A stretch of DNA of 53,803 nucleotides from Microcystis viridis FACHB-1342 (GTDB taxonomy: Bacteria; Cyanobacteriota; Cyanobacteriia; Cyanobacteriales; Microcystaceae). The notes beneath the pieces were generated by a model. The model saw nothing but the letters and a program-made list of their open reading frames with translations, was not told the DNA's origin and did not search any database. Where the stretch lies: NCBI RefSeq assembly GCF_014698335.1, contig NZ_JACJSV010000032.1, positions 1-53,803 of the forward strand. The letters are read 5' to 3'. The translations under genes were made by a program, and so were the position numbers. Of this stretch, positions 1 to 53,803 are shown piece by piece (the stretch's first letter is position 1; each line of letters begins with the position of its first letter).

Positions 1-118
1 ATTTTGGGTCTGATTTGTTTTTGTTAATGATCAGACAGTACCTGATGAGCCTTTCTTTGTCAACTCTTGAGGTTGATGCGTTTCATTTTTGAATTGGCGA
101 ACCTTAACGGTCTCTTTG
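1..118. other. Leader-distal flank of the CRISPR array, no gene seen
   Basis: AT-rich sequence left of the last repeat. I looked for a degenerate repeat one unit (about 73 bases) before the repeat at 119 and found none, so the array appears to end at 119 inside this window. No open reading frame or hairpin stands out. Confidence 0.5.
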
Positions 119-668
119 GTTTCCATTCAATTAATTTCTCTAGCGAGTAGAGAGCGGAATACTAAACGTCACCGATAACGGCGATTACGTTGTTTCCATT
201 CAATTAATTTCTCTAGCGAGTAGAGAGGAGACAGCAATCGTTATCTTGCCGAATTTAACCCCAAGTTTCCATTCAATTAATTTCTCTAGCGAGTAGAGAG
301 AGTAAAAAATGAAGACGGGTATTCGCATTGAAGGCATCTCGTTTCCATTCAATTAATTTCTCTAGCGAGTAGAGAGTTATCGAGGGGGATAGAGGCGCGG
401 ATCGACCTCTAGATTTCCATTCAATTAATTTCTCTAGCGAGTAGAGAGGTTTATCATCAGCCCAATAAACTGTATCTCCTTGTCTATTTCCATTCAATTA
501 ATTTCTCTAGCGAGTAGAGAGTTGACAACGGCGGCTACTATGATCTTTTTGATTACCATTTCCATTCAATTAATTTCTCTAGCGAGTAGAGAGTAGATTT
601 AAGTAAGTCAAATATAGTTTAGCACTACTTTAATTTCCATTCAATTAATTTCTCTAGCGAGTAGAGAG
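119..668 (-). CRISPR. Type III-B CRISPR array, 8 repeats and 7 spacers
   Basis: Eight 36-nt repeats start at 119, 192, 265, 341, 413, 486, 558 and 633 on the + strand; 35 positions are identical in all copies. Spacers are 36-40 nt. Read on the minus strand each repeat has a hairpin (TCTCTA / TAGAGA around a 5-nt loop), an AU-rich stretch, and a 3' end GAATGGAAAC or GAATGGAAAT that fits the usual crRNA 5' tag. This orientation, the promoter at 731-759 and the nearby minus-strand cas2 all say the array is transcribed leftwards, with the newest spacers at the right. The last repeat base is C in the four leader-distal copies and T in the four leader-proximal copies. Confidence 0.97.
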
Positions 669-864
669 AGCCGGTAGGCAAACGTCCGAACAGGATTGGG
701 GTTCGGAAGCCAGTTGCGACGGATAAGTTAATTATAGCTAGATACGGTCGCACAGTCAACCCCATAAACCACAAAACCCTTATCCTGTGGTAGATCGAGG
801 GATTTTACCGGAAACCGAGGTTATCTGCTCCCACCCCTATCCGTCGCTAGTCGATGATACCGAA
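669..864 (-). promoter_or_regulatory. CRISPR leader region
   Basis: This 196-nt gene-free stretch lies between the newest repeat and the cas2 stop codon and is the leader by position and orientation. It contains a sigma70-like promoter (731-759), a hairpin TCCGAAC / GTTCGGA (685-691 and 701-707, 9-nt loop) inside the predicted leader RNA, and a 10-bp inverted repeat GCGACGGATA (716-725) / TATCCGTCGC (838-847) that brackets the promoter. The hairpin and inverted repeat are seen directly. Any role in spacer integration or processing is inference. Confidence 0.75.
731..759 (-). promoter_or_regulatory. Sigma70-type promoter of the CRISPR array
   Basis: On the minus strand TTGACT (754-759) and TATAAT (731-736) are separated by exactly 17 nt. 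The -10 is a perfect consensus and the -35 matches five of six bases. Predicted transcription would start near 724 and run through about 55 nt of leader into the first repeat at 668. Confidence 0.8.
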
Positions 865-1143
865 TCAGATGATCGTAGAACTTGGCGCTTTAGTTAGCGG
901 GACACCGCCTAAAGTCTCTATTTGTGCTAAAGTATGGCCAGAGATGGGGTAAAATCGAATACTATCCTCGTTTTCTTTGATTTGCTTTTGCAGGCGTTCT
1001 CTTAACTGATTGTATAGAGATTTGCTTAAAACACACTCGAAAACTGAATACTGAACCCGTTGGCCGTATCCTTCTAGTAAATCAGCCACTTTTTTACGTC
1101 TTTTATTGCAGGGAATATCATAGGCGATGACATAAAATAACAT
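865..1143 (-). CDS. cas2: CRISPR-associated endoribonuclease/adaptation protein Cas2
   Basis: A 92-residue protein with the ferredoxin-like Cas2 pattern: beta-1 LFYVIAYDIPCNKRRKK carries the conserved Asp (D9) of the YDI motif, and QYSVFEC fits the second conserved strand. Length is typical. In Cas1-Cas2 integrases it forms the central dimer that measures and holds the prespacer. It is the last adaptation gene before the leader. The ATG lies only about 2 nt from the end of a repeat block (1146-1460), and I see no Shine-Dalgarno sequence upstream, so its expression may be altered compared with an intact cas1-cas2 operon. Confidence 0.95.
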   Translation of the reverse strand: MLFYVIAYDIPCNKRRKKVADLLEGYGQRVQYSVFECVLSKSLYNQLRERLQKQIKENEDSIRFYPISGHTLAQIETLGGVPLTKAPSSTII

Positions 1144-1145
1144 GA

Positions 1146-1460
1146 TTAAGTAGGTAGGTATTGAAAACTTTCAGATACCCCCCTTATTAAGGGGTGTGCC
1201 TGAGTTATTGGGTATTTCGCAATCTTAAAGTTTACGGCAGGAAGTATTGAAAACTTTCAGATACCCCCCTTATTAAGGGGGGATTAAGGGGGGATCCCCC
1301 CGCCTATCGGCACCCAAAGAGATCGCCCATAAAGAAAATCGGGTTCATGGCGAGGGATTAAGGGGGGATCCCCCCGCCTATCGGCACCCCCCTTATCAAG
1401 GGGGGCAGGGGGGATCGAACCTAAAATCCATTTTTAATTTAATTATAACCAGCTACTTAA
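1146..1460. repeat. Family A miniature repeat block between cas1 and cas2
   Basis: Starts TTAAGTAGGTAGG and ends CCAGCTACTTAA, enclosing several CCCCCTTATTAAGGGGG palindromes and two internally duplicated segments (a TTGAAAACTTTCAGATACCC stretch and a GGGGATCCCCCCGCCTATCG stretch). Related copies with the same ends occur at 14582-14689, 37493-37566 (half) and 47773-47914. The right end supplies the cas1 stop codon (TTA at 1457-1459 on the + strand). It looks like a composite of MITE-type insertions with strong hairpins. Confidence 0.8.
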
Positions 1461-2449
1461 CGGATCAAATAGGGCTGATACCCATTACTGGGGGAATAAA
1501 CAAAGGATTTAAAGCATTTAACCTGTTGGTATAACAAATCCCAGCGCGGTTGTTTTTCCTCCTCGCCGGATTGTACTTCTTCTTCCATTCGCTGAACAAA
1601 AGCTCTTAACATTTTTTTTCGCCCGGAACTATTTAAATAACAGCCACCATTTCGATAGTCAAAATCTTCCAGAACACTGATCACACTTCGATTAACAAGA
1701 TACAACATCAAAGAATCGATAATCGGTGCGCGAAATTCCTCGATTAAATCAGACGCTAAGGCAGCGTGACGTTCCGAACTTTGATGCAAACAAGCATCAT
1801 AAGGATCGAGTCCTTGAAGCTCGATTAAAGCCAGCAAATGGTTCCATAGTATCTGATAACCGAAACTCAAAATCGCATTGACCGGATTACCCGGAGGACG
1901 ACGGGAACGACCTAAAAAGGTGAAATCAGGATTGATCAAACAGTCTCCCAACGCCGAAAAATAACTGTGGGCTGCCGCTCCCTCAAAACCGATCAGACGA
2001 TCAATACTCTGGGCCTTGGCCGACTGTTCGATCAGATACTCGATACTTTGAATCGATCGAGCCATATTATCCGTTCCCCTTTTCCTCTGTTGTCGGAGCA
2101 GAATAACCCGACTATTTTTTAATTTAGCCCCCACGATCGCCCTAGCTACTATTAATCGATCGCTCGCGCTCAACTGCTGCTGGTAACGACTTAGATAACG
2201 ATAACCTCGCTCGATCGAGATCGAGCGCCCGTAACAATAACCCATGCGTGACAGATAAACGATCGGGATATTTTTCCGTAAACAAGCGCGGATCGCCTCG
2301 GTCGTCATCTGAGACTTGCCGAAAATTAAAACCTGTTCCACCAGAGGTAATTGTACCGACCCTAGAACCTGCCCTTCTCGCTTAACTAGCAGGTTTTCCC
2401 CCTTGACAGACACATAACAACCCTGTTGGGAAACATACAGACATCTCAT
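1457..2449 (-). CDS. cas1: CRISPR-associated integrase Cas1
   Basis: A 330-residue Cas1, the metal-dependent DNA integrase that inserts new spacers at the leader end. The catalytic set is visible: E156 in RLIGFEGAAA, H222 in ACLHQSSERH and E237 in SDLIEEFRAP. Length and the C-terminal helical domain fit the family. It follows csx18 (13-nt gap) on the same strand, so the two are probably co-transcribed, with cas2 further down beyond the repeat block. The final codons and stop lie at the edge of that repeat block, so the natural C-terminus may have been slightly changed. Confidence 0.96.
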   Translation of the reverse strand: MRCLYVSQQGCYVSVKGENLLVKREGQVLGSVQLPLVEQVLIFGKSQMTTEAIRACLRKNIPIVYLSRMGYCYGRSISIERGYRYLSRYQQQLSASDRLIVARAIVGAKLKNSRVILLRQQRKRGTDNMARSIQSIEYLIEQSAKAQSIDRLIGFEGAAAHSYFSALGDCLINPDFTFLGRSRRPPGNPVNAILSFGYQILWNHLLALIELQGLDPYDACLHQSSERHAALASDLIEEFRAPIIDSLMLYLVNRSVISVLEDFDYRNGGCYLNSSGRKKMLRAFVQRMEEEVQSGEEEKQPRWDLLYQQVKCFKSFVYSPSNGYQPYLIR

Positions 2450-2462
2450 CTGGATACCTCCC

Positions 2463-2741
2463 TCACTCGTCCCGTCTTCTTTCGATCGAGCGATTGGCTT
2501 CCCGATGGGTGAGTCTGTATGTTTCTCTGATACTATCTGGTAATCGATCTCGCCAGAGCCAGATCACCACTCGATCGCCGAGAGAAACAACGATAAATGT
2601 GGAAAGCGTGATCAGGGCCGTGTTCACAATCACCGCCAGTAGTCCTAAAGGTGCAATTAAGAGGATAATCAGCGTAATTGTTCCATTAACTCCCGATACC
2701 GTACAATTCCGAATGAAAGCACTCCTTTTGGATATATACAT
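2463..2741 (-). CDS. csx18: Small membrane protein, Csx18-like
   Basis: A 92-residue protein with two hydrophobic segments (about residues 18-35 and 36-58, in a TLIILLIAPLGLLAVIVNTA-type stretch) and a basic, Arg-rich C-terminus, so it is probably an inner-membrane protein with a cytoplasmic tail. The sequence and its place directly upstream of cas1 match what I recall of Csx18, a small membrane protein of cyanobacterial type III loci with no established function. A good Shine-Dalgarno (GGAG, 9 nt before ATG) supports the start. Family assignment is from memory, so the function should be treated as unknown. Confidence 0.7.
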   Translation of the reverse strand: MYISKRSAFIRNCTVSGVNGTITLIILLIAPLGLLAVIVNTALITLSTFIVVSLGDRVVIWLWRDRLPDSIRETYRLTHREANRSIERRRDE

Positions 2742-2935
2742 AACCTTTTTCTCCTAGATAGAGAGCGACACTCCCTACCAAGATAGCCCTAAATATCTCT
2801 TCAATACCCTAAAAAGCCAATAATTTAACCCCTCGATCGATCGGCTAATTTTTCCAGTCCTGATCGGATTTTCTAGCCCTCGGGGTGAAGTAAATTTATA
2901 TCGGCTTTCCCCTTGACTGAACCGATTGCATCTGT
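2742..2935. promoter_or_regulatory. Divergent intergenic region between csx18-cas1-cas2 and the WYL regulator
   Basis: The 194-nt gap must carry promoters for both directions. On the + strand TTGACT (2913-2918) and TATGAC (2935-2940) are 16 nt apart, but the latter overlaps the annotated WYL start codon, so either that promoter is not real or the gene starts later. No clear operator repeat was identified. Confidence 0.4.
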
Positions 2936-4189
2936 ATGACTCAGCACCTCAAATCCCCTAGGGAAAGAACACTGCGTGAACGAGATAGTCGCGAGTTCCA
3001 GCGACTTATGCTCCTGATCGCCACCCTCGTCCGACACCCCGGAGTCGGTTATCAAACCCTCGATCCCTCGGAAAATTACCATTCGGGGAAAGATCACAAC
3101 GCATTAACAGAAGTACAGGAACGGGTGAGAGAACTCGCCGCCACCCTCGCCCTCGGTTGGCCCGCGGAATATCCCTCCATTGCCACCCTGAGAAAAGACA
3201 TAACGACCCTACGGGATTACAAAATTCTCGATCGCCACGTCTATCGCTGGGGGTATTATCTCGGCACCGGGGTTATGAGTCCCGACGAACTTAAAATCGC
3301 CTTTGATGCACTCCGCTCCCGGGCCCTCTATCAGGGTGATCCGAGAATCCGTCAGATCTATCACCAACTCGATCGCCGTCTTCAAGGGTTTACACTCGGC
3401 TCCCGGGCTGACTTTCTCTATCCCGTCTGGGAACAACTCGATCGACCGATCAACTATACCGATCCGGAAGAGATGATGGAACGGGGAAAATATCGCCAAA
3501 CTTTATACGAGAAAATCGACACCCTAGAACAGGCCATTGTCCGGGGAGAGGTAATCGAGATCGCCCGACCGATCGATCCCTATCAAAAGAAATTTACCGG
3601 GCTTTTCCCGATCTATCCCCTCCAGCTAATTTACCGTGACATTGGCTGGTATCTCCTCTATGAAACCTATCCCGATGGCTGTCTGGCCATCGGCCGACTC
3701 AATCGTTTCGCCGGTCATTGTCGAATCCTCCCAGAACCCTCTCGCTCCCTCGAAGAACAGCGCCACAGCCTCAATAATGCCCACAAACTGATTAAAAATG
3801 GCTGGGGCTTGAATTTGGGGGATTTAGCAGCGCAAAAATTGGAATTAGCGGCACAATTAACCCTAATTACCGTTAAAGTTCGCTTTTTTCATCCTGTGAG
3901 TTACTTTATCCGGGAGGGAGAAGCACGTCACCCCCGGCAGCAGTTGACAAATCCCCAGATCGACCCGCAGACGAAAATCCTTAACTCGATCGATTACCAC
4001 ATCGCTCTCCCGTCCCGTTCCCTGGAAGAATTTCTCTGGTGGGTACAGCGTTATCTCGAACAGGCCCAGATTCTCTCTCCCCCAGAAATGGCCGAAAAAC
4101 ACCGGCGATCGGCGCAAATGTTGGTCGATCGATATTCTCCCCAAAAAGACGATAATCATAGTAAAAAATTCATACCACCAGAAACTTAG
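2936..4189 (+). CDS. WYL-domain transcriptional regulator of the CRISPR locus
   Basis: A 417-residue protein with an N-terminal helical region suited to a winged helix (about residues 10-110, including SIATLRKDITTLRDYKIL) and a WYL domain whose namesake residues are W238-Y239-L240 in GWYLLYE. WYL proteins are ligand- or nucleic-acid-sensing regulators, and a WYL protein represses a CRISPR locus in Synechocystis. Here the gene sits between the divergent adaptation genes and the effector operon, so regulation of one or both is likely (inference). No Shine-Dalgarno is visible at the chosen ATG; the next in-frame ATG is 3008. A small terminator-like hairpin follows the gene, suggesting cas10 has its own promoter. 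Confidence 0.88.
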   Translation: MTQHLKSPRERTLRERDSREFQRLMLLIATLVRHPGVGYQTLDPSENYHSGKDHNALTEVQERVRELAATLALGWPAEYPSIATLRKDITTLRDYKILDRHVYRWGYYLGTGVMSPDELKIAFDALRSRALYQGDPRIRQIYHQLDRRLQGFTLGSRADFLYPVWEQLDRPINYTDPEEMMERGKYRQTLYEKIDTLEQAIVRGEVIEIARPIDPYQKKFTGLFPIYPLQLIYRDIGWYLLYETYPDGCLAIGRLNRFAGHCRILPEPSRSLEEQRHSLNNAHKLIKNGWGLNLGDLAAQKLELAAQLTLITVKVRFFHPVSYFIREGEARHPRQQLTNPQIDPQTKILNSIDYHIALPSRSLEEFLWWVQRYLEQAQILSPPEMAEKHRRSAQMLVDRYSPQKDDNHSKKFIPPET

Positions 4190-4196
4190 ACAGGAT

Positions 4197-4216
4197 AAGC
4201 TTTTGAAGCTTTTTAG
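4197..4216 (+). terminator. Weak hairpin terminator after the WYL gene
   Basis: AAGCTT TTG AAGCTT followed by TTTAG forms a 6-bp stem with a short T run just after the stop codon. The stem is short, so termination is probably partial. Confidence 0.4.
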
Positions 4217-4307
4217 AAAAAATCTTCAAAATATCGTGTTATCTCTAGCAGTTACTAGGGCATATTGATATACTGAGAACATCGGTCAGCAAGGAGTTGA
4301 GGCGTTT

Positions 4308-8494
<4,187 letters not shown>

Positions 8495-8516
8495 CTATAA
8501 AGGAGAATAATTAATC

Positions 8517-9296
8517 ATGAACTTAATCCACTTTTATCTACTTTCTCCCCTACATACCGGAGGAACCACTCAAGAGGGGAATCTAGTGGGTATTGCTCGT
8601 GAATCCCATACCACTTTACCCTATATTCCCTCCAGTACAATTCGCGGGAAAATCCGTTCTTTAGCTACCGAAGAAAACCTAAAATTTAAGTTATTCGGTA
8701 ATGAAATCGATAAAGGTGCAGAAAACTTGGAACAGGGAGACATCTGGATAGGAGATGGTTCGATTCTCTGGTTGCCCGTCCCTTCCCTTAGTCACGGTGT
8801 CGTCTGGATCACTTCTCCTTTACTTCTTCGTCGTTGGACAAGATTAACTAATCCTAGTCTGACAATTCCCCCCGAATATAGCTGTAGTTTTAAAAAGGCC
8901 AACACCAACGTTTATCTCAAGGATGCCATTCTCAAGGATAATGATCTAAAAGACTGGTCAAATTGGCAAAGTTTTATTCCCAACAACTCTGTCAGTAGTG
9001 GCATTAATAAAGTCTTAGTATTACCCGATCAGCATTGCACGACTCTAATTCAAATGAGTTTATGGAGACAAGTTAAAATTAAATTAGATGAGCATAAATC
9101 CGTCGATGGAGGATTTCGTTATGAAGAAGCTATTCCCCCCGACACCTTAATGTATTTTCCTTGGGGTATTACCTCTCAAGCTAATGGAACCAGACAACAA
9201 TCCCAAGCTGATTTTAAACAGTTATTAGCAGATAATGACATTCTACAAATCGGCGGACAGGAAAGTTTAGGACGTGGTTTTGTGCAACAATGGTAG
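8517..9296 (+). CDS. cmr4: Type III-B backbone subunit Cmr4, apparently without the slicing Asp
   Basis: A 259-residue RAMP protein. The N-terminal pattern SPLHTGGT, RESHTTLP and IPSSTIRGKIR, plus the C-terminal GGQESLGRGFV glycine loop, identify Cmr4, the repeated backbone subunit that in studied complexes cuts target RNA every 6 nt. In Pyrococcus furiosus Cmr4 the catalytic residue is D26 in GVVDQPIQRERHT. Aligning on the shared RE-x-HT block gives GNLVGIARESHT here, with Leu or Asn in that place and no Asp from residue 17 to 33. RNA slicing may therefore be absent or use another residue. AAGGAG precedes the ATG. Confidence 0.92.
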   Translation: MNLIHFYLLSPLHTGGTTQEGNLVGIARESHTTLPYIPSSTIRGKIRSLATEENLKFKLFGNEIDKGAENLEQGDIWIGDGSILWLPVPSLSHGVVWITSPLLLRRWTRLTNPSLTIPPEYSCSFKKANTNVYLKDAILKDNDLKDWSNWQSFIPNNSVSSGINKVLVLPDQHCTTLIQMSLWRQVKIKLDEHKSVDGGFRYEEAIPPDTLMYFPWGITSQANGTRQQSQADFKQLLADNDILQIGGQESLGRGFVQQW

Positions 9297-9305
9297 AGGT
9301 AATTT

Positions 9306-9869
9306 ATGACAGCTAATCTTGCCTTAGCTAAATGGTCAGTGGTCGATTATCATCGCATGATTGCGGCGGGAATTTTAATCGATCGGCGTGTAGAATTACT
9401 GAATGGAGATATTCTCGAAATGAGTCCAGAAGGCCCTTTACATAAAGACAGTGGAGAAGGATTAGCCAACTTTCTCCGTCAACGTCTCAAGGATAAAGCA
9501 TGGGTAAGAGAAGTTGGACCCATTACCTTAGAAAACTCAGAACCTGAACCCGATATCGCTGTAGTTTTTCCCCCTCGTTCTCGCTATCGAGATCATCATC
9601 CCTATGCCGATGAAATTTTTTGGTTAATCGAAATTTCCGACTCAACTCTCAGTAAAGACTTAACCGAAAAAAAACACATCTATGCCCAAGCTGGTATTGC
9701 AGAATATTGGGTAGTTGCCATCAAAAATCGAGAGATTTATGTTTTCCGTCAACCGATAAATTCTGATTATCAATATCAAGAAAAATTTAGTACAGGAACC
9801 TTATCTGCTGCTGCATTTCCCGATATTGTTATCTCTCTTGATGCCCTTTGGTCAGGTAATATTTTTTAA
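9306..9869 (+). CDS. Uma2-family PD-(D/E)XK protein inside the cmr operon
   Basis: A 187-residue Uma2 (DUF820) protein of the restriction-endonuclease fold. The expected active-site residues are present: the PD of SEPEPDIAVV, the Glu of FWLIEISDST, and a following Lys in LTEKKHIYAQAGIAEYWVV. Uma2 proteins are greatly expanded in cyanobacteria and their role is poorly known. This one lies 9 nt after cmr4 and 20 nt before cmr5 in the same direction, so it is almost certainly co-transcribed with the Cmr effector genes. Whether it works with the complex or is a passenger cannot be told from sequence alone. Confidence 0.92.
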   Translation: MTANLALAKWSVVDYHRMIAAGILIDRRVELLNGDILEMSPEGPLHKDSGEGLANFLRQRLKDKAWVREVGPITLENSEPEPDIAVVFPPRSRYRDHHPYADEIFWLIEISDSTLSKDLTEKKHIYAQAGIAEYWVVAIKNREIYVFRQPINSDYQYQEKFSTGTLSAAAFPDIVISLDALWSGNIF

Positions 9870-9889
9870 CTTTTGGAGCCAAAATAACC

Positions 9890-10279
9890 ATGACATTCGA
9901 CCCTAGAACGATTAGCAATCCCGTATTCACTGCCTTGCAAAAATTGTCCTCAGATACTGCTGATAATAGTCGCCGCAAAGAACAAAAAAATCAAGCTCTT
10001 GAACTTTATACCTATCTTTCTACTTGGGGAATGATGCGCCTAAAAGCCGAAGAAACTGCCCTCAATCAAGAAGGAAAAAAACAGGTAGTTAAAAAGTATT
10101 TTCAATGCCTAGAAAAGTTATCTAAAAGAGATAATCTTTCTAATTCTCAAGGATTAACTACTCTCAAGGATTTATCTACCGATGATTATCTAGGACTAAC
10201 GGGTTTAGGCTTGGAAATCGCCCAAGAATTTAGCTTCTGGGCTAATGCCATCTATTCCGATGTGGAAAGTGGGGACTAA
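9890..10279 (+). CDS. cmr5: Type III-B small subunit Cmr5
   Basis: A 129-residue, mostly alpha-helical protein. Position, size and the helical pattern (QKNQALELYTYLSTWGMMRL in the first half, LGLEIAQEFSFWANAIYSDV at the C-terminus) fit Cmr5, the minor-filament subunit that lies along the Cmr4 backbone and the target RNA. It is preceded by a TTTTGGAGCC ribosome binding site. A 63-nt gap follows before the fused cmr6-cmr1 gene. Cmr5 sequences diverge strongly, so the assignment leans partly on context. Confidence 0.85.
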   Translation: MTFDPRTISNPVFTALQKLSSDTADNSRRKEQKNQALELYTYLSTWGMMRLKAEETALNQEGKKQVVKKYFQCLEKLSKRDNLSNSQGLTTLKDLSTDDYLGLTGLGLEIAQEFSFWANAIYSDVESGD

Positions 10280-10342
10280 CTCAGGTAAATTGTCACCACA
10301 GTTTTTATAATTCATTGAACTAGAAAGGAAATTATAATTATT

Positions 10343-12346
10343 ATGTCCCATAGCCCCTTACAACGTCCTAATCCCCCTCAAAAACCCACCCTAAAAAATC
10401 AAGCTATAAAACCCACAAATAACAACCAACCCCCTAAAAAGCCTCTTAGTGGTGGCGGCGGCAATAATAACGGCGGTGGCGGCAATAACAATCCTCCTCC
10501 ACCCTCACCGTGGTTAGACCCCGAAAACGAACCTCAACCCGACCAATCAGCCAGTTTTGTCGAATATCTCCGTTGGATGCGTGCTGCCGACTATCCACAC
10601 AAAGATGCGACTAAAACCCAAATTCTGCAAACAGCCCAAGAAAATGCTAACTATACTCAGCGTCTTGAGCAACTCAATCAACGTACCCAACTGTTAGCGA
10701 AAGACGGAATCGCTTTTCAAGTCAAATCCACTTGGCGTATTCGTGTCGGTGGTCATCGCGGACCGGAAAGTATTCTTTTACCTGCCTTTGATGCCCTCGG
10801 AATGCCCTATATTCCATCTAGTACATTGCGCGGTGTTGCCAGAAACCAAGCCATCCGAGAAATCATGGCGGAAAATAATCTGGAATGGAAAGACGCGGAA
10901 AAAGAAATCGCCCCCTATTTTGGTGATATAAACGCCAAAGAGGAAAAAAATAAAACGGGTAAAGTTGTCTTTTTTGATGCCTATCCTTTACCTTCTAAGA
11001 ACGGGGGGTTAGAAATGGACATGGCTAATAATATTTGGTCATGGAAAGATGATTCTCTAGAATATTCTCCTAACCCTAATCCTTTTTTCTCTCTCAAAGA
11101 ACTAACTTTTTTAATTGGTTTACGTTTACGTCTAGCTAGTAACTGTCAAGATGAAAAGATACTTGAAAAGGTAAAACAATGGCTGAAAAAAAGTTTACAG
11201 CTTGGCATAGGTTCACAAGTCAATACAGGTTATGGACAATTGATCTTATCTGGAAAAAACCCAAGATTAGAATCGGAATTTTATCGATTGGATTTTGAGC
11301 TAGAAGGTCAATTAATTCATGGTTATCAACGATTCACCCAATGGCAATGGAATGAGCGACGCAATGAATGGCAAATGCGGAGCGCACCCGTTGCAGAAGT
11401 TCGTCCGACAGCCTTTAAATCGATGATGCGATACTGGTTTCGTGTTTTTGCATCTGGAGTTTTACCTATTAACAAAGTTCAAGAGATTGAATCTAAATTA
11501 ATTGGAGGTATTAATCCTAAAAAATACGGTGTTCAAGAGATTGAATCTGAATTATTTGGCGGTATTAATCCTAAAAAATACGGTTATCTACAAGTGAATA
11601 TTCTTGAGGGTAAAGTTACCCAAAAAGAACCTCGAACCAATCCTCAGGGTAAAAATGATCCCTGTGGTGAACAACGGGGAACTTTAGTCTTATCTTTGTC
11701 TTCCGAAACTCCAAAAGATAAACAAGAAGCTGTCAAAAAATTAGCTAAATATTTGACTTGGTTTTTAGCTAATATGGGTGGTATTGGTCAAGGTGCGAGA
11801 AGACCTAATTATTCTCGCAAAAGTCGTGAAAGCGCCCCATGGTTTCGTGGTTCTACATTTTATATTGACAGTGAAGAAGATTTTTGGGCAATGCCCAATA
11901 ATGTGCAGGGGTTTAAACAACAATTTCAGCAAAGATTGCGAGATTTTTATAAATCTTTAAATCAAGTTACTGGCACTAATATAAACTCTAATAATTTAAG
12001 GATAGCTGGTCAAGTTTCTCAAAGTAATTGGATTGATGCGGCCGATAGTAATTGTCAAATTTTTGTCTGTGCAGGAAATGAACAAAGAGGTAAACCCCAT
12101 GCTTTAGCAATTCTTCACAGTGATACTTTGAAAATTACCGGTAAAAATGGTCAAAGAGAATATGATGGTAATCTCTGTGGTAAAGTCAGTGGTGGAGCTA
12201 AACCATCTCCCGTGTGGATTGCTGATTTAGGAGATTACCAGATAGTTACTGTATTCGGTGCTAATCTGAATCCCCGTCAAGAGTTTATCAAACAATTAAG
12301 AAGTAATACAAGTCCTCAAAATTTTGCTCAAATATTCCCTTTATAA
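10343..12346 (+). CDS. cmr6-cmr1: Cmr6-Cmr1 fusion RAMP protein
   Basis: A 667-residue protein joining two RAMP modules. Residues 1-60 are low complexity (Pro, Asn, Gly). The Cmr6-like part carries IPSSTLRG at 157-164 and the glycine loop LGIGSQVNTGYG at 287-298. The Cmr1-like part starts near 315, with RPTAFKSMMRYWFR from 354 and GGIGQGARRP from 479. Both proteins cap the 3' crRNA end of the Cmr complex, so the fusion makes structural sense. The Cmr1 part contains an 18-residue tandem duplication (codons at 11477-11584). It ends 4 nt before the CARF-HEPN start. Fused Cmr6/Cmr1 has been seen in cyanobacterial III-B variants; separate genes are the norm. Confidence 0.9.
   Translation: MSHSPLQRPNPPQKPTLKNQAIKPTNNNQPPKKPLSGGGGNNNGGGGNNNPPPPSPWLDPENEPQPDQSASFVEYLRWMRAADYPHKDATKTQILQTAQENANYTQRLEQLNQRTQLLAKDGIAFQVKSTWRIRVGGHRGPESILLPAFDALGMPYIPSSTLRGVARNQAIREIMAENNLEWKDAEKEIAPYFGDINAKEEKNKTGKVVFFDAYPLPSKNGGLEMDMANNIWSWKDDSLEYSPNPNPFFSLKELTFLIGLRLRLASNCQDEKILEKVKQWLKKSLQLGIGSQVNTGYGQLILSGKNPRLESEFYRLDFELEGQLIHGYQRFTQWQWNERRNEWQMRSAPVAEVRPTAFKSMMRYWFRVFASGVLPINKVQEIESKLIGGINPKKYGVQEIESELFGGINPKKYGYLQVNILEGKVTQKEPRTNPQGKNDPCGEQRGTLVLSLSSETPKDKQEAVKKLAKYLTWFLANMGGIGQGARRPNYSRKSRESAPWFRGSTFYIDSEEDFWAMPNNVQGFKQQFQQRLRDFYKSLNQVTGTNINSNNLRIAGQVSQSNWIDAADSNCQIFVCAGNEQRGKPHALAILHSDTLKITGKNGQREYDGNLCGKVSGGAKPSPVWIADLGDYQIVTVFGANLNPRQEFIKQLRSNTSPQNFAQIFPL
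11477..11584 (+). repeat. 54-bp in-frame tandem duplication in the Cmr1 part
   Basis: Copy 1 (11477-11530) encodes VQEIESKLIGGINPKKYG and copy 2 (11531-11584) encodes VQEIESELFGGINPKKYG. Only a few bases differ. The duplicated unit contains the E-x-x-LFG type RAMP motif, so the protein has two versions of it, of which the second keeps the usual ELFG form. Confidence 0.93.
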
Positions 12347-12350
12347 TCTC

Positions 12351-13799
12351 ATGAAATCAATTTTAGTTGCAACGATCGGAACCAGAGATTTAATGTTTCA
12401 AGTCACCACTGGTGACTGGTATAATATTGGCGATGATCGCATGAAAGGTGATATTCTCGGAGAACAGATAGAAGTAGTGTCTGATTTAGCTCTGACCGAA
12501 AAATCATCTTTTCGAGAAATATCCCAATACCTTTGGGAAAACATTGAATATTATGGCGATCAAGTAAAACCAGTCATTTTGGGTAAACTTTTGGAAGATA
12601 AAATCAATGATCTCGAAAAAGTTTATTTAGTAGTAACTGATCAAAATGAAACAGTAAAAGAAAGAGAAAAAGATACTCTTTACTCAGGAGAATTAATTAA
12701 GTATTGGCTAAATAAATTAAATTCTGATTTGGTAGTAAATATTCTCTATATAGGTAGAAATGATGAAAACCCTTCTAACTTCGAGAAAATGTTCCGTTGG
12801 TGGCAACAAGTATGGAAAGAAAATATAGAACCTCAACCCGATCAACCCATTTTATTGTGCTTAAAAGGTGGGGTGGGGCAAGCTTCAGAAGCGTCGAGAA
12901 TTTCGGGATTGAGTTTTTATGGAAACGATATTAAATTCTATGAATTTATTCCCACTCCTCATGACAATCAAAAGGGCATTTCTTCAGATTACACAGGGCC
13001 TTTTTTAGGGACTAACTATCTTTGGGATCGCACTCGACAACAAGCCCTACAATTATTAGAACGCTATGATTATGCTGGTCTTCAGAACTTAGTTAAACCT
13101 TACTATGAACAAAATAAACAAAAATGGAAAGAAACTTATGCTCTAATTAAATCTGGAGTAAGCTGGAATCAAGGACAATTTGAAGATTTTTTTCAGTCCG
13201 CTTCTTTTAGTTTCAATAATCAACAAAAAGAGCAGCATCAACAATATTGGTGGATGGCCTATGAACAAGCTTATACCGCAGTAGTTAGACTAAAACAAAA
13301 AAATACAACCGAGGCTATGCTTCATAGTTTCCGAGCGGTAGAAGGCTTAATTTATGAGTGTTTAAAACATGAATTTAAAGACTATATGGTTAATTCTGAA
13401 TATACTTATTCATCTTTAAAATCTTCGGTCTTAACTAAGTATCCTGATTTGAGCATATTGTTTGTTAATGGGACAAATAAAACTGACATATTATTAGACA
13501 GTCGCAATCAACAACGAGTAATTGAGTTGTCTATTAATGTCGATCTAAAGGATTGGGGTTCTGCAGAATTGCGTAATCATAGAAATCGATTATCTCACAA
13601 ATTAGGAGGTATTAGTGAGAAGGAATTATATCAAGCTTGGGGAAAAGATACTTACAATCAAAAAGACTGGGAAAAGCGAATTTTAAATTGTCTCAATCTA
13701 ATCACAGAAAATAAATTTAATTATTTATGGCAAGGAAGTTTATTTGCTTCTATTCATGAGAGAGTCAGAACAGCTATCAAAAATTATAATGTTGTTTAA
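12351..13799 (+). CDS. CARF-HEPN ancillary ribonuclease (Csm6/Csx1-like)
   Basis: A 482-residue protein starting ATG at 12351 (the open frame extends to a TTG at 12324, but that lies inside the upstream gene). The N-terminal half is CARF-like: the first strand KSILVATIGTRD and the ligand-loop segment LKGGVGQASEAS (171-182). The C-terminal half is helical and contains RNHRNRLSH; R411-N-R-L-S-H416 matches the R-X4-H catalytic motif of HEPN RNases. In type III systems such proteins are switched on by cyclic oligoadenylate from Cas10 and degrade RNA. It is the last gene of the operon, 4 nt after cmr6-cmr1. The exact subfamily is uncertain. Confidence 0.87.
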   Translation: MKSILVATIGTRDLMFQVTTGDWYNIGDDRMKGDILGEQIEVVSDLALTEKSSFREISQYLWENIEYYGDQVKPVILGKLLEDKINDLEKVYLVVTDQNETVKEREKDTLYSGELIKYWLNKLNSDLVVNILYIGRNDENPSNFEKMFRWWQQVWKENIEPQPDQPILLCLKGGVGQASEASRISGLSFYGNDIKFYEFIPTPHDNQKGISSDYTGPFLGTNYLWDRTRQQALQLLERYDYAGLQNLVKPYYEQNKQKWKETYALIKSGVSWNQGQFEDFFQSASFSFNNQQKEQHQQYWWMAYEQAYTAVVRLKQKNTTEAMLHSFRAVEGLIYECLKHEFKDYMVNSEYTYSSLKSSVLTKYPDLSILFVNGTNKTDILLDSRNQQRVIELSINVDLKDWGSAELRNHRNRLSHKLGGISEKELYQAWGKDTYNQKDWEKRILNCLNLITENKFNYLWQGSLFASIHERVRTAIKNYNVV

Positions 13800-13842
13800 A
13801 GTACAAAATGCAATTAGCTCCTACAATATACACCCGGGATGC

Positions 13843-14010
13843 TGCCGATAAATGGCTCTCTTGTTCTTGGTGTGATCTCGCGTAGCGAGCGCGTTGCGAC
13901 CAGTTTAACTTATATAAGACCGATCGATCTTTGTGTCCTTTGTGTCTTTGCGGTTCGTTCCAGTCGCTCGCTGGCAAGACTGTATTTTAGAACACATTTT
14001 ACCCACCAAA
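13843..14010 (+). repeat. Family C repeat, copy 1
   Basis: The stretch around GATCGATCTTTGTGTCCTTT, a GGTTCGTTCC block and an ACATTTTACCCACCAA end recurs in inverted orientation at about 33735-33895. Copy 1 carries an extra palindromic segment (CTCGCGTAGCGAGCGCGTTG) absent from copy 2. An open frame through it encodes a peptide resembling the spurious N-terminal extension of the ferritin-like ORF, so both are repeat-derived, not genes. Confidence 0.8.
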
Positions 14011-14050
14011 CCCTAAGAGAACCGATAAATTAGCCAGTCAAAAGACTATT

Positions 14051-14260
14051 TAGGGTGTGCTGAATAAATCTAAAAACCTTGTTGGATAAGAATTTTAGAC
14101 TTTTTTCCCATCAAAAAGTGCCAGACCTTGGGGTGATCGGGGGGGAAATTTAGGCACTTTTTCCCTGAAAATTAGGTAATTGACCCCCTGAAAATCGGTA
14201 AAACCCTACACCCCACACCCCACACCCTACCCCCAGGAAAAACTTTTTCAGCAGACCCTA
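14051..14260 (+). repeat. Family B miniature element B1
   Basis: About 210 bp with terminal inverted repeats TAGGGTGTGCTGAATAAA and a matching CAGCAGACCCTA end. Internal arms AAAAAGTGCC and GGCACTTTTT make a strong hairpin. It ends one base before the stop codon of the LapA-domain gene. Other copies: 25548-25763, 40628-40802, 48498-48722, 48729-48946. The TA at each end is compatible with an IS630/mariner-type target duplication (inference). Confidence 0.85.
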
Positions 14261-14261
14261 T

Positions 14262-14534
14262 TTAAAAATCAAACTCGTCTAACCCCGATTCTGGGGGAGA
14301 AAAGCGACTGCGAGGAGATTTTTTCGACTTTCTCAAAAAAGCGGGAATAACTGCGGCCATAAAAAATCCCATTCCCAAAGAAAAAGCCAATAAAATGCCG
14401 ATGGGTACTTTAATTGACTCAAATTGTAGAAACTTTAAAGAAACTGGTTGGATATTTTGGATAGCAAAAACTGCCATGGTCATAATCCAACCACCGACAA
14501 TAGCACTAGCTAAAAAATTAGTGATTGTATTCAT
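14262..14534 (-). CDS. LapA-domain (DUF1049) small membrane protein
   Basis: A 90-residue protein with two transmembrane segments (about residues 8-27 and 43-66) joined by the short AIQNIQPVSLKFLQFESIKV linker, followed by a basic then acidic tail. This layout, with a polar stretch between the helices, is typical of LapA/DUF1049 proteins, which in other bacteria take part in lipopolysaccharide assembly or envelope homeostasis. Cyanobacterial members are uncharacterised. The gene stands alone on the minus strand; element B1 begins immediately after the stop codon and may provide its terminator. Confidence 0.75.
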   Translation of the reverse strand: MNTITNFLASAIVGGWIMTMAVFAIQNIQPVSLKFLQFESIKVPIGILLAFSLGMGFFMAAVIPAFLRKSKKSPRSRFSPPESGLDEFDF

Positions 14535-14581
14535 GTTTGTCCTCGCTAGGTTTGTAGGAGATTTTTTAACCTTTTGTAGGC

Positions 14582-14689
14582 TAAGTAGGTAGGCTTGAAA
14601 AATTATCAGATGCCCCCCTTATTAAGGGGGGACTAAGGGGGGATCGAACCTAAAATCCATTTTTAATTTAATTATAACCAGCTACTTAA
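14582..14689 (+). repeat. Family A miniature element A2
   Basis: About 108 bp from TAAGTAGGTAGG to CCAGCTACTTAA with a CCCCCTTATTAAGGGGG palindrome. It is the simplest complete copy in the window and defines the family. It lies just upstream of the LapA-domain gene start, in its likely promoter region. Confidence 0.85.
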
Positions 14690-14831
14690 TTTGGGAGTTA
14701 TATCCCTATTAATTTAACTTTCCTGGGGCGGAAATTACCGTTAATTGACTAAAACGTTACAATTGTCGATCGATCTCAAATAAATCTCGATCGCGATAAT
14801 ATAATTGTGGTCTGATCGCCCTCAGCTAGAG

Positions 14832-15284
14832 CTAGTAAATATAAATAGCACCCTGTTGATTGAGGTTAAAGGTGGTATAACCGGGGGTACTCCCCGGAAC
14901 TTTGGTGACAGTAATCGTGACTAAATTATCTTTATTGACTTCTACGGCATAGATTAAACTAGAAGAATCGGGATCCGAGGCGGCATTAGCCCGATTAATC
15001 AGAATATATGCTGGAATTACGAAACCTTTTAGGGTTGTCTCCGTACCAGGAGATAATAATTGGGGAGAGGAATCAATATTGGCCGATAGGTCATAATTGA
15101 GGTCAATATCGGTTTGATTGATAATTTTAATCTCCACAGGACGACTCATATTCACCCTAGCGACAGGCTGCCAAGGACCCGGTTGAAAGGTGGTAGCGGG
15201 GGGATTTTGAGCGGGTAAAGAGGGGGGAAAAACTAATCCCAGACTGAAGACGAGGGAAAGAGTTAAAAAGCGATCGCATTTCAT
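14832..15284 (-). CDS. Secreted protein of unknown function
   Basis: About 150 residues from the ATG at 15284; the frame also allows a start at 15311, but only the shorter form gives a clean signal peptide (basic MKCDR, a hydrophobic stretch, then an LPAQ cleavage-like site). The mature part is beta-rich and polar, with no cysteine and no motif I recognise. Periplasmic or outer-surface location is likely. No operon partners; the neighbours on either side are more than 100 bp away. Function unknown. Confidence 0.65.
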   Translation of the reverse strand: MKCDRFLTLSLVFSLGLVFPPSLPAQNPPATTFQPGPWQPVARVNMSRPVEIKIINQTDIDLNYDLSANIDSSPQLLSPGTETTLKGFVIPAYILINRANAASDPDSSSLIYAVEVNKDNLVTITVTKVPGSTPGYTTFNLNQQGAIYIY

Positions 15285-15515
15285 AGATAAATCCTGGTCT
15301 AGGGTTGTCATCCTATTTTAGGGAGGTATCCCCAGTGTTTTATACTTAAAGTAGAAGCTTTTGAAATTGTCTATAGCATTGATTGATCAGCTATCAGGGA
15401 AAATCCTAAGCTTCCCTGATTTTGCTCTATAAACAAGGCTAAATACACCGATTTTTCTCTAGAAGTTTCCCTAGTAACCCCTATCAACGGTTTAACTTAG
15501 GTTGAGATTGATTAT

Positions 15516-16367
15516 ATGCCTACCATCGACATATCGGGAGTATCCCACAGTTACGAGTTATTTTCGCCCCAAGCGGATAAACCGGTTTTAGTCTTTATAC
15601 ACGGTTGGCTGCTGAGTCGTCACTACTGGCAGCCTTTGGTAGATATTCTCTCCCCAGACTATCCCTGTCTAGTTTATGATCTCCGGGGCTTTGGCGACTC
15701 CCAAAAAATCACCTCTAACAGTCCTCCTAGCAGTTATAACCTTGAATCCTACTCCCAAGACGTTATTACCCTTCTTAACCGCTTAAACCTCGATGCTGCT
15801 TGGTTAGTCGGTCATTCCCTCGGTGGTAGTGTTGCTTTGTGGGCCGCGGATAGCTGTCCTGAACGCATTAAAGGGGTAATCTGTATGAATGCCGGCGGCG
15901 GCATCTATCTAAAGGAGGAATTTGAGCGATTTCGGGAAGCCGGAAGACAGATTTTAGAGAGAAGACCGCCTTGGTTGCCCCGTGTTCCCTTGATTGATGT
16001 TTTATTCTCGCGGATGATGGTCAAGCAAACCCTAAGTAAAAAATGGGGCAAACAGCGAGTGATTGATTTTGTCCGGGCCGATTACCAAGCGGCCCTGGGG
16101 TCACTTTTGGAAACCACCACTATCAGCGAAGTTCATCTTTTACCCCAGATTGTCTCCCGTCTCCCGCAGCCGGTCTATTTTCTGGCGGGGAAAGAGGATA
16201 CGATTATGGAAGTTAAGTACGTTAACCATCTGGCCAGTTTTCATCCCTTGTTTGAAACTGGCGGCAACGTGATTGAGTTATCCGATTGTGGTCACTTTGC
16301 CATGCTCGAACAAACAGCAGCGGTGGCCGAAAAGATGATGGCTATTTTAAATCAGCATCGGGGTTAG
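15516..16367 (+). CDS. Alpha/beta-fold hydrolase
   Basis: A 283-residue protein with the complete hydrolase fold signature: the oxyanion HGW loop (VFIHGWLLSRHYWQPL), the nucleophile elbow GHSLGGS, a candidate catalytic Asp in AGKEDTIM, and the catalytic His in SDCGHFAMLE near the C-terminus. A helical cap follows the nucleophile. No signal peptide is seen, so it is probably cytoplasmic. The substrate cannot be named; many cyanobacterial members are annotated only as hydrolases. It is monocistronic as far as the sequence shows. Confidence 0.9.
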   Translation: MPTIDISGVSHSYELFSPQADKPVLVFIHGWLLSRHYWQPLVDILSPDYPCLVYDLRGFGDSQKITSNSPPSSYNLESYSQDVITLLNRLNLDAAWLVGHSLGGSVALWAADSCPERIKGVICMNAGGGIYLKEEFERFREAGRQILERRPPWLPRVPLIDVLFSRMMVKQTLSKKWGKQRVIDFVRADYQAALGSLLETTTISEVHLLPQIVSRLPQPVYFLAGKEDTIMEVKYVNHLASFHPLFETGGNVIELSDCGHFAMLEQTAAVAEKMMAILNQHRG

Positions 16368-16704
16368 GGGGTTTAAGTGTTGAGGTTTTAGTGGAAATTT
16401 CCCTATCTCCCCATTTCCCGATTCCATCCACAGATACTGTTATGAAGTGAAAATTTATGTAACAATGACTCTATAAGGGCGATTTTTTACCGATCGCCGA
16501 GGCCGTCTATTAATCGAATCGATGTCTTTGAAGAACGTAGTCCCAAACTGGAAACCTGACTTTCCTTTCCCATTCTTGCCACTACTAGCGGAATTTTTCT
16601 CCTTTTTGTGTTACCCACGGGAATTCTTGAGCTATTGCTGAGATTGGCATTTTGTCACTTCCCGTTAGTTAAATCCAACAAAAGAAGCTGTTTAGGAGCA
16701 ATTT
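16368..16704. other. Gene-free stretch before the conserved 102-aa gene
   Basis: About 337 bp without a credible gene. It should hold the promoter of the downstream gene. An AGGAG at about 16693-16697 serves as that gene's ribosome binding site. No repeat family or strong terminator was noticed. Confidence 0.4.
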
Positions 16705-17013
16705 ATGTTACACCGCAAGATTTATCAATTCTGTATGGATGGTCAGGAAGTCTGCATTTTCTTGCGCGATCAGCAAAGATGGATCGATAATGCTCGTATT
16801 GTCGATCTAGAAAGCGATCTCGTCACCATTCGCTACGAAACAGAAGAAGAAGACGAGATTAGTTCTTGGGAAGAAATGGTGCGTTTAGAAAGTATCGGTG
16901 CGGTGAGCAGAAAACTGGCCTCCGTGTCGCGGACGAATCCTGATATTAATGTCTCGGAAGATTGTCCAGAAGCAGAACAACTTTATCCCCATTCTCCCGA
17001 TAGCTTAGATTAA
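16705..17013 (+). CDS. Conserved cyanobacterial protein (possibly DUF6679)
   Basis: A 102-residue protein beginning MLHRKIYQFCMDGQEVCIFL. It has a compact beta-rich N-terminal part with RDQQRWIDNARIVDLE and an acidic EEEDEISSWEEMVRLESIG segment. I recognise it as a small protein conserved across cyanobacteria; the family number is from memory and uncertain. No transmembrane segment or catalytic motif is visible. Size and acidity would fit a regulatory or complex-associated role, but function is unknown. A clear AGGAG Shine-Dalgarno 8 nt upstream supports the start. Confidence 0.75.
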   Translation: MLHRKIYQFCMDGQEVCIFLRDQQRWIDNARIVDLESDLVTIRYETEEEDEISSWEEMVRLESIGAVSRKLASVSRTNPDINVSEDCPEAEQLYPHSPDSLD

Positions 17014-17172
17014 TTTTGTCGATTTAAATTACAGTGGCTAGAAGTCCCGAGGTTTGAACAGTGGCCAAGGGACTTTGAGGGAATGGAAGGGAAGAGAGCC
17101 GCTAAGAATCGCCACTTGTTCTAAAATTATCGTCAAAGCCGCCAGATTTTCTCTATAAGCTGCAGGAGCAAA

Positions 17173-17634
17173 ATGAATTCTAATCCCTACTTCCCTGTCC
17201 AGGATATCTATCAAAAATTTGTGGCAGTAGTAATAGTTTTAATTAGTTGTTGGTTAGTGACTTTTCCCGCCTTCGCTGCATCCGCCCCTCTAGAAGTTAA
17301 AATTAGTCTAGGCTCCGGGCAAGGAGAATTAAAATTCTTTCCTAGTCAATTAGACTTTATTGCCGGACAAAAATACAAATTAATCCTCGATAATCCCAGT
17401 CCTACTAAACATTATTTTACCGCTAAAGACTTCGCTGATGCTAGTTGGACCCAGAAAGTTGAAGCGGGAAAAGTGGAGATTAAAGGGGCAATTCACGAAC
17501 TAGAATTAAAACCTAATGCACAGGCGGAATGGGTGATAGTTCCTCTCAAAACTGGTAAGTATAAATTAATCTGTACTATTCCGGGTCATGCCGAAGCGGG
17601 AATGGTGGGAGAAATTGCCATTAATAACCCATGA
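17173..17634 (+). CDS. Plastocyanin/azurin-type cupredoxin
   Basis: A 153-residue exported protein: signal peptide about residues 1-36 (hydrophobic core then PAFAAS), followed by a cupredoxin domain. The type 1 copper ligands are in place: His in SPTKHYF, and Cys, His and Met in LICTIPGHAEAGMVGE. It is larger and more divergent than photosynthetic plastocyanin, so it is better called a cupredoxin of unknown partner, acting in the periplasm or thylakoid lumen. Its stop overlaps the transporter start by four bases (ATGA), indicating translational coupling and a shared function in metal or ion handling (inference). Confidence 0.85.
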   Translation: MNSNPYFPVQDIYQKFVAVVIVLISCWLVTFPAFAASAPLEVKISLGSGQGELKFFPSQLDFIAGQKYKLILDNPSPTKHYFTAKDFADASWTQKVEAGKVEIKGAIHELELKPNAQAEWVIVPLKTGKYKLICTIPGHAEAGMVGEIAINNP

Positions 17635-18716
17635 ATTTAAGAAAAATTGTCTCCTTTGCTTTCCTATTATTTATTCCCCTATCGGTGGTCGCTAGTCGTC
17701 TTAATTGGGGAGATCAAGCTATTTTTATTACTGCCGCTTTATCGATCATTCCCCTGTCAATTTGGTTAAGTACGTCTGTGGAAAGAGTTGCCGTAGTAAC
17801 CGGGCCAACTTTGGGAGGATTAGTTAATGCTATCTTTGGCAATACTACCACTTTAGTTATTGCCTTAATTGCCCTAAAAAAAGGCTTGGTGGACATCGTA
17901 CAAGCCAGTATTACTGGCAGTATTCTCAGCGATTTATTATTATTTATGGGCATGGGAATGCTCACGGGAGGAATTCGCTACAAAGAGCAGGAATTTAAAC
18001 CGATTTTAGCGCGGGTAAATGGTTCTTCCATGACTTTAGCAGTAATAGCGATCGCTTTACCAACTTTGGTAATATATACTTCTAACGTGGTGGAAGTTGC
18101 CGATATTCTCAGTCTTTCCCTAGTCACCGCCACGGTTTTATTAATAGTTTACGGGTTAACTTTATTATTTTCCCTGAAAACCCATAGCTATCTCTACGAA
18201 GTGGGATTAAGTAACGAAAATACCCCCGACAATCAGGTTAGTGAGGAAGAAAAAGCTCAAGTCTGGATTTGGTTACTTGTGCTGCTTACTTCCACCGTAG
18301 CTGTAGCCTATGAGTCGGATTTATTTGTTGATGTAGTGGAATCGGTGATGGAAGGATTTAATCTCACTCCTCTCTTTATCGGGGTGATTTTTATTCCTTT
18401 AATTAGCGATGTTTCTGGAATAGTTACCGTCACTCAATTAGCCCTAAAAAATCAGATGGATTTAACGGTTTCTGTGGCTATGGGTGATAGTTTATTGGTG
18501 GCTTTATTCGTGGCACCTTTATTAGTTTTTATCGGTCAATTTTGGCAGCAGCCGATGGATTTAAATTTTAATCCCTTTAACGTGGTGGCTTTAATTGTAG
18601 CGGTGGTTGTCACTAATTTAATCAGCTTTACCGGTCGTTCCAATTGGTTAGATGGAACCCTATTACTAGCCACCTATTTAATCTTGGCAGTAGCTTTTTA
18701 TTACCATCCCACCTAG
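17631..18716 (+). CDS. CAX-family Ca2+/cation antiporter homologue lacking signature glutamates
   Basis: A 361-residue integral membrane protein with about eleven hydrophobic segments. Its two halves contain the c-1 and c-2 repeats of CAX exchangers: GGLVNAIFGNTTTLVIALIA (from residue 62) and PLISDVSGIVTVTQLALKN (from 256). Functional CAX proteins have GNATE and GNAAEH there; here the essential glutamates are replaced by Thr74 and Gly263. The protein is full length and otherwise well conserved, so it is not an obvious pseudogene, but classical Ca2+/H+ exchange is doubtful. It overlaps the upstream cupredoxin gene by four bases. Confidence 0.8.
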   Translation: MNLRKIVSFAFLLFIPLSVVASRLNWGDQAIFITAALSIIPLSIWLSTSVERVAVVTGPTLGGLVNAIFGNTTTLVIALIALKKGLVDIVQASITGSILSDLLLFMGMGMLTGGIRYKEQEFKPILARVNGSSMTLAVIAIALPTLVIYTSNVVEVADILSLSLVTATVLLIVYGLTLLFSLKTHSYLYEVGLSNENTPDNQVSEEEKAQVWIWLLVLLTSTVAVAYESDLFVDVVESVMEGFNLTPLFIGVIFIPLISDVSGIVTVTQLALKNQMDLTVSVAMGDSLLVALFVAPLLVFIGQFWQQPMDLNFNPFNVVALIVAVVVTNLISFTGRSNWLDGTLLLATYLILAVAFYYHPT

Positions 18717-18759
18717 CCAAAAAAGAGATTCCGGTATTTTCTGAGATTTCTGTCTTAGA

Positions 18760-20379
18760 ATGGATCGGTATCACCTTACTGCCGCAGGATTGCTGATGAT
18801 GAAAAGAGGGTTTTGGTTTGTCGTCGGGTTAGTAGTAACGATAATTCTGCTTCCTTCCCTAGTTCTTTCTAATTCCATCGGTGAACAGGGAATTTATGCC
18901 GATCGCCTGCGGGCGGAACCCTATAATTTATTAGGGCGAAAAATTGCCATCGGTCAAGTGGAAATCGGACGACCGGCTCAGTTCGGTTATGATAAAGTGG
19001 CGGCTTGGCAGCCTCCCTATAAATTAGCTGGTGTTTTTTTTCGCGATCAAATTGCCAAACCCAACACCTATCTAGATAATCACGCCGCTATGGTGGCAAC
19101 GGTGATGGTCAGTGATGATAAAAAAATCCCCGGAGTAGCCCCAAAAGCGAGATTATATTCGGGGGCGGTGGGTTCTTTGCGACGCGGCGGACAACCGGAA
19201 GAATGTCTTACCAGTCAAAATATTGCCCGACAAAATAGCGGTGATGTGCGAGCAATTAACTTTAGTTTTGGGGAATCTTTGCAAAGAGATCAACGACAGG
19301 AACCAAAATTAGATGGTCAAGCTTTATTAACTCAATGTGTTGATTGGTCATCGCGAGTTGAGGATGTTCTTTATGTAATTGCTGGTAATCAAGGTAAGGG
19401 AGGAATTCCCATTCCCACCGATCATTTTAACGGCATTACTACCGCTTATACAGCGAAAAGAGAGGGAAAATTTACTAAAGTTGATTTTGCTAATATTAGT
19501 GCTTTGCCAGTGGGTATTGGTCGCAGTTTAATTAAACGGGAAATTAATGATGGTTCGCGGCGGTCAATTAATTTAGTTGCCCCCGGCAATAAAATAGAGC
19601 TTTATGATCTCAAAGGTAAATTAAATACTGTTAGTGGCACCAGTTTCGCCGCTCCTCATATTACGGCATCGGTGGCACTTTTACAAGAATACGGCGATCA
19701 ACAAATTAATCAAAAAAATCCCCATTGGAGTCTCGATTCTCGTCATCATCAAGTGATGAAAGCAGTAATGCTTAATGCTGCCGATAAAATTAAAGATAAG
19801 GGCGATGGGTTACGATTAGGTATGAGACGGACGGTCTTAACTAAAGACCAAAAAACTTGGTTAGAGTCCGATGCTTATAAAGACCCGAAAATTCCTTTAG
19901 ATATGCAGATGGGGACGGGACATCTTAACACTTTTCGCGCCTACCAACAGTTTAGTAATGGTCAATGGTCGGCCGCAGAATCTATTCCTGCTATTGGTTG
20001 GGATTACACTACAGTTACCGCTAATGGTTATCAAGATTATGCCCTAGAGAATCCCTTAAAAGCTAATAGTTTTGTTTCGATAACTTTAGCTTGGGATCGT
20101 TTGGTAGAACTAATCGATACTAATCGTAATAATCTCTATGATATCGATGAAAGTTTCCAGGATCGCGGCCTGAATAATTTAGATGTTTATCTTTTACCTG
20201 CTCAGGAGGATAATAATGCTAAATACACCTGTGCTTCCCTGAGTGATAGTGATAGTTTAGAGCATATTTTTTGTCCTGTCCCCATCTCTGGAAACTATAA
20301 AATTCGGGTTCAATATCGTCAACAAGTTAACGAGAAAGAACAAGCTTTTGCTCTCGCTTGGTGGACGGTTCCCGAATAA
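18760..20379 (+). CDS. Subtilisin-like (S8) serine peptidase homologue
   Basis: A 539-residue exported protein; the ATG at 18796 (13th codon) may be the true start because AGGA precedes it and a signal peptide follows (MMKRGFWFVVGL). The S8 core is visible: H108 in DNHAAMVAT, oxyanion Asn210 in AGNQG, and S295 in SGTSFAAPH. The usual catalytic Asp position reads IGQVEIG, giving Glu68. The C-terminal 150 residues look like a beta-sandwich domain. Activity cannot be taken for granted because of the Asp to Glu change, although the same pattern may be common in cyanobacterial relatives. Confidence 0.8.
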   Translation: MDRYHLTAAGLLMMKRGFWFVVGLVVTIILLPSLVLSNSIGEQGIYADRLRAEPYNLLGRKIAIGQVEIGRPAQFGYDKVAAWQPPYKLAGVFFRDQIAKPNTYLDNHAAMVATVMVSDDKKIPGVAPKARLYSGAVGSLRRGGQPEECLTSQNIARQNSGDVRAINFSFGESLQRDQRQEPKLDGQALLTQCVDWSSRVEDVLYVIAGNQGKGGIPIPTDHFNGITTAYTAKREGKFTKVDFANISALPVGIGRSLIKREINDGSRRSINLVAPGNKIELYDLKGKLNTVSGTSFAAPHITASVALLQEYGDQQINQKNPHWSLDSRHHQVMKAVMLNAADKIKDKGDGLRLGMRRTVLTKDQKTWLESDAYKDPKIPLDMQMGTGHLNTFRAYQQFSNGQWSAAESIPAIGWDYTTVTANGYQDYALENPLKANSFVSITLAWDRLVELIDTNRNNLYDIDESFQDRGLNNLDVYLLPAQEDNNAKYTCASLSDSDSLEHIFCPVPISGNYKIRVQYRQQVNEKEQAFALAWWTVPE

Positions 20380-20473
20380 TAAAAATGATAGTAAATTCTG
20401 TTTAAAAAGTATAGGAGAGTGAGAAGATGGGAGCGAGTTTGTCAAGTTCGATTGGCAGTTAATAGTACTATCT

Positions 20474-21736
20474 CTAAGATACACCTCGTTTTCTTTTCGC
20501 GATAACATCGTCAGAGATTCCCCAATAGTTTGATGCCTGAGACATATTATATAGCAATAAGTCTTCGGGCATTTTTTCCAAAATAAGCTGGTCGAAATTG
20601 GCTGGATTAATATTCATTGCTCCCATCACAGAAGAGCCAAGTTCTTTCGATAATAGCGGAATAACTGCATTACCAATCTCACGAAAACCATGCCATATTG
20701 TGCGGTGAAACTGAAACCAATCGGGGAATGTATGTAATCTGGCGGCTTCTCGTACAGTAATACAACGAGGAATAGAATAGTGAATGGGTCTAGGAGCAGT
20801 ATAGGCCCCTTTGTCACTATTAGTTCCGGCCCGGAGAGTGTTACATAAACCAGTAGGAGAAAGCTTGAAAAAGCGACTTTTTGGTTCCACTGTACCCGGT
20901 TCGGTTACGATAAATCTATCAATTGATCTTTGGGTATGAACTGAGCCTATATGTCCATAGATTTTTGTATCTACTATTCTTTGATGGCAAAGTTTAAAAA
21001 TATCCCCTGGCTGCACTGAATATTTTTTCCTCTTACCACTATAATCTAATTTTGATGCAGGTATGCCTAAATCAGTATCGATAAAGGCAGGTATTAATTC
21101 TAAATCTGAAATCGCATCATAGACGCTGGTAAAAGCTGATTTTTTGGCTGAGTTTAAATCGACGGTCTTTGTCAAAGGATATTTAGCCATCGGCACGTCT
21201 TTTCGACTACCAATTAAGATTAATCTTCTGCGCTTTTGTGGTGCGCCATATTCACTGGCATCCAGGATTTTAATTGGCTGATTAATTGTATAGCCAATAG
21301 CTTCAAATTCAGAAATTAACTCCTCTAAAAATTGTTTGTGTTTACCCGTAGCCATGCCGGGGACATTTTCAAAGATAAAATACTTGGGTTTAATTTCTGC
21401 TACAATCCGCAGATATTCAAATACAAGAGAATTTCTAGGATCATCTATTTGTCGTTTACCAATCAATGAAAAACCTTGGCAGGGGGGACCGCCGGCAATT
21501 AAACTAACATCGGTGGCATAGCCTTTTAGTTTTAATAATTCCCATATTTCTCTACTTGTTACTTTGGCTATATCCCGGCAAATAGTTTGACAATAGGGAA
21601 AGTTAAAATGATGAACCAAGGAATGGACTGCATCAAACTCCACCGCTACAGCAATATCAAATCCCGCCGCTTCTAGACCAAGGGACATCCCACCGCAGCC
21701 GGCAAATAAATCGATCGCAATTGGTCTATGTTTCAC
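20474..21736 (-). CDS. DNA (cytosine-5) methyltransferase
   Basis: A 420-residue C5 methyltransferase with all main motifs in order: I (DLFAGCGGMSLGLE, SAM binding), IV (GGPPCQGFS, catalytic Cys), VI (ENVPGM), VIII (QKRRRLILIGSR), a target-recognition region (about 220-320), IX (REAARLHTFPDW) and X (EIGNAVIP). It is complete and probably active; the recognition site cannot be read from sequence. No restriction endonuclease of a known family is adjacent. Instead it follows a DUF262 gene and a HEPN gene on the same strand (85-nt gap), suggesting a modification-linked defence module. Confidence 0.95.
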   Translation of the reverse strand: MKHRPIAIDLFAGCGGMSLGLEAAGFDIAVAVEFDAVHSLVHHFNFPYCQTICRDIAKVTSREIWELLKLKGYATDVSLIAGGPPCQGFSLIGKRQIDDPRNSLVFEYLRIVAEIKPKYFIFENVPGMATGKHKQFLEELISEFEAIGYTINQPIKILDASEYGAPQKRRRLILIGSRKDVPMAKYPLTKTVDLNSAKKSAFTSVYDAISDLELIPAFIDTDLGIPASKLDYSGKRKKYSVQPGDIFKLCHQRIVDTKIYGHIGSVHTQRSIDRFIVTEPGTVEPKSRFFKLSPTGLCNTLRAGTNSDKGAYTAPRPIHYSIPRCITVREAARLHTFPDWFQFHRTIWHGFREIGNAVIPLLSKELGSSVMGAMNINPANFDQLILEKMPEDLLLYNMSQASNYWGISDDVIAKRKRGVS

Positions 21737-21821
21737 TTTGATGATTAGCTCTCTATTGTCTGCCTTTTATTATACTGTATTTCTGATATAATTAACAATT
21801 TAAGTTTTATTAAGAGTGGAA

Positions 21822-22460
21822 TTACTTGAGCAAGTTAGTAATCAATTGATCGACTTTCTCTAATTCTTGAATAATTTGTTTAACTCTCTCTAATTCGTCG
21901 GCAGGGTTAGGCGTTTTTTTCGTTTTTATTCCCGAAGAATGAGCGATTTCACCGCGTTCTTCTCCAAAAGTATTCATATTGGCTAACCAAACTTTATCTA
22001 AGTCATCACTATCGATGCCGATTGGTAAGAGTAATTTTAATAGGTTAGTTTCCTTAATCCCATGATTTTGATCGATAACTGATTTAAAACATCTAATCAC
22101 TATGTCAATTTTTTTAGTTATTTTCAGTTTGTCTAGGGAGACATTTTTGTTACCTTTAAGAGGAGTAATGGTATCGGGAGGATTTTCCATTTCTTGACCA
22201 GAAAAAGCGATTACACATAACAAAACTCCACTAGCTTTACCTTGATTATCCCAGATATTTTTTGCTGTCTGTACTGTATCCCAAACTCGATCTTCAAGAT
22301 AAGATTCAATCTCAGCATGAGCAAAAACTCGATAGGCAAAAGTTAAAGCTAATTGTCTTTCAGAATAGTCATTTATCTCGCTGAATTTACGAGGTAGGAA
22401 TTGTTTTTTGAGTCGATTTAATTCTTTGGTTAGTTGTCTAAATCTTAGAGATTTCGGCAT
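21822..22460 (-). CDS. HEPN-domain protein, MAE_28990/MAE_18760-like
   Basis: A 212-residue, largely helical protein. An ALTFAYRVFAHAEIESYLED segment (38-57) and R169-GEIA-H174, an R-X4-H HEPN RNase motif, suggest a ribonuclease. The sequence resembles the HEPN family named after Microcystis genes MAE_28990 and MAE_18760 (recognised from memory). It begins 13 nt after the DUF262 stop codon, so the two are translationally linked. HEPN proteins next to DUF262 or methyltransferase genes usually belong to defence or toxin-antitoxin systems. The RNA target and trigger are unknown. Confidence 0.8.
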   Translation of the reverse strand: MPKSLRFRQLTKELNRLKKQFLPRKFSEINDYSERQLALTFAYRVFAHAEIESYLEDRVWDTVQTAKNIWDNQGKASGVLLCVIAFSGQEMENPPDTITPLKGNKNVSLDKLKITKKIDIVIRCFKSVIDQNHGIKETNLLKLLLPIGIDSDDLDKVWLANMNTFGEERGEIAHSSGIKTKKTPNPADELERVKQIIQELEKVDQLITNLLK

Positions 22461-22473
22461 AGTAAAAAAACAA

Positions 22474-23715
22474 CTATCTTAACCCCTTAAAAATAATACG
22501 ATTGTCTTCCATCTGAGGAATATTGAAGTTAATATCTAATACTTTTGATAAAGCTTGACCCCATAAATTAAAACGATTGTAAGTTGCTCTAATACTTTTA
22601 GTAGTTTTTTCTACTGAGTTCCTAAATTCATTGTCAGGGTTAGATAATAATTCTTTAAAAGCATTTTCTATCTGTTCTTTGTTTTTCTCGGCAGCTGCTC
22701 TAATTAGATCATCGCAAAAGTAAAAAACCATCACATCTAAAATTGCTCGATTGAACTGACTTCGATACTTTCCTTCTTTATATAACCAGAGACGAGAAAA
22801 GTTTTTCTCTCCAAAAATATTAATTGTTGTTTGGACAGCTTTTTCAAATTGATCAACAACATTGATAATTTCATCTGAGCGTTTTTCCCATTCTTGATTG
22901 AAATTTTGACAGGTTTTATCTAGAAGTATCTTAACATCACCGCGATAATCGGATAAATAATAATGAAAAGCTACATAACGCAATAATATATCAGTGTCGC
23001 GCATCCGGAAATCGGGATAGGAAGATTTAAATATTTTCTTTAATGCTTGACTTTCGATCGCTCGATCATCTAAAAAATTAATAAAACCCCCTGGGTGTAA
23101 TGCTTGTCTTAATTCTTGAGAAGACAAAGGGGTATTTTCCACATTGAGACGCAGAAAAATTTTATGGAGGAAACTCTCCGTTTTCCAATTACGGATAACA
23201 ATCGTGCGGATAGTTTGATTATCCAGTTGGTCTAAGAAATCATTTAAATTGAAGTCATTTTTTAGATCTTGATATTGGCAGCCATTGAGATTATCTAGAA
23301 ATTCTAAATCTTTTAAAGTAAAACTATTATTAGGTGTGGCACTGTCACCATAAAACTGTAAAATTGTTAGTAGGCGTTGTTTGCCATCAAGAACGATAAA
23401 TTTACCTTTTTCCTTATTATTAGCAGCTAAGACAATCAGTGGGACTGGAAACCCTAGAATTAGGGATTCAATAAATCGACTTTTACGAGTAATATTCCAA
23501 GCATCTCGTCTTTGAAAGCGCGGATTGAGTTGAATATTTTCTCGAATTAATTGATCGCGGATCGTTGCGGTAGTCCAATCACTGCTGGCAACAACAGTCT
23601 CGGAGATTTCTTTGAGTTGTAGCTTTTTTTGGTTTGCTGATTCTCCTGCAATATCTTCTTCTTCTTCGGCAAAATCCACCGCTTCTCTTTCTTCCAACAT
23701 CTCTAACTGTGCCAT
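22474..23715 (-). CDS. DUF262 (ParB/Srx-fold) protein
   Basis: A 413-residue DUF262 protein. It shows NPRFQRRDAWN near residue 64 and the D110-GKQR motif (VLDGKQRLLTIL), the nucleotide-binding and hydrolysing signature of the GmrSD/SspE N-terminal fold. No C-terminal DUF1524 HNH domain is evident, so the nuclease function may come from the HEPN partner. I start it at the ATG at 23715; the frame opens at a TTG at 23751, but that codon lies in the terminator of guaA. First gene of a three-gene minus-strand module with the HEPN and methyltransferase genes. Confidence 0.87.
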   Translation of the reverse strand: MAQLEMLEEREAVDFAEEEEDIAGESANQKKLQLKEISETVVASSDWTTATIRDQLIRENIQLNPRFQRRDAWNITRKSRFIESLILGFPVPLIVLAANNKEKGKFIVLDGKQRLLTILQFYGDSATPNNSFTLKDLEFLDNLNGCQYQDLKNDFNLNDFLDQLDNQTIRTIVIRNWKTESFLHKIFLRLNVENTPLSSQELRQALHPGGFINFLDDRAIESQALKKIFKSSYPDFRMRDTDILLRYVAFHYYLSDYRGDVKILLDKTCQNFNQEWEKRSDEIINVVDQFEKAVQTTINIFGEKNFSRLWLYKEGKYRSQFNRAILDVMVFYFCDDLIRAAAEKNKEQIENAFKELLSNPDNEFRNSVEKTTKSIRATYNRFNLWGQALSKVLDINFNIPQMEDNRIIFKGLR

Positions 23716-23749
23716 GGTAGTAATTAATCTCCTCAATTGTCTATTCTGC

Positions 23750-23777
23750 AAAAATCCCGCCCCAATATTTGGACGGG
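23750..23777 (-). terminator. Rho-independent terminator after guaA
   Basis: On the minus strand CCCGTCC, a 7-nt loop, then GGGGCGGG are followed by ATTTTTG. This GC-rich stem plus U run separates guaA from the DUF262 module and means the module needs its own promoter. Confidence 0.75.
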
Positions 23778-23803
23778 ACTAATAATCAATCAATAATTCA
23801 ATA

Positions 23804-25438
23804 CTACTCCCATTCTATAGTTCCGGGAGGCTTAGAAGTAATATCATAAACCACGCGGTTAACTCCCTTAACTTCATTGACAATACGATTAGAAATTGTC
23901 TCCAATAAATCATAGGGAACCCGGGACCAATCGGCAGTCATTCCGTCTTCACTGCTGACTAAACGTAGGACAATAGGATAAGCGTAGGTACGTTGATCTC
24001 CCATCACTCCCACACTGCGGACAGGCAATAAAACTGCGAAAGCTTGCCAGAAATCGTGATACATTCCCTGCTTATTAATCTCGTCGCGCACCACCCAATC
24101 TGCATCGCGCAAAATATTTAATTTATCTGCGGTGACTTCCCCTAAAATGCGAATCGCTAAACCAGGGCCGGGGAAAGGTTGACGACGAACAATTTCTTCT
24201 GGAAGACCGATCGATCGGCCTAATTTTCTCACCTCATCCTTAAATAATTTTCGCAGAGGTTCGACTAATTTAAACCGGAGATTTTTCGGCAGTCCACCAA
24301 CGTTATGATGACTTTTAATTTTAACCGCTACTCTTTCCCCGGTTTTGGGATCCACATTACTATCGGCCGATTCAATCACATCGGGATATAAAGTTCCTTG
24401 GGCCAGATAATCAAAGGGTCCCAAACGATTCGATTCTTCTTCAAACACCTGAATAAATTCATGGCCGATACGACGGCGCTTTTCTTCGGGATCGGTGACA
24501 CCGGCCACTTGCGCTAAAAATCGCTTTCTAGCGTTGACATACTGGACTCCGATATGGAATTGCTCGTTAAATATCTGCATTAATCGTTCGGGTTCACCCT
24601 TACGCATGAATCCCTGATCGATAAACATACAGGTTAGTTGATCACCGATCGCTCGATGCAAGAGGAATGCTAAGGTAGAGGAGTCCACACCGCCGGATAA
24701 AGCCAATAAAACTCGCTTATCGCCCACTTTTGCCCTAATTTCTCGGATCGATTCCTCGACAAAAGCTTCCGTGGTCCAAGTGGGTTCGCATTTGCAGATA
24801 TGATAGACGAAATTGCGAATTAAGGCGATTCCTCCCACAGAATGGACAACTTCCGGGTGAAACTGCACTCCAAAGAGTTTTTTCTCGTGATCGGCAATGG
24901 CCGCACAATCGGTATTATCGGTATGAGCGAGAATTTCAAAACCCGCAGGCAATTCCACGCAGGAATCCCCGTGACTCATCCAAGCGGTGGAACCGTCCTC
25001 GACATTGGTTAATAAATCGGTAGGATCGTTGATAAATAGGGATGCTTTGCCGTATTCGGCCCGTTTTGCCCGTTCTACCCTGCCCCCTAACTGCTGTACC
25101 ATCAATTGCATCCCGTAGCAAACTCCGAGGATGGGTACACCTAAATTCCAAATTTCGGGATCACAGTGGGGCGCTCCAGGATCATAGACGGAATTGGGAC
25201 CGCCCGAAAGAATTATTCCTTTCGGGTTGATTTGGGCTAATTGTTCGGCGCTGGTACGATAGGAGAGAACTTCGGAGTAAACGTTCGTTTCCCGGATTCT
25301 GCGGGCGATTAATTCAGAATACTGGGAGCCAAAGTCAAGAATGATGATTATTTGACGATTAAGGCTATTAGTGAAGGACTCTGAGGGCAAAGTCTCTTGG
25401 GGGGTGGGAAGGGGGGTTTGAGTTGTCACTACGATCAA
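23804..25438 (-). CDS. guaA: GMP synthase (glutamine-hydrolysing)
   Basis: A 544-residue full-length GuaA converting XMP to GMP with ATP and glutamine. The glutamine amidotransferase domain (about residues 28-220) has the catalytic Cys in GVCYGMQ and the His-Glu pair in GVQFHPEV. The ATP pyrophosphatase domain has the P-loop [11 protein letters not shown], and the dimerisation domain ends in the conserved KPPGTIEWE. The start is uncertain (TTG at 25438 or GTG at 25429). The 3' end of guaA is a known integration site for genomic islands, and the accessory DUF262-HEPN-methyltransferase module begins directly after it. Confidence 0.97.
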
Positions 25439-25547
25439 GAAAAGAAACTGGCAGGAAAAGGTTAAAGATTTGTAAACTAAATCGGCTATTTTTCTGAAAA
25501 TAAGCTACAATAGCATCGCCTTATTAGTTTCATTTTTTAAGACTAAA

Positions 25548-25763
25548 TAGGGCTTGCTGAATAAATGTGAAATGTAGGCAAAGTAAGGGTTTTGGGGCTT
25601 TACGAGCGAAACAGGTGCAAGATTTTGAGAGAATCGTCGTTCAAAACCTTGCGTCTTCATCGGCCCGCGTCCTGTAGGGGCGAAGCATTCGGGCAATAAC
25701 CTATCGGTGAAACCGTAGATTTTCTATCCGAATGCTTCGCCCGTACTTTTTCAGCAAGCCCTA
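25548..25763 (+). repeat. Family B element B2 with a nested palindromic insert
   Basis: Ends TAGGGCTTGCTGAATAAA and TTCAGCAAGCCCTA define a family B copy of about 216 bp. Its interior differs from the other copies and contains a nested hairpin (25674-25745) with arms GGGCGAAGCATTCGG and CCGAATGCTTCGCCC. It lies between guaA and cbiD. Confidence 0.8.
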
Positions 25764-25787
25764 AATATTCCCACGATCATAGCACAG

Positions 25788-26915
25788 TCACTGGGGAGTA
25801 ACTGGTAGATTTTGCAAAAATTTAAGGCCATTTTCGCTTTTGCTGATCAAAGAACGAGAGCGATCGAATAAAATACAACCGACCCCAAGATGACCGTTAC
25901 TGTGGTTATAAACGTATTCTTGGCAACGGCGATCGATAGTATTAGCCATTTCTCCATAGATGCGTTCCACCCAATTATCTCCCGTTTGCCGGTCTAATTG
26001 ACGCAGATATTCCAGACCGTTTTCGCTGGTGCTGCTGTCAAAAATTTGCTGGAGATGGGGGGTAGCTAAACCCATTTTAGCGGCGTAGGCGGTAAGAATT
26101 TCCCGACGACCATCGGCGAGATGATGGTGAGTCTGAAAGATTCCCCCGGCAAGTTTAATTAATTTACCGTGATAACCAAACAAAAGAATTTCAGAGATTC
26201 CCTGTAATTGTGCCTCTAATAACATCGGCCCGATCCAATTGGCTGTTTTTACCAAAATATCAGGATTAATACCCATTTGAGGGGCTAAATCTAAGCCATT
26301 TTCCCCGATACAAAACACCAAGCGATCGAAACGAAGAGATAAAATTTTTAATTGCTCGCGAAAGATTTCCAACTGTCCGGGAGCGCTGAGGGGTTGGGAA
26401 ATGCCGGTGGTACCCAACAAAGATAATCCCTCTACCACCCCAAAAGCGGCGTTAGAAGTCCTTGTGGCCAGTTTTTTGCCTTCTGGCAGGATAATCGTCA
26501 CTTTGATGCTTTCTTGGGGCAGTAACAGGGGTCTGAGGTTTTCTTGCAGCAGACGCTGGGCATAACTATAAATAGCTGATTTTCCGCTATTATCAATCTG
26601 TAGGCCGATTCCTGCGCCTCCTTGAATCTCTATCTCTTGATTACCTGTTTTTCTTTCTACTAACGCCCATATAGGGGTATTTCTAGTTAAATCTAAATTG
26701 TCCCCTGGATCGCTGCGGGTGATAGCTAGGGCAGCATCGGGGTTAAGTTGGGCAACTTGTTCGATGGCAATTGTAACGGTTTCTGGCGGTTCTAAAAGAT
26801 TAAAAGTAACGGAATTTAGCTCATTTTCGCCGTGGAGATGCTGGAGAGATGCGATCGCACTGGCACAGGCAAAAACTGGTAAAGTGTAACCCGGACGGGG
26901 TGGGGAGATAGACAT
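25788..26915 (-). CDS. cbiD: Cobalt-precorrin-5B C1-methyltransferase CbiD
   Basis: A 375-residue CbiD of the anaerobic cobalamin pathway, which methylates C-1 of cobalt-precorrin-5B using S-adenosylmethionine. The N-terminal PRPGYTLPVFACASA opening, the SDPGDNLDLT and EIQGGAGIG segments and the C-terminal EYVYNHSNGHLGVG region fit the family, as does the length. No other cobalamin gene is adjacent, which is usual in cyanobacteria where these genes are scattered. Element B2 lies just downstream. It implies the organism makes its own pseudocobalamin. Confidence 0.93.
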   Translation of the reverse strand: MSISPPRPGYTLPVFACASAIASLQHLHGENELNSVTFNLLEPPETVTIAIEQVAQLNPDAALAITRSDPGDNLDLTRNTPIWALVERKTGNQEIEIQGGAGIGLQIDNSGKSAIYSYAQRLLQENLRPLLLPQESIKVTIILPEGKKLATRTSNAAFGVVEGLSLLGTTGISQPLSAPGQLEIFREQLKILSLRFDRLVFCIGENGLDLAPQMGINPDILVKTANWIGPMLLEAQLQGISEILLFGYHGKLIKLAGGIFQTHHHLADGRREILTAYAAKMGLATPHLQQIFDSSTSENGLEYLRQLDRQTGDNWVERIYGEMANTIDRRCQEYVYNHSNGHLGVGCILFDRSRSLISKSENGLKFLQNLPVTPQ

Positions 26916-27286
26916 GAATAGGGTCGATAGCCAATCAAATTAGCCGTGATCTGATTATAGAACTAGGGGGCAACCGCTGCTATTTTTGATGATTGTTTGA
27001 CATCCTCACCACCGGGGGTGAGCGCATCTCAAACGCTATTGACAATTGGCCAATTTTGTGATCCTTGTGAGAATTTCAAGGGATACTAGCAATCAGAATA
27101 GTTACAAACTCGACCTATTTGGTCGATTGTTGCTTAACAATTGAGATGGCAAATTCTCCTCAAATATGCCTTAATTGTCGGTAGGCAACCCACATAAAAT
27201 GGCTAATTCAAGTCTAAATTGGCGATTCTATATACCCCAGAGTCCCAGAAGAGCGATAAGCAGAATCATCTCGATCCCGTTACAAA
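26916..27286. other. Gene-free stretch containing repeat D copy 1
   Basis: The 371-bp gap between cbiD and the histidine kinase gene has no credible gene. Its main content is the repeat at about 26998-27160; the rest is plain AT-rich sequence. Confidence 0.5.
26998..27160 (-). repeat. Family D repeat, copy 1
   Basis: About 160 bp that recurs inverted at about 51343-51475, upstream of tnpB. Shared blocks include GAATTTGCCATCTCAATTGT and CAATTGTCAATAGCGTTTGA. Copy 1 ends in a hairpin (CTCACC ACCGG GGGTGAG). It has no coding capacity and resembles the end of an IS200/IS605-type element (inference). Confidence 0.75.
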
Positions 27287-29524
27287 TCACTGATTACTGT
27301 TGACTAACTCCTGCTTAATTACTCTAGAATTTTGATGAGCAAGGGGTAAAGTAAACCAAAACTGTGAACCAACCCGCGGGGTACTTTTTACTCCAATTCT
27401 CCCAGAGTGAGCCTCGATAATTTGCCGACATTGGTAGGAACCTAAACCAATCCCCGTTAGGTGTTGATTATGAAGATTTCTTACATATAAATGGAAAAGA
27501 TGTTGACATTGTTCCTCATCCATGCCAATACCATTATCGCTTAAAGTGCAGTAGAGCATATCTTGGTCAATACGAGCATCTAAAGCTAATTGAATTGGTG
27601 AAGGATTATGTTTTAAGGCATTATTTAATAATTGTTCAAAAACACTTCTTAGCTGACAAGGATCGGCATCAATAGCGGGTAAGTTATCGGGGAGAAGATT
27701 AATAAAAGTAGCTTGGTATAAATCAAAATCTTTTTGCCAATCTTTCAGCCAAATTTCCACCTGTTCTTTTAAAAATAGAGGTTGACGATGCAAGATTAAA
27801 GGCCGTTCTTCAGCAAAATGATTTTCTGATAAAGCATTAATTAAAGTTAATTGTCGATCGCAACTACGCACCACCTGATCGAGCATTGCTCGCGAGATAG
27901 TTACTTTTTCTGTTTGCCGACACTGGAAATTTTTTAATAACATCACTAATCCCATAATCGAAGTGCGTAGATCGTGGGATACTGCCTGTAAAAAAACCGT
28001 TTTCATTTCGTATAAACGCTGAATTTCCCGGACTTTTTCTCGCAGTTCTAGGGTTCTAGCTGCCACTTCCTGTTCTAAATTATTATTCAAGCTTTGCACC
28101 CTCTGATATAGTTGCGCTTGGCCGATAGCGATACAAACTTGGGTGGCTAACTGTTCTAATAATTTGACCTCGCTTTTTTGCCAATGACGGGGATGGGAAT
28201 ATTGATGGACAACTAAAGCACCTAAATGTTGATTATTAACCGTTAGAGGTAAAACTAAAGAGGATTTAACTTGCAGGTATTCATAATAACCCTTGAGAGT
28301 GGGCAGCGTTTGCACCTTAGCGGTATTATCAGCAATAATTAACTTATCTAAAGAAAATAATTGTCCCAATTCTTCCAGTAATTCTGGTTCGGGAAACCAA
28401 CCCATCAGCGAGGGAATCTCGGGACGACGGGACTCAGCGATTACCTTAGACCAACCCCGCTCTTGACAGTGACCGATATAGACTTGATCGGCATCGAGAA
28501 AATTTCTGATTTCCCCAACAATGGTATTTAAAACTTGATCTATATCTAAAGATTGATGGACTTTTAAAGCAACTTGTGTGACTAAATGTTCCCGTTCTAA
28601 AGTTTCATTTAAAGCTCGATCGATCTGTTGTCTTTCGGTAATCGCCGCCGATAAAAACAGAGAAGTTGACATGACAATGACCAAAAAGATTTGTAAGATC
28701 AGGACACCTCTGGTATGGTCGGGGGCTTGTAGGATAAAAGGACTGATTCCCCCGACCAATCCCATCAAAGCTAAAATAGATACTAAAAAATTGGCTATTA
28801 CCGCTCCCCAGGTCTGAAAACGCATAGCAGCCCAAACCACAAAAGGAAAAGGCAGATATTCGAGGTACTGCACCATACTCCAATCGGGGTTAAGAAAATC
28901 CTGTTGACCACCAAAAACCACGAAAGTCACCACCGTTAGCAAACTCATACAAAGTAATGCCTCGCCAAGGCGTTGGGGTTGCCGGGGTTCCCGCAGGGAG
29001 TGACGATTGAAGCAAAAACGCAACAGCAGCGGCGTGGTCATTAAGATCCCTGTACTATCTCCGAGCCAGATCATGCCCCAAGACTGTCCAAATTGCCGCC
29101 AATCCCAAGTATTTAGCCAACTACGGGCAAAAGTATCGATAGTGGCATTAACTGCCGAGGCCAATAAGGCCGCTAAAAATACCAGTAAGAGAATATCGCG
29201 AATACGCTGTAAAGTGGCGGAAAATCTCAGATAATGTAGGAATTGCGCCCCTAACAGAGCCGATACACTGCTACCGAGCGCCGAAAATAGAGCTATGGGC
29301 CAACTGCCCCCTAAAAAGAAGGTTAGAAGCAAATCTCCGATAAAAACGCCTAAAACTAGCCTTTTTCCCCCTAAAAAAACAGCAGTTAAGCCAATACCAG
29401 CACTCATCCAAATTGGGGCAGGTCGCGACCCTAAATTTAAGCAGAGATAGCCTAGCCAACCAACACCCAGATAAGCTAGGGCAACAAGCACAATTTTAGA
29501 CCGATCTGATGAAATCCGCAGCAT
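27287..29524 (-). CDS. MASE1-GAF sensor histidine kinase
   Basis: A 745-residue membrane sensor kinase. Residues about 1-300 form a MASE1-type domain of roughly eight to ten transmembrane helices. A GAF domain follows (about 315-475), then a coiled coil, the HisKA domain with phospho-acceptor H517 in AVSHDLRTS, and a HATPase domain with the N box (LLNNALKHN), G1 box (DNGIGMD) and G2 box (GIGLGS). It is a hybrid-free orthodox kinase. The response regulator gene starts divergently 350 bp away across a block of heptamer repeats and is the likely partner (inference). The signal is unknown. Confidence 0.93.
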   Translation of the reverse strand: MLRISSDRSKIVLVALAYLGVGWLGYLCLNLGSRPAPIWMSAGIGLTAVFLGGKRLVLGVFIGDLLLTFFLGGSWPIALFSALGSSVSALLGAQFLHYLRFSATLQRIRDILLLVFLAALLASAVNATIDTFARSWLNTWDWRQFGQSWGMIWLGDSTGILMTTPLLLRFCFNRHSLREPRQPQRLGEALLCMSLLTVVTFVVFGGQQDFLNPDWSMVQYLEYLPFPFVVWAAMRFQTWGAVIANFLVSILALMGLVGGISPFILQAPDHTRGVLILQIFLVIVMSTSLFLSAAITERQQIDRALNETLEREHLVTQVALKVHQSLDIDQVLNTIVGEIRNFLDADQVYIGHCQERGWSKVIAESRRPEIPSLMGWFPEPELLEELGQLFSLDKLIIADNTAKVQTLPTLKGYYEYLQVKSSLVLPLTVNNQHLGALVVHQYSHPRHWQKSEVKLLEQLATQVCIAIGQAQLYQRVQSLNNNLEQEVAARTLELREKVREIQRLYEMKTVFLQAVSHDLRTSIMGLVMLLKNFQCRQTEKVTISRAMLDQVVRSCDRQLTLINALSENHFAEERPLILHRQPLFLKEQVEIWLKDWQKDFDLYQATFINLLPDNLPAIDADPCQLRSVFEQLLNNALKHNPSPIQLALDARIDQDMLYCTLSDNGIGMDEEQCQHLFHLYVRNLHNQHLTGIGLGSYQCRQIIEAHSGRIGVKSTPRVGSQFWFTLPLAHQNSRVIKQELVNSNQ

Positions 29525-29526
29525 TT

Positions 29527-29784
29527 TCAGTTATCAGTTATCAGTTATCAGTTATCAGTTATCAGTTATCAGTTATCAGTTATCAGTTATCAGTTATCAG
29601 TTATCAGTTATCAGTTATCAGGTTTAAGTTTTAAGTTTTAAGTTATTAGGTTTAAGTTTTAAGTTATTAGGTTTAAGTTTTCAATTTTCAATAAATTTAG
29701 TATCTTTCACTGGTCACTGGTCACTGGTCACTGGTTACTGGTCACTGGTTACTGGTCACTGGTTACTGAATCACTGAATCACTG
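29527..29784. repeat. Heptanucleotide tandem repeats between kinase and regulator
   Basis: Three blocks of 7-bp units in a row: 13 perfect TTATCAG units (29531-29621), about ten TTTTAAG/TTATTAG/GTTTAAG variants (29622-29690), and eight CACTGGT/TACTGGT units (29708-29763), with a short 8-bp tail. These are short tandemly repeated repetitive sequences typical of some cyanobacteria. The block lies in the shared upstream region of two divergent genes and is probably unstable in length. Confidence 0.95.
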
Positions 29785-29876
29785 TTAATCTCTCTCCAGA
29801 TTGCCTAAACTAGGAGTAGTTCTGCTTCATGCAGATGGGTGAAAACCGTACATTTTCCTTTTAGGACTCAAAGATC

Positions 29877-30509
29877 ATGCGGATTTTAATTGTTGAAGAC
29901 GATCCTTTAATGCAGTTAGGTTTAGAACAAGCGCTCGGTGAACAGCCAGATTTTGAGATCGTCGGTCAAGCTAGTGATGGTCTAGCAGGGGTACAATTAG
30001 CCCTATCCCTACGGCCAGATTTAGTGGTCATGGACATCGGTTTACCCCGTCTCGATGGCATTGCGGCAACTAAACAGATTAAGGAGGGTTTAGCTAATGT
30101 TCATGTGGTCATGCTCACTTCCCACACTCTCCAACAGGAAGTGATCGCAGCTCTGGCCAGTGGCGCTGATGCCTATTGTATCAAGGGAGCGAGTCTCGAT
30201 CGCCTTTTGGCCGCCATTGAAGCAGCTAAGGACGGGGCCACCTATTTAGACCCTCAAATTGCCCGTTTAGTCATGGATAATCTCAAACCGCCGGCAGTGC
30301 AACCTAATCCCAATCTAGCACTTTTATCGGAGCGAGAAATGGAGGTTTTAAAGTTAATTGTTGAGGGCAAAAGTAACGCTGAAATCGCCGAACAACTTTA
30401 TTTAAGCACCAATACGATTAAAACCCATGTGCGGGGAATTATGAATAAATTGGCCGTGGACGACCGAGTACAAGCGGCCGTAATTGCCCTGCGATCTGGT
30501 ATTGTTTAA
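29877..30509 (+). CDS. NarL/FixJ-family response regulator
   Basis: A 210-residue two-domain regulator. The receiver domain has the acidic pair E7-D8-D9, the phospho-acceptor D53 in VVMDIGLP, and the conserved Thr and Lys in MLTSH and YCIKGAS. The C-terminal LuxR-type helix-turn-helix is LSEREMEVLKLIVEGKSN followed by EIAEQLYLSTNTIKTHV. It binds DNA when phosphorylated. The divergent MASE1 kinase gene is the natural candidate partner. Target genes are unknown; neither adjacent operon shows an obvious recognition site. Confidence 0.95.
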   Translation: MRILIVEDDPLMQLGLEQALGEQPDFEIVGQASDGLAGVQLALSLRPDLVVMDIGLPRLDGIAATKQIKEGLANVHVVMLTSHTLQQEVIAALASGADAYCIKGASLDRLLAAIEAAKDGATYLDPQIARLVMDNLKPPAVQPNPNLALLSEREMEVLKLIVEGKSNAEIAEQLYLSTNTIKTHVRGIMNKLAVDDRVQAAVIALRSGIV

Positions 30510-30628
30510 GGGAAAAATGACGATTTACCCACAGGAATATTCTACCTCAATTGCTACTGCTACAATTGCTCAAAAAATCCCTTCAATGATTTATAATAAG
30601 TTGTTGACCTATCTCTGTTGGACTAACC

Positions 30629-31381
30629 ATGACTATCGCTGAAAGCTTACCCCTAGTGGAGTCCCATGTAAACCCTGAGATAATCTTCCCAGAAGGCGAA
30701 TTTTGGAGTGATGAACCACCCTTGGAAAGTAACCTACATCTACAACAAATTATTTTATTAATTCAGTGTTTAGAATGGTGGTGGCGCGAGCGAGAAGATT
30801 ATTTTGCCGCCGGCAATTTAACCATTTATTACAGTCCCAACCAGAAAAAGTCAGAATTCTTCCGTGGTCCAGATTTTTTCGTCGTTTTGGGGACAAATCC
30901 CAACCCCAACCGCAGAAGTTGGGTAATTTGGCGAGAAGAGGGCAAATATCCCAATTTAATTATCGAAATTCTCTCCGATAGTACCGCCAAAGTTGACCGA
31001 GAGGAGAAAAAACAAATTTATCAGGATATATTTCGCACTCCCGATTATTTTTGGTTTGACCCAGAAAGCTTAGAATTTCAGGGATTTACCCTAATTAGCG
31101 GTCAATATCAACCGATTACCCCCAATCCCCAGGGATGGCTCTGGAGTCAACAATTAGGCTTATATTTGGGTTTATCTGCCAATAAATTGCGCTATTTTAC
31201 CTCCAAAGGCGAATTAGTACCCACTCCCGCAGAAGCGGCACAACAGGCAGAAAATCGGGCTGTAGAGGCAGAAAATCGGGTTTTAGAGGCAGAAAACCAA
31301 GTCGAGCAAGAAAAGCAAAAAGCGGCGAAATTAGCGGCTAAACTGCGGGAATTGGGCATAGATGCCGAGGAAAATCTCTAA
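30629..31381 (+). CDS. Uma2-family protein with C-terminal coiled coil
   Basis: A 250-residue Uma2 (DUF820) protein. Active-site residues of the PD-(D/E)XK fold are present: RGPDFFVV, LIIEILSDST and a following Lys in EEKKQIYQDI. The last 50 residues are a repetitive Ala/Glu coiled coil (AENRAVEAENRVLEAEN), a frequent add-on in cyanobacterial Uma2 proteins that probably mediates oligomerisation. It stands alone, away from the Uma2 gene in the cmr operon, and belongs to a different subgroup. Function is unknown. Confidence 0.9.
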   Translation: MTIAESLPLVESHVNPEIIFPEGEFWSDEPPLESNLHLQQIILLIQCLEWWWREREDYFAAGNLTIYYSPNQKKSEFFRGPDFFVVLGTNPNPNRRSWVIWREEGKYPNLIIEILSDSTAKVDREEKKQIYQDIFRTPDYFWFDPESLEFQGFTLISGQYQPITPNPQGWLWSQQLGLYLGLSANKLRYFTSKGELVPTPAEAAQQAENRAVEAENRVLEAENQVEQEKQKAAKLAAKLRELGIDAEENL

Positions 31382-31451
31382 TCTTCTTTTTTGATTAGAT
31401 GACACTGTTTTCCGTCAGCGGTGAGGGGATTTGGTGTCATCTAGAGGCCCC

Positions 31452-31558
31452 ATACTAAATCCGGTTATTAAAAACTGATTATTTATTCTCCCCTTTGCCT
31501 TTTGCCTCTTGCCTTTTGACTGTCTTGATATGTAGCCTATACTCAACGGATTTAGTAT
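31452..31558. repeat. Small inverted-repeat element, 107 bp
   Basis: Perfect 12-bp terminal inverted repeats ATACTAAATCCG (31452-31463) and CGGATTTAGTAT (31547-31558) flank a stretch rich in TTTTGCCTCTTGCC repeats. MITE-like; no coding capacity. Confidence 0.7.
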
Positions 31559-31567
31559 CATAGTTGA

Positions 31568-32632
31568 CTAATCGCAGAAAGCTCCGCGCAAGCGTAAATT
31601 TTCCCGCAATTCCTCAGTCATCCCCACGTTATCGGCAAACTTTGCCCCCTGCACTTTTGCCCCGCTAAAATTCGCTTGAGTGATGTTGACTTCAACCAAA
31701 TTAGCTCCTTCTAAATTGGAGCCAATTAAATTAGCTAAAGCCAAACTAGAACGGTAAAAATCAGCATAACTTAAATCGGCATTAGCTAATAAGGCTCCGC
31801 TTAAATCCGCTCCCTTAAAACTAGCATGACTGCCATTAATTTCGCTTAAATCAGCATCGGTTAAATTAGCCCCCCGCAGATTAGCTTGATAGAGATTAGC
31901 CATGCCTAAAGATATGCCACTTAATTCCGCTGCTAGGAGATTTGCCCCGGTAAAATCCGTTAGGGGATTGAGTTCAGCTAATTGGGCTAATTTCAGAAAA
32001 TCATCACTAACAGCAGCATAAATTCCCTCGATTTGTGTCTGCAATTTCTCTAAATTTTCTGATGCTGCCGGTTGCGGTTCAACTAGAACATTATCTAATT
32101 CCACCTGCGATGAACCCAAAGAAATACGACTTAAAAAAGCATCAAATTGATTTTCCATTAGGAAAAATGCTAACTTTCGCTCTAAAATACTATGTTTATT
32201 GGGACTTAGATCGTGTTTCCATAATCCCGATGTTTCCGTGATACAGATATCCGCAGCTGTCAGCGAAAATTGCACCGTCAGATGATAAGGTTCTTCCTCC
32301 ACACTGACGGTTCCTAGGTTAATCCTTTCGAGCGCTCCTGTAAATATTGACTGAGGACTTTTGAAAGATAACCGCCATTGATGATTATTAATACGATTTA
32401 TGTATAACTCTTGACTAGAAAGAGGATTTGGTGTTAGGTGACAATTAACTAAAAGAAAATCTAATTTTCCTCCTTTTAGTCCCCATTTGATTTCCCCGCC
32501 AAGGAGAGATTGAATTTGAGCTTGTAGGTGTAAAGTTAAATATAAATCAAATTTTTGCGAGTCGGTGGCTACTGGTTCTAGGGTTAACGATACACTATCG
32601 GGGTAGCGATCAAAGGAAGCTAAAAGACGCAT
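31568..32632 (-). CDS. Pentapeptide-repeat protein
   Basis: A 354-residue protein. The N-terminal 220 residues are beta-rich without a recognised motif. From about residue 225 to 340 it has roughly twenty pentapeptide repeats of the A(D/N)LXX type (TDFTGANLLAAELSG, then ANLYQANLRGANLTDADLSE), which build a right-handed quadrilateral beta-helix. Such proteins are very common in cyanobacteria and mostly of unknown function. No signal peptide is seen, so it is probably cytoplasmic. Monocistronic. Confidence 0.88.
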   Translation of the reverse strand: MRLLASFDRYPDSVSLTLEPVATDSQKFDLYLTLHLQAQIQSLLGGEIKWGLKGGKLDFLLVNCHLTPNPLSSQELYINRINNHQWRLSFKSPQSIFTGALERINLGTVSVEEEPYHLTVQFSLTAADICITETSGLWKHDLSPNKHSILERKLAFFLMENQFDAFLSRISLGSSQVELDNVLVEPQPAASENLEKLQTQIEGIYAAVSDDFLKLAQLAELNPLTDFTGANLLAAELSGISLGMANLYQANLRGANLTDADLSEINGSHASFKGADLSGALLANADLSYADFYRSSLALANLIGSNLEGANLVEVNITQANFSGAKVQGAKFADNVGMTEELRENLRLRGAFCD

Positions 32633-32795
32633 AATCTAAAAAAGAAAAGTCAAAATAAACAGTAAAAAAGTGGTGTTTCTCTGGCCCCAAAGCCGAGAAC
32701 TCACCCCTATTTAAAACAATAGCTGATTTTCTCGATCCTCGATGAACATTTCTTCAGCGATCGCTGAAGGATTGCCCCCGAAAATCAAGATTAAA

Positions 32796-33689
32796 TTAGT
32801 TGACTTTCTCTTTTTTGCCGATATTGCCGTCCGCATTAAAAAACATCGGTAAAAAGCGTTCCATAAACATTTGTGGATCACGATTCCAGGCTTTTTGAGC
32901 CGCTTCTACCCGGAATAATTGCAATTTCGGGTCGAGAAGGGTTTGGGGTAAACGTTCCATCAGATATTGAGGACGTTCCCAGAGTGGCATAGTGGCGGCG
33001 ATTTCCATTAAATGACCGAAGCGGCGCAATTCTGCCCCCAGGGTGATATCCATCCCCGATTCATAGGCGGCCTGTTCGATCGCTGAGTATTTGGCCTTAG
33101 CTTTTTCGACTTTTTGCCGATGTTCGGGGCTTTTTTGAGCAATTTTGGCTAACCAACGATTACCCCAACGCACATGGCCCGCTTCTTCGGGAAAGATTTT
33201 GGCGATCGTTTCCTGAATTTTCAGATTTTCCGGGGTTTGTTCCCCTGCTTTGAGGGCATAAATATGGGCGGCAAAGTATTCGCATCCCCGTTTTTCCGTG
33301 ACGTTAATTGCCGCTAGGGCCGCAATCAGTCCATCTTCCCTTTGTTCTTCGCCTTGGAATTGATCTTGATCGAGAAGACGTTCAAATTCGTCGATATAGG
33401 ACAACCCCGGCGGTTTCCCCACATCGGCCCCCAATTCGATTAATAAATCGGTTAACCAGTAGGCATGGCGGGCCTCATCGGCGACGTGACGGGAAAGCTC
33501 CTGGATCAGTTCTTTTGGTTGTCCGTCTAGGGTTTCGATCAGTTCGGTCAGGTCTTTACAGCTACGTTGTTCGTTGTAGCGGTAGCGGTTGAGGGTGACA
33601 AGATGAATTTCGCGATCGCTAATGACACGCTTCATGATGTCGCGAGCGCTCATCGTCTTCTTGAATTTACGAGGGTAAGCAACGGTCAT
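32796..33689 (-). CDS. Ferritin-like di-iron protein
   Basis: A 297-residue protein starting MTVAYPRKFKKTM at 33689. The open frame runs 51 codons further to 33842, but that part lies in repeat family C and is not protein coding. Helical segments carry two metal-binding patterns of the ferritin-like superfamily: DEARHAYW and EEAGHVRWG, with additional glutamates (VISDREIHL and NVTEKRGCEYF) completing a di-iron four-helix bundle. The protein is conserved in cyanobacteria but its reaction is not known to me. An oxidase, hydroxylase or iron-handling role is possible. Confidence 0.8.
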   Translation of the reverse strand: MTVAYPRKFKKTMSARDIMKRVISDREIHLVTLNRYRYNEQRSCKDLTELIETLDGQPKELIQELSRHVADEARHAYWLTDLLIELGADVGKPPGLSYIDEFERLLDQDQFQGEEQREDGLIAALAAINVTEKRGCEYFAAHIYALKAGEQTPENLKIQETIAKIFPEEAGHVRWGNRWLAKIAQKSPEHRQKVEKAKAKYSAIEQAAYESGMDITLGAELRRFGHLMEIAATMPLWERPQYLMERLPQTLLDPKLQLFRVEAAQKAWNRDPQMFMERFLPMFFNADGNIGKKEKVN

Positions 33690-33734
33690 GATTTTGTATC
33701 GTTTTGTAAACGGCTTTCCGTATTCTAACGGAGT

Positions 33735-33895
33735 TTTTTGGCTCTCTTGGATTTGGTGGGTAAAATGTATTCTAAAATACATTCCTTCTAGAGAGGGGGT
33801 GGAACGAACCACAAAGACACAAAGGACACAAAGATCGATCAATCATATAGTAAGTTAAACTTATCACACACAACCTAGAAGAGCCGTTTTTTCCC
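33735..33895 (-). repeat. Family C repeat, copy 2
   Basis: Inverted copy of the repeat at 13843-14010, sharing the CACAAAGACACAAAGGACAC and GGAACGAACC blocks and lacking the palindromic insert of copy 1. It overlaps the region upstream of the ferritin-like gene and creates a false N-terminal extension of that frame. Confidence 0.8.
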
Positions 33896-34100
33896 GATCT
33901 GGCAAGGGATTGGCAAGTGGCCAGCTTTTTTCAGTGATCAGTGAAAGATAAGCTGCCCGCGCATTTAAATTGCTTGTGGAGATGAGATACTCTTTACTGT
34001 TGGCTCTTGCAAGAGTCAAGAGATTGGGGGAAGATTCGGCTAATCTAAGAATAAGCGGTTAAAATGCGTCTTAGCTTATCAAGGAAAACTAGAATTGTCT

Positions 34101-34436
34101 ATGAACACATTCACTCCCCATCAAATTGTTAGTTTATTCTGCAAAAATCGAACTTTATACGGAGAAGTAATTCAGGTGATCGAAAGTCGTTCGGCTCTTT
34201 GGGTGCGTCCTCTCTGGTTAATTATAGCCGATAATTTTGAGACCATTGATGTGCGGGAATGTTCCGATTTAATTCTACCTATCAACTTATTTAACCCCGC
34301 CTTAGATACGGAAGTTTTACCCCTATTTTCTCAAGCAATTAAAGATAATTATATCGCCAATATTTCCTATCCTCTCCAGGACTTTGTGCAGAAAGTTTGT
34401 CAAAGTTATCCCGAATATTTTCAGAAAAATCTATGA
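34101..34436 (+). CDS. Small cyanobacterial protein of unknown function
   Basis: A 111-residue protein starting ATG at 34101 (a TTG two codons earlier is less likely; AAGGAA lies upstream). It reads MNTFTPHQIVSLFCKNRTLY with a compact alpha/beta composition, no membrane segment and no known motif. Its stop codon overlaps the start of the class II aldolase-like gene (ATGA), so the two are translationally coupled and may act together. I do not recognise the family beyond it appearing cyanobacterial. Confidence 0.7.
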   Translation: MNTFTPHQIVSLFCKNRTLYGEVIQVIESRSALWVRPLWLIIADNFETIDVRECSDLILPINLFNPALDTEVLPLFSQAIKDNYIANISYPLQDFVQKVCQSYPEYFQKNL

Positions 34437-35044
34437 TTGACGAAGGCTACGTTAAATACAATTGTACTTGGATTCCTGACCGTCCCTTAATAAGCTCAGA
34501 GATTGCAGAATTAAATTATTGGCGCAATCGCCTCTATCGACTGGGATTAATCGGTCAATACGATAACGGAATCGGTTTTGGGAATGTGAGTCAACGAGGA
34601 AAAATAGACAAAGAAATCATTATTTCTGGCACTAACACCGGGGGAATCCCAGTATTAAATGAATCCCATTACACCACGGTTATAGACTACGATTGGCAAG
34701 AAAATCGTGTCACTTGTTGGGGGACAATCGCCGCTTCTTCAGAAACTCTCACCCATGCAGCGATTTATGAAGCGAATCCCCAGATTAATGGGGTGATTCA
34801 TATTCACCATCGCCCCCTGTGGCAAAATTTAATGTATCGAGTGCCGACCACTCAAGAAAATATCGCCTATGGAACCCCAGAAATGGCCGCAGAAATTATC
34901 CGTTTATGTCAAGAAGAGCGTCTAGAGGAGCAACAAATTTTAGTGATGAGTGGTCACGAAGAAGGAATTATCGCCTTTGGGCAAGATTTAGCAAAAGCGG
35001 GCAATTTACTATTATCCTATTACCAGCAATCTCAATCATCTTGA
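34433..35044 (+). CDS. Class II aldolase/adducin-family protein
   Basis: A 203-residue protein from the ATG at 34433 (the frame extends upstream to 34397 within the previous gene). It shows the class II aldolase fold: GFGNVSQRG, SGTNTGGIP, an acidic residue-rich HAAIYEANPQINGVIHIHH segment with the metal-binding H-x-H-H, and a third His in VMSGHEEG. Family members bind Zn and cleave or isomerise sugar phosphates such as fuculose- or ribulose-phosphate, or act in methionine salvage. The substrate here is not determinable. It overlaps the upstream 111-aa gene by four bases. Confidence 0.85.
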   Translation: MIDEGYVKYNCTWIPDRPLISSEIAELNYWRNRLYRLGLIGQYDNGIGFGNVSQRGKIDKEIIISGTNTGGIPVLNESHYTTVIDYDWQENRVTCWGTIAASSETLTHAAIYEANPQINGVIHIHHRPLWQNLMYRVPTTQENIAYGTPEMAAEIIRLCQEERLEEQQILVMSGHEEGIIAFGQDLAKAGNLLLSYYQQSQSS

Positions 35045-35150
35045 AAGTGACCTCCTTTCCAACTCACCACCAGGGAGACAAAAGCGGTTTTGATTTAGTC
35101 GTTTTCATGTTAACTTATTCTGTAGATTTTCGTCTTTGAGGAATGCCATC

Positions 35151-35354
35151 GTGATCGACATCTTCCATCATCTATCCGTCTCGATCGACTTTTCGCCCCT
35201 TACCAATGTCTTGATGACTATTTCCGAGCAAGACGTGGATATCATCGGCAATGTTCAGAAATCCTTCTCAAATTTCGTCAAAACTGGGCAAGCATGGGCC
35301 CTATTAATCGGTTTCATTGCCGGTTATATGTTTCGAGGTTTTACTTCTTATTAG
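35151..35354 (+). CDS. Small single-pass membrane protein
   Basis: About 67 residues if it starts at the GTG at 35151, which has GAGG about 10 nt upstream; the frame also opens at a TTG at 35136. A polar N-terminal part is followed by one hydrophobic segment near the C-terminus (AWALLIGFIAGYMFRGF). No similarity recognised. It lies between the aldolase-like gene and argH. Size and the single membrane segment suggest a small accessory membrane protein; this could also be a chance frame. Confidence 0.5.
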   Translation: MIDIFHHLSVSIDFSPLTNVLMTISEQDVDIIGNVQKSFSNFVKTGQAWALLIGFIAGYMFRGFTSY

Positions 35355-35523
35355 CTTTTCGCCTATGGGCATTCAGCCAGAGCGAGCAATTCTTGCTATT
35401 CTTATGTTTGTAGGGTTGGAGATTTTTCTAACCTGAAGCGGTAATGCTATCAGCACCGGATTATTCCCCAAAATTGTCCAGCATATTTTGGTTAACTTTA
35501 TCCACAATCATCTAACGAAAACA

Positions 35524-36912
35524 GTGACAGCAAAGAAAACTTGGAGCGATCGCTTTGAAGGTAGTCTCCATCCTACGATCGTAGAATTTAACGCCAGTAT
35601 TGGCTTTGATATCGAATTAATCGAGTATGATCTCACCGGATCGATCGCTCACGCTAAAATGCTCGCCTATACGGGTATTATCAGCCCCGAAGAAGCTGAT
35701 AGTCTCGTCTCTGGATTGGAACAAATTCGTCAAGAATACCGCACCGGCAATTTTAACCCCGGCATCGATCAAGAGGACGTGCATTTTGCCGTGGAACGTC
35801 GTTTAACCGAGATTGTGGGAGATGTGGGCAAAAAACTGCACACGGCCCGTTCGCGGAACGATCAGGTAGGAACGGATATACGTCTGTATCTTAGACAACA
35901 AATTGATGATATTAGGCAAGAAATTCGCAATTTTCAGCAAGCTTTAGTCAATCACGCTGAAAACCATCTGGAAACCCTGATCCCCGGTTACACCCACCTG
36001 CAGCGCGCTCAACCGATTAGTTTAGCCCATCATCTCCTCGCTTATTTTCAAATGGCCGAACGGGATCACCAAAGATTAGGGCAAATTCGCGCCAGGACTA
36101 ATATTTCGCCCCTAGGATGTGGCGCTTTAGCGGGGACGACTTTTCCGATTGATCGTCATTACAGTGCCAATTTACTCGATTTTGAGCAGGTGTATAACAA
36201 TAGTCTCGATGGAGTCAGCGATCGAGATTTTGCTATTGAATTTATGACGGCCGCTAGTCTGATTATGGTCCACCTGAGCCGTTTGAGCGAAGAAATGATT
36301 CTCTGGTCTTCCCAAGAATTTAGTTTTATCACTCTCACCGATAGTTGTGCCACGGGATCTAGCATTATGCCCCAGAAAAAAAACCCCGACGTTCCCGAAT
36401 TGGTGCGCGGCAAAACAGGGCGGGTTTTTGGGCATTTACAAGCGTTATTGACCTTAATGAAGGGTTTACCCCTGGCATATAACAAAGACTTGCAGGAGGA
36501 CAAGGAGGCGTTATTTGATGGCGTTAAAACCGTGCGGATTTGTTTGCAAGCGATGACGGTACTTTTAGCCACCGGGATTCAATTTAAAACCGACCGATTA
36601 GCTAACGCGGTGGCGGAAGATTTTTCTAATGCGACGGATGTGGCGGATTATTTAGCCAGTAAGGGGATTCCCTTCCGAGAAGCTTATAATTTAGTCGGGA
36701 AAGTCGTTAAAAGCAGTTTGGCAGCGGGTAAGTTATTGAAAGATTTAACCCTGACGGAATGGCAAGAATTACATCCGGCTTTTGAGGCCGATATCTACGA
36801 CGCGATCGCTCCTCGTCAGGTGGTAGCGGCCCGTAATAGCTATGGTGGCACAGGTTTTGAACAAGTGCGATCGGCTTTAATTCAAGCTAAAGCCATTCTC
36901 GATCATGATTGA
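35524..36912 (+). CDS. argH: Argininosuccinate lyase
   Basis: A 462-residue ArgH starting at the GTG at 35524 ([13 protein letters not shown]); the frame extends to a TTG at 35488 that adds residues not typical of the family. It splits argininosuccinate into arginine and fumarate, the last step of arginine synthesis. The fumarase/aspartase-superfamily signature [12 protein letters not shown] is present, with [12 protein letters not shown] and [10 protein letters not shown] contributing active-site residues. Cytoplasmic homotetramer in the known family. It is not in an operon with other arginine genes here. Confidence 0.96.
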
Positions 36913-36918
36913 TATTGT

Positions 36919-37010
36919 TAGGGGTTTTGGGGTTTTGGGGTTTTGGGATATTAGTTAAAATTTCCCTATCTCCCTATCTTCCTATCTTCCTATCTTCCTA
37001 TCTCCTAATT
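36919..37010. repeat. Octanucleotide tandem repeats between argH and the Nudix gene
   Basis: Three GGGGTTTT units (about 36920-36947) and several CTTCCTAT-type units (about 36963-37006) fill the gap. Both have an 8-bp period. An open frame that runs through them into the Nudix gene gives a false hydrophobic N-terminus. Confidence 0.85.
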
Positions 37011-37013
37011 CCT

Positions 37014-37469
37014 ATGGGTCGTGTTTGGCATTTTATTAAAAGTGTGATGGGAATTATCTTTCGTCATCCTGTAACTGGGGTGACAATAATTCCGCTGCTT
37101 GCTGATGGTACAATTGTTTTAATCCGACGCAGAGACACCGGCAAATGGGCCCTACCGGGGGGAATGATCGATTGGGGGGAAGATATTTTTAATACTGCTC
37201 AAAGGGAATTAAAAGAGGAAACAGGATTAAATTTAGTCAGTTTAGGGCGTTTAGTCGGGGTTTATTCCTCTTTTGAGCGTGATCCGCGCATTCACTCCAT
37301 TTCAGTGTTAATTGAAGTTACAGCTGCGGGGAATTTTCAGATCAAAGATACATTAGAAGTTAGCGAGGTGAGAGCTTTTAGCGTCGAAACTTTACCTCTA
37401 GGCAATCTCAGTCACGATAATGGTCGCCAACTAGAAGATTATCTCAGGGGTGCCACTGTAGTGGCTTGA
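37014..37469 (+). CDS. Nudix hydrolase
   Basis: A 151-residue protein starting MGRVWHFIKSVMG at 37014. A complete Nudix box, G-x5-E-x7-REL-x-EE-x-GL, spans GGMIDWGEDIFNTAQREL and KEETGL, so it should bind divalent metal and hydrolyse a nucleoside diphosphate linked to another moiety. A nearby RDTGKWALPGG strand precedes the box. The substrate is unknown. The upstream extension to 36909 is repeat sequence. The downstream MITE fragment begins 24 nt after the stop. Confidence 0.9.
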   Translation: MGRVWHFIKSVMGIIFRHPVTGVTIIPLLADGTIVLIRRRDTGKWALPGGMIDWGEDIFNTAQRELKEETGLNLVSLGRLVGVYSSFERDPRIHSISVLIEVTAAGNFQIKDTLEVSEVRAFSVETLPLGNLSHDNGRQLEDYLRGATVVA

Positions 37470-37492
37470 TTTTTTTCTAGTATCTGCGACCC

Positions 37493-37566
37493 TAAGTAGC
37501 TGGTTATAATTAAATTAAAAATAGATTTTAGGTTCGATCCCCCCCAACCCCCCTTAAAAAGGGGGA
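37493..37566 (-). repeat. Family A element A3, partial
   Basis: Starts TAAGTAGCTGGTTATAATTA and runs into CGATCCCCCC with a CCCCTTAAAAAGGGGG palindrome, matching the right half of element A2 in inverted orientation. The other half is missing. Confidence 0.75.
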
Positions 37567-37583
37567 AGAAGAGTTCATAGTAG

Positions 37584-37645
37584 GGTGGGTTAGACGGCAA
37601 CAATCTAGGCGTTAAAGTCAATCTAACAATCCGTCGTAACCCACC
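37584..37645. repeat. Imperfect hairpin repeat upstream of hsdS
   Basis: Arms GGTGGGTTAGACGG (37584-37597) and CCGTCGTAACCCACC (37631-37645) pair apart from one bulged base. The GGTGGGTTA/TAACCCACC motif is a common small repeat in cyanobacterial intergenic DNA. Confidence 0.65.
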
Positions 37646-37729
37646 GTTTTAGTCAACCGAAAGGATATTTGATTTATGTTTGAAAATAAGATTGATCTGG
37701 TTTTACGCGCGTTATAAGGAGATGTTGGG

Positions 37730-38869
37730 ATGAATAGAGATTTATTATCTGGAGAGTACAAGCGCTTTCCAAAACACTGGGATGTAATTCCATTTACTAA
37801 AGCTTTTAAAGATATGACAGGGGGACAAACCAAAATTCCAAAAGGAGATTATTTAGAAAGGGGAGATATTCCCATAATAGATCAGGGGCAAGACTTGATT
37901 GGTGGTTATACTAACGAATACCAAGCTGTATGCGATATAAGACTTCCATGTGTGCTGTTTGGCGACCATACAAAAATATTCAAATTTATCACCAAACCAT
38001 TCGCTTTAGGGGCTGATGGTGTCAAGGTATTGAGCGAGGCTAATAATATTGACCCTAAATTTGCGTATTATTTTCTGAATACGCTGAATCTCCCTGATGT
38101 CGGCTATAGCAGACATTTCCGCTTTCTGAAAAGAACTTTTTTCCCCCTCCCACCCCTCGAAGAACAGCGAAGAATTGCGGCAATTTTAGATAAAGCGGAT
38201 GGGGTGCGACGCAAGCGCAAGGAGGCGATTCGGTTGACTGAGGAGTTATTGCGATCAACTTTCCTAGAGATGTTCGGTGATCCTGTTACTAATCCGAAAG
38301 GGTGGGAGATATGTGAAATTGGAAAGATAACAGATGTAAAAACTGGCAAGACTCCAAGTCGTGAAGATGAAGAAAACTATGGCGGAGATATTAGATGGGT
38401 AAAAACGACTGAAGTAAGAGAATTGATAATTAAAGAAACTGAGGAGTTTTTAACCAAAAAAGGAGCATCACAAGTATCCATTTTCCCCAAAAATACTATT
38501 TTGATAGCTATGTATGGGCAGGGCGCAACTAGAGGAAGAACAGCACTCTTGGGATTACCTTGTGCGACTAATCAAGCTTGTGCAGCAATTATGCCAAGCG
38601 AAAAATATGCGCCATTTTATTTATGGACATTGTTAAGGCTTTCATACGAAAGACTTAGAGAACTTGGACGTGGAGGAAATCAGCCGAATCTTAATCTTAG
38701 CATGGTCAAAAATTTTTTGATCCCCATGCCACCTCTGGAAAAACAAATATACTTCCAAAATATTGTACTGAACTTACAGTCTCAACGACAAAAAATGGAT
38801 CTAAATCTGCAATATCATGACAATCTCTTTAATTCCCTTTTACAAAAGGCATTTAGGGGGGAATTGTAG
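37730..38869 (+). CDS. hsdS: Type I restriction-modification specificity subunit HsdS (orphan)
   Basis: A 379-residue HsdS with two target-recognition domains (about residues 10-130 and 185-330), each followed by a conserved helical spacer: PLPPLEEQRRIAAILDKADG and PMPPLEKQIYFQNIVLNL. The duplicated layout is typical and the length is near normal. No hsdM or hsdR lies in this window, so it is an orphan that could act with a methyltransferase elsewhere or swap recognition domains by recombination. A 13-codon frame (MFENKIDLVLRAL) with stop lies just upstream. AAGGAG precedes the ATG. Confidence 0.92.
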   Translation: MNRDLLSGEYKRFPKHWDVIPFTKAFKDMTGGQTKIPKGDYLERGDIPIIDQGQDLIGGYTNEYQAVCDIRLPCVLFGDHTKIFKFITKPFALGADGVKVLSEANNIDPKFAYYFLNTLNLPDVGYSRHFRFLKRTFFPLPPLEEQRRIAAILDKADGVRRKRKEAIRLTEELLRSTFLEMFGDPVTNPKGWEICEIGKITDVKTGKTPSREDEENYGGDIRWVKTTEVRELIIKETEEFLTKKGASQVSIFPKNTILIAMYGQGATRGRTALLGLPCATNQACAAIMPSEKYAPFYLWTLLRLSYERLRELGRGGNQPNLNLSMVKNFLIPMPPLEKQIYFQNIVLNLQSQRQKMDLNLQYHDNLFNSLLQKAFRGEL

Positions 38870-39152
38870 CCATGGCAGCTGGCGGATTACTGCCATAATC
38901 TTGTGGGAAATGCCATTAAAAAAGACCGTTGGACAATTAACCAAGATTCAGCTACCGCTGCGGCGACTTCGACCTCTGCGGTTTTCGGGTAGTCTGCGTA
39001 TTCGGGAGAACTCTCTAACCCTTTTTCTCTTTTTTTCCCTTTTTACCCTCATTCTCTATTTTTTCTTTTTTCTTTTCTTTCCCGCTCTTAGGCGGGTCGA
39101 TTTTTTTGAGAAAATGGCGTTAATGTTAAATTTTATTAAGGCAATGAAAGAA
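38870..39152 (+). other. Decayed stretch after hsdS
   Basis: No intact gene. A frame reading GNAIKKDRWTINQDSATAAA then stop suggests coding remnant, followed by a pyrimidine-rich tract and a small hairpin CCCGC TCTTAG GCGGG near 39080 followed by TCGATTTTTTT, which could act as a terminator. Confidence 0.45.
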
Positions 39153-39224
39153 TTATCGGTTATCAGTTGGGAAGGTGGTGTTATATTATGGGCAGTAAAG
39201 TTGCTCAAAAAGCCAGCTACAACC

Positions 39225-39470
39225 ATGAGCGCTCTTGTCAAACCCTCTAGCCTGATTCCCAAAGGATTGCGGGTGCAACAGATTAATAATCTCACCCTAT
39301 TCAAATTTACAGATGAACTGGGCGATCGGATGCAGACGCTTCTTGACAAAAAAAAAGCTGATGATCTCACCCCGGAGGAAGTCCTTGAGCTAGAAGCGAT
39401 TGGCGAACTCGACCAAATTTTCAGCTACATCAACGCTGTCATTGCCGCCAGAGTAAATGGTCATTCCTAA
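39225..39470 (+). CDS. Small protein overlapping an HNH gene
   Basis: An 81-residue protein starting MSALVKPSSLIPKGLRVQQI. It is helical and charged (FTDELGDRMQTLLDKKKADD, then LTPEEVLELEAIGELDQI), with no membrane segment. The long frame that includes it opens at 38817, but the upstream part is noncoding remnant. It overlaps the HNH gene by 14 nt. Similar small proteins are, as far as I recall, found directly upstream of HNH genes in cyanobacteria, so the two may form a functional pair. Function unknown. Confidence 0.65.
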   Translation: MSALVKPSSLIPKGLRVQQINNLTLFKFTDELGDRMQTLLDKKKADDLTPEEVLELEAIGELDQIFSYINAVIAARVNGHS

Positions 39471-39663
39471 ATCGCTCTACCATATTGTTCGACAACGCGC
39501 TAGGTTCCGGTGTGAATACTGTCACTATCCCGAACTCCTCAGTTCCGCCCCTCTTTCGATTGACCATATTCAACCCTTTATCCAGAATGCCCGACGGCAA
39601 TGGATAGCCGGCCAACTCCATCCACCCAAGGATGACCCACGACAGGAAATTAGTGAGACTTAA
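39457..39663 (+). pseudogene. Truncated HNH endonuclease
   Basis: A 68-residue frame beginning MVIPKSLYHIVRQRARFRCE, with the HNH zinc-binding start CEYCHYPE and the catalytic SIDHIQP segment. Full-length relatives are about 150 residues and continue into a second CxxC-like region. Here the sequence after SIDHIQP changes to an unrelated tail that ends early, so the second half of the nuclease is lost and the product is probably inactive. The truncation sits close to a direct repeat and a palindrome, which may have mediated it. Confidence 0.65.
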
Positions 39664-39744
39664 GGCGTGGTTTAAAAAAGGTTGATCGGGAGTAACAAAA
39701 GCTTAATCCTGATTATTTATTCGCCTTTTTGTCGTTTGCATGAG

Positions 39745-39778
39745 CAGAAACGGGTTTCTCCGAGAAACCCGTTTTCTG
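39745..39778. repeat. Palindromic hairpin, terminator-like
   Basis: Arms AAACGGGTTTCTC and GAGAAACCCGTTT are perfectly complementary around CG or a minimal loop, followed by TCTG. It could end transcription from either side. GAGAAACCCGTTTC-type hairpins are common repeats in these genomes. Confidence 0.7.
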
Positions 39779-39828
39779 TGCGTTACTCAAGAGTTATCGG
39801 TTATCAGTTGGGAAGGTGGTGTGATATT

Positions 39829-39930
39829 ATGGGTAGTAAAGTTGCTCAAAAAGCTGGTCAGGTTGCTATTAGAATAGTAAACGCTGATAAATATCTCAGC
39901 CCAGAAAAGAAAGAAGTTATCCTGTTATAA
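39829..39930 (+). CDS. 33-residue frame, possible truncated small gene
   Basis: Reads MGSKVAQKAGQVAIRIVNAD and ends EKKEVILL. Its first ten codons are shared with the other copy of the 61-bp repeat, where the frame stops after 20 codons. A GGAAGG-type ribosome binding site lies upstream. It could be the remains of an antitoxin-like gene or a real small protein; no family recognised. Confidence 0.35.
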   Translation: MGSKVAQKAGQVAIRIVNADKYLSPEKKEVILL

Positions 39931-39962
39931 TAAAGTTAATTGATACTTGCTTAATTTAAGTT

Positions 39963-40199
39963 ATGAACCTCAATCTTTATCTGGAAGATGAATTAAGTCA
40001 GCAACTACAGGCTTTATCTCACTCTACAGGCAAATCCCAGAATGCTTTGATTCGAGAAGCAATACAGCTTTTAATTACCACAAAAGAACAGTCGCAATGG
40101 TCGTCAACTATCCTTAATTTTCAAGGTATAAGTGATGCTATTGTTTTTGAAGCTTATAGAGAGGAACTTTCCCCACCTAGAGAAGATGAGGTGATTTAG
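39963..40199 (+). CDS. Ribbon-helix-helix antitoxin (VapB-like)
   Basis: A 78-residue protein beginning MNLNLYLEDELSQQLQALSH. The N-terminal strand followed by two helices (STGKSQNALIREAIQLLI) is the ribbon-helix-helix fold of CopG-type antitoxins, which bind DNA as dimers and repress their own operon. The acidic, flexible C-terminus would wrap around the toxin. Its stop codon overlaps the toxin start (TAGTG), the usual arrangement in type II toxin-antitoxin pairs. Confidence 0.85.
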   Translation: MNLNLYLEDELSQQLQALSHSTGKSQNALIREAIQLLITTKEQSQWSSTILNFQGISDAIVFEAYREELSPPREDEVI

Positions 40200-40597
40200 T
40201 GCTGGTTTTGCTCGATACTTGTACGATTAGTGATTTTGTCAAAGGTGATAGCAACACTCTAGTGCAGATCAAAAATCACTCTCCTAGGGAAATTGCCGTT
40301 TCTGCGATAACTTTAATGGAAATCGAATATGGACTACTTCTTAATCCAGCGAAGGCAAAGAAAATAAGACCCATTCTTGACAAATTTCTTGCTTCTATCT
40401 CAATTCTTGCCTTTGGCAATCAAGAAGCGATTTGCGCCGCTCAAATTAGAGCAGCTCTCAAACAATCCGGCACTCCCATTGGTGCTTACGATCTGTTAAT
40501 CGGTGCAACGGCGATTACTCATAATCTTAAATTAATTACGGCCAATCCCCAAGAATTTGCTCGTATTCAAGGATTATCGTGGGAGAATTGGCGTTAA
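40199..40597 (+). CDS. vapC: PIN-domain toxin (VapC-like)
   Basis: A 132-residue PIN-domain ribonuclease starting at the GTG at 40199. The four acidic positions are recognisable: D6 in LLDTCTISD, E42 in LMEIEYG, D97 in YDLLIGATA, with a final conserved Asn/Glu region ITANPQEFARI. VapC toxins cut tRNA or rRNA and are held in check by the VapB antitoxin. The overlapping antitoxin gene supports the assignment. The pair may stabilise this accessory patch. Confidence 0.9.
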   Translation: MLVLLDTCTISDFVKGDSNTLVQIKNHSPREIAVSAITLMEIEYGLLLNPAKAKKIRPILDKFLASISILAFGNQEAICAAQIRAALKQSGTPIGAYDLLIGATAITHNLKLITANPQEFARIQGLSWENWR

Positions 40598-40627
40598 AGC
40601 TAATCGCCTAACTAATTCGAGAATATA

Positions 40628-40802
40628 TAGGGTTTGCTGAATAAATCTAAAAACCTTGTTGGATAAGGTTTTTAGACTTTTTTTCCCTCAAAAAGTGCCG
40701 ACCATTGGAGTGATTGGGGGGAAAATTCAGGGACTTTTTCCCTGAAAATTAGGTAAAACCCCACACTCGGCCACCGGGAAAAACTTTTTGCCGCATACCC
40801 TA
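40628..40802 (+). repeat. Family B miniature element B3
   Basis: About 175 bp, TAGGGTTTGCTGAATAAA to a degenerated CCGCATACCCTA end, with internal AAAAAGT/ACTTTTT arms. It begins 18 nt after the stop codon of the minus-strand J-domain gene and lies 3' of vapC as well, so it may end transcription from both. Confidence 0.85.
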
Positions 40803-40820
40803 AATACTGGCTTTCTCTCT

Positions 40821-41903
40821 TCAACGGCTGATTCCGCGAAGTTGCTGCAGAAGTTGATCAAGAATGTCTTCCATCTCTTCCGGGCTTCTGCCCATCCTGA
40901 CCGGTCCGCGCAGAAACTCTTTAACCGTTATTTTTTTATCGCGGAAGTCACGGACAAAATTATAGATTTTTTCGGTGGATTGAACTTGTAATTTCATCTC
41001 CTCTAGCATTTGCTCAATCGGGTCGATGCCATCCTTCTCACAAGCGCGGCTGGCCCTCACCATCTCGCCTTCCGGGGTATTTCGCACCGAGCGCAGTTCT
41101 CTTTTCAGGTTCTCGTATTGCTTTTTAAGTAGTTCGTTATTGGTTTCAACCCTCTCGCACTGTCGTTGGAGGTCGCTTTCCGATGAGCCTTCAACCGCGA
41201 AAGAGTCCCCCATTTGATGCTGTCGTTCGATTTCCAGCAGTCTGGCAATATCTCCCTCTTTATAGGCACGGTTGACTTCCTTCATAATCTCGTTGTGACG
41301 CATCCGAGTTTCGGGGTCTGTAACCTTGTCGGGGTGAAAAATCTCGGCCATTCTCAGGAAAGTGCGGCGTATTTGTCTAGATTCAGGAGATTTAGGCGAG
41401 CTTTCAGGTGATAGCTCTGTTCCATCATCGTGACGGTTATAGGAGTCTCCCCCAGAGAAGAAATCCTGCGCGGATTGCTCCGATGCTCCTTCTGGTTCTT
41501 CGTCTCCGAAAAGTTCGTCTAGTTCTTCATCTCCATCGTCAAATTTCGGGCTAATCACCCCCGTTAACTGAAGTGTCTCGTAAATTCCGAGAATCCTTTT
41601 TTTTGTCTGCTGCCCCAATTTTCTAGCGGTGAGGATTTCGTCAAAAAGGGCGTGTATTTCGCGGTCGAGGTCGGTAAGTTTTTCATAGAGAGGTTGCCCT
41701 CTCTGGAAAATCTCCGTCGCTAAGGAACGCATCTGGTCGAGGAATTTCTTCAGTTCGTTGCGTTTTCTGCCAATCTGCTTGAGGAGCCACTGATGCTCCT
41801 CCTCTAAAGCTTGGAGACGAAAATGTAGGGAAGACAGAGCCAAGGAAGGAGAGGTAGGCGAATCAGAGGAGTTCGGTGATTTAGGCTTTTTAGATCTGGT
41901 CAT
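40821..41903 (-). CDS. J-domain protein with coiled coils
   Basis: About 360 residues from the ATG at 41903 (MTRSKKPKSPNSS); the frame extends to 41939. A central J-like region carries the HPD motif (AEIFHPDKVTDPETR) and the flanking helix NEIMKEVNRAYKEGD that contact DnaK. Long coiled coils lie on both sides, and there is an acidic low-complexity segment (about 125-175). It lacks the Gly/Phe and zinc-finger parts of DnaJ, so it is a type III J protein that may tether Hsp70 to a specific client. No operon partners. Confidence 0.85.
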   Translation of the reverse strand: MTRSKKPKSPNSSDSPTSPSLALSSLHFRLQALEEEHQWLLKQIGRKRNELKKFLDQMRSLATEIFQRGQPLYEKLTDLDREIHALFDEILTARKLGQQTKKRILGIYETLQLTGVISPKFDDGDEELDELFGDEEPEGASEQSAQDFFSGGDSYNRHDDGTELSPESSPKSPESRQIRRTFLRMAEIFHPDKVTDPETRMRHNEIMKEVNRAYKEGDIARLLEIERQHQMGDSFAVEGSSESDLQRQCERVETNNELLKKQYENLKRELRSVRNTPEGEMVRASRACEKDGIDPIEQMLEEMKLQVQSTEKIYNFVRDFRDKKITVKEFLRGPVRMGRSPEEMEDILDQLLQQLRGISR

Positions 41904-41939
41904 TACTTTGGGGTGAAAGCATATTGTCCATTCTACCAA

Positions 41940-42365
41940 GCCGCAAGGAACCGCATTCCCAAAACTTACCCTTGGCTCATTTTATTGTTTCTCCCCACCT
42001 CCCTGCTCCCCATCACCCCTCTCCCCTCTCCCCTCTCCCCAATTCATAATTCATAATTCATAATTCATAATTCCCCACTCCCCTGCTCCAGCGCCCTACG
42101 GAAACCTTTTTAAGTGGCTAGAAGCTAGATATATCAATGGTCTTAATTAATTCTTATCAATCGAATTAAATTTTTGTACATAAAATTCTCGCTCGGATTA
42201 ATTATTTTTTCCAAATTCCGCTAGACTTATTTAGTAAGTTCAATCGAGATTCAATATTCCATAGCTAAATTTCTATAGCACAGGCTAGAAGGAAAGTTTA
42301 GCGAGGGATTCCTTTACCCATAATTCAGCACACATATTTGCTTTAGCAAGCAGGTAGGAGATTCT
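41940..42365. promoter_or_regulatory. Upstream region of the cmp operon with tandem repeats
   Basis: A 426-bp gene-free stretch. Its left part has 7-bp tandem units CTCCCCT (about 42020-42040) and AATTCAT (about 42041-42071). The right part is AT-rich and should contain the cmp promoter; in other cyanobacteria the LysR-type protein CmpR acts there at TTA-N7/8-TAA sites, but I could not place a convincing one. An AGGAG at 42356-42360 serves cmpA. Confidence 0.6.
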
Positions 42366-43724
42366 ATGTCAAATTTTTCGAGACGGAAATTTTTAACCAC
42401 AGCGGCAGTTTCAGCGGCAGGGGCTGTTGTCCTGAAAGGTTGTGTGGGTAATCCTCCCGACAGTACGGGTGGAACCAGCAGCACCGCACCCGCTTCCCCG
42501 GTTGCTTCTCCCGTTGCGGTGGCTCCCGGAGAGGCCCCCGAAACCACCAAAATTAAATTAGGTTATATTCCTATTGTTGAGGCCGCACCTTTAATTATTG
42601 CCAAGGAAAAAGGCTTTTTCGCTAAACACGGGATGCCCGATGTGGAAGTCTCCAAACAAGCAAACTGGGGATCCGCTAGAGATAACGTCGAAATTGGGGC
42701 AGATGCGGGCGGAATTGACGGAGGACAGTGGCAAATGCCCATGCCTTACCTAATTTCCGAGGGACTAATCACCAAAAATAACGTTAAAGTCCCCATGTAT
42801 GTGTTAGCGCAGTTAAACACCCAGGGTAACGCAATCGCGATCGCAGGTAAACACGAGGGCAAAAATATCGGTTTAGACTTGAAACCCGCCAAAGATTACA
42901 TCCTCGGCATGAAAACGACGGGAACTCCCTTCAAAGCTGCCTATACTTTCCCGAAAGCTAATCAAGACTTCTGGATTCGTTACTGGTTAGCCGCCGGTGG
43001 GATTAACCCCGATACGGATATTAACCTAATTGCCGTACCCGCAGCCCAAACCGTGGCCAACATGAAAACGGGAACCATGGATGCGTTTAGTACCGGTGAT
43101 CCTTGGCCGGCGCGAATTGTGGCTGATCAGATCGGTTTTATGTCAGCTTTAACCGCAGAAATCTGGCCCTATCACCCGGAAGAATACCTCGCTATCCGCG
43201 CCGGTTGGGTGGATAAAAACCCGAAAGCCACCAAAGCGGTGTTAAAAGGAATTATGGAAGCGCAGCAATGGCTCGATCAAGAGGCAAATCGGGCAGAAGC
43301 GGCGGCAATTCTCGCTAAACCGGCTTATTTCAACCTCAAAGAAGAAATTATCGCCGGTCCCCTCAAAGGAATGCAGAAAATGGGTGACGGTAAACCGGAA
43401 ATCACCGACAAAAATAAAGGGGTTTTCTACTGGAAAGATCCCGCCGGTAGCGTTTCCTATCCCTACAAGAGTCATGATCTCTGGTTTTTAACCGAAAGTG
43501 TTCGTTGGGGTTTCTTGCCGAAAGAAACTTTAACCACTGCCTCAGCATTAATCGACAAAGTTAACCGCGAGGATCTTTGGAAAGCGGCAGCCACAGAATT
43601 AGGGGTTCCCGCAGCTGATATTCCCACCAGTACCTCCCGCGGTGTCGAAAAATTCTTTGATGGCAAAACTTTTGATCCTGCCAATCCCCAAGCTTATCTC
43701 GATAGCTTGGCGATCAAAAAATAG
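42366..43724 (+). CDS. cmpA: Bicarbonate-binding lipoprotein of BCT1
   Basis: A 452-residue periplasmic binding lipoprotein: a twin-Arg-like start ([15 protein letters not shown]), lipobox LKGC with Cys26, then the NrtA/CmpA fold. It is close to nitrate-binding NrtA, but [19 protein letters not shown] and [14 protein letters not shown] fit CmpA as I recall it, while NrtA has a Lys in the WKNHPEE position. Together with the CmpC-like start of the third gene this favours bicarbonate over nitrate. It feeds HCO3- to the CmpB permease and is usually induced by low CO2. First gene of the operon. Confidence 0.88.
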
Positions 43725-43836
43725 CGAGCTTTTCTCGATAGGCTAGGTGCATAAAATATCTAGTCTATCAATCCCAAAAATGTTTTCTTCTCTTCCCAAT
43801 CAAGTAACTTTATCTTCAACAAAGGAAAACGGCAAA

Positions 43837-44667
43837 ATGGCAAGTAGCGTCAGCAGAACAGGTAAAGGTGGTTTCAACTTCGGTAAATTCTGGAAAAAGC
43901 ATTCCCAAGACATTCTTCCCCCTATTATCGGTACCTTGGGTTTTCTGATTGTTTGGCAATTAGTCTCGATGGTGGGATTAATCAAATTACCCCCCCCATC
44001 CGACCTAATCACCAATGAGCGTACCCGTACTTATTTAATGTATCCTTTCTTTGATCGTGGGGGCATTGATAAAGGACTATTCTGGCAAACTTTAGCCAGT
44101 CTGCAACGGGTATTAATCGGTTATTTTTTTGCCGCAGTGGTGGGTATTGGCGTTGGGATTATGGTCGGTTTAAATTCTTTCTTAAATAAGGCACTCGATC
44201 CCCTTTTCCAATTCCTGAGAACAGTTCCTCCTCTTGCTTGGGTTCCCCTATCTTTGGCCGCTTTACAACAAAACCAACCTGCTGCTTTATTCGTTATCTT
44301 TATTACCGCAGTTTGGCCGATTTTGATTAATACCACCGTCGGTGTCCAACAAATTCCCCAAGACTATATCAACGTTAAACAAGTCTTGCAATTGTCCAGC
44401 AAAAAATTCTTTTTCAAGATATTAATTCCCTCGGCCCTTCCCTACATCTTCACTGGTTTGAGAATTGCGATCGGTTTAGCTTGGTTAGCGATTATTGCGG
44501 CGGAAATTGTTATGTCGGGTATCGTCGGTATCGGTTTCTTTATCTGGGATGCCTACCAAAATAACTACATCAGCGATATTATTCTTGCGCTGTTTTATAT
44601 CGGTGGTGTGGGTTTATTACTCGATCGCTTTATGGCTTGGTTGCAAACTCAAATCGTTCGTCAATAG
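43837..44667 (+). CDS. cmpB: BCT1 bicarbonate transporter permease
   Basis: About 276 residues from the ATG at 43837 (MASSVSRTGKGG), which has AAGGA upstream; the frame extends to a GTG at 43747. Five to six transmembrane helices and the EAA-like permease loop (NVKQVLQLSSKKFFFKILIP, then SALPYIFTGLRI) mark it as the membrane subunit of an NrtB/CmpB-type ABC importer. It sits 110 nt after cmpA and 70 nt before cmpC, in operon order A-B-C-D. Confidence 0.92.
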   Translation: MASSVSRTGKGGFNFGKFWKKHSQDILPPIIGTLGFLIVWQLVSMVGLIKLPPPSDLITNERTRTYLMYPFFDRGGIDKGLFWQTLASLQRVLIGYFFAAVVGIGVGIMVGLNSFLNKALDPLFQFLRTVPPLAWVPLSLAALQQNQPAALFVIFITAVWPILINTTVGVQQIPQDYINVKQVLQLSSKKFFFKILIPSALPYIFTGLRIAIGLAWLAIIAAEIVMSGIVGIGFFIWDAYQNNYISDIILALFYIGGVGLLLDRFMAWLQTQIVRQ

Positions 44668-44737
44668 GGAATCAATGGGGAAACTTTCCCCATTTCTAAA
44701 TAACTAAAACTTGAGCCAATTTAAGGAGAAAAAAACT

Positions 44738-46756
44738 ATGAGTTTGTTTGTCGCTGTCGATAACATTGATAAAGTATTCCCCCTCAGTGGTGGCGGTGAA
44801 TATGTGGCCTTGAAAGGTATCGATTTACAGATAAAAAAAGGGGAATTTATCTCCCTTATCGGTCACTCCGGTTGCGGAAAATCAACCCTCTTAAACATGA
44901 TCGCTGGTTTAGATTTGCCCACGGAAGGAGTGGTGACTTTGCAAGGTCAAAGCATTAAAAAACCAGGGCCCGATCGCATGGTAGTCTTCCAAAACTATTC
45001 CCTTTTACCCTGGTTAACCGTCAAAGAAAATATCACTCTAGCCGTCGATCAAGTTCTCACCCAACTGTCAGAAGAAGAAAGAAAAGCCGAAGTCGAAAAA
45101 TATATCGATCTGGTCAATCTTCGTCATGCAGTGGATAAACGTCCCAACGAATTATCGGGGGGGATGAAACAACGGGTAGCGATCGCTCGCGCCCTAGCCA
45201 TTCGTCCGAAAGTCCTACTTTTAGATGAACCCTTTGGGGCGTTAGATGCCCTGACTAGAGGTAATCTACAGGAACAGTTAATGCAGCTGTGCGAAGAATA
45301 CGAAATGACCTCGGTAATGGTGACGCACGATGTGGATGAAGCGGTGCTATTATCCGATCGCATCGTCATGCTCACCAACGGTCCCGGCTCAAAAATTGGC
45401 GGTATTTTGGAAGTAGATATCCCCCGTCCCCGCAAACGCATGGAAGTGGTGGAACACCCCAGTTACTACAGTCTCCGGAGTGAGATTATCTATTTCCTCA
45501 ACCAACAAAAACGGATCAAAAAACTACGCGCTCGCAAAGTCGAAGTAATTGCCCGTCACGGTTTAGAAAAAGTCAATCTAGAAATCGGTTTTGTTCCCCT
45601 CACCGCTTGCGCGCCCCTAGCAGTGGCCAAAGAAAAGGGATTCTTTACTAAACATGGTCTAGATGAGGTGAATTTAGTCCGGGAAACCAGTTGGCGAGGG
45701 GTTGTGGATGGGATCGCAGGGGGATTCCTCGACGGGGCGCAAATGCCTTCAGGAATGCCCACCTGGTTAACCGTCGGTGGTTATCAGGAGCAACCTTTGC
45801 CGATTGTCAGCGCCCTGACTATGACTCGTAACGGTAACGGTGTCACCCTCGCTAAACGCTTCTATGACGAGGGAGTGATTGACGGTAACGCCTTAAGACA
45901 GATGCTATTGGAATCGAAGGAGCAGCGCCATATTTTTGGCATTGTTCACCCCTCCTCGATGCACAATTTGCTCCTGCGTTACTGGTTAGCGGCAGCGGGA
46001 ATTGACCCCGATAAAGACGTTCACCTCGAAACTATTCCCCCGGCCCAAATGGTAGCCGACCTGAAAACCGGTAGTATTGACGGTTACTGTGTCGGTGAAC
46101 CCTGGAACCTACGGGCCGCTATGGAAGATATCGGTTACACTGTCGCTACCGACTTAGAAATCTGGCAGGGCCACCCGGGTAAGGCCCTGGGAGTCCGGGA
46201 AGATTGGGCCAATAAATACCCTAATACCCACGTCGCTTTAGTTAAAGCACTGCTGGAAGGTTGTCGCTACTGTGCCGAGGAAGGGAATCAGGAAGAAATT
46301 CGTCGAATCCTCGCCAGTCGTCAGTACCTTAGTACCAATATCGATTATATCCAACTGGGTGATCCCAACTCCTATGCGTGCAGTCTCGATCGACCGATGA
46401 AAGAATATGCACACCATCTGTTCTATGGAGATGGGGTAAATCGTCCCAGTCGTACCGAACACCTCTGGATGATGACCCAAATGGCACGCTGGGGCCACAT
46501 TCCTTTCCCGCGTAACTGGGTAGAAATTCTCGAACGCGTCTGTCGGGTGGGTGTCTTCAGTACCGCGGCCCGGGAATTGGGTCTAGGGGATATTAAATAT
46601 CGTCGCACACCGATCCTTTTATTCGATGGTATCGAGTTTGATGCCGAGGATCCGATCGGTTATCTCAATAGTTTAGAGATCAAACAAAACGTCACCATGG
46701 CCGAAGTGGCTATTGATGCTCGTCCTAGTGCCAGTGAATCTCGCAAAATTGCCTAA
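44738..46756 (+). CDS. cmpC: BCT1 ATPase with fused regulatory domain
   Basis: A 672-residue protein starting MSLFVAVDNIDKVF at 44738 (AAGGAG 9 nt upstream). Residues 1-255 are an ABC ATPase: Walker A GHSGCGKST, signature LSGGMKQR, Walker B VLLLDEPFGALD. Residues 280-660 form a CmpA/NrtA-like solute-binding domain (NLEIGFVPLTACAPLAVAKE), a cytoplasmic sensor that adjusts transport in NrtC/CmpC proteins. The N-terminus fits CmpC rather than NrtC. Complete, no truncation. Confidence 0.93.
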   Translation: MSLFVAVDNIDKVFPLSGGGEYVALKGIDLQIKKGEFISLIGHSGCGKSTLLNMIAGLDLPTEGVVTLQGQSIKKPGPDRMVVFQNYSLLPWLTVKENITLAVDQVLTQLSEEERKAEVEKYIDLVNLRHAVDKRPNELSGGMKQRVAIARALAIRPKVLLLDEPFGALDALTRGNLQEQLMQLCEEYEMTSVMVTHDVDEAVLLSDRIVMLTNGPGSKIGGILEVDIPRPRKRMEVVEHPSYYSLRSEIIYFLNQQKRIKKLRARKVEVIARHGLEKVNLEIGFVPLTACAPLAVAKEKGFFTKHGLDEVNLVRETSWRGVVDGIAGGFLDGAQMPSGMPTWLTVGGYQEQPLPIVSALTMTRNGNGVTLAKRFYDEGVIDGNALRQMLLESKEQRHIFGIVHPSSMHNLLLRYWLAAAGIDPDKDVHLETIPPAQMVADLKTGSIDGYCVGEPWNLRAAMEDIGYTVATDLEIWQGHPGKALGVREDWANKYPNTHVALVKALLEGCRYCAEEGNQEEIRRILASRQYLSTNIDYIQLGDPNSYACSLDRPMKEYAHHLFYGDGVNRPSRTEHLWMMTQMARWGHIPFPRNWVEILERVCRVGVFSTAARELGLGDIKYRRTPILLFDGIEFDAEDPIGYLNSLEIKQNVTMAEVAIDARPSASESRKIA

Positions 46757-46835
46757 AAATCGACTAAGGGGATAATTCCTAGCCAATTATCCCTAGCCAT
46801 TGCTCCTATTATCTAATTTCCCCCAAAGACTAATC

Positions 46836-47675
46836 ATGTACACCACCACCGACACCGTTAACCGAGTAACCCAGACCCCCACTAAAGAAGCTTTTGTTAC
46901 CATTGAAGGAGTTTCTAAGGTTTATCCCACTCCCAGAGGCCCCTACACCGTCCTCAAGGATGTTAATCTCAGCATCAATGAAGGTGAATTTATCTGCGTG
47001 ATCGGTCACTCTGGTTGCGGTAAATCGACCCTATTAAATATGGTGTCGGGTTTTTCTTCTCCCACCGATGGCATCGTTAAAGTTAACGGTAAGACAATTA
47101 CTAAACCCGGGCCCGATCGCATGGTAGTGTTTCAAAACTATGCTTTATTGCCTTGGTTAAGCGTTTTTGAAAATGTCTATCTCGCGGTAGATGCGGTGTC
47201 TCCCAATGCTCCAGAGGCACAAAAACGCTCGATCGTGCGCGACCATTTAGCTATGGTGGGTTTAACCGAAGCTATGGACAAAACCCCTCCCCAAATCTCC
47301 GGGGGGATGAAACAACGGGTTTCGATCGCCCGGGCCCTTTCTATCCGTCCGGAAGTGTTGATTCTTGATGAACCTTTCGGCGCTTTGGATGCGATTACCA
47401 AAGAGGAATTACAGGAAGAATTGCTGAAAATCTGGCAAGATAAACGCTGTACGGTCTTGATGATTACCCACGATATCGATGAGGCTCTTTTCCTCGCTGA
47501 TAAGCTGGTAATGATGACCAATGGACCGGAAGCGAAAATCGGCGAAGTGATGAATATTCATTTCCCCCGTCCCCGCGATCGGGAGAGAATTATGGAGGAT
47601 CCGGAATATTATCGTCTGCGTAACTATGCCCTCGACTTCCTCTATAATCGTTTCGCTCACGATGATGTCAGCTAG
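46836..47675 (+). CDS. cmpD: BCT1 second ATPase
   Basis: About 279 residues from the ATG at 46836. A single ABC ATPase domain: Walker A GHSGCGKST, Q-loop VVFQNYALLPW, signature ISGGMKQR and Walker B VLILDEPFGALD. It pairs with CmpC to power CmpB. Last gene of cmpABCD. Family A element A4 follows about 100 nt downstream. Confidence 0.93.
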   Translation: MYTTTDTVNRVTQTPTKEAFVTIEGVSKVYPTPRGPYTVLKDVNLSINEGEFICVIGHSGCGKSTLLNMVSGFSSPTDGIVKVNGKTITKPGPDRMVVFQNYALLPWLSVFENVYLAVDAVSPNAPEAQKRSIVRDHLAMVGLTEAMDKTPPQISGGMKQRVSIARALSIRPEVLILDEPFGALDAITKEELQEELLKIWQDKRCTVLMITHDIDEALFLADKLVMMTNGPEAKIGEVMNIHFPRPRDRERIMEDPEYYRLRNYALDFLYNRFAHDDVS

Positions 47676-47772
47676 ATGCGAGCATTTGTATTAGTTTGGG
47701 GTGCGGTTGACTTAATAGCGATCGCACCTAGATTTTTTTTCTAAGGAAGCCTTCTTCAAGTAAAATTATTTC

Positions 47773-47914
47773 TAAGTAGGTAGATTTTAAAAATTGTCAG
47801 ATACCCCCCTTAATAAGGGGGCAGGGGGGATCAACGCCCCCTTATTAAGGGGGGATCAAGGGGGGATCAACGCCCCCCCTTATTAAGGGGGGATTAAGGG
47901 GGGATCAGCTTACT
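47773..47914 (+). repeat. Family A miniature element A4
   Basis: Starts TAAGTAGGTAGATTTTAAAA, has three CCCCCTTATTAAGGGGG-type palindromes in a row and ends near GATCAGCTTACTTG. The repeated hairpins lie between cmpD and the PsiE-like gene and could end transcription of the cmp operon. Confidence 0.8.
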
Positions 47915-47980
47915 TGTCAACTAAATAGAACAATTAGCAATCAAATACAATAATAATTTTTACTTTTTACTTAATTGATC

Positions 47981-48454
47981 ATGCTCAAACAGATACGGAA
48001 ACTACTTATCAATTTCGGTCAACAATGGCGCGATGAAAATTTTATGAAGTCGATTCATGTCGTTGAAAACTTAGTTTCTAAGGTTTTATCCGTAGCCTTA
48101 ATTATTGTTATTATTGTTTCTCTTTATGATCTAGTAGTTATCCTAATCCGAGATTTATTTACTACGGAACCCATCGGTTTTTTTGGCAAAACTTTAATTG
48201 AAATTTTCGGTTTATTTCTCAATATTTTAATTGCATTAGAGTTATTAGAAAACATCACTGCTTACCTAAGAAAACACATCGTACAGGTTGAATTAGTCGT
48301 AGTTACGGCTTTAATTGCCATCTCTCGAAAAATTATTATTTTCGATCCCAACAAATACAGTAAAGATGATTTAATTGCGCTCACCGTGGGAACCTTAGCT
48401 TTAGCGGCAAGTTATTGGTTAATCAGAAAAGTTAATCGCGATAATCGCTCTTGA
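47981..48454 (+). CDS. PsiE-family membrane protein
   Basis: About 157 residues from the ATG at 47981 (the frame opens at a TTG two codons earlier). Four transmembrane segments and the pattern YDLVVILIRDLF, EIFGLFLNILIALELLENI and KIIIFDPNKYSKDDL fit the phosphate-starvation-inducible PsiE family. Its biochemical role is unknown. It follows the cmp operon but is separated by element A4, so co-regulation is doubtful. Confidence 0.8.
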   Translation: MLKQIRKLLINFGQQWRDENFMKSIHVVENLVSKVLSVALIIVIIVSLYDLVVILIRDLFTTEPIGFFGKTLIEIFGLFLNILIALELLENITAYLRKHIVQVELVVVTALIAISRKIIIFDPNKYSKDDLIALTVGTLALAASYWLIRKVNRDNRS

Positions 48455-48497
48455 ATTAAGGGAAAGGGATAGATTTTCTAAATCTATCCCTTCTAAA

Positions 48498-48722
48498 TAG
48501 GGTGTGCTGAAAAAGTTTGTTGGTGGGGTTAAGGAGTCAGGAGTCAGGAGTCGGGAGTTTCAGGCCTTGTTGCCCTCTCTTTTTGTACCAATTTATGTAC
48601 TAAAAGAAGGATAATGCAAGGTTTTTGAGAGTCCCAATCCGATTTTCGCAGCATGAACATCGGATTTTAACAGGTCAAAAGCCTTATTTTAAAAGGGTTT
48701 TACCATTATTCAGCAAACCCTA
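48498..48722 (+). repeat. Family B miniature element B4
   Basis: TAGGGTGTGCTGAAAAAGTT to TATTCAGCAAACCCTA, about 225 bp, with an interior different from B1, B3 and B5. It is followed after six bases by element B5, giving a tandem pair. Confidence 0.8.
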
Positions 48723-48728
48723 AATATT

Positions 48729-48946
48729 TAGGGTTTGCTGAATAAATCTAAAAACATTGTTCGATAATACTTTTAGACTTTTTTCCCCTTAAAAAGTGCC
48801 GGCCATTGGAGTAATCGGGGGGAAAATTCAGGGACTTTTTCCCTGAAAATTAGGTAATTGACCCCCTGAAAATGGGTAAAACCCTACACCCCACACCCTA
48901 CACCCTACACCCCACCCCCAGGAAAAACTTTTTGCCGCAAACCCTA
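48729..48946 (+). repeat. Family B miniature element B5
   Basis: About 218 bp, very similar to B1 along its whole length, including the AAAAAGTGCC arm and the CACCCCACACCCTACACC tract. It ends one base before the stop codon of the SH3b gene, exactly as B1 does at the LapA-domain gene. Confidence 0.85.
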
Positions 48947-48947
48947 T

Positions 48948-49460
48948 TTACTGGACTCTAGAAATATTACCCGCTTTAATCCAACCTTCGCGACCATCGG
49001 ACAGACGCACGCGATGCCATTGCCCATCGCTGCTGGTTCCCACCACACTGACTTTAGTATTATAATCCAGACCGCCGAGACGAGTGGATTCACTGGTAGG
49101 TTCCGAGCGCAGACTTAAACCGCTTTGCCATGTCACCCGCGCTTGATAACCCTCGGATGTGGTTTCTTTTTTTGTTTCTTCGGGACTGGGTTTCGGGGCA
49201 GCTTTTGGTGCTGGGGCAGCTGTGGGAGACTCTTTCACCTCAGCTTGGGGTTGTTCTTGGACGGGAGTAGTGGGGATGGGTTTAGCGGCTTTTTCCTCCT
49301 TAGTTTCCTCTTTTTTCTCCTCGGTAAAGACGGGTTTAGGAGGATTAGAATTCATACCAGAGAGAAGTATATAGGCGACAGCAGTGGCCCCACCGACTAA
49401 AATGACCACTCCCAGGACAAAACCAACCATAAATTGTAATAAACCAGATAAACGCTTCAT
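48948..49460 (-). CDS. Membrane-anchored SH3b-domain protein
   Basis: A 170-residue protein: one N-terminal transmembrane helix (about residues 10-33), a Pro/Glu/Lys/Ala-rich linker (36-100) and a C-terminal bacterial SH3 domain (about 105-168, LSLRSEPTSESTRLGGL, then GREGWIKAGNIS). SH3b domains often bind peptidoglycan or other wall material, so the linker probably spans the periplasm to the wall. It lies 12 nt downstream of ycf46 on the same strand, so the two may form an operon. Confidence 0.82.
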   Translation of the reverse strand: MKRLSGLLQFMVGFVLGVVILVGGATAVAYILLSGMNSNPPKPVFTEEKKEETKEEKAAKPIPTTPVQEQPQAEVKESPTAAPAPKAAPKPSPEETKKETTSEGYQARVTWQSGLSLRSEPTSESTRLGGLDYNTKVSVVGTSSDGQWHRVRLSDGREGWIKAGNISRVQ

Positions 49461-49472
49461 ATTGGTGCTAAA

Positions 49473-50978
49473 TTAACTGTTAGGATTAACATTAAAACGA
49501 TCATCGCGAGAGGCTAAACGAGCTTTACCGGACTTGGCCCAATCCTGTAGAAACTGGATCTGTTCTTGAGCAGTGCGGGCTAGGGGTATAATCTGACTAG
49601 CGGCCTCAAGCACATCATCGGTGCTAAAGTCGCGATTTTGACTAAACCCGATGTGCATCGCTTCCACGATGGTTTGTTCGATTTCTGCCCCCGAAAAATC
49701 GGGAGTTTCGTAGGCTAGTCGCTTTATATCATAACTTTTTAGATTATGGGGCCGGACTTTCCCCAGATGAACGCTAAAAATCTCCTCGCGGGACTTTTGG
49801 CTAGGTAGTCCGACAAAAAATATCTCATCGAAGCGTCCTTTTCGCAACATTTCCGGGGGCAAAGATTGGATGTTATTAGCCGTAGCGACGACAAAAACTG
49901 GCGATTGTTTCTCCGCTAACCAAGTGATAAAAGTCCCGAAAACCCGTCCGGTGGTTCCTCCGTCGCCTTTTCCCTCCGCTCCGGCAAAAGCTTTATCGAT
50001 TTCGTCTATCCACAGCACACAGGGAGCTAAAGCTTCGGCGAGATTAATCATCTGACGGGTGCGCGATTCCGATTCTCCCACCAATCCGCCAAATAAACGC
50101 CCCACGTCTAGACGTAGTAGGGGTAAGTGCCAATGATGGGAAATAGCTTTCGCTGTCAGGGATTTACCCGTTCCTTGAATTCCCACCAATAGTAAACCCC
50201 GGGGATTGGGTAAACCGTAGGCGCGGGCGCGTTCACTAAAAGCACCACCGCGACGAATCAGCCAATCTTTGAGATTATCTAGGCCGCCGATGTCAGAAAT
50301 CTGCTCTGTGGCGGGATAAAAGTCCAATATCTGGGTTTGACGAATCGATTGGCGTTTTTCTGCCAAAATTAATTCCACGTCCTCTGGCTCAATTTTGCCG
50401 TGACTGGCTAAACATTTAGCTAAAACCCGACGAATTCTCTCTAGGGATAATCCTTGGGCAGAAAGCACTAATTCATCGAGGAGTGGTTCTTTGACGGGTT
50501 GTCCGGTGGCAGCGATTAATCGCTGAATTTCCTGTTTAATTTCTTCGCCACTGGGGAGGGGAAAATCGACGACGGTGATTACTTCGGTGAGATCCGAGGG
50601 GATAGACAGTTCGGGAGCGACGATAATTAGGTTTTTAGGCTGAGATTTCAGGGAACGGGCAAGATTACGCAATTTTCTGGCGATGGAAATATCTTCGAGA
50701 AAGCGCTGGAAATCGCGTAAAATCATGATGGCGGCGATGTTAGTCGGCAGCTTTTCGACGAATTCAAGAGCTTGCAGGGGATTACGCCGAGCAAAGTTCT
50801 CATTATTGGGATTATCTTGATAACCATCCACGAAATCCCAGACATAGACAGCACGGTTATTGCTCTGTTTGGCAATATCGGCGATCGCTTTTTCGAGACG
50901 TTCTTCTTCTAGGGTGGTAATATAGATGAGAGGATAGCGCGCCCGCAGCAGTAATTGAAATTCTTCACCAAAGCTCAT
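49473..50978 (-). CDS. ycf46: AAA+ ATPase Ycf46
   Basis: A 501-residue AAA+ protein of the Ycf46 family found in cyanobacteria and algal plastids. The N-terminal 230 residues are a family-specific domain. The AAA module has Walker A VGIQGTGKSLTAK, Walker B CVLWIDEIDKAF, and the sensor/second-region motifs VVATANNIQSLPPEMLRKGR. A homologue in Synechocystis has been linked to inorganic-carbon use and photosynthetic regulation. Its closeness to cmpABCD is therefore suggestive but may be chance, because the genes are on opposite strands. Likely cytoplasmic. Confidence 0.93.
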   Translation of the reverse strand: MSFGEEFQLLLRARYPLIYITTLEEERLEKAIADIAKQSNNRAVYVWDFVDGYQDNPNNENFARRNPLQALEFVEKLPTNIAAIMILRDFQRFLEDISIARKLRNLARSLKSQPKNLIIVAPELSIPSDLTEVITVVDFPLPSGEEIKQEIQRLIAATGQPVKEPLLDELVLSAQGLSLERIRRVLAKCLASHGKIEPEDVELILAEKRQSIRQTQILDFYPATEQISDIGGLDNLKDWLIRRGGAFSERARAYGLPNPRGLLLVGIQGTGKSLTAKAISHHWHLPLLRLDVGRLFGGLVGESESRTRQMINLAEALAPCVLWIDEIDKAFAGAEGKGDGGTTGRVFGTFITWLAEKQSPVFVVATANNIQSLPPEMLRKGRFDEIFFVGLPSQKSREEIFSVHLGKVRPHNLKSYDIKRLAYETPDFSGAEIEQTIVEAMHIGFSQNRDFSTDDVLEAASQIIPLARTAQEQIQFLQDWAKSGKARLASRDDRFNVNPNS

Positions 50979-51131
50979 AGCTATTCGTCTATAGTTGTTG
51001 CTATTTATATCATCATCAGAAAATATAGCAGTTAGCCGTCAGTCAAATAAGGATGGCAGGTAAGCCGTACACTACATTTTAAGATAAGTTAAGCTCGTCT
51101 ATAAAAAGATTTTAAAAAAACCAATTTACGC

Positions 51132-51159
51132 TTGTATTTTTTTAAATGTATGGTATAAT
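51132..51159 (+). promoter_or_regulatory. Promoter-like sequence in the ycf46-tnpB gap
   Basis: TTGTAT and a perfect TATAAT are separated by 16 nt. Transcription from here would enter the hairpin at 51240-51320 without an ORF, so a small RNA is possible. Confidence 0.5.
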
Positions 51160-51342
51160 GTTATTGCCTTAATCGAGATTAAACCTGTATTAACTAAATC
51201 AATATCTTGTTAATTAGATTAAGCTTTAGTAAATTAAATCGGCCCATTAGGAGGGTAAGCCAATCTTAACAATCCTTGATCAAATAAACTTTATGTGAGT
51301 TGCTTACCCAGAGGCCGGTTCAGGCATATTTAAGTAGAATTT

Positions 51343-51475
51343 GCCATCTCAATTGTTAAGCAAAAATCAACCAAATGGGTCGAGTTCGTAACTATGATGA
51401 TTGACTGGTATCACTTGAAATGCCGACGCGGATCACAAGTCAATTGTCAATAGCGTTTGAGATGCTCTCACCCTG
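51343..51475 (+). repeat. Family D repeat, copy 2
   Basis: Inverted copy of the repeat at 26998-27160, with more base changes and a degenerated end hairpin (CTCACCCTGGCC). It lies about 240 bp upstream of tnpB. Confidence 0.75.
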
Positions 51476-51716
51476 GCCTATTAGGGGTTAACCACAGAAA
51501 CCAAAAACCTAACTAAAGCTTTTTAAAGTTACTCATTCCTGTAGCTATATAACTAAAATAAGTAACTTTTGCCACCGATAGATTTTAAGAACGTTAAGTA
51601 CCTAAGCAAAATTAATTACACATTTCGATAAAGCTTTTGCCTCTTGCCTATTGCCTCTTGCCTGTTTTCACTAGGAAATTTATTTTGCACGACTACTTAT
51701 CAGGTATAATCAAGAT

Positions 51717-52952
51717 ATGAAGCTAGTTGAACGTCATATTATCAGTCAAAACCATCCCTTCTGGTCAGAAATCGACCATTATGCCTTTTTGTCAAAAAAT
51801 TTGTTCAATCTAGCTAACTACCATTATCGCCAATATTTCTTTGAAAACTCCCAAAAACTGAGTTTCAATCAACTCTATTATCTGGTATCTAAAACCTCAG
51901 ATTATTTAGCTTTACCCACGAAAGTGAGCAAGCAGATAATCAGAAGATTGGAGCAAGCTTGGGTTAGTTATTTTGCCGCTTTTAGAGCTTGGAAAAAACA
52001 CCCTGAAAAATTTTTAGGAAAACCCAAAATTATTAAGTATAAGGACAAAACCAAAGGAAGAAACCTGCTGATATATTCTCAGGAATCAATTTATAAAAAA
52101 CCTCTAAAAGAAGGAATTTGTCACTTGTCTATGAGCGACTTAAAAATTACCACTTCCCGAAGAGAAATAATTGAGGTGAGAATTGTCCCCAAAAGTAGCT
52201 GTTATGTCATTGAAATAGTCTATGAAAGACGGTCGGAAACCACAGATAAACAAGAGATAGCTGGGATAGATTTAGGAGTTAATAACTTAATGGCTGTAAC
52301 TACAAATCAAACAGGTGTAGCACCTCTTTTGGTAAATGGCAGACCGTTAAAAGCAATTAACACCTTCTACAACAAACAACGTTCCCGCTTACAATCTCAA
52401 CTGAAAACCCAAAATAATCAACCCTCATCTAAGAGATTGCTATTCCTGACCCATAAACGAAACTGTCGAGTAGAAAATTATCTACACACAGCCAGTAAAA
52501 GAGTAATAGATTGGTGTACTATTCATCAAATAGGGACGTTAATAATTGGGCATAATGAGTGGATGAAACAATCTCTTAATCTAGGAAAAAGGAATAATCA
52601 ACAATTTGTCAATATTCCCCATAATAGATTAATAGAAATGTTAACCTACAAAGCTCAATTAAAAGGAATAAAAGTTATAATAACTGAAGAATCCTATACC
52701 TCACAATCCATTGCTTTAGATAGGGATGAGTTACCTAAATATGGTGAAGAAAAACCATTATTTAAGGGAAAAAGGTTAGCTAGGGGACTTTATAAAATGG
52801 AAACAAATCAGTTGTTAAATGCCGATGTCAATGGGGCATTTAACATCATTAGAAAAGTAATTCCTGATGTCATTGACCAGGGAATAAAGGGTTTGCCGTT
52901 TAATCCTGTAGTGCTTGACCCACTACGAATGACTAAGCTTTCAGGCTTTTAA
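51717..52952 (+). CDS. tnpB: IS200/IS605-type TnpB nuclease
   Basis: A 411-residue TnpB (OrfB). The split RuvC nuclease residues are visible: D185 in GIDLGVNNL, E281 in LIIGHNEWMKQ and D370 in LNADVNGAFN. TnpB is an RNA-guided DNA nuclease using an RNA from the element's 3' end. The zinc-ribbon cysteines usually found between RuvC II and III are missing here (EESYTSQSIALDRDELP), as in a known TnpB subgroup. No tnpA is adjacent, so the element depends on a transposase in trans or is immobile. Confidence 0.9.
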   Translation: MKLVERHIISQNHPFWSEIDHYAFLSKNLFNLANYHYRQYFFENSQKLSFNQLYYLVSKTSDYLALPTKVSKQIIRRLEQAWVSYFAAFRAWKKHPEKFLGKPKIIKYKDKTKGRNLLIYSQESIYKKPLKEGICHLSMSDLKITTSRREIIEVRIVPKSSCYVIEIVYERRSETTDKQEIAGIDLGVNNLMAVTTNQTGVAPLLVNGRPLKAINTFYNKQRSRLQSQLKTQNNQPSSKRLLFLTHKRNCRVENYLHTASKRVIDWCTIHQIGTLIIGHNEWMKQSLNLGKRNNQQFVNIPHNRLIEMLTYKAQLKGIKVIITEESYTSQSIALDRDELPKYGEEKPLFKGKRLARGLYKMETNQLLNADVNGAFNIIRKVIPDVIDQGIKGLPFNPVVLDPLRMTKLSGF

Positions 52953-53069
52953 GTAAGTTTGAGTAAGTTTAGTTGAGCGGTAACAAAAGTTAGTCATAGG
53001 TTGGCCGTTTCTTTTCTGTAAATTAATTTCAGCCTTTCTCACAACCATTTCCTAAGGAGGGTTCAATTC

Positions 53070-53192
53070 ATGTTTAAACTAGCTGCAGACTTTTTATCTT
53101 TGGATTTTCTCTGCCGACCAAATCAGAAAAATAAGCCAGAAAGTAAGGTTCTTCGGTTTGTCTTATGCAATGGACGGGGTTATAAGGAATGA
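53070..53192 (+). CDS. 40-residue frame with strong ribosome binding site
   Basis: Reads MFKLAADFLSLDFLCRPNQK and ends RFVLCNGRGYKE. A near-perfect AAGGAGG (about 53054-53060) lies 9 nt before the ATG, unusually good for this genome. Two cysteines, no membrane segment. No family recognised. It could be a real small protein or the truncated start of a longer gene. Confidence 0.45.
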   Translation: MFKLAADFLSLDFLCRPNQKNKPESKVLRFVLCNGRGYKE

Positions 53193-53324
53193 AACCTTTA
53201 TAGAGACAGACATTGCCGCAATTTTTGTCAATTGTTTGCGATCTGGAGCGAACTAATCAATTAAATCTCTTGCCAGATAAGGATTGAGTCGATTTATGCC
53301 CCCATATCGAACCATACCAAGTAA

Positions 53325-53349
53325 CGAAGAGCCGAATTTCGGCTCTTCG
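53325..53349. terminator. Strong hairpin, possible terminator
   Basis: CGAAGAGCCGAA and TTCGGCTCTTCG are perfectly complementary around a minimal loop. It lacks a T run on the + strand (GGAATTGTTATG), so it may act as a structural or bidirectional signal, not a classical terminator. Confidence 0.5.
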
Positions 53350-53521
53350 GGAATTGTTATGCAAATAATTAACTTAAAATAAAATTCGATGAGAGTACCT
53401 AAGCTCAAAAGTAGCTGAAATCCATACAGAGAAGGACTTAAGGCACAAACAGGTTAATATCAAAAGATAGACAATCGAGTTAAGATTTGATATAATAGCC
53501 AAAAACCAGAGTATTTTACCT

Positions 53522-53803
53522 ATGATACTTGACAAATTTTTGAACCTAAAAGGAACGTCTATTCAAGGCTATCTACACCTAGAAAATATCGGTATAGTTT
53601 GCCGAATCGAATCGAAAAATAAAAAAGCAGCCTGTCCTCGTTGTGGGTTAGAGAGCGATAAACTTCACCAAAATCATCGACATTTAGTCAAAGATTTACC
53701 GCTCTCAGGTCAACCAGTGTACCTACAAGTTAATCGTCGTCAATTTAAGTGCGGTAATTGTCAGAAACCCTTTAGCGAAGAGTTAGATTTTGTCGCCAAG
53801 AAA
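53522..53803 (+). mobile_element. ISL3-family transposase, 5' part (cut by window end)
   Basis: An open frame of 94 codons from the ATG at 53522 runs to the window edge without a stop. It begins MILDKFLNLKGTSIQGYLHL and has the N-terminal zinc-finger of ISL3 transposases: CPRCGLESDKLHQ followed by RRQFKCGNCQKPFSE. The catalytic DDE domain lies beyond the window. The left end of the IS should be within about 150 bp upstream (roughly 53390-53520), but no terminal repeat could be confirmed without the other end. Confidence 0.85.

Follow-up and report, generated by a model that had tools for sequence, protein, structure and literature searches.

A putative DUF262-HEPN defence pair between guaA and an orphan cytosine methyltransferase gene in Microcystis viridis

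Genes of the locus

The DNA analysed here, called the window below, is a whole stretch of 53,803 nt, contig NZ_JACJSV010000032.1 of Microcystis viridis FACHB-1342 (GCF_014698335.1). The host is a bloom-forming cyanobacterium. The features of interest, listed in the direction of the minus strand, are as follows.

23804..25438, minus strand: guaA (GMP synthase), a housekeeping neighbour and the left edge of the proposed insertion
22474..23751, minus strand: DUF262 (GmrSD_N, ParB/Srx-type) protein of 425 aa with a TTG start at 23751; an alternative ATG at 23715 would give 413 aa
21822..22460, minus strand: RiboL-PSP-type HEPN protein of 212 aa with R169-x4-H174, a predicted RNase effector
21769..21798, minus strand: promoter-like site TTGTTA-N18-TATAAT in the gap between the HEPN and methyltransferase genes (10/12 matches, best of 19 hits)
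20474..21736, minus strand: cytosine-C5 methyltransferase of 420 aa with a GTG start; predicted target m5CGATCG

All three open reading frames were found where the original prediction had put them, consecutive on the minus strand beside guaA, and the distance of 13 nt that it gave between the DUF262 and HEPN genes was correct; the gaps from guaA to DUF262 and from HEPN to the methyltransferase are 52 and 85 nt, respectively. The methyltransferase was called complete because its match to Pfam DNA_methylase (E 9.7e-67) spans profile positions 4-321 of 324. The absence of a classical restriction endonuclease nearby, also part of that prediction, held for the neighbours, which, like guaA, were named by eye from their translations and traced in relatives by tblastn, without a profile scan.

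The conserved pair and its two proteins

DUF262 and HEPN form a conserved two-gene pair. A DUF262 gene, or a remnant of it, is located directly upstream of HEPN, in the same orientation, at all 34 of the named HEPN loci, which range from cyanobacteria to acidobacteria, plus a phage; in Klebsiella phage ST16-OXA48phi5.4 the pair is found between tail genes. The same arrangement was observed in 11 of the 12 non-Microcystis genomes from a survey of 386 cyanobacterial genomes, which partially overlaps with the named loci, and the twelfth retains a HEPN remnant only. Over 27 measured loci the gap between the two genes was -11 to +39 nt, with 14 nt in eleven of them, and the two proteins diverged together (r 0.96, 378 related pairs). 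Five such pairs are present in the M. viridis genome, and in the one on contig C73 the HEPN domain is fused to Ribonuc_L-PSP. A census of neighbouring genes, made with a crude gene caller, covered 99 proteins at 26 of the 28 non-Microcystis loci (L115 and L120 were left out as near-duplicates of L103 and L119) and its tally lists 25 of 96 Pfam families; the flanks were short at some loci (L118, L126). Small open reading frames occur directly downstream of HEPN at several Nostocales loci, and the two that were scanned showed no clear family.

The Pfam scan assigned the DUF262 protein to PF03235 (GmrSD_N/DUF262; E 3.8e-22) and returned no HNH or DUF1524 match, in agreement with the earlier claim that the HNH domain is missing; this protein is a predicted sensor/NTPase with no detected DNase domain. 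Residues of its nucleotide pocket are invariant in 31 homologues, namely Q80 and R81 (QR), D122, G123, Q125 and R126 (DGxQR), and F199 and N203 (F and N of FxxxN). The D110 singled out by the earlier reader lies within DGKQR, in the numbering of the 413-aa form that starts at ATG 23715. When the DUF262 model was compared with known folds, rows for BrxU, SspE and ParB ranked first, and BrxU, at the top, covered model residues 42-399, the BrxU side of the alignment ending at residue 419 of a 580-residue chain. With Foldseek alone, neither the DUF262 nor the HEPN model had a match at E <= 0.001, and a PDB sequence search with either single protein found no relative; a search with profiles returned BrxU at E 0.006, plus two unrelated chains, for DUF262 and nothing useful for HEPN. 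Among PADLOC models, NsnA (3.7e-67) came ahead of PD-T4-2_A (8.3e-32); in the open-access literature we did not find the meaning of 'Nsn'.

The HEPN protein matched PF18735 (HEPN_RiboL-PSP; E 3.3e-10, 40.6 bits vs a cut-off of 28.4). The R-GEIA-H motif noticed earlier corresponds to R169-GEIA-H174; all 33 aligned homologues keep both R169 and H174, and the spacing of the motif agrees with the R-x4-6-H pattern of HEPN RNases. The helical HEPN fold is present in the model, for which the closest fold entries are HEPN toxins. Judged from these sequence features, the protein is a putative RNase effector with R169 and H174 as predicted active residues. No PADLOC second-component model matched the window HEPN or seven of its relatives, in a library that may or may not include one.

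The possibility should be considered here that the pair restricts DNA, the DUF262 protein acting as a ParB-like nuclease that nicks or cuts it and HEPN being an accessory or structural subunit. The ParB partner of the MAE_28990 HEPNs was termed a nuclease by Anantharaman et al. (2013; PMC3710099), and the PADLOC REase_II model gave a weak match to the DUF262 protein (7.3e-05). However, Pfam shows no DNase domain, and a structural subunit would not need an invariant R169 and H174; we regard this explanation as very improbable.

Another explanation would be a toxin-antitoxin system, in which DUF262 serves mainly as an antitoxin restraining the HEPN RNase and any defence is a by-product. The two-gene layout would be in line with it, as would the resemblance of the HEPN model to HEPN toxins and the pattern of gene decay, since among 12 Microcystis genomes an intact HEPN gene was never accompanied by a broken DUF262 gene, while the reverse was found in two (G386, G251). 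On the other hand, HEPN is paired here with a GmrSD-type sensor/NTPase instead of an MNT nucleotidyltransferase, and PD-T4-2, a tested relative, is described as having been discovered through phage protection. Moreover, the segments of the DUF262 protein that vary between alleles, residues 276-300 and 351-400 in its helical part, fit a sensor role. We therefore find the toxin-antitoxin explanation unlikely, though of more weight than DNA restriction.

Origin and independence of the methyltransferase

A separate problem is whether the methyltransferase belongs with the pair, as was originally proposed. In such a three-gene, modification-linked system the methyltransferase would mark self DNA, DUF262 would recognise DNA in which the mark is missing or wrong, and the cell would be killed by HEPN. 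Indeed, the three genes or their remnants are adjacent on one strand in 9 of 12 Microcystis genomes, and Anantharaman et al. place the related MAE_28990 HEPN in an operon with ParB nuclease and DNA methylase genes (PMC3710099). Nevertheless, within the fetched flanks a methyltransferase of the window type (P0003-like) stands beside the pair at none of the 28 non-Microcystis named loci, nor does it in any of the 12 non-Microcystis genomes of the survey. None of the other four pairs of the M. viridis genome has a C5 methyltransferase close to it on its contig, the pairs on C51 and C70 lying near a contig end. In two Synechocystis-genus genomes (G076, which is Synechocystis sp. PCC 7338, and G093) guaA is followed directly, at less than 100 nt, by the orthologous methyltransferase gene, with no pair between them.

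The fate of the genes is also separate. In all 12 Microcystis genomes, the window included, the methyltransferase is intact. HEPN, by contrast, is disrupted or missing in five of them, 'missing' in G390 referring to this site, since HEPN was sought in only part of the genomes G386-G390. The dN/dS ratio was 0.12 for the methyltransferase vs 0.38-0.59 for the pair, in small sets that include stop-bearing alleles of one DUF262 (G390) and one HEPN gene (G386). Across the survey, in which at most four methyltransferase candidates per genome were scored, the enzyme (E <= 1e-60) was detected in 105 of 386 genomes vs 19 for HEPN (E <= 1e-5). Co-occurrence of the two was dismissed as evidence of linkage: all 18 HEPN-positive genomes of the window's order have the methyltransferase, but with 98 of the 104 genomes of that order carrying it, about 17 of 18 would be expected by background (hand count). 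An apparent second guaA site at locus L124 proved to be a 98-residue local match and was set aside.

The methyltransferase may also have its own transcription, from the promoter-like site in the gap behind HEPN. Promoter-like hits as such are near chance, since shuffled sequence yields 13.6 +/- 3.4 of them vs the 19 found; the TATAAT upstream of the methyltransferase is kept in 12 of 12 Microcystis genomes, even where this gene is separated from the pair. The proposed neighbourhood survey spoke largely against a recurrent methyltransferase partner, which is absent beside the non-Microcystis pairs covered and independently inherited. The three-gene system is probably not real, the methyltransferase is probably not part of the unit, and we would give the marking of self DNA for this pair hardly any credence.

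On the basis of synteny, sequence and literature, the methyltransferase is an orphan enzyme of the M.Ssp6803I/DmtC type, with the predicted target m5CGATCG, the core of HIP1. It is 63-65% identical to its Synechocystis-genus orthologues, which occupy the same place after guaA, the difference being the defence pair that separates the two genes in Microcystis. In published descriptions of Synechocystis 6803, slr0213 is guaA and slr0214 is M.Ssp6803I; their adjacency in that strain is deduced from the gene numbers, and the syntenic comparison used other orthologues of the genus. An indirect sign is the frequency of CGATCG, with 77 copies in the window where 10.7 +/- 3.2 would be expected.

Proposed action of the pair and its known relatives

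Since guaA and the methyltransferase gene are direct neighbours in two Synechocystis-genus genomes that have no pair at this place, the pair was most likely inserted beside an older methyltransferase, the direction of change being our interpretation. This removes a tempting but false link: judged by synteny, the operon-like trio is most likely a defence pair placed next to a resident gene. The explanation that we favour, and consider fairly probable, is that a self-contained, PD-T4-2-like DUF262-HEPN defence pair entered between guaA and the resident orphan methyltransferase gene in an ancestor of Microcystis. The ParB-like nucleotide pocket of DUF262, presumably hydrolysing NTP, and its helical region would detect that a phage has infected the cell, the cue possibly being DNA that is modified or foreign in some other way; DUF262 would relay the signal, perhaps by direct contact, to the separately encoded HEPN, which would cut RNA through R169/H174, and both the cell and the phage would be stopped. 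Of the sensor and effector roles in the original prediction, a nucleotide-dependent DUF262 sensor and a HEPN RNase are retained, by extension from the PD-T4-2 architecture, and the methyltransferase as a third part is dropped.

A bolder extension, which we put forward tentatively and hold to be rather doubtful, is that DUF262-HEPN corresponds to type IV restriction but targets RNA. A BrxU-like protein that reads DNA as modified or foreign would have exchanged its attached DNase for a detachable HEPN RNase, and the same cue would then lead to RNA decay and dormancy instead of DNA cutting, with DUF262 segments 276-300 and 351-400 carrying the specificity. The window protein shares with the type IV-like DUF262 + DUF1524 proteins BrxU, GmrSD and SspE the QR, DG(Q/K)QR and FxxxN residues, besides the top fold row of BrxU; unlike them, it has no detected C-terminal HNH/DUF1524 DNase, and its putative effector is a separate HEPN protein.

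The pair appears to belong to an already known kind of bacterial anti-phage system, of which the window locus would be a further member, although we found no paper on the mechanism of DUF262-HEPN defence in the open-access literature. PD-T4-2 is reported to protect E. coli from T4 (Vassallo et al. 2022, PMC9519451) and is listed under DUF262 and PF18735 HEPN (PMC10952713). The window locus resembles it in having a DUF262 protein that matches PD-T4-2_A without DUF1524, next to a PF18735 HEPN, a likeness drawn from a model match and published architecture; it differs in the better fit of its DUF262 protein to NsnA, and in host and phages. Five paralogous pairs in one genome, together with allelic variants across Microcystis, make good test material, to which natural Microcystis strains may be added in which HEPN is disrupted but the DUF262 gene is intact.

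A 'ParB + RiboL-PSP-HEPN' operon was listed as early as 2013 (Anantharaman et al., PMC3710099), and the window pair has the same HEPN family and the same ParB/DUF262 neighbour. In the Microcystis member cited there HEPN is joined to L-PSP, an arrangement also seen at C73 of the M. viridis genome, whereas the window HEPN is a solo domain.

DUF262 and HEPN as a unit

The three minus-strand open reading frames of the original prediction were confirmed in the window, each with a Pfam match, and D110, R169 and H174 were found at the positions named for them (D110 being counted from ATG 23715; DUF262 residues below are counted from TTG 23751). The intergenic gaps are 13 nt between DUF262 and HEPN, and 85 nt between HEPN and the methyltransferase gene.

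22474-23751, minus strand: DUF262 gene (Pfam GmrSD_N, 3.8e-22)
21822-22460, minus strand: HEPN gene (Pfam HEPN_RiboL-PSP, 3.3e-10)
20474-21736, minus strand: C5 methyltransferase gene (Pfam DNA_methylase, 9.7e-67)

A HEPN-profile scan of GTDB genomes yielded 34 named loci (6 in Microcystis, 16 in other cyanobacteria and 12 in other phyla), and at all 34 a gene resembling the DUF262 gene of the window, reduced to a remnant in a few, lies directly upstream of HEPN on the same strand. The gap, measured at 27 loci, ranges from -11 to +39 nt and equals 14 nt in eleven, and the protein distances of the two partners are correlated (r 0.96; 28 paired sequences, 378 non-independent pairs). DUF262 and HEPN are one unit. 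R169 and H174 of HEPN are invariant in 33 sequences, and Q80-R81, D122-G123-x-Q125-R126, F199 and N203 of DUF262 in 31; the latter residues correspond to the QR, DGQQR and FxxxN motifs named for a GmrSD-type protein (PMC12137116). A two-gene reading, with DUF262 as the sensor and HEPN as the RNase, is plausible, and such a pair belongs to an already known kind.

The methyltransferase as a neighbour

The original prediction had joined both genes with the methyltransferase in one modification-linked, RNA-cleaving abortive-infection system. The neighborhood survey that it proposed bore out a recurrent DUF262 partner of HEPN; a recurrent methyltransferase partner was not found, since a gene resembling that of the window was detected near the pair at none of the 28 non-Microcystis loci (tblastn, E 1e-3; flanks of up to 8 kb per side, some shorter), nor in the regions fetched from 12 non-Microcystis genomes of our 386-genome cyanobacterial survey. 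Among 99 neighbor proteins from 26 of the 28 loci, none matched the PADLOC MTase_II models at 1e-10, one protein matched type IIG models and one matched a type II REase model, and the commonest Pfam families were housekeeping enzymes. The methyltransferase occurs in 105 of the 386 genomes (E <= 1e-60; single copy in 99), and HEPN in 19 (E <= 1e-5). The window's own genome (G000) has nine C5 methyltransferases, and of its five pairs only that of the window has one nearby on the same contig, the check being limited for the pairs on contigs C51 and C70, which are near a contig end. The main fact in favor of a functional link is adjacency in most Microcystis genomes; such a link, and with it the three-gene unit, is not supported, and the methyltransferase is probably a neighbor of the pair, not a member.

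In two Synechocystis genomes of the same family (G076, PCC 7338, and G093), guaA is followed directly, within less than 100 nt, by an orthologous methyltransferase (65 and 63% identical to that of the window) with no pair between them. It is therefore most likely that the pair entered between guaA and the methyltransferase. No HEPN turned up in the survey's 10 non-Microcystis genomes of this family. Two observations count against a simple history: two further Synechocystis genomes (G014, G080) have only distant methyltransferase matches, and in six other genomes of the family (G105, G133, G143, G147, G183, G266) the methyltransferase relative, with 46-48% identity, is not beside guaA. What follows guaA thus varies, and the pair may alternatively have been lost in Synechocystis.

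In Synechocystis 6803, slr0213 is guaA (PMC8385029) and slr0214 encodes M.Ssp6803I, the source of m5CGATCG in HIP1 (PMC6604393). Together with the gene order in G076 and G093, this makes the methyltransferase most likely an orthologue of M.Ssp6803I/DmtC. An alignment of 26 homologues shows a short shared core in the recognition region (RAGT...RPIH), the remainder of which is 33-55% identical outside Microcystis. According to Elhai 2015 (PMC4390886), the distribution of CGATCG methyltransferases nearly matches that of over-represented HIP1, six exceptions aside, and M. aeruginosa NIES-843 is entered with 'imprecise HIP1'. The window contains 77 sites of the HIP1 core CGATCG, against 10.7 +/- 3.2 expected. 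Only one of them, at 23055, falls within the pair, which fits a later arrival of the pair.

Fates of the genes in Microcystis

The methyltransferase is free of stops in all 12 Microcystis genomes and DUF262 is open in 9. HEPN keeps its full length in six of them (G000, G310, G095, G355, G097, G387); in G389 its final residues are changed, and in five genomes it is broken or missing, as follows.

G386: premature stop shortly ahead of the catalytic motif
G251: disrupted
G390: near-complete deletion
G388: frame breaks
G235: stop

Mean dN/dS was 0.45-0.59 for DUF262 regions, 0.38 for HEPN, 0.12 for the methyltransferase and 0.05 for guaA, and guaA of the window is 99-100% identical in the named Microcystis loci (L097-L100, L112, L114). 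DUF262 allele differences cluster at residues 276-300 and 351-400, in the helical C-terminal part; as dS is also raised there (0.176 for residues 321-425 vs 0.035 for 46-220), recombination with divergent alleles is suggested.

The pair or its remnant adjoins the methyltransferase in 9 of the 12 genomes, and lies on a separate contig in G388 and G235. In G389 (locus L073, 5220-14033) about 9 kb, containing a 1720-codon ORF and ORFs of 306 and 312 codons with like beginnings, separates them and replaces the last HEPN residues. In G387 (L057) a short repeat-like insert lies between HEPN and the methyltransferase; copies of a TATAAT-containing stretch on either side give it the look of a small mobile element. 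A similar insert replaces the deleted HEPN in G390 (L056). A promoter-like TTGTTA-N18-TATAAT precedes the methyltransferase, and TATAAT is kept where the gene is separated from the pair.

Pairs elsewhere

Five of the six DUF262 proteins of the 4.7-Mb genome G000 are paired with HEPN (contigs C65, the window, C70, C73, C91 and C51). These pairs (among loci L001-L006) span different HEPN subfamilies; the C51 HEPN carries an in-frame stop, and no HEPN match was found on C105, the contig of the sixth DUF262 (601-codon frame). The C73 HEPN is fused to Ribonuc_L-PSP, a fusion of the type cited for Microcystis by Anantharaman 2013 (PMC3710099), where Ribo L-PSP-HEPN is listed as 'operon with ParB'.

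PD-T4-2 protects ECOR65 and K-12 against T4 (PMC9519451), and is placed under DUF262 and PF18735 in a review listing (PMC10952713). A pair also lies between tail genes in Klebsiella phage ST16-OXA48phi5.4, and Peduovirus P24B2 carries DUF262 with a MAE_28990-type HEPN. We found no paper in the open-access library searched on the mechanism of a DUF262-HEPN pair. On a Rhodococcus sp. WB1 plasmid typed as conjugative (L133, 3822-5669), a DUF262 gene is directly followed by a HEPN ORF that scores just below the PF18735 cut-off and is missing from the PLSDB gene table. At seven loci (L106-L109, L111, L113, L117) an ORF on the same strand, about 102-118 codons long, starts 23-42 nt past HEPN; the two scanned, from L106 and L107, gave no clear family, and this ORF could be a third, lineage-specific component.
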